NCBI RefSeq assembly: GCF_026965535.1
Contig: NZ_CP114039.1
Coordinates: forward strand, 3,906,001-3,970,000
DNA length: 64,000 bases
Origin: Corallococcus sp. NCRR
GTDB lineage: Bacteria; Myxococcota; Myxococcia; Myxococcales; Myxococcaceae
Direction: 5' to 3'
In this document: in pieces, positions 1 through 64,000 of the stretch
Position numbering within the stretch: position 1 is the stretch's first letter
Layout of the letters: each line of letters begins with the position of its first letter
Made by a program: the position numbers and the translations under genes
Notes under the pieces: generated by a model
What the model was told of the DNA's origin: nothing
Databases searched by the model: none
Seen by the model: the letters and a program-made list of their open reading frames with translations, nothing else

Positions 1-756
1 CTTCCGGAGGAGGCCACCGCGCTGCGCGAGTATTGGGAGCGGGGAGGGCGGTTGTGGATCGCGCTGGAGCCGGATGGCGCGGCGCTGGAGCCGTTGCTCC
101 AGCCGATGGGGCTCAAGTCGCTGCGCGTGCCGCTGGCGAATGACCGGGTGTACTTCCGCACCACGCGGCAGCAGAGCGACCGGGGCAATCTGGGCACGGC
201 GAGCTTCTCCTCGCACCCGTCGGTGACGTCGCTGTCCGCGCTGGGCTCGCAGGGCGCGGTGGCGTTCCTGGGGGCGACAGCGTTGGAGACGCTGACGCCG
301 CCCGTGCCCGGCGTGCTGCTGGACACGAGCGTGCGCGCGCACGGAGAGACGTTCGCGGACCGCAATGGCGACTTCGAACCGGAGCCCGGCGAGGTCACGA
401 AGGCGTGGCCGCTGGTGGTGGCGGTGGAGCGGCCCGCCCCGGAGGGCAAGCCCGCGCCGCGCGCGGTGGTGATGGCGGACGCGGACGCGCTGGGAGACGG
501 CATCCTGGGCAACGTGGGCAATGCGTATCTCGCGGTGGACACGCTGCGCTGGCTCTCCGGCGAGGAGGCGCTCTCCGGCGTGACGACGAGCGAGGAGGAC
601 GTGCCGTTGCAGCACACGCGCTCGCAGGACGTCATGTGGTTCTACGCGACCGTCTTCGGGATGCCGCTGGCGGTGCTGGCGGTGGGCTTCTTCGTGACGC
701 GGCGGCGAGGACGGCGTGCGCCCCGGAGCACCGCGGTGGCGGGAGGTGCGCGATGA
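1..756 (+). CDS. Gldg-family ABC auxiliary protein (3' part)
   Basis: The frame is open from base 1, so the start lies outside the window; 251 residues are visible. The segment ends with one hydrophobic helix (motif VMWFYATVFGMPLAVLAVGF) followed by an Arg-rich cytosolic tail, the usual end of Gldg/ABC_transp_aux proteins, which are periplasmic-facing partners of ABC-2 type exporters. The stop overlaps the next start (ATGA), and that next gene is a DUF4340 protein, the usual neighbour of Gldg in such gene sets. The ATPase and permease would be expected upstream. Family assignment comes from the C-terminal layout plus the neighbour. The transported substrate is unknown. Confidence 0.7.
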   Translation, partial: LPEEATALREYWERGGRLWIALEPDGAALEPLLQPMGLKSLRVPLANDRVYFRTTRQQSDRGNLGTASFSSHPSVTSLSALGSQGAVAFLGATALETLTPPVPGVLLDTSVRAHGETFADRNGDFEPEPGEVTKAWPLVVAVERPAPEGKPAPRAVVMADADALGDGILGNVGNAYLAVDTLRWLSGEEALSGVTTSEEDVPLQHTRSQDVMWFYATVFGMPLAVLAVGFFVTRRRGRRAPRSTAVAGGAR

Positions 757-1811
757 AGGCGCGCGACGTGGCGGTGCAGGGCGTGCTGGCGGGCGTGGCG
801 CTCGTGGCCGCGTTCATCGTGTGGCAGCGCGAGCCTTCGCGTGCGCCGGGCGAGGTGACGGTGGAGGACGCGCAGGCGAGCGCGCTCGACCGCATCCGGT
901 ACGACGAGGAGACGCGCTTCGTGGAGTTGTTCCGCGACCCGCAGGACCGGGACACCATCTGGGTCCGCCTGGGCAACAAGCCCGCGAAGCCAGGGGCCCA
1001 ACCTGGAACGGCGGATGAGGGAGATGCTGGAACGGATGCGGGTTCCATCGCGACAGTGGGCTCGGACGCGGGGACATCCGCGAGCCCCGCCCCCGTGCCT
1101 CCGCCCCGCGAGCTGCGCGGCAACGACGTGGCGTTGAAGCTGTTCTCCCGCTTCGCTCCGCTGCGGGCGCAGCGGGACCTGGGCGTCCTGGACGAAAAGA
1201 AGCTCGACGAAATCGGCCTCGCGAAGACGGAGCGCGGCCTGACGCTCACGCTCGACGGGACACCGAAGACGTTCCGCCTCGCCACGCCCGCTTCGGGCTG
1301 GGGCTCCCCCTACCTCCAGCGCACGTCCGACGGGCACGTCTTCCTCCTCGGCCCCGGGCTGCTGCCCGACCTGGAGGCCGCGGCCAGCCGGCTCGTGGAC
1401 CGGCGCCTGCACACCTTCGACGTGGACGGCTTCGACCACCTCGTCATCTCCACCGGCACCGCGTCCCGCACCTTCGTCGCCAGCGGCAAACCTCCAGGCG
1501 CCGTGCAGTTGTCGCCCGTGGACGCCCCCGGCACCCCGGACGACTTCGCCCGCAACTGGCATGACCGCCTGTGGCGCCTCACGCCCGTGGAGTTGCTGGG
1601 CCGGGGCGAAGCCCCTCCGGGCCCGGCCCCCACGCCCGCCTTCCGCGTGGAGTACCAGCGCGGCGGCAAGGCCGTGGGCGAGCTCTCCATGGCGAAGACG
1701 CCGGACGGCTCGTGGTACGCGCGCACGGAGTTCACCCCCGGCTGGGTGCGCATGGGCGGCGGCCTGGAGCTCCTGGCCGAGGACGCCGCGAAGCTCACCG
1801 CGCCGCGCTAG
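753..1811 (+). CDS. DUF4340 domain-containing protein
   Basis: 352 residues from the ATG that overlaps the upstream TGA. One N-terminal signal anchor (about residues 7-25) precedes a periplasmic region. An Ala/Gly/Asp-rich low-complexity stretch (about residues 83-115) splits the chain before the conserved part, where motifs such as LFSRFAPLRAQRDLG and FDVDGFDHLVIS match DUF4340. These proteins accompany Gldg-type ABC exporters and presumably work with them at the membrane. Longer readings of the same frame start inside the upstream gene and are not supported. The gene is convergent with the GvpF/L gene, leaving only 4 bp between the two stops. Exact role unknown. Confidence 0.75.
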   Translation: MKARDVAVQGVLAGVALVAAFIVWQREPSRAPGEVTVEDAQASALDRIRYDEETRFVELFRDPQDRDTIWVRLGNKPAKPGAQPGTADEGDAGTDAGSIATVGSDAGTSASPAPVPPPRELRGNDVALKLFSRFAPLRAQRDLGVLDEKKLDEIGLAKTERGLTLTLDGTPKTFRLATPASGWGSPYLQRTSDGHVFLLGPGLLPDLEAAASRLVDRRLHTFDVDGFDHLVISTGTASRTFVASGKPPGAVQLSPVDAPGTPDDFARNWHDRLWRLTPVELLGRGEAPPGPAPTPAFRVEYQRGGKAVGELSMAKTPDGSWYARTEFTPGWVRMGGGLELLAEDAAKLTAPR

Positions 1812-1815
1812 AGGC

Positions 1816-2574
1816 TCACGGCGCGCCGGGCGCCGGCTCCACGTCCAGCCGCACGTCCACGAAGCTGTAGGCCGGCCACGGCCCCGTGAACCGGAACGTG
1901 TACGCGTCCAGCCGCGCCACCAGCGACTGCACCCGCGCCTCGAACGCGGCCACCCGCGTGCGGTCCACCAGCCAGGCCGCGTTGAGCATCATCCGCTCAC
2001 CCAGCGGCGGCGCTTCGTGCGTCGCTTCCGCCAACGGACGCAGGCCCGCCCTCAGCCCGTCCAGGTCCTTCCGGGTGCGGTCTTGCAGCGCCGCCTCCAG
2101 CCGAGCCTCGTGGTCCTCCTCCAACTCGGAGGGGCCGCGCGCCAGCTCCGGCCGCGCCTCCTGCAACCTGCGCGTCAACGCGTCGCCGTGGCAGTACACC
2201 TTCAGCCCCAGCTCCACCCGGCCCTCCAATTCGGACAGCGCCCGGCTCAGCGCCGCGCGCGCCACGCGCAGCACCTCCCGCACGCGCTCCTCCGACGGCA
2301 ACACCGTCCCGAAGGCCACCGGCACCAGCGTGTGCTCGCGCACCACGGCCTCCGTGACCCGCTGGTGCATCAGGAGGTTCGCCCGCGTGGGCACCACCCT
2401 CGGGCCCGCCACGCCGGACACCAGCGCCGCGAGGCCTCCCTCACGCACCAGGTGCACCGGGGCATCCCCCAACCCCGCGAGCTCCGGCATCGCTCCGCCG
2501 TCCTCGCGCACGATGCCGTAGAGGTAATGCGCCCGCCCCTCTCGCGAGGACTCCGCCTGGGTCTTCGCCGTCAT
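1816..2574 (-). CDS. Gas vesicle GvpL/GvpF family protein
   Basis: 252 residues from an ATG preceded by a GAAGGGG ribosome site. The N-terminal motif YLYGIV, the middle LAALVS and the NLLMHQRVTEAVVREHTLVP...FGTVLPS segment are characteristic of GvpF/GvpL. In gas-vesicle producers these proteins bind GvpA or sit at the shell surface during assembly. Here the gene is last in an operon with a GvpA/J-like small protein and a two-component pair, with no other gvp gene visible. A role in flotation is therefore unlikely on present evidence. It may act in a reduced gas-vesicle-derived protein assembly or as a signalling output. Confidence 0.8.
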   Translation of the reverse strand: MTAKTQAESSREGRAHYLYGIVREDGGAMPELAGLGDAPVHLVREGGLAALVSGVAGPRVVPTRANLLMHQRVTEAVVREHTLVPVAFGTVLPSEERVREVLRVARAALSRALSELEGRVELGLKVYCHGDALTRRLQEARPELARGPSELEEDHEARLEAALQDRTRKDLDGLRAGLRPLAEATHEAPPLGERMMLNAAWLVDRTRVAAFEARVQSLVARLDAYTFRFTGPWPAYSFVDVRLDVEPAPGAP

Positions 2575-2602
2575 GACGTGCCCCTTCGTCCGGATGCGGC
2601 TC

Positions 2603-3009
2603 TCAGCGCGTGGATGCCGCCTCGCGCCGGGCAATCATCTTCTTCACCTGGTCCACCAGCGCGTCCGGCAGGCACGGCTTGGTGACGTACGCGTCACACC
2701 CGGCCTCGTTCGCGTCCTCCGAGTGGCCCTTCAGCGCATGCCCCGTGAGCGCCACCACCGGGATGCTCTTCGTGCGCGCGTCACCCTTCAGCCGGCGCGT
2801 CGCCTCCCAGCCGTCCATCACCGGCAGTGACAGGTCCATCAGGATGACGTCCGGCGACAGCTCGAAGGCCTTGTCCAACGCCTCCTGGCCGTTCTTCGCC
2901 TCCGCCACGCGGAAGCCGGAGAACTCCAGGTACTCCGCGTACATCTCCCGGGCGTCCTGATAGTCGTCCACCACCAGCACGAGCGGCTTCGTCTTTTCCG
3001 GGGTGTTCG

Positions 3010-3013
<4 letters not shown>
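2603..3013 (-). CDS. Single-domain response regulator
   Basis: 136 residues forming one receiver (REC) domain and nothing else. Acidic pair D16-D17, phospho-acceptor D60 (motif ILMDLSLPVMDG), T90 and K112 (VTKP) are all present, so it should be phosphorylatable. Its ATG overlaps the stop of the upstream histidine kinase (ATGA), making the two a cognate pair that is translationally coupled. With no DNA-binding output domain it must act through protein contacts or in a phosphorelay. The next gene downstream, 28 bp on, is the GvpL/F protein, a possible partner. Confidence 0.92.
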
Positions 3014-5124
<2,111 letters not shown>

Positions 5125-5128
5125 GACC

Positions 5129-5347
5129 TTACGCTCCGGGTGAAGAGGGACGCGGGGAACCGCCGCGTTCCGGCGAGTCTGCGGTGCGGACCTCCGAGAA
5201 TGCCACCACGATGCGCGTTTGGCCCCCCAAAGAAGAGGGGCGGCCCAGGACGTCCAGGGCCGGCGCCTCGAAGCGCAACCCCCTGTCCAGCAGGCGGTCC
5301 AGCACGTCCACCAGGCTGGCCCCACCGGCCACGCGTTCCACTGGCAT
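5129..5347 (-). CDS. GvpA/GvpJ-like small gas vesicle protein
   Basis: 72 residues. The first 30 fit the GvpA/J/M fold signature: SLVDVLDRLLDRGLRFEA corresponds to the conserved helix of GvpA (SLAEVIDRILDKGIVIDA), and TRIVVAFSEV corresponds to the second conserved segment (ARIVIASVET). The stretch between, and the Pro/Ser-rich end, are unlike shell-forming GvpA. It starts at an ATG with GGAG about 11 bases upstream and heads the operon kinase - response regulator - GvpL/F. A full buoyancy cluster (gvpN, G, K and so on) is absent. Assignment is by motif only; it could be a GvpJ/M-type minor protein or an assembly protein that no longer makes vesicles. Confidence 0.7.
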   Translation of the reverse strand: MPVERVAGGASLVDVLDRLLDRGLRFEAPALDVLGRPSSLGGQTRIVVAFSEVRTADSPERGGSPRPSSPGA

Positions 5348-5575
5348 TTTCGCGCATGCTCCTTCCAGTCCGCCCGGCGCGGACCTTCGGGTCCAAGGGC
5401 CGTTCTAACGCGCTGGCGCCGTCACACCCCAGCCCCGTCCACGCCCGGCCCCTGACTGACCAACACCCGGGGCGAAGCTCTGTTGGGTCGCGTACACCCG
5501 ACGCTGGGCAGCCGGCCGGGCGGGGCTCGGCAGGCGTGGCTTATGCCCGGGGGAGCGCATTCCTAGCCTTTCGTC

Positions 5576-7090
5576 ATGAACGACGAGCGCCAGCACAAAT
5601 CCCTGTGGACGGTGACGACGCCTCCCCGCGACTTCCCCTCCCTGCCGGGCGACCTGGACGTGGACGTGGCCATCATCGGCGGGGGCATCGCGGGTCTGAC
5701 GGCTGCCTGGCTGCTCAAGCGCGCCGGGAAGAGGGTGGCCGTGCTGGAGATGCACCGCGTCCTGTCCGGCCAGACGGGCCAGACGACCGCTCACCTCACG
5801 GAGCTCCTGGACACGCCCTACGCCACGCTCCTGAAGGACTTCGGTGAGAAGGGCGCGCACCTGGCCGCGTCGTCCAGTCGGGCCGCCATTGAACAGATCG
5901 CGTCCCTGGTGGAGACGCTCGCCATCGACTGCGGCTTCACCCGCGTGCCCGGCTACCGCTACGCGGAGACGGACGCCGAGCTGCGCGAGCTCCTGCACGA
6001 GGTGTCCGCGGCGAAACAAGTGGGCCTGCTCGCGACCTTCACCAAGGAGGTGCCGCTGCCCTTCCCGGTGAAGGGCGCGCTGCGCGTGGAGGACCAGGCG
6101 GTGTTCCACCCGCGCCAGTACCTGCTCGCGCTCGCGGACCGCATCCCGGGTGACGGCTGTCACCTCTTCGAGAACACCAAGGTCGTGGACATCCACGACG
6201 GCGCGCCCTGCCGCGTCGTCACGGAGAGGGGCACCGTGACGGCGAAGGCGGTGGTGGAGGCCACCACCACGCCGCTCAACCGCGTGGCCATGCACACCAA
6301 GCTCTACCCGTACCGCACCTACGCGGTGGCGGCGCCGCTGGACGGGCCGCTGGAGCCGGGCCAGTACTACGACAGCCGCGACCCCTATCACTACATCCGC
6401 ACGCAGCAGGTGGATGGGGTGCCCTACGTCATCGTGGGCGGCGAGGACCACAAGGTCGGCAGTGAAGAGGACACCACCTCCTGCTTCACCGCGCTGGAGG
6501 CGTACACGCGCGACCGCTTCCCCGTGAAGCGCATCACCCACCGCTGGTCCGGTCAGGTCATCGAGCCCGCGGACGGCCTGCCCTATATCGGCCGCAACGT
6601 GGGCAGCCGCCACGTGTACGTGGCCACGGGCTTCTCCGGCACGGGCATGACGTTCGGCACGCTCGCGGGCATGGTGGTGTCGGACCTCATCCTCGGCAAT
6701 GAGAACCCCTACGCCGCGCTGTACGACGCGGGCCGCGTGAAGCCCAAGGCCGGCGCCAAGGACTTCATCCAGGAGAACGCGGAGGTGGCCTTCCGCTTCG
6801 TCGCGGACCGGCTGTCCAAGCCGGATGGACACCACCTGGCGGACGTGGCGCCGGGCGAGGGGAAGATCCTGGAGGTGGAGGGCCGCAAGGTGGCCGTGTA
6901 CCGCGAGGAGGACGGCACGCCGCACGCCGTGTCCCCGGTGTGCACGCACCTGGGCTGCCACGTGCACTGGAACAACGCGGAGCGCTCCTGGGACTGCCCC
7001 TGTCACGGCGGCCGCTTCAGCCCCACCGGACGCGTGCTCAACGGCCCCGCGGTGAAGGATCTGCCGTCCCGCAAGCTGCCGGTGAAGTGA
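5576..7090 (+). CDS. FAD-dependent oxidoreductase with C-terminal Rieske [2Fe-2S] domain
   Basis: 504 residues. The N-terminal Rossmann motif IIGGGIAGLTAAWLLKRAG binds FAD and the body (to about residue 395) is a DadA/D-amino-acid-oxidase type flavoprotein, with the closing motif VATGFSGTGMTFGTLAG. Residues about 410-504 are a Rieske domain: ligands C456, H458, C474 and H477, plus the disulfide pair C461/C476, as in bc1-type Rieske centres. This two-domain form is known in bacteria, but its substrate is not. The cluster could pass electrons between FAD and an unknown partner. No strong ribosome site precedes the ATG. A hairpin follows the stop. Confidence 0.88.
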   Translation: MNDERQHKSLWTVTTPPRDFPSLPGDLDVDVAIIGGGIAGLTAAWLLKRAGKRVAVLEMHRVLSGQTGQTTAHLTELLDTPYATLLKDFGEKGAHLAASSSRAAIEQIASLVETLAIDCGFTRVPGYRYAETDAELRELLHEVSAAKQVGLLATFTKEVPLPFPVKGALRVEDQAVFHPRQYLLALADRIPGDGCHLFENTKVVDIHDGAPCRVVTERGTVTAKAVVEATTTPLNRVAMHTKLYPYRTYAVAAPLDGPLEPGQYYDSRDPYHYIRTQQVDGVPYVIVGGEDHKVGSEEDTTSCFTALEAYTRDRFPVKRITHRWSGQVIEPADGLPYIGRNVGSRHVYVATGFSGTGMTFGTLAGMVVSDLILGNENPYAALYDAGRVKPKAGAKDFIQENAEVAFRFVADRLSKPDGHHLADVAPGEGKILEVEGRKVAVYREEDGTPHAVSPVCTHLGCHVHWNNAERSWDCPCHGGRFSPTGRVLNGPAVKDLPSRKLPVK

Positions 7091-7101
7091 GAAGTGTGTG
7101 T

Positions 7102-7131
7102 GGGTGGGCTTCCCTTCGGGCAGGCCCACCC
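7102..7131 (+). terminator. Hairpin after the Rieske-FAD gene
   Basis: Eight-base arms GGGTGGGC (7102-7109) and GCCCACCC (7124-7131) enclose a second short CCC/GGG stem. There is no T-run after it, so it may be a non-canonical or rho-assisted terminator separating the oxidoreductase from the hemerythrin gene. Confidence 0.55.
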
Positions 7132-7173
7132 CCATCTATCTGCACATCCACTTCATTGATTGGGGGCACGGAA

Positions 7174-7662
7174 ATGAACGCGCTGGAGTTGCTCAAGCAG
7201 CAGCATGAAGAGGTCTCCAAGCTGTTCAAGAAGTACGAGAAGCTGGCGGACCACGCGGACGAGGAGCGCCAGGAGCTGTTCGAGCAGATCGCCGACCGGC
7301 TGGGCGCGCACGCCAAGATTGAAGAGCTGTACTTCTATCCGGCGATGAAGAAGGACGAGACGGAGGACGACCTGCGCGAGGCCGTGGAGGAGCACCTGTC
7401 CGTCAAGCGCCTCATCGCGGACCTCCTGGACATGGATCCGTCGGATGAGGAGTTCGACGCGAAGATGAAGGTCCTCCAGGAGCAGGTGGAGCACCACGTC
7501 GAGGAGGAGGAGAAGGACCTCTTCAAGGAGGCGCGGAAGATCCTCAGCAAGGATCAGCTCGACGACCTGGGCATCCAGCTGGAGGAGGAATACGACTCCC
7601 TGATGGAGGGTGAGCCGCGCAACGACGTGCCCGAGGAGACGGAGCACGCCGCGCCCGTCTAG
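7174..7662 (+). CDS. Hemerythrin HHE domain protein
   Basis: 162 residues, rich in Glu/Asp/Lys and fully helical in appearance. Hemerythrin-like metal ligands are seen in LKQQHEEV (H11), GAHAKIEELYFYP, VEEHLSVK and EQVEHHVEEEEKDLF, in the order expected for a di-iron four-helix bundle. Such proteins bind O2 or NO or guard against oxidative and nitrosative stress. The C-terminal 20 residues are acidic and probably disordered. The start was chosen at the ATG after a G-rich stretch, giving the expected family length; longer readings overlap the Rieske domain gene. Confidence 0.88.
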   Translation: MNALELLKQQHEEVSKLFKKYEKLADHADEERQELFEQIADRLGAHAKIEELYFYPAMKKDETEDDLREAVEEHLSVKRLIADLLDMDPSDEEFDAKMKVLQEQVEHHVEEEEKDLFKEARKILSKDQLDDLGIQLEEEYDSLMEGEPRNDVPEETEHAAPV

Positions 7663-7716
7663 CGCGCCGCGTCCGAACGCAAGACAGGGGTTGCGCGTGG
7701 CGTGGGGCCGGGCAGC

Positions 7717-8412
7717 ATGCGGTCCATGCCGCGCGCTCCTGTTTCCGCCCCCGTGTTGCTGCCGGACGCCTTCACGCCCGCCGCGCGCCGCGCCCTCGTG
7801 CGCGCGGACCCCACGCTGGGCACGCTCTTCAAGAAGATAGGGCCGTTCCGCTTCGAGCGGTCCCCGCTGCACAGCCCGTTCGAAGCGCTGGCGCACTCCA
7901 TCGTCTACCAGCAGCTCCACGGCCGCGCGGCGGCGACCATCTTCGGCCGCGTCTGCGAGCGGGTGGGGCAGGGCAAGGGCTTCACGCCCCAGAAGCTGCT
8001 CGCGCTGCCGGACGCCACGCTGCGCGAGGCCGGGCTGTCCGCGAACAAGCTGCTGGCCATCCAGGACCTGGCGCGCAAGACGGTGGACGGCACGGTGCCG
8101 CCGCTCGCGCGCGTGCGCCGCATGTCCGACGCGGACCTCATCGAGCACCTCACGCAGGTGCGCGGCATTGGCCAGTGGACCGTGGAGATGCTGCTCATCT
8201 TCCGCCTGGGCCGGCCGGACATCCTCCCCGTGGACGACTACGGCGTGCGCAAGGGCTTCATGGTGCTGCACAACCTGAAGGAACAGCCCAAGCCCAAGGC
8301 GCTGCTCGCGTATGGCGAGCGCTGGCGGCCCTATCGCAGCGTGGTGAGCTGGTACCTGTGGCGGGCGGCGGACAAGCCCGTGGGCACCTTCGCCCCGCCG
8401 GAGGACAGCTAG
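7717..8412 (+). CDS. DNA-3-methyladenine glycosylase 2 family (AlkA-like)
   Basis: 231 residues with the HhH-GPD fold. SPFEALAHSIVYQQLHGRAA is the usual entry motif, the helix-hairpin-helix is LTQVRGIGQWTVEMLLIF, and the catalytic Asp lies in RPDILPVDDYGVRKG. The enzyme would excise alkylated purines such as 3-methyladenine to start base excision repair. The AlkA N-terminal domain is missing, as in many short bacterial versions. Two in-frame ATGs (7717 and 7726) and an upstream GTG are possible starts. A GGGG stretch ten bases before 7717 favours that one, but the choice is not secure. Confidence 0.9.
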   Translation: MRSMPRAPVSAPVLLPDAFTPAARRALVRADPTLGTLFKKIGPFRFERSPLHSPFEALAHSIVYQQLHGRAAATIFGRVCERVGQGKGFTPQKLLALPDATLREAGLSANKLLAIQDLARKTVDGTVPPLARVRRMSDADLIEHLTQVRGIGQWTVEMLLIFRLGRPDILPVDDYGVRKGFMVLHNLKEQPKPKALLAYGERWRPYRSVVSWYLWRAADKPVGTFAPPEDS

Positions 8413-8434
8413 CCGAGCGAGGGCCGGGAGCGCA

Positions 8435-8480
8435 CCGTCCCTTGCCTTGGCGCGCGGGCGTCCTCACCCGTAAGGGACGG
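8435..8480 (+). promoter_or_regulatory. Leader inverted repeat before the Zn dehydrogenase
   Basis: Perfect 9-bp arms CCGTCCCTT (8435-8443) and AAGGGACGG (8472-8480) enclose a 28-base loop. The right arm runs into the AGGAGG-like ribosome site (8479-8484) of the next gene. In mRNA the stem could partly cover the ribosome site, or it may be a terminator of the glycosylase gene. Seen in the sequence; the function is inferred. Confidence 0.4.
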
Positions 8481-8494
8481 AGGAATCACCCCGC

Positions 8495-9646
8495 ATGCGC
8501 GCACTCACGTACCAGGGCCCCTACCGCGTCCAGGTGGAGCAGAAGCCCGACCCCCGCATCGAGCATCCGCAGGACGTGGTCCTCAAGGTCACCCGCGCCG
8601 CCATCTGCGGTTCGGACCTGCACCTCTTGCACGGCCTGGTGCCGGACACGCGCGTGGGCTGCACCTTCGGCCACGAGTTCACCGGCGTGGTGGAGGAGGT
8701 GGGCCAGGAGGTGTCGCAGCTGAAGAAGGGCGACCGCGTGGTGGTGCCCTTCAACATCTCCTGCGGCACCTGCTTCTACTGCCAGCGCGGCCTCACCGGG
8801 AACTGCGAGAACAGCAACCCCGGCAGCGACGTGGCCTCCGGAGTCTACGGCTACTCGCACACCACGGGCGGCTTCGACGGCGGGCAGGCGGAGTACGTGC
8901 GCGTGCCCTTCGCGGACGTGGGGCCCATGAAGATTCCGGACGACATGGATGACGAGTCCGTCCTCTTCCTCTCCGACATCCTGCCCACCGGCTACCAGGC
9001 CGCGGAGATGGGCGAAATCAAGGGCGGGGAGACGGTGGTCGTCTTCGGCGCGGGCCCGGTGGGCCTCTTCGCGATGAAGTCCGCGTGGCTGATGGGCGCG
9101 GGCCGCGTGGTGGCGGTGGACCACGTGCCGTACCGCCTGGAGTTCGCGCGCAAGTTCGCCAACGTGGAGACGGTGAACTTCAAGGAGGTGGGCGACATCG
9201 TCCTGCACCTGAAGGAGATGTTCGAGGGCCGCGGCCCGGACGTCTGCATCGACGCGGTGGGCATGGAGGCCGAAGGCTCGCGCGCGCACCGCGTGCTGGG
9301 TCTGGGGCTGAAGCTGGAGGCCGGCGCGCCCACCGTCATCGAGTGGTGCATCAACACCGTGCGCAAGGGCGGCAACGTCTCCATCATCGGCGTGTACGGG
9401 CCGCCGTGGAACTTCGTGCCCATCGGCACCGCGATGAACAAGGGGCTCACCCTGCGCATGAACCAGGCGAACACGCGCCGGTACATGCCGCACCTCTTGG
9501 AGCACATCCAGAAGGGCCGCATCGACGCGAAGGGCATCATCACCCACCGCTTCCCGCTGGAGCAGGCGCCGGACGCCTACCACCTGTTCGCGCAGAAGCG
9601 GGACGGGTGCGTGAAGTGCGTGCTCATGCCGCACGGCCACGCGTGA
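8495..9646 (+). CDS. Zinc-dependent alcohol dehydrogenase (formaldehyde-dehydrogenase-like)
   Basis: 383 residues of the medium-chain dehydrogenase family. Catalytic zinc site: C and GSDLH in RAAICGSDLHLLHG, then GHEFTGVVEEVG. A structural zinc loop of the CGTCFYCQRGLTGNC type follows. The NAD-binding Rossmann segment is VVVFGAGPVGLFAMKSAWLMG. The long insert after the zinc loop and the FEGRGPDVCIDAVGMEAEG segment point to the glutathione-independent formaldehyde/alcohol dehydrogenase branch. It has a strong GGAGG site and is the likely first gene before a small basic protein. A GFA-family gene lies close by in the opposite direction, fitting aldehyde handling. Substrate not proven. Confidence 0.88.
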   Translation: MRALTYQGPYRVQVEQKPDPRIEHPQDVVLKVTRAAICGSDLHLLHGLVPDTRVGCTFGHEFTGVVEEVGQEVSQLKKGDRVVVPFNISCGTCFYCQRGLTGNCENSNPGSDVASGVYGYSHTTGGFDGGQAEYVRVPFADVGPMKIPDDMDDESVLFLSDILPTGYQAAEMGEIKGGETVVVFGAGPVGLFAMKSAWLMGAGRVVAVDHVPYRLEFARKFANVETVNFKEVGDIVLHLKEMFEGRGPDVCIDAVGMEAEGSRAHRVLGLGLKLEAGAPTVIEWCINTVRKGGNVSIIGVYGPPWNFVPIGTAMNKGLTLRMNQANTRRYMPHLLEHIQKGRIDAKGIITHRFPLEQAPDAYHLFAQKRDGCVKCVLMPHGHA

Positions 9647-9678
9647 ACCCCACCACTCGCCATCACAGGAGGCACGAC

Positions 9679-10116
9679 ATGCCCCAGAAGACGCCGCGGA
9701 GAACGAGCCGCGCGAAGAACGGCCACGCGAAGGCAAAGGCGAAGGCGCCGCTGGCCGTGGATCAGGACCCGGCCAACCGCCCGGGCGTCCCCATGGAGAC
9801 GGCGCCGAAGCCGCTGGCGGGGGCGCGCGTGCCCATCGCGCTCCAGCACGCGGAGGTGCCGGTGTTCAAGCACGCCGGCCGCAAGGAGATGCCGCCGGTG
9901 TTCGGTACCGCCCAGCCTCCGAAGGGGCTGAGCGGCCTCTTGCGAAAGGCGGCCTACGCGAAGCCGGACCACAAGCCCGGCCACTGGATGCTGCTGCTGT
10001 TGGCGGACCGGGTGGACGTCTGGGAGCACCGGCTCCGGAGGTCCCTGCCGTGGGCCGGCCCTTCCGCGGCGGCCCTCCTCGCAGGGGGCCTGATCTGGCG
10101 CGTCCGTCGGGCTTGA
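9679..10116 (+). CDS. Hypothetical Lys/Ala/Pro-rich protein with C-terminal membrane helix
   Basis: 145 residues, not recognised. It begins with a very basic Arg/Lys/Ala-rich tail (residues 1-30), continues with a proline-rich middle and ends with a helix-like WAGPSAAALLAGGLIWRVRRA segment that could anchor it. An AGGAGG site lies eight bases before the ATG, and the gene starts 32 bp after the dehydrogenase, so the two are likely co-transcribed. It may be a nucleoid-proximal or membrane-tethered basic protein. No catalytic motif is visible. Confidence 0.7.
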   Translation: MPQKTPRRTSRAKNGHAKAKAKAPLAVDQDPANRPGVPMETAPKPLAGARVPIALQHAEVPVFKHAGRKEMPPVFGTAQPPKGLSGLLRKAAYAKPDHKPGHWMLLLLADRVDVWEHRLRRSLPWAGPSAAALLAGGLIWRVRRA

Positions 10117-10129
10117 GGCGCGCGGACCC

Positions 10130-10489
10130 TTACGCGTCCCGGCCGTTGTAGGGGAACGGGTTGAGGGTGGACAGGTCCACGCCGTCCACGCAGCGCAGGT
10201 TGACGGCGTACATCGCCTTGCCGTCGGGACCCTTGCCGGTGGAGTAGGACTGCACGCCGCAGGTGGGGCAGTGCAGGTGGTTGATGACCTTCTTGTTGAA
10301 CTGGTAGGTCTTCACCACGTCCGCGCCGGAGAGGGACTTGAACTGCTCCGGCGGGACGAACGTCAGCACCGCGCCAAGCTTGTGGCAGATGGAACAGTTG
10401 CAGCTCACCACCTGCGCCAGGTCCGTGGTCGCCTCGTAGCGGACCTGTCCACAGTGGCAACCGCCGGTATACGTCTTCATCTCCGCCAT
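10130..10489 (-). CDS. GFA family protein (glutathione-dependent formaldehyde-activating type)
   Basis: 119 residues with the CENP-V/GFA zinc fold. Cysteines C11 and C13 (GGCHCGQVRYE), C30, C32 and C35 (SCNCSICHKLG) and C74/C77 (HCPTCG) supply two zinc sites. Gfa in Paracoccus was reported to speed the glutathione-formaldehyde adduct reaction, but most family members have no proven reaction. GGGAG precedes the ATG by five bases. The convergent Zn dehydrogenase suggests a common theme of aldehyde detoxification. This is inference from neighbourhood only. Confidence 0.9.
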   Translation of the reverse strand: MAEMKTYTGGCHCGQVRYEATTDLAQVVSCNCSICHKLGAVLTFVPPEQFKSLSGADVVKTYQFNKKVINHLHCPTCGVQSYSTGKGPDGKAMYAVNLRCVDGVDLSTLNPFPYNGRDA

Positions 10490-10587
10490 GGTGCTCCCTC
10501 TCGGTTGCTGCGTGATGCCCGGGCCGGAAGCGGGCTTCCGCCCACCCGGTGCGTGTGACGCGCATCAATGAACGGAGGCGGCGGGAA

Positions 10588-10624
10588 CCGCAAGCGCCCC
10601 GGTGTCCTCCCGGCGCGCTTGCGG
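10588..10624 (-). terminator. Stem-loop downstream of the secreted hypothetical gene
   Basis: Perfect 10-bp arms CCGCAAGCGC (10588-10597) and GCGCTTGCGG (10615-10624), just 12 bases beyond the stop of the minus-strand gene that ends at 10637. No T-run is present. Probably a terminator for that gene. Confidence 0.5.
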
Positions 10625-10636
10625 CGGTGCGTCACG

Positions 10637-11389
10637 TCAGTCCGCGTACGTCGTAATGGAGATCATCCGCACGAAGCGGCGGTCCGTGCTCACCGCGGCG
10701 ATGGCGAAGCCCTGCGTGTAGCCCGGCGCGCCGCAGCCGCGGCAGCTCCAGCCCGTCCGGTAGAGCCGGTTGCTGTTGCGCGAAATCTGCGTGATGTAGG
10801 CCACCGCGCCCTCCACCTCGTCCACGTTGTAGCTGTACGCGCTGAGCTGCGCGATGAGCTCCTTCACGGTGATGGGCTCGAAATCGCTGGCCTGCGGACC
10901 GAAGGCGTTGCTGAACGCCTCGCCCAGCGTCTGCTGGTTGGCGACGCCCTGGCCGTTGGGGATGTAGCCCTCGGAGATGCGCGCGGAGGAGAACGAGCCG
11001 GTGGCGCCGAACAGCACCGCGGGCGTCTGGGTCACGGGGTAGAGGTTCAGCGGGTAGCCCGTGAAGGTCGCGTCGTTCAGCTCGTAGAAGTCCGCGAAGT
11101 ACTTCGCAGCGGTGCCCGTCATGGACTGCTGGAAGGGCGTGTCGTTGAGGCGGGTGGTGAGGTAGGCGCGCTCGGTGCTGTCCACACCCAGGCCGATGTC
11201 GTTGAGGAACGCATCCAGCGCGGTGCGGATCTCAGAGCGCTGGATGGTCGCGCCGCCGGGGCTGCTGGGCAGCTTCGCGGCGGTGATGGCCGCCTCGAAG
11301 GCGGGGATGCTGGTGGTGGAGTCAGCGAACGCCGGAGCGGAGAACAGCATCAGGGCGCCCACCAGCGACTTCATCGACAGGGTCTTCAT
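10637..11389 (-). CDS. Hypothetical secreted protein
   Basis: 250 residues, family not recognised. The N-terminus MKTLSMKSLVGALMLFSAPAF is a clean Sec signal with a cleavage site near AFA-DS. The mature part is rich in Thr, Ser, Asn and Tyr and has two cysteines in WSCRGCGAPG near the end that could form a disulfide or bind metal. Two ATGs are possible. The one at 11389 has GAGG six bases upstream, whereas the one 15 bases further up has no good site. The gene is likely monocistronic, with a hairpin on its 3' side. Probably periplasmic or extracellular. Confidence 0.75.
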   Translation of the reverse strand: MKTLSMKSLVGALMLFSAPAFADSTTSIPAFEAAITAAKLPSSPGGATIQRSEIRTALDAFLNDIGLGVDSTERAYLTTRLNDTPFQQSMTGTAAKYFADFYELNDATFTGYPLNLYPVTQTPAVLFGATGSFSSARISEGYIPNGQGVANQQTLGEAFSNAFGPQASDFEPITVKELIAQLSAYSYNVDEVEGAVAYITQISRNSNRLYRTGWSCRGCGAPGYTQGFAIAAVSTDRRFVRMISITTYAD

Positions 11390-11494
11390 GGAGAACCTCT
11401 TCATTCAAGGGGGAGTACCGCGAGCAGCGCGCTGGCGAGTACCACGCTCCCCTGACACGGCCCGAATTCGGTTCCCAGGACACGCGCGCCCCGT

Positions 11495-11518
11495 GACACG
11501 CCCGTGAAAGAGCGTGTC
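11495..11518 (-). terminator. Inverted repeat 5' of the secreted protein and 3'-distal to the transporter
   Basis: Perfect 7-bp arms GACACGC (11495-11501) and GCGTGTC (11512-11518) with a 10-base loop, 16 bp past the stop of the minus-strand transporter gene. It could end transporter transcription or be an operator for the secreted-protein gene downstream. No T-run. Confidence 0.35.
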
Positions 11519-11534
11519 GCGAGGCTGGAAACTT

Positions 11535-12785
11535 TCACGATGCGGGCTGCGGCGCCGCGGGCGTGGGTGCGTTGCGGCGCAGGGGCGCGAGCAGCGCGAG
11601 GAACGCGGCGGACAGCGCGACGCCCAGCAGGAACATGTTCCCGTAGCCCAGGTTTCCGTACTTCGGATCCGCGAGCAGTCCCGCCAGGGGCCCGGCAGGG
11701 GCCTTGCCCGCGACCTCCACGCTGGCCAGCAGCGTGTAGTGCGTGGCGCCGATTCTCCGGTCCGTGCGCGACATCATGAACGCGAACATCACGGTGGTGA
11801 GCGCGCCGCCGAAGAACTCCTCGGTGAGCGTGACGCCCAGCACGCCCGCGTCGCTGACGCCGGCCTGCGTGAGCAGCCACCGCCCCAGGAGCGGCAACAA
11901 ACGCAGCGTTCCGGTGAGGGCCACCGCGCGCAAGAGCGGCAGGCGCGCGGCGAGGAGCCCCCCGCACGTGGAGCCCAGCAGCGACGCCGCGGTGCCCCAC
12001 GTGCCCACCCACAGGCCGATGCGCGCGGGCGTGTAGCCCGCGTCCACGAGGAAGGGCTTGTAGAGGACGTCGGACATCGTCTCGCCCAGCTTGTACGTGC
12101 CGATGAAGAGCAGGAGCCACCCGGTGCCCGGCACGGTGAGCGCGGACCGGATGCGGGCCCAGAGCGCGGGCCAGTCCAGCTTCGGTGACTCGTGGCCCTC
12201 GGGCTCGCGTGGGGGCGGCTCGCGCACGAAGAGGATGAGGGTGAAGACGGTCAGGCACAGCGCCGACATGACGAGGAACAGCCCGGACCAGCCGATGCTC
12301 GCGCTGGCCCACACCAGCAGCCCGCCGCCGGTGAGCATGCCCAGCTTGTAGCCCACCACCTGCGCGGTGTTGCCCAGGCCCAGCTCCTCCGGACGCAAGA
12401 GGTCCACCGCGAAGCCGTCCACCGCGATGTCCTGCGTCGCGGCGAAGAGGTTCATCACGAAGATGAGGCCCAGCAGCAAGGGCAGCGAGTCCCGCCCCGC
12501 CGCGAAGGCCGCCCCCGCGCACGCGAGCGCCAGGCCCGCCTGCATGGGCAATATCCACGAGCGCCTGCGCCCCACGCGCGCGGAGCCGTAGCGGTCCACC
12601 AGCGGCGCCCACAGCGCCTTGAGCATCCACGGCAGCGACAGCGCGCCCGCGAACCCCAGCGCGGCCAGCGACACGCCGCGCGTGCGCAGGTAGACGGGCA
12701 GCGCCGTCACCTGGAAGCCGAAGGGCAGCCCCTGCACGAAGTACAGCGCGCACAACAGCCACAGCCGGGACGGGATGCGTCGCAT
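11535..12785 (-). CDS. AmpG-like MFS transporter
   Basis: 416 residues with about 12 hydrophobic helices. Motifs ALYFVQGLPFGFQVTALPVYL at the start, MLKALWAPLVDRYG between helices 2 and 3, and ATQDIAVDGFAVDLL in helix 4-5 are hallmarks of the AmpG/acetyl-CoA-transporter (SLC33) branch of the major facilitator superfamily. AmpG imports anhydromuropeptides for cell-wall recycling. In myxobacteria several paralogues exist and the cargo of this one is not known. The start is the ATG at MRRIPSRLW; longer readings run into the divergent SIMPL gene. It is divergent from that gene with 82 bp between. Confidence 0.85.
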   Translation of the reverse strand: MRRIPSRLWLLCALYFVQGLPFGFQVTALPVYLRTRGVSLAALGFAGALSLPWMLKALWAPLVDRYGSARVGRRRSWILPMQAGLALACAGAAFAAGRDSLPLLLGLIFVMNLFAATQDIAVDGFAVDLLRPEELGLGNTAQVVGYKLGMLTGGGLLVWASASIGWSGLFLVMSALCLTVFTLILFVREPPPREPEGHESPKLDWPALWARIRSALTVPGTGWLLLFIGTYKLGETMSDVLYKPFLVDAGYTPARIGLWVGTWGTAASLLGSTCGGLLAARLPLLRAVALTGTLRLLPLLGRWLLTQAGVSDAGVLGVTLTEEFFGGALTTVMFAFMMSRTDRRIGATHYTLLASVEVAGKAPAGPLAGLLADPKYGNLGYGNMFLLGVALSAAFLALLAPLRRNAPTPAAPQPAS

Positions 12786-12867
12786 GGTCGTGGCCGGAGC
12801 ATAGGCATGCCCCCTGGCCTGAGTCGTGCGCCTATACTCGCCGTTCCAGTCAGTCCCAGGGAGCCGC

Positions 12868-13560
12868 ATGCCGGAGCGAGCCGCAACCGAGTCGGGGATC
12901 ATCGTCGTGGAGCTGTCCGCCGAGCACGAACTGGAGGCGGACCACGTGGACGCGGTGGTGGAGGTGAAGGCGTCCTCGTTCTTCACCGGCAACGCGGCCT
13001 TCGCGAACGCGAAGGAGGTGGCCGCGCTGGTGCGCCTCATGGAGGACCTGGGCGTGCCCTCCACGGGCTTCACCCTCCAGTCGGTGCAGGCGGAGACCCA
13101 GGAGGGGCTGCTCACGCGCTCCTCGTCCGCGCTCTACACGGTGCGCATCCGCCTGATGGACATGGCCCGGGTGGGGGACGTGCTCGCCGCGCTGTCCGGC
13201 CTGAAGCAGGCGACGCTGCGCCAACTGCGCTGGGGCTACACGCACGAGCCGGAGGCCCGGCAGGACTGGCTGGAGGCGCTGGCCCGGGAGTCGGTGAAGA
13301 AGGCGCGCCGCGTGGCGGCCGGGCTGGGCGTGACGCTGGCCGGGCTGCACCGCTTCTCCGAGCGCACCTGGGAGTCACAGGCCCTCGGCGCGAGGGGCGG
13401 GGGCTACGGCGGCGGGAGCGAGGACGTGATGCCCATGGCCCCCTCCGGCAGCTACGGCTTGAAGCAGGCGCGCACGGCCTCGCTGGGCTTCCCCGTGTCC
13501 CACCGCAAGAAGGTGCACGTGATGGCCACCGCGGAGTTCCAGACGTCGCCCACCCCGTGA
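12868..13560 (+). CDS. SIMPL domain-containing protein (DUF541)
   Basis: 230 residues. The segment from about 14 to 215 fits the SIMPL/DUF541 fold: alternating beta strands with VDAVVEVKASSFFTGNAAFANAKEV, a TGFTLQSVQ strand and a long helix SVKKARRVAAGLGV, ending in a strand with VHVMATAEF. No signal peptide is obvious, so unlike typical SIMPL proteins it may be cytosolic. A GGGAG site precedes the chosen ATG. Function of the family is poorly defined (outer-membrane or stress-related in some Gram-negatives). The gene is convergent with the aminotransferase, 4 bp apart. Confidence 0.7.
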   Translation: MPERAATESGIIVVELSAEHELEADHVDAVVEVKASSFFTGNAAFANAKEVAALVRLMEDLGVPSTGFTLQSVQAETQEGLLTRSSSALYTVRIRLMDMARVGDVLAALSGLKQATLRQLRWGYTHEPEARQDWLEALARESVKKARRVAAGLGVTLAGLHRFSERTWESQALGARGGGYGGGSEDVMPMAPSGSYGLKQARTASLGFPVSHRKKVHVMATAEFQTSPTP

Positions 13561-13564
13561 TTCC

Positions 13565-14833
13565 TCAGGGGGCGGGCGTGTGCTGGAGCACGAGCGCCTC
13601 CAGCCGCTGGAGCGCCTTGTCCAGCGTCTCCCACGACGGGCCGAAGGACAGGCGCACGTAGTTGCGGAAGCGTGACGCCCGCGCGCGGCGCTTGCCGGGG
13701 TTCACGTCGAAGAACTCACCGGGCACGGTGATGACCTGGTGCTCCAGCGCGGCGCGGAAGAAGGCCATGCCGTCGTTGAGCGGCGCGGGCAGCCCGGACA
13801 GGTTGCCCCAGACGTAGAACGTCCCGTCCGGCGCGCGGTCCGTGCGGATGCCCAGCCGCTCCAGCCGCGAGTGGAACCGGTCCCGCTTCTCCCGGAAGGT
13901 GTGGTGGATGGCGCGCGTCTCCGCCACCACCGTGTCCTCCTGGAGCAGTGGAATCGCCGCGCGCTGCAGGGGCCGGCTGCCGCCGCCGTCCAGGAAGCTG
14001 CCCGCGCTGGAGACCGTGTCGATGACCTGCTTGGGCCCCACCGTCCACGTCATGCGCCAGCCCGGGTAGCGCCAGTTCTTGGTGAGCCCGTCGAAGAGGA
14101 TGACCGGGTCGCGGTTCACGTCCTCCACGTACCTGGCGGCGCTCTCCACCGGCAGCACGCCGGGGCGGCCCGTCCAGATGTAGTGCGAATAGAACTCGTC
14201 GATGAGCAGCGAGCACTCCAGCTCGCGCGCCACGCCCACCCACCGCGCCAGCTCCTCGCCCTGCACCAGCTTGCCGGTGGGGTTGCACGGGTTGGAGAAG
14301 AGCAGCGCGGACAGCCCGCGGCCTTGAATCTCCCGGCGCAGGTCGTCGTGCGTGAAGGCGTAGCCTCGCTCGCCCTCCAGCAGGATGGGGATGGCGGTGA
14401 ACGCCTTGAAGACGTCCAGCAGCTCCTCGTACGCGGTGTAGTCCGGCAGGAAGTGGCCCAGGTTCACCTGGCCCAGGCTGGCCGCGGCGCGGGTGAGGGC
14501 CGCGCGGCCACCGCCGGACAGGCACACGTTCTCCGCGCTGTACTGGGAGGGCATCCCCTTGCGGTAGAGCCGGTTGTAGAGCGCCGCGATGGCCTCCCGC
14601 ACCTCCCAGAGGCCCGCCACGGGCGCGTACTCCTGGTCCGCCATGTCCACCGTCACCGAGTGCACGCGCGACGGGGCGCCGGGCAGGTCGCCCGTCTCCG
14701 GCTGACCCTGGCCCAGGTTGCACCACTCCGGGTCGCCGGGACGGTAGCCGCGGCGCGTGGCCTCGGCGGTGACGAAGATGACGCCCGTGCGGGGCACGGT
14801 GCGAAACGCATGCAGGGGGACGCTGTCGCTCAC
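13565..14833 (-). CDS. PLP-dependent class I/II aminotransferase
   Basis: 422 residues, fold-type I. Substrate-binding motif SNPCNPTGKLV, the PLP-phosphate and Asp region LLIDEFYSHYIW, and the Schiff-base lysine within LFDGLTKNWRYPGWRMTW are present. The order and length match aspartate/aromatic-type aminotransferases. The start is taken as GTG (MSDSVPLHAF); its ribosome site is poor and a shorter start is possible. The amino donor cannot be told from sequence. It lies 39 bp after the dps gene on the same strand and may be read through from it. Confidence 0.85.
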   Translation of the reverse strand: MSDSVPLHAFRTVPRTGVIFVTAEATRRGYRPGDPEWCNLGQGQPETGDLPGAPSRVHSVTVDMADQEYAPVAGLWEVREAIAALYNRLYRKGMPSQYSAENVCLSGGGRAALTRAAASLGQVNLGHFLPDYTAYEELLDVFKAFTAIPILLEGERGYAFTHDDLRREIQGRGLSALLFSNPCNPTGKLVQGEELARWVGVARELECSLLIDEFYSHYIWTGRPGVLPVESAARYVEDVNRDPVILFDGLTKNWRYPGWRMTWTVGPKQVIDTVSSAGSFLDGGGSRPLQRAAIPLLQEDTVVAETRAIHHTFREKRDRFHSRLERLGIRTDRAPDGTFYVWGNLSGLPAPLNDGMAFFRAALEHQVITVPGEFFDVNPGKRRARASRFRNYVRLSFGPSWETLDKALQRLEALVLQHTPAP

Positions 14834-14872
14834 GCTCCCTACGCTAGCGCGCCCCCTGCCGCGGTGCAGCCC

Positions 14873-15355
14873 CTAGCCTTCGAGCGAGGCCCGGAGGAAC
14901 CAGGCGTGCTTCTCGAACTCGGTGATGATGCCGGTGAAGAGGTCCACCGTGTCCGTGTCCTTGTGGCCCTCCACCGTCGTGCGGCTCTCCCGCAGGCCGT
15001 TGAGGTACACCTCGATGCGCTCGGCCAGCAGCTTCACGTGCTCCAGGTCGCGCGAGGTCTCCTGCGGGTACTCCGGCAGGCGGCTGTTCTTGCCCACGTG
15101 GCGGCTGGTGCCGTACGCGCGCCCGCCCAGCGTCACCGCGCGCTCCGCGATGGAGTCGTTGTGGTTGGCCAGGCTCACCGCGAAGGTCTCGAACAGCGGG
15201 TGCAGCGCGGCGAACTGCGGGCCCTTGATGTTCCAGTGGGCGACCTTGATCTGCGAGTGCAGGTCCAACCCGTCCGCGAGCCGCTCGTTGAGGGTGGCGG
15301 CGATGGCGGTGCGGGCCTGCTCGGAGAGGGGACTCGGGCTCTTGTAGAGGGCCAT
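14873..15355 (-). CDS. dps: Dps-family ferritin-like DNA protection protein
   Basis: 160 residues with the Dps four-helix bundle. SQIKVAHWNIKGPQFAALHPLFE carries the inter-subunit ferroxidase ligands (His, Asp/Glu), followed by NDSIAERAVTLGG, the family signature. Dps dodecamers oxidise Fe(II) with H2O2 and store it, shielding DNA. The start ATG has GAAAGGAA upstream. The gene sits just beyond the terminator of the ahpC-ahpD operon, so peroxide-defence genes are grouped here. Confidence 0.93.
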   Translation of the reverse strand: MALYKSPSPLSEQARTAIAATLNERLADGLDLHSQIKVAHWNIKGPQFAALHPLFETFAVSLANHNDSIAERAVTLGGRAYGTSRHVGKNSRLPEYPQETSRDLEHVKLLAERIEVYLNGLRESRTTVEGHKDTDTVDLFTGIITEFEKHAWFLRASLEG

Positions 15356-15391
15356 GACGAACACGTTCCTTTCAGGTGAGAGGAAAAGACA

Positions 15392-15422
15392 GCGCCCCCC
15401 GGTGTCATCCACCGGAGGGCGC
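15392..15422 (-). terminator. Rho-independent terminator after ahpCD
   Basis: Arms GCGCCCCCCGGTG (15392-15404) and CACCGGAGGGCGC (15410-15422) pair at 12 of 13 positions around a 5-base loop. On the minus strand the hairpin is followed by TGTCTTTTCC, a short U-run. It lies 30 bp after the ahpD stop and before dps, so it should end the ahpC-ahpD transcript and leave dps to its own promoter. Confidence 0.75.
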
Positions 15423-15452
15423 AATCACAGCTCAGAGATAACGACGAGGGGA

Positions 15453-15980
15453 CTAGGACTCCAGCCCAACCGCCGCCGCGTGGATGACGCTCGCGATGCG
15501 GACCGCATCGTGCACGTGCTCCTCGCTCAGGCCGCCTTCCAGCACGACCTTCTCATGCGACTGGATGCACATCTCGCAGCCGTTGATGGCGCTGACCGCG
15601 AGGCAGACCAGCTCGAAGTCCACCTTGTTGGTCAGCACCTGGGCCAGCCGGTTCATCCGCAGCCCGGCCCGCTTGGTCGCGTACGACTCCTTCCCGACCA
15701 TGTGACGGAATCGGTAGAAGACGTTGTTCATCGCCATCAGCGAGGCCGCCGCGCGGGCATCCTCGATGACCGGCGTGGCCTTGTCGCCCAGTGCCTGCTT
15801 CGCCTCGTTGAGCATGGCCTCCTTCAGCCGCTCGTTCCGGGCGGCGAAGGCGCATGCCACGGCCGTCCCCCAGCGCTGCTCGGGGGTGAGGCTGCCCCCC
15901 TCCAGGACCGCGGAGAGGTTGAGGCGGGTGTCCTTGTGGGCGTCCGCGAGCTCACTGCGGACGACTTCGAGCGAAGCCAT
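15453..15980 (-). CDS. ahpD: Alkyl hydroperoxide reductase AhpD
   Basis: 175 residues of the carboxymuconolactone decarboxylase-like fold. The active-site motif is C135-E-M-C138 with H142 (GCEMCIQSHEK), as in mycobacterial AhpD, which uses lipoamide-type reductants to recycle AhpC. It follows ahpC by 6 bp and is translated from the same mRNA. A terminator follows. Expression should therefore follow the sigma-54 promoter seen upstream of ahpC. Confidence 0.93.
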   Translation of the reverse strand: MASLEVVRSELADAHKDTRLNLSAVLEGGSLTPEQRWGTAVACAFAARNERLKEAMLNEAKQALGDKATPVIEDARAAASLMAMNNVFYRFRHMVGKESYATKRAGLRMNRLAQVLTNKVDFELVCLAVSAINGCEMCIQSHEKVVLEGGLSEEHVHDAVRIASVIHAAAVGLES

Positions 15981-15986
15981 GGATTC

Positions 15987-16541
15987 TTACCCCGCCTTCT
16001 GCAGCTTGGAGGTGAGGGTCTCCTCACCCTTCTGCCAGTTGCACGGGCACAGCTCGTCGGTCTGGAGCGCGTCCAGGGTGCGGACGGTCTCCTTGACGTT
16101 GCGGCCCACGGACAGGTCGTTCACGGACACGTGGCGGATGATGCCCTCGGGGTCCGCGATGAACGTGGCGCGCAGGGCCACGCCCTCCTCCTTGTGCAGG
16201 ATGCCCAGCGCGCTGGACAGCTCGCGCTTGATGTCCGCCAGCATGGGGAAGGGCAGGTTCTTCAGGTCCGGGTGGTGCGTGCGCCACGCGTGGTGCACGA
16301 ACTCGCTGTCGGTGGACAGACCCAGCACCTGCGCGTCACGGTCCTGGAAGTCCTTGTTGTGCTTGCCGAACTCCGCGATCTCCGTCGGGCAGATGAACGT
16401 GAAGTCCTTCGGCCACGCGAACAGGACCGTCCACTTGCCTTTGTACGTGTCGTTGGAGATGTCCTGGAACTCCTTGTTCTTCTCCAGGCTCACGGTGCCC
16501 TTCAGCTTGAAGTTCGGAAGCTTGTCGCCAACGGTCAGCAT
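15987..16541 (-). CDS. ahpC: Alkyl hydroperoxide reductase C (2-Cys peroxiredoxin)
   Basis: 184 residues. The peroxidatic C51 lies in FTFICPTEIAEF and the resolving cysteines C165 and C167 in ELCPCNW. A three-cysteine arrangement with C-P-C is the mycobacterial AhpC pattern, consistent with reduction by AhpD rather than AhpF. An AAGGAG site nine bases before the ATG sets the start. Longer readings go through the sigma-54 promoter and are rejected. A divergent sigma-54 activator begins 232 bp away and probably controls this gene. Confidence 0.95.
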   Translation of the reverse strand: MLTVGDKLPNFKLKGTVSLEKNKEFQDISNDTYKGKWTVLFAWPKDFTFICPTEIAEFGKHNKDFQDRDAQVLGLSTDSEFVHHAWRTHHPDLKNLPFPMLADIKRELSSALGILHKEEGVALRATFIADPEGIIRHVSVNDLSVGRNVKETVRTLDALQTDELCPCNWQKGEETLTSKLQKAG

Positions 16542-16613
16542 GGGATTCGACTCCTTGGGGATGGGGGCGGGCCACCGTGGTCCACCCCAGAGGTTGTGGG
16601 TTGCTACGGGGTA

Positions 16614-16631
16614 AAGCAGCCACCGTGCCAA
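16614..16631 (-). promoter_or_regulatory. Sigma-54 (-24/-12) promoter of ahpCD
   Basis: The minus strand reads TTGGCACGGTGGCTGCTT. The consensus is TTGGCACG-N4-TTGCTT, so the GG at -24 and GC at -12 are separated by exactly ten bases and only one position of the core departs. It points at ahpC, about 73 bp from its start codon. A sigma-54 activator gene lies on the other side. Confidence 0.85.
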
Positions 16632-16715
16632 TGCTTCAACTGCTGTGATTCCAGAGGGTTGCAGCTCCCTCTGTGGCTTGCACCGGCGGGGCGGTGACGC
16701 CGGGTCGGTGTCTAA

Positions 16716-16749
16716 CGAAATCCCGGTGGCTTTCGCCACTGCAATTTCG
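16716..16749. promoter_or_regulatory. 34-bp imperfect inverted repeat, likely activator binding site
   Basis: Left arm 16716-16730 and right arm 16735-16749 (outer half CGAAAT/ATTTCG, inner half GTGGC/GCCAC) match at 12 of 15 positions around a TTTC loop. The centre is about 100 bp upstream of the -24 element of ahpC, a usual place for an upstream activator sequence, and it overlaps the upstream region of the activator gene, whose TATTAT -10-like box is at 16759-16764. Dual control (activation of ahpCD, autoregulation) is inferred. Confidence 0.65.
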
Positions 16750-16773
16750 GTGGGCCGCTATTATCGGTAACAC

Positions 16774-18378
16774 ATGCCGGATGAACTGATGGGGCGCCAC
16801 CCGGAAGTGACGCAGGATGCTCGGGAGCTGGTTGAGCTGGCAACCACCGAAGAGGGGGTGGGGGAGCTGCTCCGTCGGGGATTGGACTGGGTGTCCCGCG
16901 TGGTGCCCTTCGACCTGGCCACGCTGTTCCTCCTCAAGGAGGGGCGGCTGGAGGCGGTGGCGGCGCGCGGCCCGCTCGCGAACCAGGCCGTGCGCAAGCA
17001 CTCCCTGAAACTGGCGGACTTCCCGTCCCTGAAGCAGGCGCTGGAGACGCGGCGCGCGCGGGCCTTCACGGAGGAGGACCACTCGCACGGGGACGGGGAC
17101 CCGTTCGACGGGGTGTTGGACCTGCCGGCGGGGCACTCGTGCATGGTGGTGCCGCTGTGCGCGGGGGAGCGCTGCTACGGCGTGCTGACGCTGGACCGCG
17201 CGCAGTGTGAGACGTACGCGCAGCCGGTGGTGGACCTGGTGGAGGTCTACGGCCAGATGCTGGCCACTGCGCTCCAGGGCGCCGAGCAGCGCGCGACGGC
17301 GGAGCGGCTGCACCGCCAGGACCACGAGCACGCGAAGCTCCTGGAGTCGCAGCTGGGCGGGGACTCCGAAGGCATCCTGGAGACGTCCCTGAGCCCGGTG
17401 ATGCGCGACCTGTCCCGCCGCGCGCGGCAGGTGGCGGAGACGGACACGCCGGTGCTGATTACGGGAGAGACGGGCACGGGCAAGGAGCGGCTGGCGCGGG
17501 CCATCCACCGCTGGAGCGCGCGGGCGGACCAGCCCTTCGTGTCGCTCAACTGCGCGGCCATTCCGGCGGGCCTCCTGGAGAGCGAGCTGTTCGGCCACGT
17601 GAAGGGGGCCTTCACCGGCGCGAACCGCGACCGGGCGGGCCGCTTCCAGATGGCGCACGGGGGCACGCTGCTCCTGGATGAGATTGGCGAGTTGCCGGTG
17701 GAGCTGCAGGCGAAGTTGTTGCGCGCGCTCCAGGAGAAGGCCTTCGAGCCGGTGGGCAGCGACAAGACGGTGCGGGCGGACGTGCGCATCCTCGCGGCGA
17801 CGCACGTGGACCTGCACCAGGCCATCGCGCAGAAGCGCTTCCGCGAGGACCTCTTCTACCGGCTGAGCGTCTTCCCCTTGCGGCTGCCGCCCCTGCGCGA
17901 GCGGCGCGAGGACCTGCCGCAGCTCACCGTGTTCCTCCTGGAGGAGCAGGCGAAGCGCACGGGCCGGCGGGGCATGCGGGTGTCGGCGTCAGGGCTCGTG
18001 CGGCTGGCGTCCTACGACTGGCCGGGCAACCTGCGCGAGCTGGCGAACGCGCTGGAGCGCGCCACCATCCTCACGCGCGGCCAGGAGCTGACGGCGCAGT
18101 CCTTCGACTTGCCGACCGGCGAGCGCGCGCGGGAGGTGCCGGGCACGGTACCGGCGGAGGAGACCCCGGCGCCGCTGCCCGCGGGGGCGAAGGTGCCCAC
18201 GCTGGCGGCGGTGCAGCGTGAGCACATCCTGCGGGTGCTCACGCTCACCCGGGGCCGCGTCTACGGTGAAGGCGGCGCGGCGGCGCTGCTGGGGCTCAAG
18301 CCGTCCACGCTGCAGAGCCGGATGAAGAAGCTGGGCATCGAGCGGCTGGAGGGCTTCACCGCCGCCGAGGACGCGTGA
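16774..18378 (+). CDS. GAF-domain sigma-54-dependent Fis-family activator
   Basis: 534 residues. A GAF sensor (about 15-180) is followed by an AAA+ domain with Walker A GETGTGKE (231-238), the sigma-54 contact loop GAFTGA (278-283) and [10 protein letters not shown], then a Fis-type helix-turn-helix at the end ([21 protein letters not shown]). This is the NorR-type layout of redox- or NO-responsive activators, although the GAF ligand is unknown. The ATG is only nine bases from a TATTAT box, so the mRNA leader is very short. Divergent position from ahpC, which has a -24/-12 promoter, suggests that ahpCD is its target. Confidence 0.92.
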
Positions 18379-18385
18379 CGCTGGC

Positions 18386-18976
18386 TCAGTGCCAGCGGCT
18401 GTCCTCGCGGACCTCGCGGCGGTCCTCGCGCGTCTCCTGGCGGTTCTGCGCCGTCTCGGTGCGGGCCAGCTGGACCAGGTCGGCGATGAGCATGCGCTTG
18501 CGCGAGAGGCTGCCGCTGTCCATCCGGCCGTAGAGGTTGTTGAGCTCCTGGGAGATGGAGCGCGTCTTCTGCAGGGCGCGGGACTCCTGGCGGGCGTCGC
18601 GCACGTCGTCGCGGTGGTCCTTGCGGTCGTCGTAGCGGTAGCCGTCGTTGCGCACCTCGCGGGCGCTGGAGCGCGCCTCCTGCTTGTCCTGGGACAGCTC
18701 GCGGCGGGTCTCGTTCAGTTCGGAGGCCACGTAGCGGCGAACGTCCTCTTCCACCTGGAGCAGGTCGCGGCGCGCCGCGCGGCCCCGGGCGGAGTCGTAC
18801 CGGGAGAGCAGCGACTCCACCTGCCGCAGGTCGTAGTGATCATCCCGGGTCTCGCGCGCGTCCTGCCGCAGCTCCTGACGGTCACGGGCCTGCTCGTGGT
18901 TGTTGCCGCGGGGACCGCCCGCGTGAGCCAGGACCGGGAGGGACAGCGCCATCGTTGCCAGCAGCCACTTCGACAT
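18386..18976 (-). CDS. Hypothetical secreted charged helical protein
   Basis: 196 residues, unrecognised. A short Sec signal (MSKWLLATMALSLPVLAHA) is followed by a protein with extreme Arg/Asp/Glu/Gln content and heptad-like repeats throughout (RQELRQDARETRDD, DDVRDARQESRALQ, RQETREDRREVRED), typical of long coiled coils. Such periplasmic charged helices may be metal- or stress-related scaffolds. GGAG lies six bases before the chosen ATG. It is convergent with the sigma-54 activator, 7 bp apart. No known domain seen. Confidence 0.7.
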   Translation of the reverse strand: MSKWLLATMALSLPVLAHAGGPRGNNHEQARDRQELRQDARETRDDHYDLRQVESLLSRYDSARGRAARRDLLQVEEDVRRYVASELNETRRELSQDKQEARSSAREVRNDGYRYDDRKDHRDDVRDARQESRALQKTRSISQELNNLYGRMDSGSLSRKRMLIADLVQLARTETAQNRQETREDRREVREDSRWH

Positions 18977-19019
18977 GGGGGGCTCCATCAAGTGCGTCGG
19001 ATGTCTTGATGGACGCGGC

Positions 19020-19046
19020 CCGCCGCCGCGAATTCAACGGCGGCGG
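19020..19046 (-). terminator. GC-rich hairpin after the PxpC-coupled unknown gene
   Basis: Perfect 9-bp arms CCGCCGCCG (19020-19028) and CGGCGGCGG (19038-19046) with a 9-base loop, 27 bp past the stop of the minus-strand gene. No T-run. Probable end of the long minus-strand transcription unit that comes down from 25687. Confidence 0.5.
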
Positions 19047-19073
19047 ACATTCCCCCATGGGTGGGAGCGGGGC

Positions 19074-20438
19074 CTACGACACCGCGGGTGCGGCCGGGCG
19101 CGGCTTGGAGGGCGCCACGGGATAGTGGGCCTCCTTGCCGAAGGGCTGGTCGAAGAGGTGCGGATCCGACTGGCGCGAGCGGAAGAGGTCCACGATGTAG
19201 TTCATCCGCTGGTCCAGCTTGCTCCAGTCCTTCGCGGCGGTGCCGGTGAGGCTGTCGGGCGTCTTGTCCAGCCGGCTCAGCAGCGCCTTCAGCATCGGAT
19301 CCTCGACGGTGCGCAGGTGCGGCGGGAAGAGCGTGGACTCCATGCCGGCGGGGGGCGGCAGGTCGTTGCCCAGCTTCAGCGCGCCGCCGGGCACCGCGAG
19401 CTTCATCATGTGCTCGGTGGCGATGCCCCGGAACACGCCGGCGAGCTTGTCCACCAGCGGGTTGACGACGAGGTCCACCGCGCCCGTCTTGATGGCGGCC
19501 TTGGCGGCGAGGTTGGCGGGGAAGGGCAGCGCGTTGGCGCCCGCCTCGATGCTCTGCTTGAGGATGTTGGCGAAGACCTCCTTCACCGGGGCGTTGAGCG
19601 CCTTCTCCACGAAGCCCTGGAGCTGGGTCTGCTCGTGCAGGCCCACGGTGTCGTTGGCCCGGAGCATCATCTCGGCCTTCTTGTTCGGGTCCTTCTCGAA
19701 CATGGCCTGCGCGTAGGTGCCGAAGGCCTCCTTGAGCAGCGGCTTGTCCTGGGGGAAGCCGTCCAGGTACTGCTGGAGCTTCGCCGGGTCCAACTGGGTG
19801 TCACCCTGGAAGGTGTCCACGAAGCGGGCGAACTCGTGGCCCACCTCGCGGAAGACGAACTGGTTGCCGTCGCCAATGGCCTTGCTGACGTTGTTGAGCG
19901 CGTCCGCGCCGGCCTTGGCGATGTCGCCGGTGGGCATGGCGGGCAGGCCCAGCTTGCGCAGGAGGTCGTCCACCTTGGACATGGCCTCGCCCACGACGCC
20001 GCCGCCCTTGAGGACGTCCACGAAGGCCTTGGGCATGTCCTCCTGGCGGATGCTCACGCCGGCCTGCTTCGAGGCCCAGGTGGCGAAGGTGGACCAGTTG
20101 GCGTTCTCCTTGCCCAGGAGGGTGCCCATGGCGTCGGACAGGTCGTGGTAGCCCTGGGTGATGGCTAGGTTGCGCGCGACGGGGTCCTGCATCGCGGCGA
20201 TGTTCGCCACGTCCGCGGCGGTGGGGTAGCTGCCCGGCGTGGGGCGCGGGCCGCCCTGCTGGGGGGCCGCGGCGGGGGTGGACAGGGCCACCGGGGCCTT
20301 CCGGGCCTGGGACGACTCGAAGAGGGAGGTGCCCGTGTTGGCGCCGGGCTTCGCCTCGTTGCGGGGGCGCGGCGGGAGGGCCGGCTCCGGCGTGCGGGGC
20401 GTGGCGGTGGGGCGCGGGCCAATCTTCGGAGGAGTCAT
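19074..20438 (-). CDS. Hypothetical protein translationally coupled to pxpC
   Basis: 454 residues, not recognised. The first 75 are low complexity, rich in Pro, Arg, Ala and Thr. Beyond that it looks helical and soluble with no signal or catalytic motif (for example DVLKGGGVVGEAMSKVDDLLRKLG, VFREVGHEFARFVDTFQG). Its ATG overlaps the TGA of pxpC (ATGA), so it is made together with the oxoprolinase. No role in oxoproline metabolism is known for it. It may be an unrelated myxobacterial effector or scaffold that shares the mRNA. Confidence 0.7.
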   Translation of the reverse strand: MTPPKIGPRPTATPRTPEPALPPRPRNEAKPGANTGTSLFESSQARKAPVALSTPAAAPQQGGPRPTPGSYPTAADVANIAAMQDPVARNLAITQGYHDLSDAMGTLLGKENANWSTFATWASKQAGVSIRQEDMPKAFVDVLKGGGVVGEAMSKVDDLLRKLGLPAMPTGDIAKAGADALNNVSKAIGDGNQFVFREVGHEFARFVDTFQGDTQLDPAKLQQYLDGFPQDKPLLKEAFGTYAQAMFEKDPNKKAEMMLRANDTVGLHEQTQLQGFVEKALNAPVKEVFANILKQSIEAGANALPFPANLAAKAAIKTGAVDLVVNPLVDKLAGVFRGIATEHMMKLAVPGGALKLGNDLPPPAGMESTLFPPHLRTVEDPMLKALLSRLDKTPDSLTGTAAKDWSKLDQRMNYIVDLFRSRQSDPHLFDQPFGKEAHYPVAPSKPRPAAPAVS

Positions 20439-21352
20439 GCCCCCAGTATCGGCCCGGACGGGGCCGAAGTTGCCCTGTCCGGCCGGGCAGGGTGGTTCCT
20501 CCAGGCGTCGCGAGCGACCTCCAGGGTCACGGCCTGGAAGCGCACCGGGGCGCCAGGACGGCGGGCCCCCAGGCGGCCCCAGTCCGCGCGGATGACGGCG
20601 GCGATGAGGGGGTAGCCCCCGGTGGTGGGGTGGTCCGGGCCCATCACGATGGGCGTGCCGGAGAGGGTGACCTGGATGGCGCCGCGCACCATGGGACGGC
20701 AGGTGCCCCCGCCCTCGTCGCCGTGGGGCACGGGAGGTCCGTCCAGCCGCTGGCCCACGCGGTCGCTGGAGGGCGACACAGTGAAGGTGCTGCCCAAGAG
20801 CAGCGCCACGGCCGCGTCGCTGAAGGAGGACGCGTCCGGGCCCAGGAGCACGCGCAGCGGGGCGGCGGGGTCCAGGGCCTCCGTGAGCCGTGTCAGGTCG
20901 GCTGGGGAGGGGACGGTGCCGGGGGGCCCCAGCGGGAGCCGGTCGCCGGTGCGCAGGGGGCGGCCTTCCCAGCCACCCAGGCGGGCCACCCAAAGCGTGC
21001 CCTGGCCGCCAAGGACTTCAGGCACGGCGAGCGCGCCATCCACGGCCACGTAGCGCACGGCATGTCCGGTGGGCGCGGGCACGGTGAGCGTGGCGCCGTC
21101 CGCGAGGAGGCAGAGGGCTTCGCCATCCACGGACACGCGCACGTCGCGGCCCCGGGCGCGCAGCTCCATCCGGCCGAAGGCTTCCAGCGCCGCGGCGCCA
21201 GGTGCATTGCCCACCGCGCGGTTCGCCGCGACGAGCAGCTCCGGCACCCAGGCGCCGCCGGGTGGCACGCCGTGATGCATGACGCCGGGCCGGCCACCGT
21301 CCTGCACGGTGGCGGGGGCGCCCAGGCCCGTGACCTCCAGCCACGCTGTCAT
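20435..21352 (-). CDS. pxpC: 5-oxoprolinase subunit PxpC (biotin-dependent carboxyltransferase family)
   Basis: 305 residues. The opening TGLGAPATVQDGGRPG and the middle GPDHPTTGGYP segment are signatures of the KipA/allophanate-hydrolase-subunit-2 family. In bacteria PxpA, PxpB and PxpC together split 5-oxoproline to glutamate with ATP. The ATG overlaps the stop of the PxpAB fusion, and its own stop overlaps the next start. All three partners are here in two genes, so a working oxoprolinase is likely. Confidence 0.9.
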   Translation of the reverse strand: MTAWLEVTGLGAPATVQDGGRPGVMHHGVPPGGAWVPELLVAANRAVGNAPGAAALEAFGRMELRARGRDVRVSVDGEALCLLADGATLTVPAPTGHAVRYVAVDGALAVPEVLGGQGTLWVARLGGWEGRPLRTGDRLPLGPPGTVPSPADLTRLTEALDPAAPLRVLLGPDASSFSDAAVALLLGSTFTVSPSSDRVGQRLDGPPVPHGDEGGGTCRPMVRGAIQVTLSGTPIVMGPDHPTTGGYPLIAAVIRADWGRLGARRPGAPVRFQAVTLEVARDAWRNHPARPDRATSAPSGPILGA

Positions 21353-22638
21353 GGCTGCACCTGTTCGAAGCGCACGCGGGCTCCCAACTGGAGCGCCGTG
21401 CCGCGCTGGGGGTCGAAGGCGGTGAAGTCCAGCGCGGTGCCCACGAGGTTCCAGCCTCCCGGCGACGCGAACGGATACACGCCCGTGCGCATCCCGGCGA
21501 TGCCCACCGCGAGCGCTGGCACCCGCGTGCGCGGCACCGGCAGCCGGGGACACGCGATGCTCGGATCCACGTCCCCCAGGTACGCGAAGCCCGGCAGGAA
21601 GCCCACGCAGCGCACCCGGTACTCGCGCGCCGTGTGGCGCCGCACCACCTCTTCCACCGATAGGCCCGCGTGCTCGGCGACCTTCGCGAGGTCCTCGCCG
21701 TCGTAGCGCACGCGGATCCGGATGAGCGGATGCTCCACGTGCGTGGCCGGTGCCACGCGCAGCCGGGTCAGCACGAGCGCCGGGGATTCGGGCGGGGTCT
21801 CCGGGTCGAAGTACACGCAGGCGTGGGACTCGGTGATGACCGCGTCCCGTACGCCCGGCAACGCGCTCAGGGCTTCGCGCGCCAGGCTCCGGTCCACCGA
21901 CTCCGGCAGCACCAGCCTCAGCGCGCTGTCGCCCAGGGGCTCCGGCGGCTGCTCCAGTGCGTCCAACATCGCGCGCACCTCGCGGGCCAGCACCACCGCG
22001 CCGGGCGTGTCGCCGTGCACGCACAGCGTGTCCACCGTGCCTCCCGTGGCCAGCCGCACCGTGTTCTCTCTCGCCTGTTCCACGTCCGTCAGCACCGCGC
22101 CGGGCTGTCCGCGCGGAATCAACGACCCGTCCGGCAGCGTGCCCCGGTCCGCGAAGCCCTCGCGCGCATACCCGAGCCCCGCCACCCGGGCCGCATCCCT
22201 CAATGCGCCAGCGCCAGGGCCCACCACCGTGACGTCCGTCCCCAGCGCCTCCACCACGCCGTCCACCACCGCGCGCGCCAACGCCGGGGACTTGTTGGCC
22301 GCGTGGTACAGCGCTCCATGGGGCTTCGCATGCCGCACCGGCACGCCGCGCTCACGGGCCAGCGCGGCCAGCTGTCCGCACTGCTCCGCCACCTGCGCGC
22401 GCAGCACCTCTGGCGCCACGTCCAGCGCCTTGCGTCCGAAGTTGTCGCGGTCCGCGTAGGACGGGTGCGCGCCCGCCAGCGTGCCGTGGTGCTCGCACAG
22501 CTCCAGCGCCCGCCGCATGGACGCCGCATCGCCCGCGTGGCCTCCGCAGGCGATGTTCGCCAGGTGCGCGAGCGCGTAGAGCTGTTCGTCCTCCCCGGGC
22601 AGCTCCCCCAGGTCGATATTGAGCAGGCACCGCGTCAT
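21349..22638 (-). CDS. pxpAB: PxpA-PxpB fusion, 5-oxoprolinase
   Basis: 429 residues. Residues 1 to about 230 are a LamB/YcsF (PxpA) domain: DLGE near the start, ANIACGGHAGD, and AGAHPSYADRDNFGRKALD. From about 234 (PLGDSALRLVLPE) to the end it is a PxpB/KipI (allophanate hydrolase subunit 1) domain with RCVGFLPGFAYLGDVDP and SPGGWNLVG. The usual layout is three separate genes; here the first two are joined with almost no linker. The frame is intact through the junction. It lies 27 bp after a histidine phosphatase gene. Confidence 0.88.
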   Translation of the reverse strand: MTRCLLNIDLGELPGEDEQLYALAHLANIACGGHAGDAASMRRALELCEHHGTLAGAHPSYADRDNFGRKALDVAPEVLRAQVAEQCGQLAALARERGVPVRHAKPHGALYHAANKSPALARAVVDGVVEALGTDVTVVGPGAGALRDAARVAGLGYAREGFADRGTLPDGSLIPRGQPGAVLTDVEQARENTVRLATGGTVDTLCVHGDTPGAVVLAREVRAMLDALEQPPEPLGDSALRLVLPESVDRSLAREALSALPGVRDAVITESHACVYFDPETPPESPALVLTRLRVAPATHVEHPLIRIRVRYDGEDLAKVAEHAGLSVEEVVRRHTAREYRVRCVGFLPGFAYLGDVDPSIACPRLPVPRTRVPALAVGIAGMRTGVYPFASPGGWNLVGTALDFTAFDPQRGTALQLGARVRFEQVQP

Positions 22639-22665
22639 GGGCTCACGCTACGCGAGCCCCCCACT

Positions 22666-23358
22666 TCAGCGGTAGGTGATGAGCGCGCGGTGTTCGCCCT
22701 CGAAGTGTCCGTGCTCGTTGAGGGTGGACAGATACCTGCCCCGCTCGCTGTAGAGGACCTTCGTGATTCCACAGTTCGCCAGCGTCCAGTTCGTCCGGAA
22801 CGCGTGCTCGTCCGGGATGCCCAGGAGGTCCTGGCTGATGGCCGTGATGGGGCCGCCGGAAGTGAACACCAGCGCCGTCCTGGAGGGCCCCAGCGACGCC
22901 ACGAGCGTCGCCAGCGCCTCCAGGCAGCGCGCCTTGAACGCGCTCCAGGACTCCCGGTACTCGCTGTCGTGTCCGCCCGCGACCCAGCGTCCCACGGCCT
23001 GGGTGAACAGGTCCTGGTACGCGCGGCGCGGGTCCTTCGTCGCGGCCAGCTCCTCGCGCAGCACGGCGAAGTCCGCGTAGCGCGGCGTGTGCCGGTGCAC
23101 GACCTCCTCGTGGTCGAACTCGTTGAACCCTGGCGTCCGCACGGGCGCAAGCTCAAGGCCCAGCGCCTGGAGGCACGCGTCCGCCGTCTCTCGGTGGCGC
23201 AGCATCGTGCCCGTCACCACCGCGTCCACCTTGGGCAGCCGCGCGCGCAGCGCTTCACCCAGCACGCGCGCCTGCTGCACGCCCACGTCCGACAGCTTGT
23301 CGTAGTCCTTCGCGCCGAAGGACGCCTGGCCATGGCGGATGAGGTAGAGCGCGCCCAT
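22666..23358 (-). CDS. Histidine phosphatase family protein
   Basis: 230 residues. The phosphoglycerate-mutase-like RHG motif (YLIRHGQASFG) carries the phospho-accepting histidine; the second site is VFTSGGPITA. The substrate could be a sugar phosphate, a nucleotide or a protein. The ATG overlaps the stop of the upstream APH-like gene (TGATG), and the pxp genes follow 27 bp on. Linked to the acyl-CoA dehydrogenase/kinase pair, it might remove a phosphate made by that kinase, which is speculative. Confidence 0.88.
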   Translation of the reverse strand: MGALYLIRHGQASFGAKDYDKLSDVGVQQARVLGEALRARLPKVDAVVTGTMLRHRETADACLQALGLELAPVRTPGFNEFDHEEVVHRHTPRYADFAVLREELAATKDPRRAYQDLFTQAVGRWVAGGHDSEYRESWSAFKARCLEALATLVASLGPSRTALVFTSGGPITAISQDLLGIPDEHAFRTNWTLANCGITKVLYSERGRYLSTLNEHGHFEGEHRALITYR

Positions 23359-24437
23359 CAGCCGCCCGCCTTCTTGATGAGCCGCTGGCAGCGGTAGGCC
23401 AGGTAGTTGACGATGAGCCAGTAGTTCTTGAACGCCGGGTTGCGCGTCTGCTTGTGGTGGTAGCGGTAGTAGATCTGCTGCGCGATGACCGCGAGCCGGA
23501 ACACGCCGTAGACCTCGTAGAAGGTCCAGTTGTCGGGCTTCAGGCCGGTGCGCTCCAGGTAGTACGCGACCACCTCCTCGCGCGTGAGCATCCCGGGCAG
23601 GTCCGTGGGCTGACGGCGCGTCATGCGCAGGAAGGCGTCGTCATCCGCCTGGACCCAGTAGGCCAGCGTGTTGCCCAGGTCCATCAGCGGGTCGCCCAGT
23701 GTGGCCATCTCCCAGTCCAGCACCCCGATGACCTGCGTGGGGTCCTCCGGCTTGAGCACCACGTTGTCGAAGCGCCAGTCGTTGTGGATGACGCACGTCT
23801 TGATGTCCGGCGGGACGTGCGCGGCCAGCCACTCGCGCGTGCGCTTCATGCGGGGCACGTTCCAGGTGCGCGCCTTCTCGTAGCGGTCGGACCAGCCGGA
23901 AATCTGACGCTGCGGATAGCCCGGCCCCTTGCCCAGCGACTGGAGCCCCACCGCCTGCGCGTCCACGCCGTGCAGCGCGATGAGCTGATCCACCACGTTG
24001 AGGCACAACTGGCGCGTGCGGGCCTTGTCCAGGTCCAGCCCCTTGGGCAGGTGCTTGCGCGGGATGAGGCCGGGGATGCGGTCCATCACGTAGAACTCCG
24101 CGCCCAGCACGGCCGGGTCCTGGCACAGCCCCACCATGGTGGGCACCACCGGGTACACGGGCTTGAGCGCCTGCTGCACCGTGTACTCGCGCGACATGTC
24201 GTGCGCGGACTTCGCCTTGGTGCCCGAGGGCGGCCTGCGCAGGATGAGGTCGCGGTTCTCGTACTTGAGCCGGTAGGTCCAGTTGGAGGCGCCGCCCGTG
24301 TACTGCGTCACCTCCGGCGTGCCCACGAGCGAGGGCACCTGGGCCTTCAGCCACGCGTCCACCGCGGGCACGTCCAGCGCCTCGCCGGAGCGCACGGCCT
24401 TGCCCTCGTCCAGGGGGATGGAGACCGGAGCCGTCAT
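23358..24437 (-). CDS. APH-like phosphotransferase (acyl-CoA-linked kinase type)
   Basis: 359 residues of the aminoglycoside-phosphotransferase/choline-kinase fold. Brenner-type catalytic motif IHNDWRFDNVVL and metal-binding LDWEMATLGDPLMDLG are present. The N-terminal GGASNWTYRL is the nucleotide-binding loop. The closest known setting is ACAD10/11 and LvaA/LvaC, where such a kinase phosphorylates a 4-hydroxyacyl-CoA for a partner acyl-CoA dehydrogenase. The dehydrogenase stops 2 bp before this start. GGAGG lies six bases from the ATG, which is why that start was chosen over an in-frame TTG. Antibiotic resistance is not implied. Confidence 0.85.
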   Translation of the reverse strand: MTAPVSIPLDEGKAVRSGEALDVPAVDAWLKAQVPSLVGTPEVTQYTGGASNWTYRLKYENRDLILRRPPSGTKAKSAHDMSREYTVQQALKPVYPVVPTMVGLCQDPAVLGAEFYVMDRIPGLIPRKHLPKGLDLDKARTRQLCLNVVDQLIALHGVDAQAVGLQSLGKGPGYPQRQISGWSDRYEKARTWNVPRMKRTREWLAAHVPPDIKTCVIHNDWRFDNVVLKPEDPTQVIGVLDWEMATLGDPLMDLGNTLAYWVQADDDAFLRMTRRQPTDLPGMLTREEVVAYYLERTGLKPDNWTFYEVYGVFRLAVIAQQIYYRYHHKQTRNPAFKNYWLIVNYLAYRCQRLIKKAGG

Positions 24438-24439
24438 GT

Positions 24440-25687
24440 TCAACCTCCCTTGCTGAAGCCGCGCTTCGCGAGCTCGATGCGGGTGATGACGCCCTTGTGG
24501 ACCTCATCCGGGCCGTCCGCGATGCGCAGGCTGCGCGCCTGGGCGAAGAAGCCCGCGAGCGGCGTGTCGCGCGACACGCCCGCGCCACCGTGCAACTGGA
24601 TGGCGTCGTCCACCACCTTCTGGAGCACGTTGGGCGCCACGACCTTGATGGCCGAAATCTCCGTCATCGCGCCCAGCGCGCCCACGTCGTCCAGCTTCCA
24701 CGCCGCGTACAGCGTGAGCAGGCGGGCCTGGTCGATGGCGATGCGCGCCTCCGCCACGCGCTCCCGGTTGCCGCCCAGGTTGATCAGCGGCTTGCCGAAC
24801 GCGGTGCGGCCCATGCCCCGGTCGATCATCAGCTCCAGCGCCCGCTCCGCCGCGCCAATGCAGCGCATGCAGTGGTGGATGCGGCCGGGGCCCAGGCGGC
24901 CCTGCGCGATTTCAAAGCCCATGCCCGGCCCGGAGATGAGCGCGGACACCGGCAGCCGCACATTTTTGAAGTGCACCTCGCCGTGGCCATGCGGGGCGTC
25001 ATGGTCGCCGTACACGGGCAGCATGCGGATGATCTCCACGCCCGGCGCGTCCATGGGCACCAGCACCATGGAGTGCTGGTGGTGGCGGTCCGCGCCCGCT
25101 TGCGACGTGCGGCCCATGAAGATGGCCACCTTCGCGTTGGGGTGGCCCAGCCCGCTGGACCACCACTTCTTGCCGTTGAGGACCACGTGGTCGCCGTCCA
25201 CCTCCGCGGTGGCCTGCATGTTGGTGGCGTCCGACGACGCGGCGTCCGGCTCCGTCATGCAGAACACCGAGCGGATGTCGCCCGCGAGCAGCGGCTTCAA
25301 CCACTGCTCCTGCTGCTCCGGGGAGCCGTAGCGCCAGAGCACCTCCATGTTGCCGGTGTCCGGGGCGCTGCAATTGAAGACCTCGGGCGCCATGAAGCTG
25401 CGGCCCATGGCTTCCGCGAGCGGCGCGTACTCCAGCGTGCTCAGCCCCGCGCCCAGCTTCGCGTCCGGGAGGAACAGGTTCCACAGCCCTTCGGCCTTCG
25501 CGCGGGCCTTGAGCTCTCCCATCACCGGCGGCACCTTCCACTGGCGCCAATCCCCGCCGGCCTCCATCGCGTGCAGGGCCTGGAGGTACCCGGCCTCCAC
25601 CGGCTCGATGTGGTCAGCCATGAAGCGCTTCACGCGCTCCAGGTATTCGGTTGTCCTGGCGGAAGGCTGGAAGTCCATGCGAGGCAT
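24440..25687 (-). CDS. Acyl-CoA dehydrogenase
   Basis: 415 residues, FAD flavoprotein of the ACAD family. FCMTEPDAASSDATNMQ is the FAD/substrate loop; DAIQLHGGAGVSRDTPLAGF and the final RIADGPDEVHKG are family signatures. The sequence type (with the APH-like kinase next door) matches ACAD10/11-like enzymes more than classical beta-oxidation enzymes. Two in-frame ATGs lie three codons apart (25687 and 25678); the second starts as most relatives do. It lies 78 bp after a TetR gene that probably regulates it. Confidence 0.9.
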   Translation of the reverse strand: MPRMDFQPSARTTEYLERVKRFMADHIEPVEAGYLQALHAMEAGGDWRQWKVPPVMGELKARAKAEGLWNLFLPDAKLGAGLSTLEYAPLAEAMGRSFMAPEVFNCSAPDTGNMEVLWRYGSPEQQEQWLKPLLAGDIRSVFCMTEPDAASSDATNMQATAEVDGDHVVLNGKKWWSSGLGHPNAKVAIFMGRTSQAGADRHHQHSMVLVPMDAPGVEIIRMLPVYGDHDAPHGHGEVHFKNVRLPVSALISGPGMGFEIAQGRLGPGRIHHCMRCIGAAERALELMIDRGMGRTAFGKPLINLGGNRERVAEARIAIDQARLLTLYAAWKLDDVGALGAMTEISAIKVVAPNVLQKVVDDAIQLHGGAGVSRDTPLAGFFAQARSLRIADGPDEVHKGVITRIELAKRGFSKGG

Positions 25688-25765
25688 CCTGCGCCCCGCC
25701 GGGTTGGCGATGCCACTGAATGTTGAATGTCTGTTCTGGGGCTGGCGCTGGCCTGGCCGCTGCCT

Positions 25766-26485
25766 TCAGCGGCGGCGGGGGCCCGGCGTCTTGCGAGTGC
25801 GTGACGTTCGCGCTCCGCGACGGCCCTGGGCCTTCGGCTTGCGCGCGGGCGCGCGGGGCGGGGCGGGCTGCTCGATGCTCGCGAGGATGATCCGCCGCAA
25901 GAGCGCGTATACGGGCAGCGGGTCGAAGCCCTTGTCCAACTGGTGGTGCAGCGCGAGCCCGTCCACGCAGGCCTTGATGATGACCGCGTAGTGCAGGTCC
26001 TCGGCGGTGGGGGCCGAGTCGTGGCCCGTGCGCACGTGCGCCACGGTGCGGGCGATCTCCTCGTCGCCCTGGCCCAACAGCTGCGCCACGGCGGGCGTCA
26101 GCTCCCGGTTGCGCAGGCCCAGCGCGAACAGCTCGTAACGCAACCGGCACGTCCCCGGCGCGTCCGTGGCCAGCTTCTCGCCCCAGGCGAAGGCCGTCTC
26201 GGCCAGCTCCTCCGCGGGCGTCTGCGCGCGCAGCCGCTCCAGCTCCGACAGGTACTGGCGGCTCGCCTCCTGCGTGACGGCCAGCAGCAGCGCGTCCTTG
26301 CTGCCGAAGTAGTAGTGCACCAGGCCCTGGTTCACCCCGGCCTCGCGCGCCACCTCCTTCACCGTCGCGGCGTCGTAGCCGCGCTCCCCCAACACGCGCT
26401 GTCCGGCGGCGATGAGGCGCGCCCGGGCATCAGGCTCCGGAGCAGCGGGGGGAGGCGGCGTCTTGCCACGGCGGGGGGATGGCAT
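25766..26485 (-). CDS. TetR-family repressor
   Basis: 239 residues. The N-terminal helix-turn-helix (ATVKEVAREAGVNQGLVHYYFGSKDAL) is the TetR hallmark; a ligand-binding helical domain follows and the last 30 residues are an Arg/Lys/Pro-rich tail. A pair of inverted repeats 84-116 bp upstream, between this gene and a divergent outer-membrane-type gene, are probably its operators. Likely targets are the acyl-CoA dehydrogenase operon downstream, its own gene and the divergent gene. Ligand unknown, perhaps an acyl-CoA. Confidence 0.88.
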   Translation of the reverse strand: MPSPRRGKTPPPPAAPEPDARARLIAAGQRVLGERGYDAATVKEVAREAGVNQGLVHYYFGSKDALLLAVTQEASRQYLSELERLRAQTPAEELAETAFAWGEKLATDAPGTCRLRYELFALGLRNRELTPAVAQLLGQGDEEIARTVAHVRTGHDSAPTAEDLHYAVIIKACVDGLALHHQLDKGFDPLPVYALLRRIILASIEQPAPPRAPARKPKAQGRRGARTSRTRKTPGPRRR

Positions 26486-26542
26486 CCCAGACCCATAGGG
26501 CACCGCCTCCCACCCCCGCAAGGCCGGCGACCGCTCGCCGCC

Positions 26543-26548
26543 TTGACA
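26543..26548 (+). promoter_or_regulatory. -35 box (TTGACA) of the divergent outer-membrane-type gene
   Basis: Perfect TTGACA followed, 17 bases later, by TAGTTA-like sequence that runs into the first TetR operator. A repressor on that operator would block the -10 region. Confidence 0.5.
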
Positions 26549-26568
26549 TCCCGCGTTGTCGGTCTTAG

Positions 26569-26601
26569 TTAGTCGTGTGACTAAGTTAGTCGTCCGGCTA
26601 A
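26569..26601. promoter_or_regulatory. Tandem inverted repeats, predicted TetR operators
   Basis: Repeat 1 (26569-26584) is TTAGTC-N4-GACTAA, a perfect palindrome. Repeat 2 (26586-26601) is TTAGTC-N4-GGCTAA, with one mismatch. They are one base apart, between the TetR gene and the divergent gene, and the first covers the expected -10 region of the rightward promoter. This is the spacing and symmetry usual for a TetR dimer pair. Confidence 0.7.
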
Positions 26602-26618
26602 ACCGAAGGAGACGGGCC

Positions 26619-27269
26619 ATGCGAGTCGAGTCCAAGCGGTCGATGCAGTGGGTGAAGGCGGTGGCGGTGGGTGCGGCGTTGGTGTCGGTGCCGGCGATGG
26701 CCCAGGACATGGCGTCCTCGTCCACGGGGCAGGAGCAGCAGCGGCGCGGGGCGTTCCTGCTGGAGCTGCAGCCGCCCGCGCTGGACGGCTCGCTGTACGG
26801 CATCCGGGCGGAGGTCGCGCCTTCGCGTGACTCGCGGCTGGCGTTCGGCATCCTGGGGCGCGCGGGCGGGTGGAACCGGTCGCTGGGGGCGAAGGCGCGC
26901 TTCAGCGGCGTGGGTGGCAGCGACGTGAAGCTCAACTTCGGCGTGGGCGTGGACAGCCGCTACACGCTGGCCTTCCTGGCGGACGGCACGGTGCGCCCGT
27001 TCGTGGGGATGACGCTGGGCCTGGAGGAGTTCGTCGCGCGCCCGGACGGCGCGGCGATGCCGGACCGCAAGGACTACACGACGACGGCCTTCCTGGAGCC
27101 GACGCTGGGCGTGATGTGGCGGCCGGGCTCCGGGCGCGTGGGCCTGTCCGCGCGGGCCGGCCCGGGCTTCACCTTCACGGACGTGCGCGAGCTCCAGGTG
27201 GGCAACAACAACCTGGGCCTGCGCACGGTGTACCCCACGGCGTCGCTGGGCCTGCTGGTCGTCCTGTAG
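26619..27269 (+). CDS. Hypothetical outer-membrane beta-barrel-like protein
   Basis: 216 residues. The start ATG has GGAG eight bases upstream. The N-terminus is a Sec signal (KAVAVGAALVSVPAMAQ). The mature part is made of alternating strand segments rich in Gly, aromatic and hydrophobic residues (LAFGILGRAGGWNRSLG, VGLSARAGPGFTFT) and ends in a strand, like small outer-membrane barrels. Family not recognised. It is divergent from the TetR gene and shares its operators, suggesting expression when the repressor is released. Confidence 0.65.
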   Translation: MRVESKRSMQWVKAVAVGAALVSVPAMAQDMASSSTGQEQQRRGAFLLELQPPALDGSLYGIRAEVAPSRDSRLAFGILGRAGGWNRSLGAKARFSGVGGSDVKLNFGVGVDSRYTLAFLADGTVRPFVGMTLGLEEFVARPDGAAMPDRKDYTTTAFLEPTLGVMWRPGSGRVGLSARAGPGFTFTDVRELQVGNNNLGLRTVYPTASLGLLVVL

Positions 27270-27327
27270 TCGACGGGGGCTCCGGAGCGTGCCGTGAGCG
27301 GTGGAGGGGTGGCTACACTCGCCACCC

Positions 27328-28467
27328 ATGAGCTCCCCGTTCGAGTCCTACCGCGCCGAGTTCCCCGTCCTGAAGGAACAGCTCTACCTCAACCACGCCG
27401 GGGTCGCGCCCACCAGCACGCGCGCCGCCGCCGCGGTGAAGTCCTGGATGGACGACGTGGTGAATCACGGCGTCCTCCACGAGCGCGGCTGGGAGGCGCA
27501 GAGCGAGAAGGTGCGCGGGCTCGCCGCGCGCATCATCGGAGCCTCTCCGGAAGAAGTGGCCTTCGTGCGCAACACCAGCCACGGCCTGGGGCTGGTGGCC
27601 GAAGGGCTGGACTGGCGACCCGGGGACGAGGTCGCCGTCGCCACGAGCTTGGAGTACCCCTCCAACGTCTACCCGTGGCTGCACTTGAAGCACCGGGGCG
27701 TGGAGGTCCGCGAGATTCCCACGCCGCACGGGGGCGTGACGCCGGAGGCCGTGGCGTCCGTGCTCACCCCGCGCACGCGGCTGGTGGCGGTGTCGTCGGT
27801 GCAGTTCGCCACCGGCCACCGCACGGACCTGGATGCGCTGGGCGCACTGTGCGAGCGCTCGGGCGTGCTCCTGTGCGTGGACGGCATCCAGAGCGTGGGC
27901 TGCATCCCGGTGGACGTGAAGAAGAGCCGCGTGCACTTCCTCAGCGCGGACAGCCACAAGTGGATGCTGGGCATCTCCGGCATCGGCTTCCTGTACGTGG
28001 CGAAGGACGTGCTGCCGCGCGTGCGGCCCGCGCTGGTGGGCTGGCGCAGCACCACCGACGCGTGGAACTTCAACCGCTCGCACTTCGAGCTGCGCCCGGA
28101 CGCGGCGAAGTTCGAGGAGGGCAGCGCCGCGTACCCCGGCATCTACGCGATGGGCGCCGCGCTGGAGCTGCTCCTGGAGGTGGGGACGGACGCCATCGGC
28201 GCGCGGATTGGGGAGCTGCTGGCCCGGCTGGACTCGGGCCTGCGCGACCTGGGCTGCGACGTGGGCCCCGCGCCGAAGGACCGCGCGGGCATCCTCACCT
28301 TCCTGCCGCCGGGCGCGAACGTCCATGCGCTCAGCGCGTACCTGTCGGGACAGAAGGTGTCCCACTCCGTCCGGCGCGGGCGCATCCGCCTGTCGCCGCA
28401 CTTCTACAACACGAACGAGGAGATGGACCGGCTGGTGGAGCTGGTGCGCGCGTACCGGCCCGGGTGA
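27328..28467 (+). CDS. Class V aminotransferase (isopenicillin-N-epimerase/cysteine-desulfurase-like)
   Basis: 379 residues of the fold-type I class V family. LNHAGVAPTSTRA at the N-terminus, AFVRNTSHGLG in the cofactor-binding region, VDGIQSVGCIPVDV, and the Schiff-base lysine in SADSHKWMLGISG are family motifs. No catalytic cysteine loop of the IscS type is seen, so a role as epimerase, kynureninase-like or selenocysteine-lyase-like enzyme is possible and the reaction is open. A weak ribosome site precedes the ATG. It converges on cysK, 30 bp apart. Confidence 0.85.
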   Translation: MSSPFESYRAEFPVLKEQLYLNHAGVAPTSTRAAAAVKSWMDDVVNHGVLHERGWEAQSEKVRGLAARIIGASPEEVAFVRNTSHGLGLVAEGLDWRPGDEVAVATSLEYPSNVYPWLHLKHRGVEVREIPTPHGGVTPEAVASVLTPRTRLVAVSSVQFATGHRTDLDALGALCERSGVLLCVDGIQSVGCIPVDVKKSRVHFLSADSHKWMLGISGIGFLYVAKDVLPRVRPALVGWRSTTDAWNFNRSHFELRPDAAKFEEGSAAYPGIYAMGAALELLLEVGTDAIGARIGELLARLDSGLRDLGCDVGPAPKDRAGILTFLPPGANVHALSAYLSGQKVSHSVRRGRIRLSPHFYNTNEEMDRLVELVRAYRPG

Positions 28468-28497
28468 GCTCCCCCGGACCGGCGCGCACGACGGCGG

Positions 28498-29418
28498 CTA
28501 CTGCGCGGGGAAGAGGTTCTCCACGGAGAGGTAGCGCTCGCCGGTGTCGTAGCAGAAGGCGAGCACGCGGCTGCCGTCCGGCATCTCCGCCAGCTTCTGG
28601 TTCACCGCGGACAGCGAGGCGCCGGAGGACACGCCCACGAAGATGCCCTCCTCGCGCGCGGCGCGGCGGGCGAACTCGAAGGCGTCCTTCTCATCCACCT
28701 GGATGGCGCCGTCGATCGCGTCCGTGTGCAGATTCTTCGGGATGAAGCCCGCGCCGATGCCCTGGATGGGGTGCGGGCCCGGCTGGCCGCCGCTGATGAC
28801 GGGGGACTTCACCGGCTCCACCGCGAACACCTTCAGCTTGGGCCACTTCGCCTTGAGGACCTCCGCGCACGCGGTGATGTGGCCGCCGGTGCCCACGCCC
28901 GTGATGAGGTAGTCCAGCCCGTCCGGGAAGTCGTTGAGGATCTCCTGCGCGGTGGTGCGCTTGTGGATCTCGATGTTGGACTCGTTCTCGAACTGCTGCG
29001 GCATCCACGCGTTGGGCGTCTGGGCGACGAGCTCCTGGGCGCGGGCGATGGCGCCCTTCATGCCCTTGGCGCGCTCCGTCAGGTCGAACTGGGCGCCGTA
29101 GGCGGCGAGCACGCGGCGGCGCTCGATGCTCATGGACTCCGGCATCACCAGGATGAGCTTGTAGCCCTTCACCGCGGCCACCATGGCCAGGCCGATGCCG
29201 GTGTTGCCGCTCGTCGGCTCGATGATGACGCTGCCCTCCTTGAGGAGGCCCTTCTTCTCCGCGTCTTCAATCATCGCCAGGCCGATGCGGTCCTTGATGC
29301 TGCCGCCCGGGTTGGCGCGCTCCAGCTTCAGGTGCACCGTCACGCGCGACGGGTACAGCCGGTTGATGCGCACGTGCGGCGTGTTGCCAATGGTCTGCAG
29401 GATGTTGTCGACCTTCAT
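28498..29418 (-). CDS. cysK: Cysteine synthase A (O-acetylserine sulfhydrylase)
   Basis: 306 residues, PLP fold-type II. K42 in [11 protein letters not shown] forms the Schiff base, TSGNTGIG holds the substrate carboxylate, and VGTGGH binds the PLP phosphate. It converts O-acetylserine plus sulfide to cysteine. An AGGAG site precedes the ATG. The serine acetyltransferase gene lies 43 bp upstream on the same strand, giving a cysE-cysK pair, the two enzymes of the cysteine synthase complex. Confidence 0.95.
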
Positions 29419-29461
29419 GGCGTCTCCTGTGAATGGGGAACGGGCACTGCGTGGGGAAGAC

Positions 29462-30307
29462 TCAAATCTGGTAGTCGAGGACGTCCAGTCCCTCTTCGCC
29501 GTGGCGCGCCCGCACCTCGCTGCGGCGGGTGACGACGGACTGGGCGGGCACGCTCTGCGTGAGCCACGCGTTGCCGGCGATGATGCTGCCCTTGCCCACC
29601 ACCGTGCCGCCTCCGAGGATGGTGGCGTTCGCGTACACCACGACGTCGTCCTCGATGGTGGGGTGGCGCTTCCTGTCCGCCAGCGCCTTCTCCACCATCA
29701 GCGCGCCCAGCGTGACGCCCTGGTAGAGCTTCACGTTGTCGCCAATCACCGTCGTCTCGCCGATGACCAGACCCGTGCCGTGGTCGATGACGAACCTGCG
29801 GCCAATGGTGGCGCCCGGGTGGATGTCCACGCCGGTGCGCTGGTGGGCGTACTCGGTGAGCAGGCGCGGCAGCAGGGGGAAGTTCAGCCGGTGCAGCGCG
29901 TTCGCCACGCGGTAGATAGCGATGGCGTAGAAGCCCGGGTAGGTGAGCACGACTTCGTCCACGCTGCGCGCGGCGGGGTCCGCTTCGAAGATGGCGCGCG
30001 CGTCCTGCTGGAGCCACTCGTAGAGGTCCGGCAGCTTCGCCATGAAGCGCGAGGACATGCCCGCGTCCGTGACGGGGTAGTGCGGCGCGAGCAGGGACTG
30101 GATGCGCTGGAGGCTCGCCTCCACCGCGGTGACGTCCCGGCGCACGGCGGCGGCGTTGCACTCCAGCCGCTCCGCGAAGTGCGGGAAGAGCAACCCCAGC
30201 ACCTGCGAGACGAACTCCGGCGCGGCCTTGCGCACGTCCGGGGGGAAGCAGTGGCGCTGACGCGCCTCCAGCAGGGTGGCAACCAATCGGGCGTTTGGAT
30301 CGTCCAT
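29462..30307 (-). CDS. cysE: Serine O-acetyltransferase
   Basis: 281 residues. Residues about 1-140 form an N-terminal helical domain and the rest a left-handed beta-helix of hexapeptide repeats. Acetyl-CoA binding is in [16 protein letters not shown] and the following turns with [18 protein letters not shown]. This is the EpsC/CysE type. The C-terminus is DVLDYQI, ending in Ile as needed for docking into CysK. The ATG at 30307 has no strong ribosome site; it is chosen for family length. It is divergent from the Nei-type glycosylase gene. Confidence 0.92.
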
Positions 30308-30491
30308 GGGGCGTTGCGTCAGGATAGCGTGCCGTGCCGGCGTTTTCCTTGTTTCCGGCGTCCCGGCGCGCAAACGGCCGGGGTCTGGACGTGGATGCCT
30401 CCGGAGGGAAAACGTCGCGGATGCCCGGTCGTCCAGGGGCCGGGGCGTGGTGCGCCACGGCGCTGGTGGGGCGCGGGGATTACCCAGGGGG

Positions 30492-31340
30492 ATGCCAGAA
30501 GGTCACAGCATCCACCGGGTCGCCCGGGTCCACCGCCGCTGGCTGGTGGGGCGGCGTTTCACGGCAGACTCTCCCCAGGGCCGGGGCGAGGTGGCCCATG
30601 GGCTGTCCGGGCGGGCGTTGCTGAACGTGGATGCGCACGGCAAGCACCTGTTCCACACGTTCGAGGGGGGCGTGCGGCTGCACATCCACCTGGGGCTCTT
30701 CGGGCGCATCCGTCACTTCCGGGCGGAGGCGCCCGAGCCCTCCACGGCCTGCCGGCTGCGGCTGGCTTCGGACGGGGCGACGCTGCACCTGTCGGGGCCG
30801 TCCGCGTGCGAGCTGCTGTCGTTGGAGGAGGAGGCCGCGCTGCGCGCGAGGCTGGGGGAGGATCCGCTGCGCATGGATGCGTCACCGGACCGGGCGTATG
30901 CGCGGCTGACGAAGGGGCGCATGCCGTTGGCGCAGGCGCTCCTGGACCAGGGGCGCATCGCGGGCGTGGGGAACATCGTGCGTGCGGAGGCGCTGTTCGT
31001 CGCGGGATTGCCGCCGCTGATGCCCGCGTGCGAGCTGGAGCGGGGCGCGTTCGACCGGTTGTGGGCCGTGATGCGGGCGCTGTTGCAGGACGGCGTTCGC
31101 GACGGGCTCATCGTCACGCCCGGTGCGCCGCCGCTGCCTTCACCCGGGCGCAAGCGGGCGGAGCGCTTCTGCGTGTACAGCCGCGCGGGCCTGCCGTGTC
31201 CTCGCTGTGGAGGGAGGGTGACGGGGCAGGTGCTGGCGGCGCGCACGCTCTACTTCTGCGCCGCGTGTCAGGGCGTGGACCGCATGCGACGGCCGCGCCG
31301 TGGACACGAGCGGACAGCCGGAGGCCCTGCTCCCCGCTGA
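30492..31340 (+). CDS. Fpg/Nei-family DNA glycosylase-lyase
   Basis: 282 residues. It begins MPEGHSIHR: after removal of Met, Pro1 and Glu2 are the catalytic pair of this family. The H2TH motif is in LLDQGRIAGVGNIVRAEALF, and a C-terminal zinc finger has CPRC and CAAC pairs (CPRCGGRV ... YFCAACQG). The GH variant after PE and overall length match Nei2-type enzymes, which remove oxidised pyrimidines. Starts further upstream overlap the divergent cysE leader and lack the needed N-terminal proline, so they are rejected. Confidence 0.92.
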   Translation: MPEGHSIHRVARVHRRWLVGRRFTADSPQGRGEVAHGLSGRALLNVDAHGKHLFHTFEGGVRLHIHLGLFGRIRHFRAEAPEPSTACRLRLASDGATLHLSGPSACELLSLEEEAALRARLGEDPLRMDASPDRAYARLTKGRMPLAQALLDQGRIAGVGNIVRAEALFVAGLPPLMPACELERGAFDRLWAVMRALLQDGVRDGLIVTPGAPPLPSPGRKRAERFCVYSRAGLPCPRCGGRVTGQVLAARTLYFCAACQGVDRMRRPRRGHERTAGGPAPR

Positions 31341-31379
31341 CGCTTGCCGACCCGGGGCCACCCTGGGGACGATGAGGGC

Positions 31380-33023
31380 ATGACGACCGCCCTGTCCTAT
31401 GCCCATGGCACCAGCACCACCCCGCTGCTGGGAGAGACCATCGGTCAGAACCTGCGCCGCACCGTCGAGAAGTACGGCGACCGCGAGGCGCTGGTGGTTG
31501 CCTCGCAGAACTACCGCGTCACCTGGCGGCAGTTCTGGGACGCGACCACGGCGGTGGCCAAGGGCCTGCTGGCGCTGGGCATCCAGAAGGGGGACCGGGT
31601 GGGGCTCTGGTCTCCCAACCGCTTCGAGTGGACCGTGTCGCAGTACGCGCTCGCGCGCACGGGCGCCATCCTGGTCAACCTGAACCCCGCCTACCGCACG
31701 TCGGAGCTGGAGTACGCGCTCAACCAGGCGGGGGTGAGCGTGCTGCTCCTGGCGAAGGGCTTCCGGCAGACGGACTACACGCGGATGCTGGCGGAGGTGC
31801 GGCCCCGGTGCGCGGGCCTGCGCGAGGCGCTGGTGCTGGACTCGGACTGGGACCGGCTGGTGAAGGGCGGCGCCAACGTGGGCGACGACGTGCTGGAGGC
31901 GCGGGAGTCGTCGCTCCAGTTCGATGACCCCATCAACATCCAGTACACGTCCGGCACCACGGGCTTCCCGAAGGGCGCGACGCTGTCCCACCACAACGTG
32001 CTCAACAACGGCTTCTTCGTGGGCGAGGTGCTGCGCTACGGGCCGGAGGACCGCGTGTGCATCCCGGTGCCGTTCTACCACTGCTTCGGCATGGTGATGG
32101 GCAACCTGGCCTGCACGTCGCACGGCTCGGCCATGGTGATTCCGGGCGAGGCGTTCGACCCGCTGGCGGTGCTCCAGACGGTGCAGGCCGAGCGCTGCAC
32201 GTCGCTCTATGGCGTGCCCACGATGTTCATCGCGGAGCTGGACCACCCGCGCTTCGGCGAGTTCGACCTGCGCAGCTTGCGCACCGGCATCATGGCGGGC
32301 TCGCCGTGTCCGGTGGAGGTGATGAAGCAGGTGCAGTCGCGGATGCACATGGAGGAGGTCACCATCTGCTACGGCATGACGGAGACGTCGCCGGTGTCCA
32401 CGCAGAACCCGCTGGACGACACGCTAGAGAAGCGCGTGGCGACGGTGGGGCGCGTGCACCCGCACCTGGAGGTGAAGGTGGTGGATCCGGACTCGGGCGC
32501 GGTGGTGCCGCTGGGGCAGCCGGGGGAGCTGTGCACGCGCGGCTACAGCGTGATGCTCGGGTACTGGAACAACGCGGAGGCCACGGCGGCGGCCATCGAC
32601 CGGGCGGGGTGGATGCACACCGGTGACCTGGCGACCATGGACGGGGAGGGCTACGTCAAGATTGTCGGCCGCATCAAGGACATGATCATCCGGGGCGGTG
32701 AGAACGTGTACCCGCGCGAGGTGGAGGAGTTCCTCCACACGCACCCGGAGATCTCCGAAGCGCAGGTCATTGGCGTGCCCAGCGTGAAGTACGGCGAGGA
32801 GGTGATGGCGTGGGTGCGCTTGAAGTCCGGTGCATCGCTGACGCCGGAGACGCTGACGGCCTTCTGCACCGGACGCATCTCCACGTTCAAGATTCCCCGC
32901 CACTGGAAGTTCGTGGATAACTTCCCGATGACCGTCACCGGCAAGGTGCAGAAGTTCCGCATGCGCGAGCTCTCCATCACCGAGTTGGGGCTCGGTGACG
33001 TGGCCAGCATCAAGACCGCTTGA
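31380..33023 (+). CDS. Acyl-CoA synthetase, AMP-binding
   Basis: 547 residues of the ANL superfamily. The P-loop-like motif [18 protein letters not shown], the adenine motif CYGMTETSP, the hinge motif [22 protein letters not shown] and the catalytic lysine near the end ([14 protein letters not shown]) are all intact. Substrate is most likely a medium- or long-chain fatty acid, as in FadD3/FACL-type enzymes. The ATG lies 39 bp after the glycosylase stop. It converges on the TfoX gene with 14 bp overlap of their 3' ends. Confidence 0.92.
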
Positions 33024-33435
33024 TGGGCTTCTTCTTCGCGGCAGGTGTCTTCTTGGCCGCAGGGGCCTTCTTCTTGGCCACGGGCTTCTTCTTCGCGGCC
33101 TTCTTCATCGCGGCGCGGTTGGCGGCGTCCACGGCGCGGCGGGCCCAGGGCAGCATCCGGCGGCCATCGTCCTCTGCGTCCGCGGGCGGGGTCCAGTAGC
33201 TCATGGGCTGTTCCTTGCCCCGGCTCTGGTAGATGAAGGGCCGGCAGCCCTCGGCCTCGAAGTCGGGGCGGGTGACCTCGTCCGTCTTCAGGTAGAGCTG
33301 GCCCTGGATGATGAGGCCGAACATCCGGCCGCCGAAGTACAGCCCCCAGCCACCGAACATCGAGCGGGCCTGCACGAGGCCGAGCGGCTTCAGCAGTTCG
33401 ACCGTGTACTCCATGAAGCTGTCCGAGCGGGGCAT
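33010..33435 (-). CDS. TfoX/Sxy N-terminal-domain protein with histone-H1-like tail
   Basis: 141 residues. Residues 1-100 are a TfoX/Sxy N-terminal domain ([29 protein letters not shown] is its start). The last 35 residues are a Lys/Ala/Pro-rich repeat ([19 protein letters not shown]), resembling histone H1 tails, suggesting DNA binding. TfoX domains govern competence in some Proteobacteria; the role here is unknown. A strong GGAGGA site precedes the ATG. The 3' end overlaps the convergent acyl-CoA synthetase. Confidence 0.85.
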
Positions 33436-33493
33436 GGGCGAAGTCCTCCGGACCGTGGACTCTAGCGGCCCGCGTTCGTGGCGGGCGGGCTCA

Positions 33494-34063
33494 TTACACC
33501 TCCGTGAAGTACATGCCGGTGGCGCCGGTGCGCTCCAGCGCCGTCTTCAGCTCTTCGGAGACGATGAGCGAGCCGTTCCAGCCCCAGGGACGGAAGAGCT
33601 TCGCGTCCCCCACCTTCGACGTGTCGATGCGCATGCCGTAGACGGAGCGGTACTGCCCCATCTTTTCTGGACGACCATGTTGGGCTTCCCAGTGGCGAAC
33701 CGCTGTGGAGGCCTTCTCGTCGATGCAGCGAATGAGCTTCGTGGCAACGAGGAGTGCGTACTGGTCGGGGTGCTTCGGGATGGTGACGGGGATGAACTGC
33801 ACGTCGTCGGCCGCGTGCTCCAGAAGCACATTGGCGAGCTTGATGTGAACGATGGGCGTCAGGCCAAAAGGAATCCGGCAGAAGTCATGGGGACGGCCAG
33901 ACTCCCCGATGGGAACGGTCAGGTGTCCTTCCACATGGACGCGACTCCCCTTCGTGAACATCCAGGGGTCTTCCTCCTCCTGGCGTAGCTCATTCCAGGG
34001 GACCTCGAGTACCCAGATGCCTTCTTGAACGTCCTCGGTGAGTTCGAAGAATCGGGGAGCCAT
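33494..34063 (-). CDS. Imm11-type immunity protein, copy A
   Basis: 189 residues of the Imm11/DUF1629 family (motifs TPIVHIKLANVLLEH, LIRCIDEKAS, GWNGSLIVSEELKTALERTG). The gene begins 10 bp after the AHH-domain lipoprotein A and should neutralise that toxin. A paralogue with about half-identical sequence lies at 39135-39710 behind toxin copy B. Base composition is lower in G+C than in neighbouring housekeeping genes, as common for fast-evolving immunity genes. Specificity toward toxin A is inferred from pairing. Confidence 0.8.
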   Translation of the reverse strand: MAPRFFELTEDVQEGIWVLEVPWNELRQEEEDPWMFTKGSRVHVEGHLTVPIGESGRPHDFCRIPFGLTPIVHIKLANVLLEHAADDVQFIPVTIPKHPDQYALLVATKLIRCIDEKASTAVRHWEAQHGRPEKMGQYRSVYGMRIDTSKVGDAKLFRPWGWNGSLIVSEELKTALERTGATGMYFTEV

Positions 34064-34073
34064 GGAGGTGTTT

Positions 34074-35411
34074 CTAACGCCCCTTCCGGGAGGTCAGGAG
34101 TTGATTGAGCGGGGTCCCCTGAGTGGAGGCTTCCTTGGCGAGTACTCGGAGTGCATTCGTCAAGGTTTCGCGGCATTGCACGACGGTCCGGCAGGTTTCC
34201 ATGGCAGCACGTAATTCCTGCAAGACCTGCTCATGATACGCCCTGGGATGCGGTCCCCTGTGGCCCGGGACTTCGACGATGTTCTCCGGGTCGTTCAGTT
34301 CCATGCCAGCTCGCTTGAAGAGCCGTCGGAATTGAGGAGTCCACGGTCCGCCATTCCTCGCGGACTTTTCATTGCGGATGGTGGCCAGGTGATGACGCTG
34401 GGGCTTGCCGGGCCGCGATGACATGGCCACTGCGTTGGGCGCCAGCGCGATGGTGAAACCGTCGGCCGCCATGGCGACGGAGCGCACGCCTCCGAGGGAG
34501 ATGAACTGGAGGCCCGCCTGCGTCTCCACCGCGACCGCTGCCTGCGCGGAGCCGGGCAGGGTGGGCGCCTTCATCGCGAGCCCTGCCGTGTTGCCAATCG
34601 CCGCCGTGGCCAGCATCACGAAGACGCGCGCGGCGTTCCTTCCCATCACCGCTCCGTAGGCTTCGCCCGCTTCGCGCACCTGGATGAAGGTGGTGGCCCC
34701 GTCCACGTGGCGCACCAGCGTCACCCAGCCGTCGAGGAGGGTCCACACGGTGTCCACGCCCAGGTACGCAATCGCCGTGGCGGTGATGAGCGCGGCCAGT
34801 CCCTTGGACACAGGCTCCGGCATGGCCCACAGCAGCAGGTACATCGTCACGGCGGAGGTCATCGTGGCCATGACGGCCTGGGGGCTCGCCATGCCCTCCA
34901 GGGCTTCGGCCGTCTCGTTCCAGACGGAGTCCATCGCGATGGCCATCGCTAGTGCGTAGCGGCCGTCGCTGCCCAGCAAGGGGACTTCCTCCAACAAGCG
35001 CAGGCAGTCTCCCGGCTGCTGGCGCTTCTTGCCGCACCACTGCTGGTAGCCGCGCGTCAGGTCGTCGGACGCATCCAGAAGCCGCAGCTCGCGCGCCTCC
35101 TCCTCGCCCAGTGGGATGATTTGCCGGGTCCGTTCCCGGAAGCCGAAGAGGCCGCTGCGCTCCGGCAGGCCGAACAGCTCGCGGGCTTGTCTCAGGGGAT
35201 GGGCGAAGGGACGCACGTCCCTGGCGAGCGTCTTCACCGCCGCCTTGAACTCGTCCTCCTCCAGCCGGGCCTCGGCGGGAGATGCGTCTTCCTCCTCCCG
35301 GGGCGTGACGACGACCCGCTCGCCGTCGTCCGGTTCCAGGCGCACGACCCGCGTCGTCGCGCAGCCGGAGGCCAACAACGTCAACAGCAGCGCATAACCG
35401 AGCCGCTTCAT
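34074..35411 (-). CDS. AHH-domain toxin-like lipoprotein, copy A
   Basis: 445 residues. A lipoprotein signal ends at C17 (LLASGC). A helical body with two hydrophobic helices (MYLLLWAMPEPVSKGLAAL and the VFVMLATAAIGNTAGLAMK region) precedes a C-terminal AHH nuclease domain: R339-H340-H341 in QRHHLATIRNEKS, then FKRAGMEL and GHRGPHP. The AHH domain is a predicted HNH-like toxin nuclease. The ATG overlaps the S9 peptidase stop (TGATG), so it is co-translated. Downstream is Imm11 copy A. Compared with copy B the region before the AHH tip is nearly identical; the last about 60 residues differ. Confidence 0.85.
   Translation of the reverse strand: MKRLGYALLLTLLASGCATTRVVRLEPDDGERVVVTPREEEDASPAEARLEEDEFKAAVKTLARDVRPFAHPLRQARELFGLPERSGLFGFRERTRQIIPLGEEEARELRLLDASDDLTRGYQQWCGKKRQQPGDCLRLLEEVPLLGSDGRYALAMAIAMDSVWNETAEALEGMASPQAVMATMTSAVTMYLLLWAMPEPVSKGLAALITATAIAYLGVDTVWTLLDGWVTLVRHVDGATTFIQVREAGEAYGAVMGRNAARVFVMLATAAIGNTAGLAMKAPTLPGSAQAAVAVETQAGLQFISLGGVRSVAMAADGFTIALAPNAVAMSSRPGKPQRHHLATIRNEKSARNGGPWTPQFRRLFKRAGMELNDPENIVEVPGHRGPHPRAYHEQVLQELRAAMETCRTVVQCRETLTNALRVLAKEASTQGTPLNQLLTSRKGR
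34415..35350 (-). repeat. Direct repeat block, copy A of duplicated toxin gene
   Basis: Nearly identical to 40057-40992 at a constant offset of 5,642 bp with no insertions or deletions. The middle (34561-34880 against 40203-40522) differs at only a few bases. Left of 34415 the match falls to roughly 80% and then decays into the immunity gene. The pattern fits recent duplication or gene conversion limited to the toxin body. Confidence 0.85.
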
Positions 35412-37639
35412 CACCGGGGTTCTCCCAGCTCCCGCAGGAAGAACCGGCGCACGTCGTCCCGGTAGTACCTGCCTTCGGGGCCGTGGCCTTCTCCGGGCAT
35501 GATCAGCAGGTCGAAGTGCTTGTTCGCGCTCACCAGCGCCTGGACCATCCTCATCGTCGTGGACAGCGATGCGTTCACGTCGCTTGTCCCGTGCATCAGC
35601 TTGAGCGCTCCCTGGAGCTTGTCCGCCAGGGCTTCGTTGGAGCCCGCCGCGTAGCCCTCTGGGTTCTCTGACAGCAGGCCCATGTTCGGCTCGTTGATGA
35701 TGGCCTCTTCCGTCAGGGCTCCCGGTGCTCCCGCGTAGCCTGCCTTGAAGAACGTCGGCGCCGTCAGCATGCCTCGCAGCGCGAAGTAGCCACCCCAGGA
35801 GTGGCCGTGGATGCCCACCCGCTCCAGGTCCATGTAGGGCCGGCTGGCTGCCGCCTGCTTCAGCGCCTCGACGTGGTCGGGAATCTCCGTCTGGCCCACG
35901 CGGCCGTAGTTCACGTCCTGGAAGGCCTTGCTCCGCCCTGGCGTGCCCCTCGCGTCCAGCACCATCACGATGAACCCGAGCTGCGCCAGCGAATGCGCGA
36001 TGATCGATTCATACGGGCCCACGTAGCTCCAGGGCACCACCGTCGTGAACGGTCCCGCGTAGATGACGTCGATGACCGCGTAGCGCTTCTTCGGATTGAA
36101 GTCCCACGGCTTGTACAGCGCGCCGTACAGGGGTGTGACGCCATCCGAGGCCTTGACCGTGATGCCTTCCGGCGGCGTGTAGTGCAGCTCCGCCAGGGCG
36201 CTCGTGTCTGACTTCGCGTAGCGGAAGGAGGGGCGCCCCTCCGTGGACACCACCTCCCAGACCCTCGGCTGCTCCCGGGTGGAGTGCCCATCCGCGAAGT
36301 AGGCCGTGGAGGGGGACAGCCAGGGACGGTGGAGCCCAGGCCCGGGCGTCAGCCGCTTCAGCGCTCCGCCCTCGATTCGTGCCCGGTACACCGACCGGTC
36401 ATAGGGCGCCCCAGGCTCGGCGGAGGCGGTGACGAAGAAGGCGTCCGACTTCGGCGTGACGCCCACCACCGCGTGGACCGGGAACGCGCCCCGGGTGAGC
36501 TGGCGCACGAGCTTGCCGGAATAGTCATACAGGTAGACGTGACGCCAGCCATCACGCTCGGACATCCAGAGGAAGTGCTGGTTGTCCGGCAGCGGCTTCA
36601 CCTGCTGGGACCAGCCCCCCACCGAGAACTCCAGCGCCGCGACGAAGGTCTCCTTGCGCTCCTCCCGCAGCACACGGCGGCGCTTGCCCGTCAGCGGATC
36701 CACCGCCACCAGGTCCAGCCGCTTGCCGTCCCGCGACAACTGGAGCACCAGCGCTTCACTGCCGTCCGGACGCCAGCCCGCGAACCAGTCGTAGCGCTCT
36801 GCCGCGTCACCGGGCGCGGGCGTCACCTGCCCCGTCTCCACCGAGACGAAGTGCAGCTCCGAGCGCATCAGGGGCGTGCCCGTCTTCGAGTAGGGCACCC
36901 ACGTCACCTTCTCCAGCGGGGTGCTGTAGTCGACCAGCGGGAGCCGGTGCATGCCCCGCATGTCGTCGCGCCAGACCGCGAGGAACCGGCCCTGGGGAGA
37001 CCAGGCCCCTTCGGGCAGCCGCCAGGGCGAATCCTCCGTGCCGGTGCGCTCCATCCGTGTCGCGCCCTTGGCGTCCATCACGGCGAAGCCCGTGTCCCGC
37101 TGCACCGCGACCGTCCTCCCGTCCGGCGACAGGCTGTTGCCAGGCACGAGCGACAGTGCGGCCGGATGCGTGGGCTCGAGCGCCACGAGCCGCTTGTCGG
37201 TGAGGCCCAAGGAAAAGGCCCGGCCCTGGACGGTGAAGACGATGCCCTTCGCATCGGTGGTGAGCGTGAAGGGCATGACGGCGGGCAACGTCATTGGCTT
37301 GCCGAACCGCTCCGTGAGCTGGGACCGCAGCGACTCCGAATCCAGCAGGGGCTGCTGGGTGCGCTTATGTGCATCCACCAGGACCCACGTGTCCCGGTAG
37401 GGCTCCACCCGGGACCAGTACACGAACCGGTCTCCTTCCGGCAGCCACCGGGGCGGCGTCAGGGTGTCCCGGATGCGGTCCGGCCAGCGCAGCGACGCCT
37501 CCGAGAAGTCGAGCCGCGCCTGGAGGGCGTCCCCGGCTTCCGCTCCCACCGCTCGCCAGGGGATGGCGAGTCCCGCGAACAGGAGCGCGAGGCACGCACG
37601 CGACAGGCGTCCACCACGGTGGGGCAGGGAAGGCGTCAT
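35411..37639 (-). CDS. S9-family peptidase (dipeptidyl-peptidase-IV type)
   Basis: 742 residues. Sec signal (about 1-35), an N-terminal seven-blade propeller-like region (about 40-500) and a C-terminal alpha/beta hydrolase. Catalytic S614 is in GHSWGGYFALRG, Asp in HGTSDVN and His in GEGHGPEG. Secreted or periplasmic; it cleaves short peptides from N-termini. The ATG with AAGAGAG upstream is chosen over an in-frame GTG. It follows the MocR gene by 34 bp and its stop overlaps the AHH toxin A start, an unusual coupling of peptidase and toxin. Confidence 0.9.
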   Translation of the reverse strand: MTPSLPHRGGRLSRACLALLFAGLAIPWRAVGAEAGDALQARLDFSEASLRWPDRIRDTLTPPRWLPEGDRFVYWSRVEPYRDTWVLVDAHKRTQQPLLDSESLRSQLTERFGKPMTLPAVMPFTLTTDAKGIVFTVQGRAFSLGLTDKRLVALEPTHPAALSLVPGNSLSPDGRTVAVQRDTGFAVMDAKGATRMERTGTEDSPWRLPEGAWSPQGRFLAVWRDDMRGMHRLPLVDYSTPLEKVTWVPYSKTGTPLMRSELHFVSVETGQVTPAPGDAAERYDWFAGWRPDGSEALVLQLSRDGKRLDLVAVDPLTGKRRRVLREERKETFVAALEFSVGGWSQQVKPLPDNQHFLWMSERDGWRHVYLYDYSGKLVRQLTRGAFPVHAVVGVTPKSDAFFVTASAEPGAPYDRSVYRARIEGGALKRLTPGPGLHRPWLSPSTAYFADGHSTREQPRVWEVVSTEGRPSFRYAKSDTSALAELHYTPPEGITVKASDGVTPLYGALYKPWDFNPKKRYAVIDVIYAGPFTTVVPWSYVGPYESIIAHSLAQLGFIVMVLDARGTPGRSKAFQDVNYGRVGQTEIPDHVEALKQAAASRPYMDLERVGIHGHSWGGYFALRGMLTAPTFFKAGYAGAPGALTEEAIINEPNMGLLSENPEGYAAGSNEALADKLQGALKLMHGTSDVNASLSTTMRMVQALVSANKHFDLLIMPGEGHGPEGRYYRDDVRRFFLRELGEPR

Positions 37640-37673
37640 GGGCACTCTCTTGGGAACGAAGTGAAGGGAAACG

Positions 37674-39065
37674 TCAGGCCAGGCGGCGCGGTGCCGGGGA
37701 CGTGGCGCCGAGCAGCTCGGCCAGCGTCTTCAATCCCCGCTCCAGCTCCTCGCGGGAGCCAGCCGCGCCCAGCGACACCCGCAGCGCGTTGGGTGCCTGG
37801 CCCGGACGGGCCGCGAACAGGTGCGCCGGGCCGAGCAGCACGTCGCGCTCGGCGGCGGCTTCCACCAGCTCCGTGGCGCGGCGCTGCTCGGGGATGGGCA
37901 TCCACAGGAAGTACGCGCTGGGGTGCGAGACATAGGGGTGGCCCTTCAGCACCTTCGCCGCCAGGGTCTGCCGGGCCGTGGCTTCGGCGCGCCTCGCATC
38001 GCGCAGGGACTCGGCGGTCCCATCCATCACCCACTGCGTAGCCAGTTCCATCAGCAGGGGAGACCCCGACCAGACCGTCGCAGCTGCCGCGTGCTCCAGG
38101 GTCTGCGACGACGGGACCGGCGTCCGGATGTAGCCGACGCGCAGCGCGGGGAGCACCGCCTTGGACAGGCTGCCCAGGTGATAGGTCCGCTCGGGCGCCA
38201 GCGCGGCCAGGGGCGCGGGCGCTTTCGCCACGAGCGGGGCCAGCGCGCCGTTCTCGATGATGGTGACGTCGAACTTCCGGCAGACCTCCACCAGTGCCTG
38301 CCGCCGCTTCAAGGGCATGACGACCGTGGTCGGGTTGTGGTTCGTGGGTGTGCAGTAGAGCACCCGTGCCTTGCTCCTCCGGCAGGCCTCCGCGAGCGCT
38401 TCGGGCACGAGCCCCTCCGCGTCGAGCGCCACCGGATGCGTGGGCAGCCGGAGCCACTCCGCGGCGGCGAGGACCCCAGGATAGGTGACGTCCTCCACCA
38501 GCAGGCCGTCCGGGTTCGCGAGCAGGGACAACACCATCAGGGTCGCGTGCTGGGCCCCGTTGCTCACGACGACGTTCTCGTGCGTGGCAGGAACGCCCGC
38601 GAGCTCCAACCAGCGGGACCCCGCCGCCCGCTGGGCCTCCGTGCCCGCATGGGCCTGATAGCCACTGAGCGCGCCCAGGTCCGCGCGTTCACTGAGCCGC
38701 CGGAGCGCGGCGGCGAACGCGAGGTGTCCCATATCGCCAGGGACGATGGGCACCGCCGTGGGCCCCAGGTCGATGCGTGTCCGGTCGAGCTGGGGCGTGT
38801 ATCGGGCTCCGTCCCGGAGGTTCCGCACGAATGTTCCGTTGCCCACCTGGCTCCAGATGAGTCCCCGCCGCTCCGCTTCGGCGTAGGCACGGGTCACCGT
38901 CCCCAGAGATGTCCCCAGAGTGCTCGCGAGTTCCCGGTGCGTGGGCAGCCGATCCCCGGCGCGAAGCTTCCCCGCGCTGATGTCCGCCGTGAGCGCATCA
39001 ACGAGCGCGCCATACAGAGGGCCCTCGGAGCGCTTCAGGCGTGGCTTCCAGTTGGAGCGGGACAT
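37674..39065 (-). CDS. MocR/PdxR-family regulator (GntR HTH plus aminotransferase domain)
   Basis: 463 residues. Residues 15-75 are a GntR winged helix (ISAGKLRAGDRLPTHRELASTLGTSLGTVTRAYAEAE in pieces). The rest is a class I aminotransferase-like domain with the PLP lysine in YHLGSLSKAVLPALRVG and SNGAQHA. MocR proteins use PLP or an amino acid as signal. The ATG lies seven bases after a TACAAT -10 box, so the mRNA is probably leaderless. It probably autoregulates and controls the S9 peptidase and toxin genes downstream. Confidence 0.9.
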   Translation of the reverse strand: MSRSNWKPRLKRSEGPLYGALVDALTADISAGKLRAGDRLPTHRELASTLGTSLGTVTRAYAEAERRGLIWSQVGNGTFVRNLRDGARYTPQLDRTRIDLGPTAVPIVPGDMGHLAFAAALRRLSERADLGALSGYQAHAGTEAQRAAGSRWLELAGVPATHENVVVSNGAQHATLMVLSLLANPDGLLVEDVTYPGVLAAAEWLRLPTHPVALDAEGLVPEALAEACRRSKARVLYCTPTNHNPTTVVMPLKRRQALVEVCRKFDVTIIENGALAPLVAKAPAPLAALAPERTYHLGSLSKAVLPALRVGYIRTPVPSSQTLEHAAAATVWSGSPLLMELATQWVMDGTAESLRDARRAEATARQTLAAKVLKGHPYVSHPSAYFLWMPIPEQRRATELVEAAAERDVLLGPAHLFAARPGQAPNALRVSLGAAGSREELERGLKTLAELLGATSPAPRRLA

Positions 39066-39072
39066 GGTTCAG

Positions 39073-39101
39073 ATTGTACCATGACAATATGGGGCTTGTA
39101 A
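39073..39101 (-). promoter_or_regulatory. Leaderless promoter and operator of the MocR gene
   Basis: On the minus strand TTACAA (39101-39096) and TACAAT (39078-39073) are 17 bases apart, and the ATG follows seven bases after the -10. A perfect palindrome ATTGT-N6-ACAAT (39073-39088) covers the -10 box and could be the autoregulatory site. Confidence 0.55.
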
Positions 39102-39134
39102 CAGTGCCCTGGCGGGCTTCCACTGGGGGAGGCT

Positions 39135-39710
39135 CTACACTTCCGTGAACCGCATGCCGGTAGCGCCGGTGCGCTCCAGGGCCGTCTTGAGGTCCTCGGA
39201 AACGATCAGAGCCATGGACCAGCCCCACGTTCGGAAGACCTTGGCTTGGCCTACCTTCGACGTGTCGATGCGCATTCCCGCGACGGAGTAGTACTGGCCT
39301 GCCTTCTCGGGCTGCTTGTGCTTGATGGGGTCCCAGTACTCCACTTCTCGGGACGCCTTGTCGTCGATGCAGCGGATCAATCGGGTGGCGACGAGCATGT
39401 TGAACTGTTCGGGATGGCCAGGGATGTCCACTGCGAGCAGTTGGACGTCATCCGGCGCAAGCTCCGCGAACACGGTGGCCAGCTTCACGTGGAGGATGGG
39501 CGTACTGCCGATGCCTGCTTCGGAGTAGTCCAACGGCCGTCCGGGCTCGTCGATGGGAAACCGGAGGGAGCCAGGGGCCTGGACGGGCTTCCCGGCGCTG
39601 AACATCCATGGGTTCTCGACCTCCATGGACTTGTCATCCACGGGATCACCCAGATACCAGCGCCCCGGCGCGTAGACGTCTTCTGACAATCTGAAGTAAC
39701 GGGCGGTCAT
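39135..39710 (-). CDS. Imm11-type immunity protein, copy B
   Basis: 191 residues, Imm11/DUF1629 family, paralogous to 33494-34063. Conserved motifs are STPILHVKLATVFAEL, LIRCIDDKAS and DLKTALERTGATGMRFTEV. It begins 11 bp after AHH toxin B. It shares only about half its residues with copy A although the toxin bodies are almost identical, which points to immunity matched to the divergent toxin tip. Reduced G+C, as in copy A. Confidence 0.8.
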   Translation of the reverse strand: MTARYFRLSEDVYAPGRWYLGDPVDDKSMEVENPWMFSAGKPVQAPGSLRFPIDEPGRPLDYSEAGIGSTPILHVKLATVFAELAPDDVQLLAVDIPGHPEQFNMLVATRLIRCIDDKASREVEYWDPIKHKQPEKAGQYYSVAGMRIDTSKVGQAKVFRTWGWSMALIVSEDLKTALERTGATGMRFTEV

Positions 39711-39721
39711 GGTCGTGTGGG

Positions 39722-41053
39722 TCAGCGGCCCCGAGTCAGCAGTCGATTGAGCTCCGTGCCATGAGTTCTAGCCTGCTCGCCAAGAATCTTGAGGGCATCA
39801 GTCAGAGCTTCGCGGCATGCCTCTACGCTCCGACATTCGGAGGTCACCTGCCTCAACCTGTCATAGACGAGTTGATGGTACTCGGCGGGATGGGGGCCTC
39901 GGTGGCCTGGGACTTCGACGATGTTTTCCGGGTCCTTCAGCTCCATCCCAGCCCGCTTGAAGATGCGCCGGAAGAGCGGAGTCCATGGGCCTCCATTTCT
40001 TGAGGACTTCTCATTGCGGATGGTGGCGAGGTGGTGGCGCTGGGGCTTGCCGGAGCGCGATGACATCGCCACCGCGTTGGGCGCCAGCGCGATGGTGAAA
40101 CCGTCGGCCGTCATGGCCACCGAGCGCACGCCTCCGAGGGCCACGAACTGCAGGCCCGCCTGCGTCTCCACCGCGACCGCCGCTTGCGCGGAGCCGGGCA
40201 GGGTAGGCGCCTTCATCGCCAGGCCTGCCGTGTTGCCAATCGCCGCCGTGGCCAGCATCACGAAGACGCGCGCGGCGTTCCTTCCCATCACCGCTCCGTA
40301 GGCTTCGCCCGCTTCGCGCACCTGGAGGAAGGTGGTGGCCCCGTCCACGTGGCGCACCAGCGTCACCCAGCCGTCGAGGAGGGTCCACACGGTGTCCACG
40401 CCCAGGTACGCAATCGCCGTGGCGGTGATAAGCGCGGCCAGTCCCTTGGACACAGGCTCCGGCATGGCCCACAGCAGCAGGTACATCGTCACGGCGGAGG
40501 TCATCGTGGCCATGACGGCCTGGGGACTCGCCATGCCCGCCAGGGCTTCGGCCGTCTCGTTCCAGACGGAGTCCATCGCGATGGCCATCGCCAGCGCATA
40601 GCGGCCGTCGCTGCCCAGCAAGGGGCCTTCCTCCAGCAAGCGCAGGCAGTCTCCCGGCTGCTGGCGCTTCTTGCCGCACCATTGCCGGTAGCCGCGCGTC
40701 AGGTCGTCGGACGTGTCGAGAAGCCGCAGCTCCCGTGCCTCTTCCTCACCCAGTGGGATGATTTGCCGGGTCCGCTCCCGGAAGCCGAAGAGGCCGCTGC
40801 GCTCCGGCAGGCCGAACAGCTCGCGGGCTTGCCGCAACGGATGAGCGAAGGGCCGCACGTCCCTGGCGAGCGTCTTCACCGCCGCCTTGAACTCGTCCTC
40901 CTCCAGCCGGGCCTCGGAGGGGGACGCGTCTTCCTCCTCCCGGGGCGTGACGACAACGCTGTCGTCGCCATCGACGTCCAGGCGCACGACCCGTGTCGTC
41001 GCGCAGCCTGACAGAAGCAGTCCCAACAACAGCACCCAACCCAGCCGCTTCAT
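39722..41053 (-). CDS. AHH-domain toxin-like lipoprotein, copy B
   Basis: 443 residues. Lipobox LLSGC with lipidated C17, the same helical body as copy A, and the AHH tip starting at R339-H340-H341. Up to residue about 338 the alignment with copy A has no gap and only about a dozen substitutions. The tip keeps GGPWTP and GHRGPHP but the last 55 residues differ. The start lies 7 bp after the stop of the DAC-like gene, so the two may be co-transcribed. Export or delivery route is not encoded here. Confidence 0.85.
   Translation of the reverse strand: MKRLGWVLLLGLLLSGCATTRVVRLDVDGDDSVVVTPREEEDASPSEARLEEDEFKAAVKTLARDVRPFAHPLRQARELFGLPERSGLFGFRERTRQIIPLGEEEARELRLLDTSDDLTRGYRQWCGKKRQQPGDCLRLLEEGPLLGSDGRYALAMAIAMDSVWNETAEALAGMASPQAVMATMTSAVTMYLLLWAMPEPVSKGLAALITATAIAYLGVDTVWTLLDGWVTLVRHVDGATTFLQVREAGEAYGAVMGRNAARVFVMLATAAIGNTAGLAMKAPTLPGSAQAAVAVETQAGLQFVALGGVRSVAMTADGFTIALAPNAVAMSSRSGKPQRHHLATIRNEKSSRNGGPWTPLFRRIFKRAGMELKDPENIVEVPGHRGPHPAEYHQLVYDRLRQVTSECRSVEACREALTDALKILGEQARTHGTELNRLLTRGR
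40057..40992 (-). repeat. Direct repeat block, copy B of duplicated toxin gene
   Basis: Partner of 34415-35350 in the same orientation. Recombination between the copies would delete 5,642 bp carrying the MocR gene, the S9 peptidase and one immunity gene. Confidence 0.85.
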
Positions 41054-41060
41054 TCCGGCC

Positions 41061-42377
41061 TCAGTCCTCCGTCAGCAGGAGGCTCCAGAGCAGCACCTTC
41101 TTCTTGCCCGGCGGCCGGTGCAGGCAGCGGAGCGGGCCGTCCTGGGAGGCCACGAACACGATGGCTCCGGAGTGCTGGTTGGCGAAGACGGCCGCGGCGC
41201 GGTGGCGCGAGCCGTGCTGATGGATGGGGTAGTGCGGGCCGGGACGCCCCTGGAGCGTGCGCGCCTCGAAGACCTGCGGCGGGCCGCTGCGCGGGAGCGC
41301 GATCTGATACCCCGCGCAGAGCACCTCCAGCTCCGGCCCCAGCACCAGCGCGTTGTCCACCGCCGTGAACTGCCCGATGCTCTCCACCAGCGCCTGGAAG
41401 TCGCTCTCCGTCGCCTTGTCGTCGTGCTCGGCGGCGGCCTTCTTCAACTCCGGATCCTCTTCCTCCTCCGCCGCCTTGCCGGCCTCCGCCCGCCAGGCGC
41501 CGTTGATGAGGTCCGCCCGCGCCTGCACGAAGCGCTGCAAGCGCTGACGCAAGAGCGAGCCCTGCTCCGGCGGCAGGACGTACTTGCCTCGCGCCCGGAA
41601 GCGCTCCACGTCGTGCTGCTTGGGCAGAAACGCGATGAGCCCTCCGTGATGCAGGCCCGCCATCCTCCGGATGAGTCCCTGCACCGCGTTGGACACGTAC
41701 CACTCGCGGTTGCCGCCCATCAGCGGCTGCACCTTGGGCAGGGACTCCACCAGCGTGGAGCACATCTCCATCAGCGCCGCGCGCACCGCGCTGTCCTCGT
41801 GGAAGAGCAGGTCGTGCAGCGCCACGCGCCGGCCCGGTGGCACCGGCGCGCCCTGCTCGTAGCGAAACACTTCGCGCCCCTGCGTGCTCACCACCAGGTG
41901 GCCCGGCTCCGGCGCGTGGAGGATGAAGACGTCCTCTTCTCCCTCGGCGTGGAACTCCGTGTACTCCACCCGGCGCGCCAGTCCCTGGATGCGCAGCTTG
42001 CCCTCGCGCGGCCCCACCACCACGGCCGTGCGCGGCAGGTTCGCCGCGGGCGCCAGCTTCACCAGCGCCTCCACGCTGAAGTCGGTGATGCTCGACTTGG
42101 CCTCCAGGGGCAGCGTCTCCCACGCCTGACGTTTGCCCTTCTGTCCGCCGATGTAGACCGTCTCTCGCACCGCCTGCAGGCCCTGCAACCCCTGCGCGTG
42201 GTAGGCGATGCGCACGCGCGTGGCCTCGCCCTCCTCGCGGCCCAGGCTCGCGAAGAACACCGTGTCCGCCAGCACGACCAGCAGCTTCAGCGTCGGCTCG
42301 GCGAGCGGCGTCTTGGCGAACTGCCGGAGCCACCCGCGCAGGGCTTCTCCGGGATATTGCAGGCCGGGTTCATCCAT
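41061..42377 (-). CDS. Diadenylate-cyclase-like (DACNV-type) sensor domain protein
   Basis: 438 residues. The C-terminal about 110 residues resemble the DisA/DAC nucleotide-binding fold: V-D341-N342-A343 (TAVDNALVLG) stands where cyclases have DGA, and R391-H-R-A-A (GSRHRAAAVFAN) matches the RHRAA motif. Changing DGA to DNA suggests nucleotide sensing rather than c-di-AMP synthesis. The N-terminal 300 residues are not recognised and include a charged Glu/Lys-rich stretch (about 308-328). It lies 7 bp upstream of AHH toxin B. Role in toxin control is inferred. Confidence 0.65.
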   Translation of the reverse strand: MDEPGLQYPGEALRGWLRQFAKTPLAEPTLKLLVVLADTVFFASLGREEGEATRVRIAYHAQGLQGLQAVRETVYIGGQKGKRQAWETLPLEAKSSITDFSVEALVKLAPAANLPRTAVVVGPREGKLRIQGLARRVEYTEFHAEGEEDVFILHAPEPGHLVVSTQGREVFRYEQGAPVPPGRRVALHDLLFHEDSAVRAALMEMCSTLVESLPKVQPLMGGNREWYVSNAVQGLIRRMAGLHHGGLIAFLPKQHDVERFRARGKYVLPPEQGSLLRQRLQRFVQARADLINGAWRAEAGKAAEEEEDPELKKAAAEHDDKATESDFQALVESIGQFTAVDNALVLGPELEVLCAGYQIALPRSGPPQVFEARTLQGRPGPHYPIHQHGSRHRAAAVFANQHSGAIVFVASQDGPLRCLHRPPGKKKVLLWSLLLTED

Positions 42378-42538
42378 CGGGCGGGCAGCATAATCACGGC
42401 GCCGTGCTTCCCGGTGGAAGTCGCACGCGCGCCGCGATGCGGCGTTGGGTTCCCACCGTGCGCCCGGCCTGTAGCACCGACGTCACGACCCGCCCGGCCT
42501 GCGCGCGGACTTCTTCCTCGTGGAGGGCGTGATGAGCT

Positions 42539-42841
42539 TCACTCCTCGATGGGCGGCTGGAGCGTGCCGAACCGCTCCAGCCCCTGGTCCAGCGCGGAGC
42601 GCACCGCGTGGAGCAGGGCGCCGTCCGACAGCCGCCGCACCAGGACGATGCCGGTCGCCACGTAGGACGGTGCGCCGCCCAACCGTGCCTCCAGCGCCTC
42701 CAGGGTGAGCACGGTGAGGACGAAGGTGCGCCCGTCGCGCAGCCGCACCACCAGGTTCCGGGAGCCCTCGAAGTGCAGCGCCGGGGGCTCCGCCACCAGC
42801 AGGGAGGCGATGCGCTCGTCCTCCGTGTCGATGGACCGCAT
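42539..42841 (-). CDS. Hypothetical small protein
   Basis: 100 residues from ATG at 42841; in-frame GTG (42895) and ATG (42871) are other possible starts and none has a strong ribosome site. It has mixed alpha/beta character (NLVVRLRDGRTFVLTVLTLEALEARLGG), no signal, no known motif. The surroundings are a divergent DedA-like gene and the DAC-like gene. Coding potential is supported by codon-position bias and an uninterrupted frame, but not by recognisable homology. Intergenic stretches 42378-42538 and 42842-43032 show nothing else I can name. Confidence 0.5.
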   Translation of the reverse strand: MRSIDTEDERIASLLVAEPPALHFEGSRNLVVRLRDGRTFVLTVLTLEALEARLGGAPSYVATGIVLVRRLSDGALLHAVRSALDQGLERFGTLQPPIEE

Positions 42842-43032
42842 GCCTGAGCGTTCGTGCGTCGAGCGTCGCATGGCGGGGACGATGGTGACCCCCACCCGCG
42901 CCTACAACCCCTGCCCCAGGGGGGGCGCGTCGCCGGACAGCCTCTGGCCCCGGGGGCCAGGATGGCGGGCAAGGGAGCGCTGACGCCGCACAAGACGAAC
43001 GCCCCGTGCGGGTGTATGGCCCCAGGCCTCCC

Positions 43033-43506
43033 ATGCCCGCCGAGCCTTCCACCCTGTCCACCTGGGGCCTTCCCGGGATGTTCTTCGTCGCCATGCTGGC
43101 GGGCTCCGTGGTGCCGGTGCCCTCCGAGGCGATGCTCGCCGCCCTCATCTACAACGGCACGCCGCCGCTGATGGCCACCGTCGTCGCCACCGTGGGCAAC
43201 GTGCTGGGCGCGCTGACGCTCTACATCCTGGGCCAGTGGGTGTCGCGCGGCGGAGGCGGGGCCGTGGGCCGCTGGGTGGCGCGCCGCCGGGAGAAGGAAG
43301 GCCCGCGCATGGCGCGCGTGGAGGCGAACCTGCGCACCTGGGGGGCTCCCGCCCTGCTGATGTCGTGGCTGCCCATCCTGGGAGATGCGTTCGTGCTCGC
43401 GGGCGGCTTCGTGGGCGTGCGCCCCTTGCCCTTCGTCGTCTTCGTCACCCTGGGGAAGGGGATTCGCTACGCCTTCGTCGCGCTGTCCACCACGGCCGCG
43501 ATGTAA
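43033..43506 (+). CDS. DedA/YqaA-family membrane protein
   Basis: 157 residues with 3-4 hydrophobic segments. The motif VPSEAMLAALIYNG and the re-entrant-like LGKGIRYAFVALSTTAAM end match YqaA/SNARE-associated (DedA-like) proteins, thought to act in lipid translocation and membrane homeostasis. The start is the ATG at MPAEPS; an upstream GTG gives nine extra residues. Its stop overlaps the left half of a direct repeat (43502-43521) in front of the nuclease gene. Confidence 0.8.
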   Translation: MPAEPSTLSTWGLPGMFFVAMLAGSVVPVPSEAMLAALIYNGTPPLMATVVATVGNVLGALTLYILGQWVSRGGGGAVGRWVARRREKEGPRMARVEANLRTWGAPALLMSWLPILGDAFVLAGGFVGVRPLPFVVFVTLGKGIRYAFVALSTTAAM

Positions 43507-43521
43507 CAATGTGTAACATTG
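43502..43521. promoter_or_regulatory. Tandem TGTAACA(A/T)TG repeat upstream of nuclease
   Basis: Two adjacent 10-bp units, TGTAACAATG and TGTAACATTG, one turn of helix each and differing at one base; the same stretch also contains a palindrome CAATGT-GTA-ACATTG (43507-43521). It starts in the stop-codon region of the DedA-like gene, about 165 bp before the nuclease start. Candidate operator; regulator unknown. Confidence 0.45.
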
Positions 43522-43684
43522 CGCGTCCCTGGCGGGGGGGATGCGCCGCTCGCGCAACGTTTCGAGGAATGTGACGGATAAACGGCGGTGGCGTCGTGTA
43601 CGCGGAATACTGCGTCCGCGGCGCTGCCGTGACGTCCATGAACCTCTACGGCTCCCGGGTTTGCCGGGAGCAGGATGAAACATC

Positions 43685-45400
43685 GTGAGCCTGAAACAAG
43701 ACCTCTTCCGGCGGCCTGCCGCCTCCTGGCGTACGTGGTCCTTCACGCTGGTGTGCGCGGCGCTCAGCGCGTGCGCTGGTTCGGTGGACGCGGAGGAGAC
43801 GGCGCCGGAGTTCGTCGCGCGCGAGGACTCGCTGGCGAACGTGCGGCTGCGCCTGATGGCGGCCAACCTGAGCAGCGGCAACGGGCAGGACTACGACCCG
43901 GGCCACGGCATCCGCATCTTCCAGGGCACGGACGCGGACGTCGTGATGATTCAGGAGTTCAACTACAGGACGGACTCCGCGGCGGACATCCGCAGCTTCG
44001 TGGACACGGCCTTCGGCACGGGCTTCTCCTACTACCGCGAGTCCGGCGCGCAGATTCCGAACGGCATCATCAGCCGCTACCCCATCATCGCCTCCGGTGA
44101 GTGGGACGACACGCAGGTGTCCAACCGCGACTTCGCGTGGGCGCGCATCGACATCCCGGGCCCCAAGGACCTGTGGGCCATCAGCGTGCACCTGCTGACG
44201 ACCAGCTCCAGCGTCCGCAACACGGAGGCGTCCAACCTGGTGAAGTTCATCAACGCCAACGTGCCCGCCAGCGACTACCTGGTGATTGGCGGTGACTTCA
44301 ACACCGGCAGCCGCAGCGAGGCGACCTTCAGCACCTTCTCCAGCGTGGTGTCCACGGCGTCGCCGTACCCGGCGGACAAGAACGGCAACACCAACACCAA
44401 CGCGGGCCGCAACTCGCCGTACGACCACGTGCTGGTGGACAACGACCTGCGCGCCTACCAGACGTCGGTGGTGATGGGCTCCAGCACCTTCGCCAACGGC
44501 CTGGTGGTGGACACGCGCGTGTACTCGCCCCTGTCCGACATCTCCCCGGCGCTGTCGGGTGACAGCGGCGCGTCCGGCATGCAGCACATGGGCGTCATCA
44601 AGGACTTCCTCATCCCGGGGGACGGCACGACGGCCTCCACCGTGACGGTGCTGTCGCCCAACGGCGGTGAGAGCTGGACGGCCGGCTCGGCGCGCACCAT
44701 CACCTGGAGCTCCTCCGGCGTCTCCAACGTGAAGGTGGAGTACTCGCTGAACGGCTCCACCTGGACGACCCTCACGTCCAGCACGAGCGCGTCCGGAGGC
44801 AGCGTGGCGTGGACGGTGCCCTCCAGCGCCACCACCAACGCGTGGGTGCGGGTGAGCGACGCGAGCAACGCCACCGTCACCGACCTGTCCAACGCGGCCT
44901 TCACCATCACCACGGGCGGCACCGGCGGCACGGGCAACGTGTTCATCAACGAGGTGCTCATCAATGAGCCGGGCTCGGACGTGAACGGCGAGTTCGTGGA
45001 GCTGGTCAACAGCGGCACGGCGGCGGTGGACCTGAGCGGCTGGACGGTGTCGGACGGCACGGCCGTGCGCCACACCTTCGCCAGCGGCACCACGGTGGCG
45101 GCGGGCAAGGCAGTGGTGGTGTTCGGCGGCGCGTCCGGCATCCCCTCTGGCACGCCGGGCGCGGTGGCCGCGTCCACGGGCTCGCTGGTCCTGGGCAACA
45201 GCGGTGACACCGTCACGGTGAAGAACAGCGCCGGCACCGTGGTGGACACGGCCACGTTCGCCTCGTCGCTCGCGGGCACGGACGGCGTGTCCGCCAACCG
45301 CAGCCCGGACGCGTCCTCCACGGCCGGCTTCGTGCTGCACACGGGCGTGTCCAGCCTGAGCAGCTCTCCGGGCAAGCGCGCCAGCGGCACCGCGTTCTAA
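43685..45400 (+). CDS. Secreted endonuclease/exonuclease/phosphatase lipoprotein with lamin-tail domain
   Basis: 571 residues from a GTG start with AGGA nine bases upstream. Lipoprotein signal ending LSAC (about residue 30). EEP fold from about 50 to 310 with MIQEFNYR, GGDFNTG, SPYDHVLVD as catalytic motifs. A Kre9/KNH-like beta domain follows (VLSPNGGESWTAGSARTITW, about 330-420), then a C-terminal lamin-tail (LTD) domain (FINEVLINEPGSDVNGEF). The mix suggests a surface or secreted nuclease or phosphodiesterase. A strong hairpin follows the stop. Confidence 0.88.
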   Translation: MSLKQDLFRRPAASWRTWSFTLVCAALSACAGSVDAEETAPEFVAREDSLANVRLRLMAANLSSGNGQDYDPGHGIRIFQGTDADVVMIQEFNYRTDSAADIRSFVDTAFGTGFSYYRESGAQIPNGIISRYPIIASGEWDDTQVSNRDFAWARIDIPGPKDLWAISVHLLTTSSSVRNTEASNLVKFINANVPASDYLVIGGDFNTGSRSEATFSTFSSVVSTASPYPADKNGNTNTNAGRNSPYDHVLVDNDLRAYQTSVVMGSSTFANGLVVDTRVYSPLSDISPALSGDSGASGMQHMGVIKDFLIPGDGTTASTVTVLSPNGGESWTAGSARTITWSSSGVSNVKVEYSLNGSTWTTLTSSTSASGGSVAWTVPSSATTNAWVRVSDASNATVTDLSNAAFTITTGGTGGTGNVFINEVLINEPGSDVNGEFVELVNSGTAAVDLSGWTVSDGTAVRHTFASGTTVAAGKAVVVFGGASGIPSGTPGAVAASTGSLVLGNSGDTVTVKNSAGTVVDTATFASSLAGTDGVSANRSPDASSTAGFVLHTGVSSLSSSPGKRASGTAF

Positions 45401-45411
45401 TCCTGAACACC

Positions 45412-45442
45412 GCTCCTCCGGACGACGCGGGTCCGGAGGAGC
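45412..45442 (+). terminator. Perfect 12-bp stem after the nuclease gene
   Basis: Arms GCTCCTCCGGAC (45412-45423) and GTCCGGAGGAGC (45431-45442) pair perfectly around a 7-base loop. No T-run. Likely transcription stop between the nuclease and the GST gene. Confidence 0.6.
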
Positions 45443-45501
45443 AACCTGGGAGAGTGTGCCCCCGGAACGTCCTGCTTCCGGACGCGAGGAGCCCTCCCAT
45501 C

Positions 45502-46122
45502 ATGCTGAAGGTCCATCACCTCTCTGAATCCCGCTCGCAGCGCATCCTCTGGCTCCTGGAGGAGCTGGGGCTGGACTACGAGGTCGTCCGCTACGAGCGC
45601 GATCCGAAGACGGGGTTCGCCCCGCCGGAGCTCAAGGCCGTCCACCCGCTGGGCAAGTCGCCGCTGGTGGAGGACGGTGGCCGGGTGCTGGCGGAGTCCG
45701 GCGCCATCATCGAGTCGCTGATCCGCAAGTACGGCCAGGGCCGGCTCTCGCCCGCGCCGGAGGACCTGGACCGGTACACGCACTTCCTGCACTACGCGGA
45801 GGGCTCCGCGATGCTGCCCATCGTGCAACTGCTCTACGTGAAGCGGCTGGGCGACGCCGCGGCGCCCATCAAGCCGCGCATCGACTCCGAGCTGAAGAGC
45901 CACCTGGGCTACCTGGAAGGGGCGCTGCAGGGCCGCGAGTACCTGGTGGGCCACGCGCTGACGGGCGCGGACGTCCAGCTCTCCTTCGTGCTGGAGGCCG
46001 CGAAGTCGTTCCGGCTGCTGGCGGAGCTGCCGAACCTCACGGCCTACCTCGACCGGCTCCACGCGCGCCCCGCGTACCAGCGGGCCCTGGAGCGGGGCGG
46101 GCCGTACAAGATGGGCCGCTGA
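45502..46122 (+). CDS. Glutathione S-transferase family protein
   Basis: 206 residues: thioredoxin-like N-domain with SESRSQRILWLLEELGLDYE, the conserved HPLGKSPLVEDGG that holds the glutathione cis-proline, and an all-helical C-domain with the GADVQLSF cap. The Ser in SESRSQRI is the expected catalytic residue. It could conjugate electrophiles or act as a peroxidase. The start is the ATG after a GAGGAG site. A shared terminator hairpin follows. Confidence 0.92.
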   Translation: MLKVHHLSESRSQRILWLLEELGLDYEVVRYERDPKTGFAPPELKAVHPLGKSPLVEDGGRVLAESGAIIESLIRKYGQGRLSPAPEDLDRYTHFLHYAEGSAMLPIVQLLYVKRLGDAAAPIKPRIDSELKSHLGYLEGALQGREYLVGHALTGADVQLSFVLEAAKSFRLLAELPNLTAYLDRLHARPAYQRALERGGPYKMGR

Positions 46123-46131
46123 AAAAGACGA

Positions 46132-46162
46132 CGGGCCGCCCCGGTGCATCCGGGACGGCCCG
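46132..46162 (-). terminator. Bidirectional-type terminator between GST and S37 peptidase genes
   Basis: Arms CGGGCCGCCCCGG (46132-46144) and CCGGGACGGCCCG (46150-46162) pair at 12 of 13 positions. On the minus strand it is followed by TCGTCTTTTTC, so it fits a rho-independent terminator for the peptidase gene; it may stop the GST transcript also. Confidence 0.75.
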
Positions 46163-46182
46163 CAGCCTGTCCGACTGTCGGA

Positions 46183-47934
46183 CTAGTTCGGCGACGCCTC
46201 GCGCAGACGGGGCGGCACGTGGGGGCCGAAGGCGGGCGGCTCCTCCGACGGCACGAACTTCGGGGCGCGCTTCAGCGGCGAGATGCCCATCCAGCGGTTG
46301 AGCGTGGCCTTCGCCTCCGCCTGCTGGGGCGCCGGGAGCTGGCTGATGCGCGCGTTGTGGTTCCCGCCTTCCACCGTGTACAGGTAGGAGTCCTGCGAGT
46401 TGCCCAGCACGTAGGCCGCCGCGGTCCACGGGTCGTAGCTGCCGTAGATGAACATCAGGCGCTGTCCCTGCGAGGACACCCAGTCCTGGATGTCCGGCAT
46501 GGCCTCGGGACGGAACACGAACGGGATGCCGGGGGGCGAGTACACCTCGCCGGTGTCGGTGTCCGGGAAGTGGATGAGCGCGCCCAGGTGCTTCTCATAG
46601 GGCTGGGGCCAGCCCAGCTCCGCCGCAGCCTGGTAGTAGTAGGCGGCATACGGGGTGATGCCCTGGTCCGAGAACGAGTCGATGCCCACCTCGGAGTCCA
46701 TCGCGTCGAACAGCTCCTGGTCCGTGGCAGTGGCGGTGGGGATGTTCCGAGTGCAGTTCGCCGCGGAGTCGTACTGCCAGAAGGCGAAGTAGGTCTCGAT
46801 GGCGGCGTGCTCCAGCGTCAGCTCCCGGCCCAACTGGGAATACGTCAGGTTGAACCTCGCCGCGTAGGCGTCCACGAGGGGGAGCATCTTGTCGCGGCGC
46901 GAGAGCACCTCGCGCTGGAAGGCCCATAGCCGCTCGCGGCAGGCCCGCTGCGCGTCGCCGCCCACGGTGTCCTGGAACGTCACGAAGCGCTCGTCGTTTC
47001 GCTTCGCGATGGGCGCCACGTACGCCACGGTGGCGTCCACGTCGTCCGGATGGAAGCGGCGGAAGAACACCACCGTCTCGCCGCCCTTGCTGCCGCCGGT
47101 GGACACCCACTTGCCGGTGTAGATGGGCTTGAGCGCCTGGGTGATGCGGTGGAAGTCATCCGCGGATTGCCGGATGGTGAGCTGGCTCCAGTCCGCGGGG
47201 GACGGGATGCTCGGCGGGAAGAAGCGGTGCTCCACCGCGACCTGGTTGGCGGCCAGGAGCTGCGCGGGCTCCGAGCGGCTGGTACCGGTGGAGACGTTGT
47301 ATCCGCTGGTGGAGAGCACCATCGGGCTGGTGTCCCCCTTGTGCATCAGCGTCAGGCGCTGCTCGAAGCGCTGGCACTCCGGGTGGGCGTGGTCCGCCGG
47401 CTGGTTGTAGCGCAGGACGAAGTGCCGGTAGCCCGCGGGGACACTGCCGCCGGTCCGGTCCTGGTCCACGGTGAGGCCCGGGATGGCCTCCAGCCGGGTC
47501 CGGATGTCCAACGACGTGTTCTGGAGGATGCTCAGGGCCGGGGGCGTGTCGACCCAGCCGCTCGGAGTGCACGCCACCACGCCACCGTCCGTGCCCGCAT
47601 CGGAGTCGGTGCCCGCATCAGCGTCCGTGCCCGCATCGGCGTCCGTACCCGCGTCCGCGTCTGTGCCTGCATCGGCCTCCGTGCCTGCATCGGCGTCCGT
47701 ACCCGCGTCGGCGCCAGCATCGGAGCCTGCATCGGCCTCGGTGCCCGCATCGGTGTTGGTGCCCGCGTCCGAGCCGCCATCCACGGTCTGGGTGCCGCTG
47801 TCGGGGCGCGGGTCGTCCGGCCCGTCATCACCACAGGCGACCGGTCCTCCCAGCAGCATGAGCAGGGGGACGAGCGAAACCCAAGCGGCCAGACGCGCCG
47901 GCATGGAGGACTGGGAGAACAGGAGGGGCTTCAT
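46183..47934 (-). CDS. S37-family peptidase lipoprotein (tripeptidyl aminopeptidase type)
   Basis: 583 residues. Lipoprotein signal with lipobox near GPVAC. Residues about 44-117 are a DAGTDADAG repeat linker. The hydrolase domain has S282 in STGGSKGGETV, Asp in YGSYDPWTAAAY and His in EGGNHNARIS, matching the S37/PS-10 prolyl-type peptidases of Streptomyces. Probably tethered to the cell envelope and cutting peptides outside. The start has a GAGGA site. It lies 76 bp downstream of the multiheme operon on the same strand. Confidence 0.85.
   Translation of the reverse strand: MKPLLFSQSSMPARLAAWVSLVPLLMLLGGPVACGDDGPDDPRPDSGTQTVDGGSDAGTNTDAGTEADAGSDAGADAGTDADAGTEADAGTDADAGTDADAGTDADAGTDSDAGTDGGVVACTPSGWVDTPPALSILQNTSLDIRTRLEAIPGLTVDQDRTGGSVPAGYRHFVLRYNQPADHAHPECQRFEQRLTLMHKGDTSPMVLSTSGYNVSTGTSRSEPAQLLAANQVAVEHRFFPPSIPSPADWSQLTIRQSADDFHRITQALKPIYTGKWVSTGGSKGGETVVFFRRFHPDDVDATVAYVAPIAKRNDERFVTFQDTVGGDAQRACRERLWAFQREVLSRRDKMLPLVDAYAARFNLTYSQLGRELTLEHAAIETYFAFWQYDSAANCTRNIPTATATDQELFDAMDSEVGIDSFSDQGITPYAAYYYQAAAELGWPQPYEKHLGALIHFPDTDTGEVYSPPGIPFVFRPEAMPDIQDWVSSQGQRLMFIYGSYDPWTAAAYVLGNSQDSYLYTVEGGNHNARISQLPAPQQAEAKATLNRWMGISPLKRAPKFVPSEEPPAFGPHVPPRLREASPN
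47584..47805 (-). repeat. Coding tandem repeat (DAGTDADAG linker)
   Basis: About 220 bp of degenerate 12- to 18-bp units encode the Asp/Ala/Gly/Thr/Glu repeat of the S37 peptidase. The codons drift among repeats but the frame is kept, as in flexible acidic lipoprotein linkers. It may vary in length between strains. Confidence 0.8.
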
Positions 47935-48010
47935 GGGTCCGCGTTCCTCGGCGACCGCACTCGCCGGGTTTGTCCCGGCGAGCAACGGTGCTCACGCGCG
48001 GATTCCAGCC

Positions 48011-50371
48011 TCAAGGCCGGAGCATGTTCAAGGGGGCCGCCCCCGTGAGGTCCTCCACGCTGTCGTAGAGCAGCTGCCCGACGTAGTTGAAGTTGTGCGC
48101 CCAGGCGCCCGGGTCCTTCTTGCTCAGCTGGTAGTTGTGGGCGGCCTTCACGAGCGCCGGTGTGAACGGCGCGAACGCGTTGGCGGAGACGGACTCGGTG
48201 GCGCCGCAGGTCCCGTTCTTGTCCGTGTCCTTGAAGAAGTACGGATTGACGTCGCCGTTGTAGCAGAGGCCGTTGCTCGTCACTCCGCGCATGGCGGTCA
48301 GCAGGCGCGCGGCCATGCCCTCCACCTCCGCCTCCAGGGACTCCGCCGTGTTCCCGTCGCCGTCGTAGTCCGACACGTGGACGAGCCGGATCTGCTCCGC
48401 CGCGCTCTGGTCCGCGTGGCATGTCTCACAGCGCTCGTTCCACACGTCCTTGATGCGGAAGGTGTGGTTGCTCTTGCCCGGGACATGGCAGCTCGTGCAC
48501 TGCACCCCGCCCATGTGCGTGAGCCGGCCCGCGTAGGTCTTGTTGGGGTACTCGTAGCCGATCCTCGCCAACGTTCCTTCGCGCGTCCCCGCGGCCGGCA
48601 GGTAGTGCACGTTCTGGAAGCGCGGCGTGCCCCCCGCGCCCAGCGCCGTATCGATGGTGGCCTTGGACGCGCGGCCGATGTGGCAGTTGGCGCAGAGGTT
48701 GTCCTGGCCCGGCAGGTTCACCGTCTTGCCGTCCGGCAGCCACGTCTGGGTGGGGACGAAGACGTCGTAGTCCGGTTCGAAGTTCTCGTGGCAGGTGGAG
48801 CACTCCAGGCCGTTGGCGGTCTCCGGCACCAGTTGCCCGACCCCGTACTGGACGAAGAAGCGGTAGCCCTGCGCGCCGCTGTGGCAGCGCGAGCAGCTGG
48901 CCTGGACGGTCTCGCTCGAATCCCAGTTTCGCGCCGCCTTGCTCGCGCCGTTGAAGTGGCCCGGATCATTGCGCACCAGCAGCGACGTGTCGAAGGGCAC
49001 GCTCAGCGCCGTGTTCAACGACTGGATGGAGTCATGCAGCAACTGGATGATGTACTTCGCGTTGTGCGCGAACGCGCCCGGGTCCACCCGTGACAGCTGG
49101 TAGTTGTACGCCGCCTTCTGCAGGCGAGGGGTCCAGCTGGCGAACGTGTTGGCCGGAGTGGTTTCGCCTTGGGCGCAGGTCCCGTCCCCATTGGTGTCGC
49201 GGAACCAGTACGGGTGGGTGTTGCCGTAGCAGAGGGGCTGGGACCGCTCCGCGCCGTACCGCTGGATGGCGGCGAGCAGCCGGTCACTCAGCCCCTGGAG
49301 CTCGTAGTAGATGCCCTCGGCGCGGTTGTTGTCCCCGTCGTAGTCCTGGTTGCGCGAGGCGATCTGCCGGATGTCCCAGGCCTTCGTGACGTCGGTCACG
49401 CCAGGGTGGCAGGTGGCGCAGGCCTCCCAGCGGACGCGCGTGGTGTGCGGGTCGTGACACTCGTTGCACTTGTCGAAGGCAGGCACGTGACGGAAGCGCG
49501 AGTCGTAGACCTGGTCCGCGTACTGGTAGCCGCCCGCGGCCTGACCGGCGAAGAGCGTCGCGCCCGCGGGGTAGTAATGGATGTTGGTGAAGCCCAGGGT
49601 CGGCGAGGCGGTGTCCTCGCCCACCACGCCCGCGTCCGCGACCTGCGCGTCGAGGTCCCTGCCCGCGGCGCGCCCCTGGTGACACACCACGCACCGCGCC
49701 TCCGGGCCCAGGCCGGTGACCTGCTTGCCCGAGGGGAAGGTGACCGAGGTCAGGCTCGCGGCGGCGCTGTCGTGGCACGTCTCGCAGCGGACCACCGAAC
49801 CCGTCGGCGCGGGGGCGTCCACCCTGCCAGGGGCGGAGCCGTCACCGCCCAGGAAGTCGATGTAGCCCTCCGAGCTGTGGCACCGCGCGCAGGTGGCGGG
49901 GACGAGGCCGTCCTCGTTCCAGTGGGAGAAGGCCTCGGCGGTGGTGTCCGCGTGCGGAGAGCCTGACCAGGCGAGGTAGTAGGGCACCTGGGCGGGGTCG
50001 ACACCGGCGTCGCCCGCGAGGCCGCTCATCACCACCACCACATGGCGCGCTTCGAGCCTGGAGCTCGTGCCGGTGACCTTGATGGCGGTCTCTCCCGCGC
50101 CCACGCCCGTCACCTGCCCGGAGCCGTCCACGGTCGCGATGGCCGGGTCCGCGCTCTCCCAGCGGTAGCCGTCGTCGGTGGCCTCGCGCGTGGTGGCGGT
50201 GAGCTGGATGGTCTGGCCCACGAGCACCGAATGCGGTCCGTCGGTGAGGACCTCCGGGTGGGGTGTCTCCAGTTTGGCGCAGGCGCTCAGCGCGCAGGCC
50301 AGGAGCAGCGGTCCGGCCAGGAGCAGGAGGGGTCGTCGCATGGGGGCCGCCTCGGGGAGAAGGTGCGTCAT
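48011..50371 (-). CDS. Decaheme c-type cytochrome lipoprotein with BIG2-like domain
   Basis: 786 residues. Lipobox LSAC31; a bacterial Ig-like (BIG2) domain about 39-115. Ten CXXCH heme sites at 161, 196, 227, 302, 318 and 493, 524, 560, 625, 649. The two sets of five have matching spacing, and each is followed by a similar end (NYQLSRVDPGAFAHN and NYQLSKKDPGAWAHN), so the protein is a tandem duplication of a pentaheme module. Predicted to sit on the outer surface. The ATG has GGAGG nine bases upstream and overlaps the previous stop (ATGA); a second ATG at 50341 would also give a good signal. Confidence 0.88.
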   Translation of the reverse strand: MTHLLPEAAPMRRPLLLLAGPLLLACALSACAKLETPHPEVLTDGPHSVLVGQTIQLTATTREATDDGYRWESADPAIATVDGSGQVTGVGAGETAIKVTGTSSRLEARHVVVVMSGLAGDAGVDPAQVPYYLAWSGSPHADTTAEAFSHWNEDGLVPATCARCHSSEGYIDFLGGDGSAPGRVDAPAPTGSVVRCETCHDSAAASLTSVTFPSGKQVTGLGPEARCVVCHQGRAAGRDLDAQVADAGVVGEDTASPTLGFTNIHYYPAGATLFAGQAAGGYQYADQVYDSRFRHVPAFDKCNECHDPHTTRVRWEACATCHPGVTDVTKAWDIRQIASRNQDYDGDNNRAEGIYYELQGLSDRLLAAIQRYGAERSQPLCYGNTHPYWFRDTNGDGTCAQGETTPANTFASWTPRLQKAAYNYQLSRVDPGAFAHNAKYIIQLLHDSIQSLNTALSVPFDTSLLVRNDPGHFNGASKAARNWDSSETVQASCSRCHSGAQGYRFFVQYGVGQLVPETANGLECSTCHENFEPDYDVFVPTQTWLPDGKTVNLPGQDNLCANCHIGRASKATIDTALGAGGTPRFQNVHYLPAAGTREGTLARIGYEYPNKTYAGRLTHMGGVQCTSCHVPGKSNHTFRIKDVWNERCETCHADQSAAEQIRLVHVSDYDGDGNTAESLEAEVEGMAARLLTAMRGVTSNGLCYNGDVNPYFFKDTDKNGTCGATESVSANAFAPFTPALVKAAHNYQLSKKDPGAWAHNFNYVGQLLYDSVEDLTGAAPLNMLRP

Positions 50372-50802
50372 GGTTGAGCGCCTCCGGAGATCCACGCCAG
50401 GAGGGTCTGGTACTCCGGGGTGTCCGCTCCATAGACGGCACCGCCGCCGTGGCCCGCGCCGGAGGCCTTGCGCAGCAGCCGGCTGGCGGAAGGGTTGGAG
50501 GTGTCCGTGAGGGAGATGACCGCCGCGTAGTCCGCGTCGGCGTCGCCCGTGAGCAGGAAGGAGGTGCTGCCCGCGGCGCCCCCTTCGCGATGGCAGCTCT
50601 GGCAGCCGGTGGTGAGGAGCGGGTGGACGTCGCTCGTGAACGACACGGTGCTTCCTCCGTCCCCTTCGCCACCGCCATCGCTGGGAGTCGCGCCGGCGTC
50701 GGCGGCGACGGGGCCTCGCTCGAAGTCCGCGCAGCCAACGGTCAGCGCGAACATCGCGGTGAGGACGGCGGCCCGTGTCTGGATGCGGGAGTCAGAACTC
50801 AT
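50368..50802 (-). CDS. Monoheme c-type cytochrome lipoprotein
   Basis: 144 residues. Possible lipobox ending at C24, an Asp/Gly-rich linker, and one CXXCH site (CQSCH, 67-71) in a PSCyt1-like domain that continues to TPEYQTLLAWISGGAQP. This resembles the heme domains fused to the barrel protein encoded upstream. The start overlaps the barrel gene by 11 bp and its stop overlaps the decaheme gene. Likely a small electron carrier between the barrel and the decaheme protein. Confidence 0.85.
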   Translation of the reverse strand: MSSDSRIQTRAAVLTAMFALTVGCADFERGPVAADAGATPSDGGGEGDGGSTVSFTSDVHPLLTTGCQSCHREGGAAGSTSFLLTGDADADYAAVISLTDTSNPSASRLLRKASGAGHGGGAVYGADTPEYQTLLAWISGGAQP

Positions 50803-53227
50803 ACGCCACCACCAGCCGGGTGAAGTCGTCCGGCGTCTCGTCTGTCTTCTCCAGGTTCCAGAACTGGAAGAGGCCGGCGCTCAAGCCCCGCCACCGTGCG
50901 ACCACGCCCACGTTGTGGCTGGAGGCGTCCTCCCGGGTGAGCGCGTTCGAGTCCAGGATGAGGCCTCGCCGGTTTCCGAAGGTGCGCAGCCCCTGGCGGT
51001 ACTGGACGTAGAGCCAGTCCGTGGGGTGGTAGCGCAGCTGGAGGTAGCTGGCGAAGTGGTAGTAGTCCGCGCCCGGCCCGCCGTAGCCCTCCGCCTCTCC
51101 TCCGGAGACATCCGCGCGCAGCAGCCCGGCGCCCAGCGAGAAGTGCTCCAGCACCGGAAGCCCGCGCGGACGCCACACCGCCACGTCCAGCGCCTGGAGG
51201 AACAGGCGGCGCCCGAATCCCAGCGAATTGAAGTAGGGCGAGTACCACACGTTGATGGGGCCCCATGCGCCGCCAAGCCTCGCCCCGACGCCCAGGCGGG
51301 TGTCCTCCAGCGGCGCCAGGTCCGACTGGAGATTGAGCACCGCGTCGGCGCGCTTCAGCCGGTAGCCGGCGATGACGTAGGCGTCGCCGGAGAGGGCGAT
51401 GGGGCCCAGACGGCGCTCCACGTTCACCGTCAGCCCCTCCCGGGCGAACACCACCGGAAGCACCCGCTGGTCGAAGCCCGCGAGGCCTCCGTAGCTGTGA
51501 TGGAAGAGCGGATCCCCGCCGAAGGGCACCAGCACCTTGCCGCCCTTGGCGAACACCTTCACCGGCCAGGTGGTCCCGCTCACCCGGTAGCCCACCTCCC
51601 AGAACTGGAGCGACAGGACCTCCAGGGTGAGGGTCACCGGGTCCTCGGCGGACTGCCGCGTCAGGAAGAGGAAGTGGTGGTAGCTGCGCAGCGCGCTCTC
51701 TCCCTCCGACTTGAAGGGGTGGTCGTTGTAGCTGACGCGCTCGTAGTTGAGGTCGAAGCGGCCGTTCAGGCTCAGCGATCCGAGGACCGGAAACGTCCCC
51801 AGTGACACGCCGCCGTGAGGGCCCGCTGGACCGTGTGGATTCGCGGGAGTGGACGGCGGTGCCGTGGGCCCCACGGCGGGCCCGGGAGCGGTGGGCGCGG
51901 GCGGAGCGGTGACCACGGCGGTGGGTGAGGGGACTCCCGTCGCGCCTGCGTCAATCCACCGGGCCAGGAGCGCCAGCTGTGTGCTGCCGGGTTCCCACAC
52001 CGCGCCGCCCGGGTGCGCGTCGCCCTTCGCGCGCTGGTAGAGGAGGCTGGTGTCGGCGGATCCGGGGACGACCAGGGGCTTCACCGAACGCAGGTGCTGC
52101 TCCGGATCCGCGTGCGTCACGTAGCGGCTGGCGCCAGCCATCCCGTCCGAGGCATGGCAGCTGGAGCAATCCGCCAGCAGCGCCTCGTGCACCTGGGGAG
52201 CGAAGCGCGGCGCGGCCGAGGCGTCCTCGGAAGTCGGGCCGGCGCTCGCGGACGCGCCGGGCCCTGGAGTAGCGCCGGGAGATGCGGATGCGCCGGTCAC
52301 CGGAGTGGCGCCGGGCGATGTGGACGTGCCGGTCACCGGAGTGGCGCCGGGAGATGCGGACGCGCCGGTCACCGGAGTGGCGCCGGGCGATGTGGACGTG
52401 CCGGGCACTGGAGTGACGCCGGGTGATGTGGACACGCCGGGCGCTGGAGTGATGCCAGGAAGCGAGGCCGCGCTGGTCACCGGATTGGCGCTGGGTGATG
52501 CGGACGCGCCGGGCACTGGAGTGGCGCCGGGAGACACTGCCGCGCCGGTCACGGGATTGGCGCCAGGAGGCGTGGTCGTGCCGGGCGCTGGAGTTGCGCC
52601 GTGAGACGCGGGCGCGCCGTCGTGGGAGGGACGTGGCGCGCCAGGGCCGGCGGAGATGGCCGGCGCGGAGGTGGAGACCCCGCGTGACTTGCCGGGCGGG
52701 GCGCCTCCTTCAATCCACCGCAGGATCGTCGCGTACTGCGCCGACTCCACCGCGAAGACCTTCTTGCCTCCGTGGAGCGTGGTGCCGGTGCCCTTCTTGA
52801 GCAGCGGGCTCTGGGCGGCGGTGGCGGGCTGCACGAAGCGCAGGGTGGCCTCGTAGTCCGCCGGCTCGCCCCGGAGCACCCAGCGGGACCGGGACGCCAT
52901 TCCGTCCGGACCGTGGCAGGACCCGCACTCCTTCTCCAGGAGGGGCCGGATGTCCTCCGCGAAGCCCGGCACGCGGGGCCGGTTCACACCCGCAGGCGTC
53001 CGCGCGGTGGGCGCGGCGTGACTCCTGGTGGCCTCCGCGGGGGACGGCGTTCCCGGGGCGGGGACGCCCGCGTCCGGCGTTGCCTGCGCGGGGGGCGGCT
53101 TGATTCCCAGCCGCTCCTGGAGCTGCCGCCGCTTCTCCTCCTGCGACTGTGCCCGCGCGGGGCCCGGGACGGACAGCACCAGCGCGCAGGCGAACAGCGC
53201 CCAGGTGCCCGGGTCAGCGACGCGCAT
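50792..53227 (-). CDS. Porin-type beta-barrel fused to two heme-c domains
   Basis: 811 residues. Sec signal (1-26), first heme domain with CGSCH (101-105), a Pro/Thr/Ala/Ser-rich linker of 12-residue repeats (about 210-330), second heme domain with CSSCH (354-358), a second Pro-rich linker, and from about 475 a transmembrane beta-barrel whose final residues VVAYEF end in Phe, as outer-membrane proteins do. A barrel plus own heme domains in one chain is rare. It should span the outer membrane and bring electrons to it. The last 14 bp of the triheme gene overlap its start. Confidence 0.85.
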   Translation of the reverse strand: MRVADPGTWALFACALVLSVPGPARAQSQEEKRRQLQERLGIKPPPAQATPDAGVPAPGTPSPAEATRSHAAPTARTPAGVNRPRVPGFAEDIRPLLEKECGSCHGPDGMASRSRWVLRGEPADYEATLRFVQPATAAQSPLLKKGTGTTLHGGKKVFAVESAQYATILRWIEGGAPPGKSRGVSTSAPAISAGPGAPRPSHDGAPASHGATPAPGTTTPPGANPVTGAAVSPGATPVPGASASPSANPVTSAASLPGITPAPGVSTSPGVTPVPGTSTSPGATPVTGASASPGATPVTGTSTSPGATPVTGASASPGATPGPGASASAGPTSEDASAAPRFAPQVHEALLADCSSCHASDGMAGASRYVTHADPEQHLRSVKPLVVPGSADTSLLYQRAKGDAHPGGAVWEPGSTQLALLARWIDAGATGVPSPTAVVTAPPAPTAPGPAVGPTAPPSTPANPHGPAGPHGGVSLGTFPVLGSLSLNGRFDLNYERVSYNDHPFKSEGESALRSYHHFLFLTRQSAEDPVTLTLEVLSLQFWEVGYRVSGTTWPVKVFAKGGKVLVPFGGDPLFHHSYGGLAGFDQRVLPVVFAREGLTVNVERRLGPIALSGDAYVIAGYRLKRADAVLNLQSDLAPLEDTRLGVGARLGGAWGPINVWYSPYFNSLGFGRRLFLQALDVAVWRPRGLPVLEHFSLGAGLLRADVSGGEAEGYGGPGADYYHFASYLQLRYHPTDWLYVQYRQGLRTFGNRRGLILDSNALTREDASSHNVGVVARWRGLSAGLFQFWNLEKTDETPDDFTRLVVAYEF
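52238..52600 (-). repeat. Coding 36-bp tandem repeats (SPGATPVTG linker)
   Basis: About 360 bp built from 36-bp units encoding 12-residue Pro/Gly/Ala/Thr repeats between the two heme domains of the barrel protein. Units alternate TSTSPGATPVTG and ASASPGATPVTG. It may work as a long flexible spacer and could vary between strains. Confidence 0.85.
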
Positions 53228-53546
53228 GGCACGCCTCGCAGTTCATGGAGCGCCAGTCCGTGGCGGTCCGTCCGTCATGGCAGCGCCCGCAGGAGCGGCC
53301 CTCCCGCATGTCCTGATGCGTGAAGCCCAGCCGGGCCTGCGGGAACGTGCCGGGGTGGCAGCTGTAGCAGTACATGGAGCCATGCCCCCAATGGGAGAAC
53401 AGCGCCGGAGCGGGCGCGGTGCGCTCCTTGAGCGGAGGCAGCCGGACGTCCTGCGGCGTGTTCACGGCGAAGATGGGCGTCGTAAACAAGAGGAGGGCGA
53501 CGAGCCCCACCCGCCACCGTCCATCGCGAGCGGAGCGCCGCTTCAT
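53214..53546 (-). CDS. Triheme c-type cytochrome (c7/c3-like)
   Basis: 110 residues: an N-terminal signal or anchor (about 12-28) and three CXXCH sites (CYSCH 60-64, CGRCH 86-90, CEACH 103-107). FSHWGH and GFTHQDM provide distal histidines, the c7/c3 pattern of Geobacter-like periplasmic shuttles. The ATG overlaps the small membrane protein stop. It should carry electrons across the periplasm from the NapC-type protein to the barrel. Confidence 0.9.
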   Translation of the reverse strand: MKRRSARDGRWRVGLVALLLFTTPIFAVNTPQDVRLPPLKERTAPAPALFSHWGHGSMYCYSCHPGTFPQARLGFTHQDMREGRSCGRCHDGRTATDWRSMNCEACHARR

Positions 53547-53740
53547 AGGGCCTTCTGCTCCTTCAAGATCTTCCAGACCGTGACGCCGTAGAGCAGGACT
53601 CCCAGCAGGACCCCGGGCACGCCCACGGCGGTGGAGATGACGAAGGTCAGGGGCGTCCAATGGAGGTAGGCAAACAGCTGGATGAGCAGCCCGGCCAGGA
53701 CGAAGAGGGCCGCCACCCGGATGCGTTTGTCGTGGCTCAT
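53543..53740 (-). CDS. Small two-helix membrane protein
   Basis: 65 residues with two hydrophobic segments (about 8-27 and 32-53) and a short basic C-terminus. The reading frame is linked by ATGA overlaps on both sides to the NapC-type and triheme genes, which argues that it is real and part of the electron-transfer unit. It may be an assembly or anchoring subunit. Family not known. Confidence 0.75.
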   Translation of the reverse strand: MSHDKRIRVAALFVLAGLLIQLFAYLHWTPLTFVISTAVGVPGVLLGVLLYGVTVWKILKEQKAL

Positions 53741-54363
53741 GGACGCGGTCGCTCCGGCAGCCAGAAGTTCTGGGCCTTCACGCCCTCCAGGTCGTGCGCG
53801 AGGTCATGACAGCTCAGGCACGAGCGGGCGCCGCTCTGGAGCTCCGCCTGGAGCTCGCGGTGCGGCCCGGCCTCCAGGTAGCCGCGCGCATCGTTGTGGC
53901 AGTGGAGGCAGTTGTCATTGGGATACGGCTGATAGAGCCGGGGCTCCGGGGGGATGGTCCCGAAGTAGTGGACCCAGACGTGCCGCAGGCCGTTGAGCTT
54001 GGCCTTCGCGTCCCCGAAGAGCGCGTAGTCCGTGTGGCAGGAGAAGCAGGTGGAGTCGCGGTTGATGAGCCGCTTCTGGTAGTGGACCGCGGCCATGGCG
54101 TTGGGGTTGTCCACGAACAGGCTCTGCCCGTAGCGCTCCATCTCGTGGCAGCCCATGCAGAACGGGGTCTGGCTGGATTCGCGCACGCCCACCGCGACCC
54201 CCGCGCCGCTGACGGCCAGCGGCAGCAGGGCCAGTCCTCCGAGCAGCACCAGGCGTCCCAGCCGATTCGCGGTGAGATGGCCCGCGGCATGGGCAATCAT
54301 CGCCACCAGCACGGCCACCGCGCTGACAATCACAATCATGAGCGTGGGCAGTGGAGCCTCCAT
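53737..54363 (-). CDS. NapC/NirT-family tetraheme quinol dehydrogenase
   Basis: 208 residues. Two N-terminal hydrophobic helices (about 5-27 and 37-60), then CMGCH (69-73), CFSCH (106-110), CLHCH (152-156) and CLSCH (182-186). Membrane-bound multiheme NapC/CymA-type proteins take electrons from menaquinol or ubiquinol and pass them to periplasmic cytochromes. It is the first gene of the six-gene overlapping set, which fits entry of electrons from the inner membrane. The terminal acceptor cannot be read from the sequence. Confidence 0.9.
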   Translation of the reverse strand: MEAPLPTLMIVIVSAVAVLVAMIAHAAGHLTANRLGRLVLLGGLALLPLAVSGAGVAVGVRESSQTPFCMGCHEMERYGQSLFVDNPNAMAAVHYQKRLINRDSTCFSCHTDYALFGDAKAKLNGLRHVWVHYFGTIPPEPRLYQPYPNDNCLHCHNDARGYLEAGPHRELQAELQSGARSCLSCHDLAHDLEGVKAQNFWLPERPRP

Positions 54364-54446
54364 GGAGCCTGGGTCGTGACAACCGTGCAGTGAGGTGATT
54401 CAGGAGCGCTGGGGGACCCGGAGGGCCGCCGCCACGGCGTCTCGCG

Positions 54447-54800
54447 CTACCGGGAGGGCGCACCGGCGGAGGGCGGGAGGGGGATGGGCTCCACCTTCGC
54501 TGTCTGCCCGTCCACGCGCAGGTCCAGGAGGGCATGGCCCTCCGGCGACGCATAACGCAGCCACCAGGACGACTCCCCCTGCTTCGCCATCACCAGTTCC
54601 AGCGCCGGTCCCTGGTTCCGTGCGAATGCGGCCCCCAGCCTCACCGCCTCCTCGTAGCCCACGGTGAGCGCCACCGAGGTGGGCGGTGGCGGCAGCGGGG
54701 GCGAAGGATCCGCGCGCGTCTGCATCGAGGACCCCGCGCACCCCGCGGCGCTGAGGGCGGCGAGCAGGACGGCGCGGCGCAGGGAGAACGAAGAGGTCAT
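54447..54800 (-). CDS. Hypothetical lipoprotein
   Basis: 117 residues with a lipoprotein signal ending LSAAGC, a Pro-rich stretch after it and then a mixed alpha/beta part with no known motif (YEEAVRLGAAFARNQGPALELV). The start was set at the ATG that gives a clean signal; longer readings go through a region of low coding likelihood. It lies 83 bp upstream of the NapC-type gene on the same strand and might be the first gene of that unit, but the gap leaves room for a separate promoter. Confidence 0.6.
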   Translation of the reverse strand: MTSSFSLRRAVLLAALSAAGCAGSSMQTRADPSPPLPPPPTSVALTVGYEEAVRLGAAFARNQGPALELVMAKQGESSWWLRYASPEGHALLDLRVDGQTAKVEPIPLPPSAGAPSR

Positions 54801-55045
54801 GGTCGCTGGCTCGAACAGAGGGGAGGAATGAAACCTGTCCGGCCTTCGACACTGCATGCCCCGTACCGGGGTGGACTCGTGCCCCTCGTGGAGGTGGGCC
54901 CGGGCGCGGGTGCGTCTCCAACCCGGGGCCCGGCGCAAACCTTGCGCGAGCCGGCGGCATCCCGCGCATTCTTTGCGGCGCGCGGCTTGAGTCCACCCCG
55001 CTCGCGGAGTAGCCACGTCCCGTCACGTCTTCCTTGGAGCCCTCC

Positions 55046-57232
55046 ATGAAACCCCTGCTGCTGGCCGCCGTCCTCGCCGCCGCGCCCGCCACCCCGCAGA
55101 AGTCCCCGGCGCCTGACGCCGGCCTCGCGCAGGCCGCGCAGCCCTCCCTGACCGTGCCCGGAGGCAAGTTCCTCCGGGCACGCTCCGGCAACACCGCCGT
55201 CGCCCAGATGTTCGCGCCGGGCATCGCGGAGCTGTCCCTGGCGGAGAAGCGCGTGGCGTGGTCCCTGACGCTCGCGGCGCACGCGGGCGAGGACATCGCG
55301 TTGGATCAGCTCGGCTGGAAGCTGGTGCCCGCGAAGCAATTGCTCGAAGGCGTCTGGCTCTTCGGACGCGACGCGCAGAGCGCCGCGTCCGGCTTCGACG
55401 CGAAGCTGGCGGACTACCTGCTGCGCTTCTACGGGCACGGCGGCAACCACGACAGCACCACCGGCCAGAAGTTCGTCCCGGGCTTCACCGCGGAGCAGCT
55501 CGCGGCCGGTGCTTCCCGCGCCCTCAAGGCCGGCGCGCCCTGGTCGGTGAAGGACGACGCCGCGCTCCAGGCCTGGCTCCAGGAGCTGACGCCCACCCTC
55601 TTCGACGCGGCCTTCGAACCGCAGCTCACGTCCAAGGCCCCGCCGCCGGGACAGGACCTCCTCACCGCGTCCTCCAACACCGCCTACGGCCCCGGCGTGA
55701 CGGAGAAGGACCTGGTGGGCTTCAAGGAGAAGTACCCGCTCAACTCGCGCGTGGTGAAGCAGGACGGGAAGCTCACGGAGCAGGTGTTCCGCGCGGGCAC
55801 GCCGGACGGCAAGGTGAAGCCGGGGCTGTACGCGAAGGAGCTCTCGCGCGTCATCGCGCACCTCCAGGAGGCGATGAAGTCCGCCGAGCCCGCGCAGAAG
55901 GCCGCGCTGGGCAAGCTGGTGCGCTACTTCCAGACGGGCAGCCCCAAGGACTGGGACGCGTACAACATCGCGTGGCTCAAGGTGGATCCGAAGGTGGACG
56001 CCAACCTGGGCTTCATCGAGACCTACGTCGACCCTCGCGGCCACAAGGGCCAGTGGGAAGCGCTGGTCAACTACCGCGACACGGCGGAGAACCAGATCAT
56101 GGTGCTCATGGGCCAGAAGGCCCAGTACTTCGAGGACCGGCTGCCCTGGCCCCAGAAGTACCGCCGCAAGAAGGTGTCGCTGCCGGTGGCCAAGGCCATC
56201 AACCTCATCACGTCCAACCCGGAGCCGCCCGCGGGCATCAACCTGCCCAACGAGCAGCACATCCGGGAGAAGTACGGCAGCAAGAGCGTGATGATCACCA
56301 ACGTCATGGACGCCGCCTCCGCCGTGACGCGGCTGCCCCTGGCGCTGGAGTTCTCCCGCACGGCGGAGGACCGCGAGCAGGCCCAGAAGTACTCCGTCAC
56401 CGCGCGCAAGTGGCTGGTGGCCTTCCATGAGGTGCTGGGCCACGCCTCCGGCCAGGTGGACCCCAAGCTCAAGGGCCAGTCCCCGTCCGTCTTCCTCAAG
56501 GAGTACGACAACACGCTGGAGGAGGCGCGAGCGGACCTGGTCGCGCTGTGGCACGCGTTCGACCCGGCGCTCGCGGAGCTGTCGCCGGACCACGAGGCCA
56601 TCGCGAAGCAGATGTACCGGGACTTCCTGGTGGAGGGGCTCACCAACCTGCGCCGCGTGGAAGAAGGCAACGCCTTCGAGGAGGACCACCAGCGGGGCCA
56701 CCACATGACGGTGACGTTCCTGGAGGAGAAGGGCGCCGTGAAGCAGGTGATGGAGAACGGCCGCACGTACCTGGTGATTCCGGACTACGCGAAGATGCGC
56801 GAGGCCGTGGGCGAGCTGCTCTCCCAGCTGATGGTCATCAAGGCCACCGGCGACTACGAGGGCATCCGCGCGCTGGTGCAGGAGAAGGGCATCCACTTCG
56901 ACCCGAAGCTGCGCGACGAGGTCGCCCGTCGGGTGAAGGCCGTGGACGTGCCCACGGTGCTGCTGCTCAACTCGCCGCGCGTGGTGCCGGTGCTCGACGC
57001 GAAGGGGGCGCTGGTGGACCTGAAGGAGGACACCACCCAGGCCTTCGTGGACCAGCACCTGGAGCGCAGCCTGCTGGGCCGGCTGTCGCCCTCGGAGGCC
57101 AGCCGCGTCGCCGCGAAGGTGGCGGGCTCGCCGGACGCGGTGCGCGAGGCCTTCAAGGAGCTGGGGCCGGACACGGCTCCGGCGCCGACCCCCGCGAAGA
57201 AGGGTGCGGCGCCGGTGAAGTCCACGCCCTGA
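55046..57232 (+). CDS. M49-family (dipeptidyl-peptidase-III-like) metallopeptidase
   Basis: 728 residues. A short Sec signal (MKPLLLAAVLAAAPATPQ) precedes the enzyme. The zinc motif is H461-E-V-L-G-H466, and the second motif E492-E-A-R-A-D497 supplies the third ligand. These are the two defining motifs of M49 (human HELLGH and EECRAE), with a shorter gap between them than in the human enzyme. It cuts dipeptides from N-termini and probably acts in the periplasm or outside. GGAG lies seven bases before the ATG. The 245-bp stretch before it (54801-55045) contains only a Pro/Gly-coding-like sequence without a clear gene. Confidence 0.88.
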   Translation: MKPLLLAAVLAAAPATPQKSPAPDAGLAQAAQPSLTVPGGKFLRARSGNTAVAQMFAPGIAELSLAEKRVAWSLTLAAHAGEDIALDQLGWKLVPAKQLLEGVWLFGRDAQSAASGFDAKLADYLLRFYGHGGNHDSTTGQKFVPGFTAEQLAAGASRALKAGAPWSVKDDAALQAWLQELTPTLFDAAFEPQLTSKAPPPGQDLLTASSNTAYGPGVTEKDLVGFKEKYPLNSRVVKQDGKLTEQVFRAGTPDGKVKPGLYAKELSRVIAHLQEAMKSAEPAQKAALGKLVRYFQTGSPKDWDAYNIAWLKVDPKVDANLGFIETYVDPRGHKGQWEALVNYRDTAENQIMVLMGQKAQYFEDRLPWPQKYRRKKVSLPVAKAINLITSNPEPPAGINLPNEQHIREKYGSKSVMITNVMDAASAVTRLPLALEFSRTAEDREQAQKYSVTARKWLVAFHEVLGHASGQVDPKLKGQSPSVFLKEYDNTLEEARADLVALWHAFDPALAELSPDHEAIAKQMYRDFLVEGLTNLRRVEEGNAFEEDHQRGHHMTVTFLEEKGAVKQVMENGRTYLVIPDYAKMREAVGELLSQLMVIKATGDYEGIRALVQEKGIHFDPKLRDEVARRVKAVDVPTVLLLNSPRVVPVLDAKGALVDLKEDTTQAFVDQHLERSLLGRLSPSEASRVAAKVAGSPDAVREAFKELGPDTAPAPTPAKKGAAPVKSTP

Positions 57233-57236
57233 GCCG

Positions 57237-58412
57237 TCAGTGGTTGGACGGCGTGTCGGCGTCCGAGAGGGGCGTGCCGGACTCCGTGGTGAGCACGACG
57301 CGCTGGGAGCCCGGCGGGATGGGGCCTCCCGGCGTGGCCGGGTCGCCCATCCGTCCGTTGGGCCGGCCGTAGTCGCGCTCGTAGATGCGCACCACGGAGA
57401 GGAAGAAGGCGACGATGAGGGGCCCCAGCAGCAGGCCCACCGCGCCGAACGCCGCCAGGCCGCCCAAGAGGGCGAAGAAGACGATGGCGCCGTGCTGGTT
57501 CATGCCCTTGCGCGCCAGCAGCGGCTTGACGACGTTGTCCACGAGCCCCACCACGACCACGCCCCAGATGGCCAGGAAGAGGGCCGCCCACGGGTGGCCG
57601 CTGAGGAACATCAGGCCCGCGGCGAAGAGCACCACCACCGCGGCGCCCACCGCGGGGATGAGGGCGAGGAAGAAGGTGAGGCCCGCGAAGAACAGCGGCG
57701 CGGGCACCCCCACGATGAGGAAGCCGATGAGCGCGACCGCGGCCTGGACGCCCGCGGTGGCGATGGTGGAGACGAGCACCGACACGGAGGTGCTCTTGAA
57801 CTCGCGCAACAGCTCCCGCGTCTGGCCGCGCCTCAGCGGTGACACGCTCTCGAACCACTGCACCAGGCGCGCGCCGTCGGTGAGGAAGAAGAAGAGGGCG
57901 ATGAGCATCATCGTCAGCTGGAGGATGATGGTGCCCGTGGCGGCCACCGCTCCCGTCACGGCCTTGGCGGCGGTGCCCCCCTGGGTCGTCACCTGCTCCT
58001 GGAGCTTCTGGTCCAGCTCGGCCTGCTCCAGCGGGAGCCGTTCAATCAGCTTGGTCACCGGGCCCCGGACGCCGCTGGGGAGCTTCTCCACCAGGCCCGT
58101 CATGCCGTCCTTCTGCACCGTCTGCGTGACGAAGCGCGCGCCCTCGGACACCTCCGCGACGACGAAGGCGGTGAGGCCGCCCAGGGGCAGCAGCAGCGCC
58201 AGCAGGATGCCGGTGACGATGAGGCCCGCGGACACGTTGCCGTGGCCTCTCAGCCGCTTCTTCAGCCGGGTGTGCAGTCCGTAGAACGTGCCCGCCAGCA
58301 CCGCCGCCAGGAAGAACGCTTCCGCGAAGGGCCGGATGACCAGGCACAACAGGACGATGGACAGCAGGATGAGACCCACGAAGACGCGGCGCGCTACCTG
58401 ATCGGAGGCCAT
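57237..58412 (-). CDS. AI-2E family transporter
   Basis: 391 residues with about 7-8 transmembrane helices. The two central hydrophobic blocks with LIPAVGAAVVVLFAAGLMFL and AFGAVGLLLGPLIVAFFLS define the AI-2 exporter superfamily (YdiK/TqsA type). A conserved amphipathic segment lies between. Cargo is not known; some members act in sodium/proton antiport. The last 40 residues are polar. It converges on the M49 peptidase gene. Confidence 0.88.
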   Translation of the reverse strand: MASDQVARRVFVGLILLSIVLLCLVIRPFAEAFFLAAVLAGTFYGLHTRLKKRLRGHGNVSAGLIVTGILLALLLPLGGLTAFVVAEVSEGARFVTQTVQKDGMTGLVEKLPSGVRGPVTKLIERLPLEQAELDQKLQEQVTTQGGTAAKAVTGAVAATGTIILQLTMMLIALFFFLTDGARLVQWFESVSPLRRGQTRELLREFKSTSVSVLVSTIATAGVQAAVALIGFLIVGVPAPLFFAGLTFFLALIPAVGAAVVVLFAAGLMFLSGHPWAALFLAIWGVVVVGLVDNVVKPLLARKGMNQHGAIVFFALLGGLAAFGAVGLLLGPLIVAFFLSVVRIYERDYGRPNGRMGDPATPGGPIPPGSQRVVLTTESGTPLSDADTPSNH

Positions 58413-58549
58413 GGCCTTGCCAAGTTAGGGAGCCGGACCTGTCGCCGGGAGCCTGCCCGGCCGGATTGTCGCGAGAACATTCCCCTCGGCCCGGCCGCCT
58501 GCCTGCTCACGGAGCTTGGGAGCGGCGGAGGGGGCGCTAGAGTGCGCGC

Positions 58550-58966
58550 ATGCCGCCCTTCGACTCCGCCCGCTTCACGCTCTGGCTCCCGCAACTCCTG
58601 TGCGCCGCCTTCCTGGCCATCCTCTTCCTGCAGTCCGGCCTGGATAAGGTCGTGGACTGGAAGGGGAACCTGGGGTGGCTGACCGGCCACTTCTCCAAGT
58701 CGCCCCTGAAGGGCGTGGTGACCCCGATGCTGGCGGTCATCACCCTGATGGAGCTGGCCGCCGGGGCGCTGAGCGGCGCGGGCGCGGTGGCGCTGCTGGT
58801 GAACGGCAACCCGTTCCTCGCGTACCTGGGCGCGGTGCTCTCCGCGCTGTCGCTGCTGGCGCTCTTCTTCGGTCAGCGCATGGCGAAGGAGTACGCGGGC
58901 GCGGCGGTGCTGGTGCCGTACTTCATCGTCGCGCTCGCGGGTGTGTACCTGATGCGGCTGGCCTGA
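58550..58966 (+). CDS. DoxX-family membrane protein
   Basis: 138 residues, four hydrophobic segments. The opening RFTLWLPQLLCAAFLAILFLQSG and SGLDKVVDWKGN are DoxX-like features; the final ALFFGQRMAKEYAGAAVLVPYF helix pair is characteristic. DoxX proteins are tied to redox and thiosulfate or nitric-oxide functions in some bacteria, but the role here is open. Confidence 0.8.
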   Translation: MPPFDSARFTLWLPQLLCAAFLAILFLQSGLDKVVDWKGNLGWLTGHFSKSPLKGVVTPMLAVITLMELAAGALSGAGAVALLVNGNPFLAYLGAVLSALSLLALFFGQRMAKEYAGAAVLVPYFIVALAGVYLMRLA

Positions 58967-58976
58967 GGCCGGCCCT

Positions 58977-60266
58977 TCAGAGCACCTTGCGCGAAGGCAT
59001 GATGGCGTTGGCGGACAGCAGCCCCGCCGCCAGCGCCACCGCGACCATCAGCATGGAGAAGGCCGTGTCCACGCCGGCCACCACGTCGCGCTCCAGCAGC
59101 GACGCGAGGCTGCGGAAGCCCACGCTGCCGGGGACGAGCAGCATCAGCCCCGGCACCACGGTGGTGACGGCGGGCCGGTTGCGCAGCCGCGCCAGCGCGT
59201 TGCTCCCGATGCCCAACAAGAGCGCGCCCGCGAAGGCGCCCAGCTGAGGCCCCAGCAGCAGCGCTCCCAGCCGCGCGCCCATGAACGCGGCGGCGCCGGC
59301 CAGGGCAATCCATCCCCAGTCCCGAGGCCGGGCGCGGAAGAGCACCGCGATGGCGAAGCCCGCCACCACGAGCGCGACGATGGCGACCCCCGGGGGCAGC
59401 ACCGTGGGCAGGGTCGGTGTGGGCACGGGCACGGGCGGCAGCACCGTGGCCACGCGGCTGCCCAGGGCCGCGCCGAAGCCCAGTTGGAGGAACACCAGCG
59501 CGGCGTGGGTGAGGCGCGACGTGCCGGAGATGAGGTTGCGCGTGGCCACCTCGTTGACGGCGATGGTGAGCGTGAGGCCGGGCAACAGGACGATGAGGCC
59601 GGCGAGCGTGGCCACCTCGCCGTGCAGCGGGCCGAAGAAGTGGGCCGCGATGCCCGCGAACGCGGCGGACAGCACGGCCGCCACGGGCTCCAGCACGCGG
59701 GCGGTGGTGGGCTGCTTGCGCGTCAGCAGGTCCACCACGCCAATGGCCAGGCTGCTGAAGCCCGCGACGCCCATCTCCTTCCAGCCGCCGCCGAACAGCA
59801 GCGCCGCGGAAGCGCCCGCCAGCATCCAGCACAGCAGCTGCAGGGCGGCACCGTAGCGGGGAGGCCGGGCGAGGATGGTCTCCACGCGGGTGGCGCCCTC
59901 CGTCGGCGTAAGGCGCCCCTGGATGACGTCGTCCGCGAGCATGTCCAGGAGGATGAGGCGCTCCAGGTCGAAGTCGCCGGGCTCCACGCGGATGAGGCTG
60001 GTGCGCAGGTCCTCGGGGGGGCCGAAGGACGCGAAGATGGAGGTGGGCGTGGAGAAGAAGCGGGCCTCCAGGCCCAGCCGCTCGCTCACCCGCATCATCA
60101 GGCCCTCCAGGCGGTGGGCCGGCGTGCCGTGGCGGTGCAGGGCCTGGCCCAGGCGCAGCACGAAGGCCACCGCGGGGCCGGGCGGCGGGGGCGCGAGCGA
60201 GGCGGCGAGCTCGGGCGGGGCTTCAGCGGTTTCGGAGGGACGCGTGGACACGGCGGGCGCGCACAT
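58977..60266 (-). CDS. Threonine/serine exporter family protein (ThrE)
   Basis: 429 residues. An N-terminal cytoplasmic part ends in a conserved DUF1212-type core (RLGQALHRHGTPAHRLEGLM), followed by about ten hydrophobic helices including GFSSLAIGVVDLL and VTTVVPGLMLLVPGSVGFR. Both halves (ThrE and ThrE_2) are fused in one chain, as in Corynebacterium ThrE. It is expected to export threonine or serine. It converges on the DoxX gene, 10 bp apart. Confidence 0.88.
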   Translation of the reverse strand: MCAPAVSTRPSETAEAPPELAASLAPPPPGPAVAFVLRLGQALHRHGTPAHRLEGLMMRVSERLGLEARFFSTPTSIFASFGPPEDLRTSLIRVEPGDFDLERLILLDMLADDVIQGRLTPTEGATRVETILARPPRYGAALQLLCWMLAGASAALLFGGGWKEMGVAGFSSLAIGVVDLLTRKQPTTARVLEPVAAVLSAAFAGIAAHFFGPLHGEVATLAGLIVLLPGLTLTIAVNEVATRNLISGTSRLTHAALVFLQLGFGAALGSRVATVLPPVPVPTPTLPTVLPPGVAIVALVVAGFAIAVLFRARPRDWGWIALAGAAAFMGARLGALLLGPQLGAFAGALLLGIGSNALARLRNRPAVTTVVPGLMLLVPGSVGFRSLASLLERDVVAGVDTAFSMLMVAVALAAGLLSANAIMPSRKVL

Positions 60267-60402
60267 GCGCAGAGCCGCCCGGGGGAGTCAAACGGCGTGG
60301 AGCCCCCCTGCAAGCCTTCCTGCTCGTATTGATTGCCAGGGTGTTCAGGGAACTCCCCGGGTGTGACGCATCTGATACAGCGGGCGGCACACGGGAGGAC
60401 GC

Positions 60403-61206
60403 ATGGCGCGCAAGCAACGGACGCCCAGGTGGCTGGAGGCCGCGAGGCGCAGGGGACCGGAAGCCCCGGCGGGGCCGGACGCGGACTGGCTGGCGCGAGC
60501 GCTGGGCCGGGCCGGCGTCCTGCCCCGGACCGAGGCCGAGCAGGCGATCCGCGACGGCCGCGTGGAGGTGGATGGCCGGGTGGAGCGCGAGCCGTTCGCG
60601 CCGGTGGGGGAGGGGACGCGGGTGCGCGTGGACGGCGTGGAGCGCGCGCTGACGCGCCGGGTGCGCGTGCTGATGTTCCACAAGCCCTCGGGGCCGGTGG
60701 TGCACGGGTCGGATCCCGAAGGCGTGGGCACCGTCTTCGAAAGGCTGCGCGCGGTGCTGCCGCCGGAGCTTCAAGGCTTCGAGTGGTACGCGGTGGGCCG
60801 GTTGGATCGGGACACCACGGGGCTCCTGCTCTTCACCAACGACGAGCGGCTGGTGCGGCACGCGACGGCGCCACAGACGCACCTGCCCAAGCGGTATGTG
60901 GCGCGCGTGGAGGGGCAGCCTTCGGAAGCGGCGCTGACGAGGCTGCGAGAGGGATTGAAGCTGGAGGACGGCCCCACGCGCCCGGCGGAGGCCATGCTCC
61001 GCGAGCCCGACGTGGTGGCGCTCACGCTCACGGAAGGACGGCACCACCAGGTGAAGCGGATGCTCGCGGCGGTGGGGCACCCGGTGCTCGCGCTGCACCG
61101 TGAGGCGGTGGGCCGGGTGGCGCTGGACGTGGCGGAAGCGGCGTGGCGCGAGCTGACGGACGTGGAGGTGGTGGAGGGGTTGGCGTTCCAGCCCGGTGCG
61201 TCCTAG
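60403..61206 (+). CDS. Pseudouridine synthase, RsuA/RluB/RluE/RluF family
   Basis: 267 residues. N-terminal S4 RNA-binding domain (LARALGRAGVLPRTEAEQAIRDGRV in parts, about 25-75) then the synthase domain with catalytic Asp in GRLDRDTTGLLLFTND and the closing EGRHHQVKRMLAAVGH. It makes pseudouridine in rRNA; the target site is unknown. GGAGG sits before the ATG. The 3' end overlaps the kinase gene stop by four bases in convergent orientation. Confidence 0.92.
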   Translation: MARKQRTPRWLEAARRRGPEAPAGPDADWLARALGRAGVLPRTEAEQAIRDGRVEVDGRVEREPFAPVGEGTRVRVDGVERALTRRVRVLMFHKPSGPVVHGSDPEGVGTVFERLRAVLPPELQGFEWYAVGRLDRDTTGLLLFTNDERLVRHATAPQTHLPKRYVARVEGQPSEAALTRLREGLKLEDGPTRPAEAMLREPDVVALTLTEGRHHQVKRMLAAVGHPVLALHREAVGRVALDVAEAAWRELTDVEVVEGLAFQPGAS

Positions 61207-63233
61207 AAGCCGAGGTTCTTGATCCGCTCGTGCGCCTTCGCCGGGTTCGCCATGTTCCTGGGGGACATCAGCATGTACCGGTCGTGAGCCCGCTTGGCCT
61301 TGGCCTTGTTGCCGGTCAGGGTATAGGCGGTCTCCAGACCCAGCCAGGCGCGCCGGATGCCGGGGTCCTTCCAGGTGACGGCCTCCAGGAGCTTTACGGC
61401 CTCCCGGTGGTCCTTGGACGTGCCCGGCTTGAGCTTGATGAGCGTCAGGCCCAGTTCGAGCTTTGCTTCCAGCGAGCCCGGCTTCATGGCCACCGCGTTC
61501 CGGTAGGTGGCGGCGGCCTCCGGGTACTTCTCGTCGCGGAAGGCCGCGCGGCCGGTCTCCATCATGTCGGCGAAGGTCTCCGGCTTCACGATGCGGCCCG
61601 AAGACGAGGAGAGGGCCTTCGCGTCGTCCAGGACCCGCACCACCTTCGCGCGGCTGGGGTGCGTATCGGGGGCGTACTCCAGGAAGCGCTGGTAGTGCGT
61701 CACACTGCTGCGGCTGTCATTGAGGCGCGCGTACAGCATCCCGAGCAGCAACTGGCACTCCGCCTCCTGGGAGAACTGCTTCGCGCACTGGTGCGCCAGG
61801 TCCACGGCGTCCTGGAGCGCTCCCTGTTGTACGCGCGCCTGGACGCGGTCCTGGTAGCTGGCCAGCGACAGGGGCGCTTCCGGAATCGCTGCCACCGTGA
61901 GGGGCGCGCTGCCTATCGTCTGGGGGACCGCGAGAGGCCGTGCATCATTGGGAAGGGTTTGCACCGCGCTGGAGGGACGCTCGATGGGGCGCGGGGCTCC
62001 CGGGTGCTCCTGAGGCACGGAGGTGGAGAAGAACCACAGGACGCTGGCCCCGAGCGCCACGCCCGTGGTGCTCAATCCCAGCATCCACTTGCGCGATGTC
62101 GCGGGGGCGAGCGCGGCCGGGGCGTCTTCCTCCTCCACGATTTCGACGCTGGAGGATTCGGGGAGGGGAATCCTGCCGGTATGGAGCAGCGGCCTGGGGC
62201 GCGGAGTCTTCTTCGCGAGCTCTGGTTCCTGCTCGCGCCAGGACTCCAGCTCCTCCTGGAAGGAGCCTGGCACGGACAGCTCGCGGCCGTGCGAGAGCAG
62301 GTCCTGACGAAACAGCATCCGCAGCAGGTGCGCGAGGCTCAGCGAGGAGACTCGCGGGTGGTTCGCGTACAGGAAGCCAGACAGGGCCTCCGCGAAGGCG
62401 TGGCTGGATTCGAAGCGCTCGGACCGGTCCGGATGCAGGGCCTTGAGGACGATGCGCTGGAGCGCCGCTGGCAGGTCCGGCCGTGAGTCGCTCAGCGGCG
62501 GAAGCTCGCCGTTCGCGATGCGCATCATCACGACCTGGGGCGGTCCCTCCAGGGGGAGCTTCCCGCAGAGCAACTCATAGAGCACGACGCCGGTGGCCCA
62601 GATGTCCGTGCGCGCATCCACGTCCTCTCCGCGCGCCTGCTCCGGGGAGAAGAAGAGGTACTTGCCCTTCACCACGCCCGGCTCGGTCTTGAGGTCCCGG
62701 ATGAGCTGGGCCTTGGCGATGCCGAAGTCGACGATCTTGACCTGGCCCTCGTAGCTGACGAGCACGTTGTCCGGGGAGATGTCGCGGTGGACGATGCCCA
62801 GCGGCTGGCCACTGCTGTCCGTGCGCGTGTGGGCGTAGTGCAGCCCCCGGCACATCTCCATCGCGATGAAGACGGCGATGGGCACGGGAAGGGCGCCCAT
62901 GCCGCTCTTCATCGCGCGCTTGAGGAAGCGGTGGAGCGGCTGGCCGTCCACGAACTCCATGGCGAGGAAGTACCCGCCGTCCACGCGGCCAAAGTCGAAG
63001 ACCTGCGCGACGTTGCCATGGGACAGCGTGGCGGAGATGCGCGCCTCGCTGATGAACATGGAGATGAAGGCCTCATCGTTGGCGTACTCGGGCAGGACCT
63101 TCTTGATGAGGACCGGCTTGGTGACGCCCGCGTCGCCTACGAGCTGCGCGCGCCACGTCTCCGCCATGCCGCCCTGGCCCAGCCAGGACACCAGCTCATA
63201 CCGCCCGAAGGTGTCGCCTGGTTGGAGTGCCAT
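61203..63233 (-). CDS. Ser/Thr protein kinase with membrane anchor and TPR domain
   Basis: 676 residues. A PknB-like kinase domain (about 10-270): GRYELVSWLGQGGMAETWRA (Gly-rich loop), KPVLIKKVLP (Lys), HRDISPDNVLV (catalytic) and DFGIAKAQ. A juxtamembrane Pro/Glu region leads to one transmembrane helix (about 380-400, KWMLGLSTTGVALGASVLWF), and the periplasmic C-terminus is a TPR-like helical region (LGMLYARLNDSRSSVTHYQRFLEY and more). Typical of myxobacterial eukaryote-like kinases. An IS701-type transposase ends 198 bp upstream and may have altered its promoter. Confidence 0.92.
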   Translation of the reverse strand: MALQPGDTFGRYELVSWLGQGGMAETWRAQLVGDAGVTKPVLIKKVLPEYANDEAFISMFISEARISATLSHGNVAQVFDFGRVDGGYFLAMEFVDGQPLHRFLKRAMKSGMGALPVPIAVFIAMEMCRGLHYAHTRTDSSGQPLGIVHRDISPDNVLVSYEGQVKIVDFGIAKAQLIRDLKTEPGVVKGKYLFFSPEQARGEDVDARTDIWATGVVLYELLCGKLPLEGPPQVVMMRIANGELPPLSDSRPDLPAALQRIVLKALHPDRSERFESSHAFAEALSGFLYANHPRVSSLSLAHLLRMLFRQDLLSHGRELSVPGSFQEELESWREQEPELAKKTPRPRPLLHTGRIPLPESSSVEIVEEEDAPAALAPATSRKWMLGLSTTGVALGASVLWFFSTSVPQEHPGAPRPIERPSSAVQTLPNDARPLAVPQTIGSAPLTVAAIPEAPLSLASYQDRVQARVQQGALQDAVDLAHQCAKQFSQEAECQLLLGMLYARLNDSRSSVTHYQRFLEYAPDTHPSRAKVVRVLDDAKALSSSSGRIVKPETFADMMETGRAAFRDEKYPEAAATYRNAVAMKPGSLEAKLELGLTLIKLKPGTSKDHREAVKLLEAVTWKDPGIRRAWLGLETAYTLTGNKAKAKRAHDRYMLMSPRNMANPAKAHERIKNLGF

Positions 63234-63430
63234 GGGTCGGGCATCCTAATCCTACAGCTGCAGTTTGAACCGAGCCCTTCGGGCCCGATAGTGGCACTGC
63301 ATGGCCACGGCTTGGTGGTGGCGTCGCCAGCGACTCCACGCGAGGACATGCGCAAGCGGAGCCGCCACACGCCGCAGAAGCGCTACCAGAAGCACTCGCA
63401 CTTCCTGGACGGAGTAGCGGACGAAGGCCG
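63234..63430. mobile_element. Non-coding flank between kinase and transposase (IS end not resolved)
   Basis: 197 bp with no supported gene. Some part should be the non-coding 3' end of the IS701-type element and some the original kinase promoter. I see a short GCCC-TTC-GGGC hairpin at 63274-63284 but no terminal inverted repeat, because the partner end is outside the window. The true IS boundary is unknown. Confidence 0.35.
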
Positions 63431-64000
63431 TTAGTGAAGGCCGCGCCGGGCGAGAAACGCGCGCATGGGGTTTCTGCGCCTCGGCAGGCCGAGTGCTTTT
63501 GGGGGCAGGCCCTCCTGGAGTTGCTGATTGGCCACGGCACGCGCGGCGGCGAGAAAGACGTGGGCCACCAGGCACAGCGTCATATGCCGGTGCCAGGCCG
63601 TCCAGGTGCGCACCTCATAGTCGGCGAGGCCCACCTCGTTCTTGGCGGATTCGAAGTCCTCCTCCACGGCCCACCGGCTGCCCGCGGCGCGCACCATCGA
63701 CTCCAGTGAGGCATTGCGCCGGGCATGGGCGACGTAGAAGGCCACCTTGCCGTCCGCGAGGCCTCTGCGAAAGAGCAGCCACCGCGACAGGCCCAGGTGC
63801 CGGTTGAGCCGCATGCGCGCCCAATCATAGAGGCGAGGGCCCTTGGTGCCCGCGCCTGCGGACAGACGTGTCCAGTCCTCCGGAGGGACCTCCTCCACCA
63901 TGTCTCCAGGCTTCACCTGGTAGAAGCCGCGCCAGACGTGCGTATTGGAGGCCACCGCCAGCACGTAGGGCTGGTGCAAGTCTTCGAGGAAGCGGCGCAG
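63431..64000 (-). CDS. IS701-family transposase (3' part)
   Basis: The frame is open to the right edge of the window, so the start is missing; 189 codons are visible. Motifs RWAVEEDFESAKNEVGL and YEVRTWTAWHRHMTLCLVAH are the C-terminal half of IS701/IS4-type DDE transposases, the Glu in the first being the catalytic E region. The frame is uninterrupted here, so it may be intact. The end of the element and its inverted repeat were not located. Confidence 0.85.
   Translation of the reverse strand: MRRFLEDLHQPYVLAVASNTHVWRGFYQVKPGDMVEEVPPEDWTRLSAGAGTKGPRLYDWARMRLNRHLGLSRWLLFRRGLADGKVAFYVAHARRNASLESMVRAAGSRWAVEEDFESAKNEVGLADYEVRTWTAWHRHMTLCLVAHVFLAAARAVANQQLQEGLPPKALGLPRRRNPMRAFLARRGLH

Follow-up and report, generated by a model that had tools for sequence, protein, structure and literature searches.

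The 64,000-nt window that we analysed (Corallococcus sp. NCRR, assembly GCF_026965535.1, contig NZ_CP114039.1, forward-strand positions 3,906,001-3,970,000) contains at 48011-54363, on the minus strand, a conserved unit of six overlapping genes that probably encodes a self-contained conduit by which the quinol pool would pass electrons to the cell exterior; we put the probability of this reading at about 70%. Read along the minus strand, the genes specify a NapC/NirT-family tetraheme protein (NapC below), a two-helix membrane protein, a c7-type triheme cytochrome, a porin with two fused heme domains, a monoheme lipoprotein and a decaheme lipoprotein (Table 1). The earlier note on this DNA had proposed a quinone-to-surface conduit, and that reading is now well supported by the conservation of the cassette, by a relative in which an OmcA/MtrC-family protein replaces the terminal decaheme lipoprotein, and by another in which an OmcA/MtrC gene lies upstream of NapC. 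Outward electron transfer is, as far as sequences can tell, well supported too, and we infer that metals or electrodes might be reduced.

Table 1. Features of the cassette and its neighbour (positions count from the first nucleotide of the window)
Feature	Position	Strand	Basis
Decaheme lipoprotein, 786 aa, with lipobox, Big_2 Ig domain and a pair of homologous pentaheme halves	48011..50371	-	
Big_2 immunoglobulin-like domain of the decaheme protein	50072..50230	-	PF02368, 42.3 bits
Monoheme lipoprotein, 144 aa	50368..50802	-	homologous to the porin heme domains; lipobox TVG/C by eye
Fused diheme-porin, 811 aa	50792..53227	-	barrel model, porin fold matches
Porin barrel, 16-17 strands (predicted), residues 485-811	50795..51775	-	DSSP of predicted model
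Porin heme domain 2, residues ~342-430	51938..52204	-	model pLDDT 78-92 by block of ten
Porin heme domain 1, residues ~90-178	52694..52960	-	model pLDDT 52-87 by block of ten
c7-type triheme protein, 110 aa, exported (by eye)	53214..53546	-	TIGR04257, 53.8 bits vs cut-off 40
Two-helix membrane protein, 65 aa, no heme	53543..53740	-	hydropathy; CXXCH absent
NapC/NirT-family tetraheme protein, 208 aa	53737..54363	-	PF03264, 41 bits vs cut-off 24.1
Small lipoprotein-like gene, 117 aa	54447..54800	-	adjoins the cassette in Corallococcus loci at this site

The presence of 20 CXXCH motifs in six overlapping minus-strand genes was borne out by the translations (4, 0, 3, 2, 1 and 10 in-frame motifs from NapC to the decaheme lipoprotein) and by a count of the CXXCH codon pattern on the DNA of the window, where 20 of the 22 matches fall in 48416-54159 on the minus strand. 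Dinucleotide shuffling ruled out chance motifs: 100 shuffles of the 64 kb gave on average 3.8 matches (maximum 9), and none reached 22. Neighbouring genes overlap, as claimed (1–14 bp in the earlier note), by 4, 4, 14, 11 and 4 bp from NapC to the decaheme gene, after two starts had been reset by eye (c7: ATG 53546 instead of TTG 53660 in the listed ORF; decaheme: ATG 50371 instead of GTG 50395). The motifs, whose loss in relatives had been set down beforehand as a reason to abandon the reading, are kept with few exceptions, i.e. CXXXCH in place of the fourth NapC site in L039 and L159, CXXXCH at the monoheme site of L039, and barrels lacking the heme domain in L039, L159 and L160. Alignments of relatives reveal conserved candidate distal ligands for all 20 hemes, and genes for c-type cytochrome assembly are present. 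The dN/dS ratios of 0.19–0.44 across all six genes (whole genes, two comparisons each) indicate purifying selection and, being <0.45 throughout, rule out pseudogenes. No conserved promoter was recognised by eye in the upstream alignment. The adjoining 117-aa gene probably does not belong to the cassette core; it has a clear homologue at 5/16 cassette loci searched, and three non-carrier stretches contain only weak matches (21–23%) elsewhere.

HMM searches with each protein matched the NapC/NirT family (E = 2.1e-10), the c7/nanowire triheme family (E = 1.6e-14) and, for the decaheme lipoprotein, the Big_2 plus c7/c3 multiheme families. NapC is likely to be a quinol dehydrogenase. The heme-1 motif of the NapC/NirT/NrfH/CymA quinol dehydrogenases is CXXCHxM, and the cassette protein (CXXCHEM) shares it, together with four hemes and a PF03264 score above the cut-off; it differs from that family in a second hydrophobic segment at the N-terminus, seen in the hydropathy profile, and in scores below the NCBIfam cut-offs of the NapC/NirT, NrfH and TorC models. 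Met75 and five non-CXXCH His residues are conserved in 6/6 aligned rows. The two-helix protein is probably a partner of NapC, and its homologue adjoins NapC in all 15 searched relative loci that show NapC (14 and L159). The c7 protein, likely a periplasmic carrier, matched 3ov0 in the PDB (E 4.4e-34), a Geobacter GSU1996-type triheme protein. It resembles other c7 triheme proteins (TIGR04257; 3ov0 and 1rwj) in having three hemes with conserved candidate distal His residues (H52, H55 and H77, 6/6 rows), but it is a single unit, whereas 3ov0 was matched in four stretches.

Structure prediction indicates that the cassette includes a porin-like outer-membrane protein. DSSP counted 17 strand elements, including two short adjacent ones, in the 327 residues of the barrel model, whose confidence is moderate (ten-residue blocks mostly at pLDDT 67–87, loop blocks at 41–53). 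The fold search identified OprO (4rjw, VIA Z 21.3) and OprP (2o4v, 20.6) as the highest-scoring matches with other porins close behind, and the best 50 matches listed (Z 18.5–21.3) have the porin fold; the comparison of the barrel profile with PDB sequences returned only two rows, both non-porin, with E >1. The N-terminus of the fused protein is signal-peptidase-I-like and ends in ARA/Q (by eye), and the barrel has three conserved His residues. The monoheme lipoprotein aligns with porin heme domain 1 at 36% over 91 aa (E 1e-15), and one non-CXXCH His is invariant in 27/27 aligned monoheme domains (alignment made in Python; L039, with its CXXXCH site, was left out). The rubber dioxygenase RoxC was rejected as a relative of the monoheme domains, as the matches cover only the first 134 of the 812 model positions and lie far below the cut-off.

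The decaheme protein has a lipobox (LSA/C, by eye) with a Cys invariant in 14/14 rows, which fits either face of the outer membrane, and the protein may be exposed at the surface. Its halves are 37% identical (E 3e-61), and ten conserved non-CXXCH His residues, five per half, stand beside the ten heme sites (nine in 14/14 rows, one in 13/14). It was unmatched by the OmcA/MtrC model TIGR03507 at E <= 1 (cut-off 209.3 bits), and the whole own genome yielded no match to this model at E <= 0.001. The predicted model is weak (pLDDT 65), with unreadable heme distances. Among the fold matches listed were its own Ig domain (7r3t for the Big_2 domain: VIA Z 13.5, rmsd 1.2, 78 aligned), unrelated Ig-like proteins and OcwA, the only cytochrome, with a Z of 8.3 that is near noise; MtrC, OmcA and MtrB are absent from the best 50 of each fold search, which is uninformative on relatedness.

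Among 195 Myxococcota genomes, 16 carry the close form of the decaheme protein, the same 16 the close form of the barrel, and 15 of these the close form of NapC, whereas in the exception (G007) the contig starts within the barrel gene. In the synteny search 13/16 loci share one six-gene order; of the others, two are truncated at contig ends and L039 has a rearranged order. Of the 195 genomes, 5 have decaheme relatives but no close barrel and 3 have distant barrels but no decaheme protein, which counts against the conduit reading. Within Corallococcus the cassette is present in 9/16 genomes and absent from 7/16, its flanks differ between strains, and a close relative has an empty site. No branch of the decaheme tree sets the nine Corallococcus rows apart from the rest: the tree has 2 changes, a single change is given by 4% of the bootstrap trees, the fork concerned is weak (84/87), and the starred branches are compatible with a single origin of these rows. 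It is thus the sites and the patchiness, not the tree, that suggest transfer of the cassette. Among the papers listed in a search of titles and abstract openings (most subscription journals and all bioRxiv preprints outside its scope), none described the six-gene cassette.

In the distant relative G464 the terminal slot of the cassette holds an OmcA/MtrC-family decaheme protein (453.7 bits against the cut-off of 209.3), and in another distant relative, L037, an OmcA/MtrC gene (396.7 bits) lies 7 bases upstream of NapC. OmcA/MtrC decaheme proteins above the cut-off occur in 21/59 related genomes of the same family and order and in 0/16 Corallococcus genomes. A conduit that was called unexpected in a myxobacterium is therefore less so at the level of family and order, but it does come as a surprise for Corallococcus. 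This genus is generally regarded as aerobic, which, like the 7/16 genomes that lack the cassette, counts against the conduit reading. Many-heme cytochrome genes occur in other Myxococcota clusters; in G064 and G183 a hemeless 478–480-aa protein and 11- and 16–22-heme cytochromes are encoded at most a few kb away from distant decaheme relatives.

In the proposed conduit, NapC, probably partnered by the two-helix protein, would oxidise menaquinol at the inner membrane, and the c7 protein would ferry electrons over the periplasm. The electrons might then be relayed through or along the ~16-strand porin by three homologous bis-His monoheme modules, of which two are tethered to it by flexible Pro/Ala-rich linkers and the third is carried by the lipoprotein. 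The decaheme lipoprotein would gather the electrons at the surface and hand them to an extracellular acceptor; candidates are Fe(III), Mn(IV), humics and other cells. In a mostly aerobic predator such a conduit could be of use at low oxygen, in aggregates or waterlogged soil. Three monohemes make a thin path over the outer membrane, which counts against a conduit, and according to a passage in the Cyc2 paper a 16-strand porin would be plugged by a heme domain but not spanned by it (PMC8406198). Also against it, the barrels of L039, L159 and L160 carry no fused heme and NapC is not seen in the 18-kb stretch of L160, so that the barrel might instead serve as a solute pore.

The same parts could also work inward, with surface cytochromes that oxidise an extracellular donor, Fe(II) or another, and pass electrons to the periplasm and quinone, as in Cyc2 or PioAB systems. 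We consider this unlikely, even though a fused cytochrome-porin of ~16 predicted strands is the architecture of Cyc2 and NapC-type proteins can work in reverse: the Cyc2 consensus (AXPXFAR[Q/K][T/Y] before and PXL after CXXCH) is absent from all 8 fused porins checked, and a quinol-side NapC plus OmcA/MtrC, as combined by the swap in G464, is the make-up of reducing systems. Reductive iron uptake, in which the surface decaheme protein would reduce Fe(III), the porin admit Fe(II) and the heme domains aid the reduction, is less probable still. By family matches none of the six genes codes for an inner-membrane transporter or regulator, 20 hemes are expensive for iron scavenging, and the OmcA/MtrC replacement suggests respiration; this alternative draws on the solute-porin fold of the barrel, on its three conserved His residues, which could bind metal, and on the hemeless barrels of L039, L159 and L160. 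Least probable is a decaheme protein that reduces a small molecule such as nitrite, tetrathionate or DMSO in the periplasm or at the surface, fed by NapC and supplied through the porin. NapC/NrfH proteins usually feed such enzymes and the decaheme profile has a weak similarity to NrfA (8bcx, E 0.0017), but with a candidate distal His residue for each of the ten hemes none of them is obviously left open for catalysis, which, with the absence of CXXCK from the decaheme protein, rules out NrfHA nitrite reductase; a molybdopterin subunit is absent among the six genes, and OmcA/MtrC replaces the decaheme protein in G464.

If the cassette is indeed an outward conduit, culturable predatory soil bacteria (for example Corallococcus and Myxococcus) can discharge electrons outside the cell, which would give a new view of respiration in dense swarms and in fruiting bodies at low oxygen. 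It would also mean that a small pore equipped with only a handful of single-heme modules suffices for electronic crossing of the outer membrane, offering a simpler engineering target than MtrCAB. Screens for MtrA/MtrB homologues would probably overlook this type of cassette. Natural pairs of strains with and without it allow a direct test of its function.

The cassette is a lean variant, neither a classic porin-cytochrome complex (Pcc) nor Cyc2. Like the Pcc of Shewanella (MtrCAB) and Geobacter (OmbB-OmaB-OmcB), it clusters a barrel with exported cytochromes and a multiheme lipoprotein, and it likewise comes with a NapC-type inner-membrane quinol dehydrogenase, as in the case of CymA. The label 'Mtr/Omb-type' in the earlier note holds to this extent and for the conduit reading, but not for the parts: the barrel has 16–17 strands in the model, not the 26 of the MtrB-like barrel, the 8- to 14-heme periplasmic partner (MtrA or OmaB) is missing, the largest exported soluble cytochrome besides the decaheme lipoprotein being the triheme c7, the porin carries two fused monoheme domains, and the decaheme protein falls outside the OmcA/MtrC family model. 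OmcA/MtrC proteins are lipoproteins, and the cassette protein resembles them in this respect, in its ten hemes arranged as 5+5 and in the slot shared in G464; it differs in the lack of a TIGR03507 match, in one Big_2 domain instead of split-barrel domains and in its internal repeat. Cyc2 of iron oxidisers, also predicted to be a 16-strand porin, for which OprO (4rjw) and OprP (2o4v) are named as structures (PMC8406198), has, like the cassette porin, an N-terminal fused c-type heme; the cassette porin differs in that it has two heme domains, another sequence motif and long linkers, is clustered with NapC, c7 and decaheme genes, and has an unfused barrel in some relatives, and the absent consensus rules out Cyc2 membership. 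Tentatively, and with slightly more doubt than conviction, we would regard the cassette as a separate class of conduit, in which interchangeable bis-His monoheme modules, fused or free, would wire a small OprO/OprP-like porin of ~16 predicted strands, in place of a large barrel threaded by a many-heme wire, and which, as a transferable cassette of aerobic predatory myxobacteria, would couple to two kinds of surface decaheme protein.

The cassette is a conserved unit. Six overlapping minus-strand genes, as claimed in the earlier note, occupy positions 48011-54363 of the window, with overlaps of 4, 4, 14, 11 and 4 bp, and they do carry the twenty CXXCH motifs ascribed to them, out of 22 such patterns in the window; lipoboxes and signal peptides of the products were assigned by eye. 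The synteny search that the same note had called for found the six genes in order at 13 of 16 loci searched in relatives, with gene calls taken from a crude script; the exceptions are two loci cut by contig ends (L023 and L029) and one rearranged locus (L039). Among 195 Myxococcota genomes, close forms of the decaheme lipoprotein (>1300 bits) and of the barrel (>500 bits) occur in the identical 16 genomes, and a close NapC (>350 bits) in 15 of these, the sole exception being G007, where the contig stops within the barrel gene and truncates the cassette. Whole-gene dN/dS values of the cassette genes are 0.19-0.44.

Genes of the cassette, in the order of the minus strand
Gene	Product	Window position	Strand
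1	NapC/NirT tetraheme		minus
2	65-aa two-helix protein		minus
3	c7 triheme		minus
4	811-aa diheme-porin		minus
5	monoheme lipoprotein		minus
6	786-aa decaheme lipoprotein	48011-50371	minus

Weaker matches reach further: the decaheme without a close barrel in five more genomes (G183, G064, G053, G085, G093), and the barrel without a close decaheme in three (G068, G185, G192); another 48 genomes have a more distant NapC. The decaheme is present in 9 of 16 Corallococcus genomes; no high-scoring form was found in a smaller sample of 19 genomes from other genera of the family, and the sample of 195 supplied five more genomes of the family that have it. In the phylum that holds the L039 genome, 282 genomes taken from a larger group were searched, and the barrel was detected in three.

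Comparison of the flanks at 12 cassette loci revealed six neighbourhoods: one site common to six Corallococcus loci, a second shared by L151 and L152, and individual flanks at L034 (Myxococcus dinghuensis), L035 (Corallococcus), L150 and L153, where differences between genera may also be due to plain divergence. G009, which lacks the cassette, has a flanking gene 97% identical to its counterpart in the window; homology to the two flanks stops about 130 bases apart, and no cassette piece matched the G009 stretch. G006 and G008 are likewise without the cassette, their downstream side being more divergent than in G009. Corallococcus does not form one clade in the decaheme tree (weak support). The differing sites and the scattered occurrence suggest that the cassette is mobile.

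The most likely path would lead electrons from quinol to NapC, from there to c7, to monoheme modules within or next to the porin, and through the decaheme, probably exposed at the surface, to an acceptor outside the cell. Six aligned sequences show one Met and five His conserved in NapC, and three conserved non-CXXCH His in c7. The porin heme domains form a single family with the monoheme lipoprotein (36% over 91 aa), and one His is invariant across all 27 domains aligned (L039 omitted). At L039, L159 and L160 the barrel lacks a heme domain and a free monoheme gene adjoins it, so that the heme modules look interchangeable between the fused and the free state; they may enter the barrel. NapC is absent from the 18 kb read at L160. 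The linker between the porin heme domains (window 52204-52694) is a degenerate SPGATPVTGA-type repeat, whose length varies among relatives.

The predicted model of the diheme-porin (pLDDT 61 overall; mostly 67-87 in barrel blocks of ten residues, 41-53 in loop blocks) contains 17 strand elements between residues 485 and 811, including two short ones that lie next to each other. Among the matches listed, the best is OprO (Z 21.3, rmsd 4.2, 290 aligned), followed by OprP (Z 20.6, rmsd 4.6, 301 aligned), and nearly all of the best 50 are titled porins (lowest Z 18.5). Three barrel His, at residues 517, 576 and 771 (window 50792-51790), are conserved in 13/13, 13/13 and 12/13 homologues, also in barrels that lack a heme domain, and may form a binding site for metal or heme inside the lumen.

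The decaheme consists of two pentaheme halves of 37% mutual identity, with ten conserved non-CXXCH His, five per half (nine in 14 of 14 aligned sequences, one in 13), and a few additional His in 12 of 14. The ten suffice for ten bis-His hemes, and an open catalytic site is not obvious; the predicted structure is too weak for placing hemes. Each half also has two acidic loops of DxDxDG-like sequence; these four (residues 343-357, 392-403, 668-682 and 715-726) look like calcium sites, and two of them hold one Cys of a conserved pair (C381/C399, C703/C722).

In G464 the decaheme is replaced: NapC, the two-helix protein, c7, a hemeless barrel and the monoheme protein are followed by an OmcA/MtrC-family (TIGR03507) decaheme (453.7 bits, cut-off 209.3). 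At L037 an OmcA/MtrC-family gene (396.7 bits) ends 7 bases ahead of the NapC gene. Both arrangements speak for a conduit to the cell surface. Distant decaheme relatives in G064 and G183 sit in what resembles an ordinary porin-cytochrome cluster: a 478-480-aa protein, with no heme motifs and no family match, and cytochromes with 11 and 16-22 hemes are found within a few kb. Four stretches were read around the more distant NapC. In three (L168, L169, L170) it lies beside an OmcA/MtrC-family gene (10 CXXCH) and a second gene carrying 22-23 CXXCH, joined by 12-heme genes in L168 and L170 and by a hemeless 487-aa protein in L168. In the fourth (L171, G114) a tetraheme NapC relative (about 7749-8310, minus strand) adjoins a small hydrophobic protein, and the 16 kb read contain no further frame with at least two CXXCH. 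Ordinary porin-cytochrome clusters and the lean type, that of the window cassette, thus both seem to be present among related genomes. The G053 decaheme relative has 12 CXXCH (34-37% identity) and is followed by another large 12-CXXCH gene (L010:682-3501, L021:10805-14137). The stretch around a distant barrel relative (30%) in G068 (L149), with genes of 30, 13 and 5 CXXCH, is a different multiheme system.

Elsewhere in the window's genome (9.79 Mb, a single contig), two lipoprotein-like products with four CXXCH each, at about 2.78 Mb (L072:6678-8537) and 7.84 Mb (L073:6535-8610, near a gene with three CXXCH), have heme domains that weakly match the MtrC/MtrF type (E 0.0035 and 4e-5) and may be other surface cytochromes. 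Two further loci (L070 and L071) match c7; their neighbours look like alternative complex III in two copies, as one would expect in an aerobe.

Among known systems, ordinary pcc clusters are described for Anaeromyxobacter (PMC4245776). The Cyc2 paper PMC8406198 names the OprO and OprP structures for Cyc2 as well, and gives 26 strands for MtrB-type barrels. The window barrel is like Cyc2 in its OprO/OprP-like fold, both by prediction; the Cyc2 motif is absent from all eight fused porins checked. The cassette was not assigned to Pcc or to Cyc2, since a test for a defining feature of either kind found it lacking. The literature searched yielded no published description of the cassette in Corallococcus or Myxococcus, and we file it as a lean variant of the porin-cytochrome kind.
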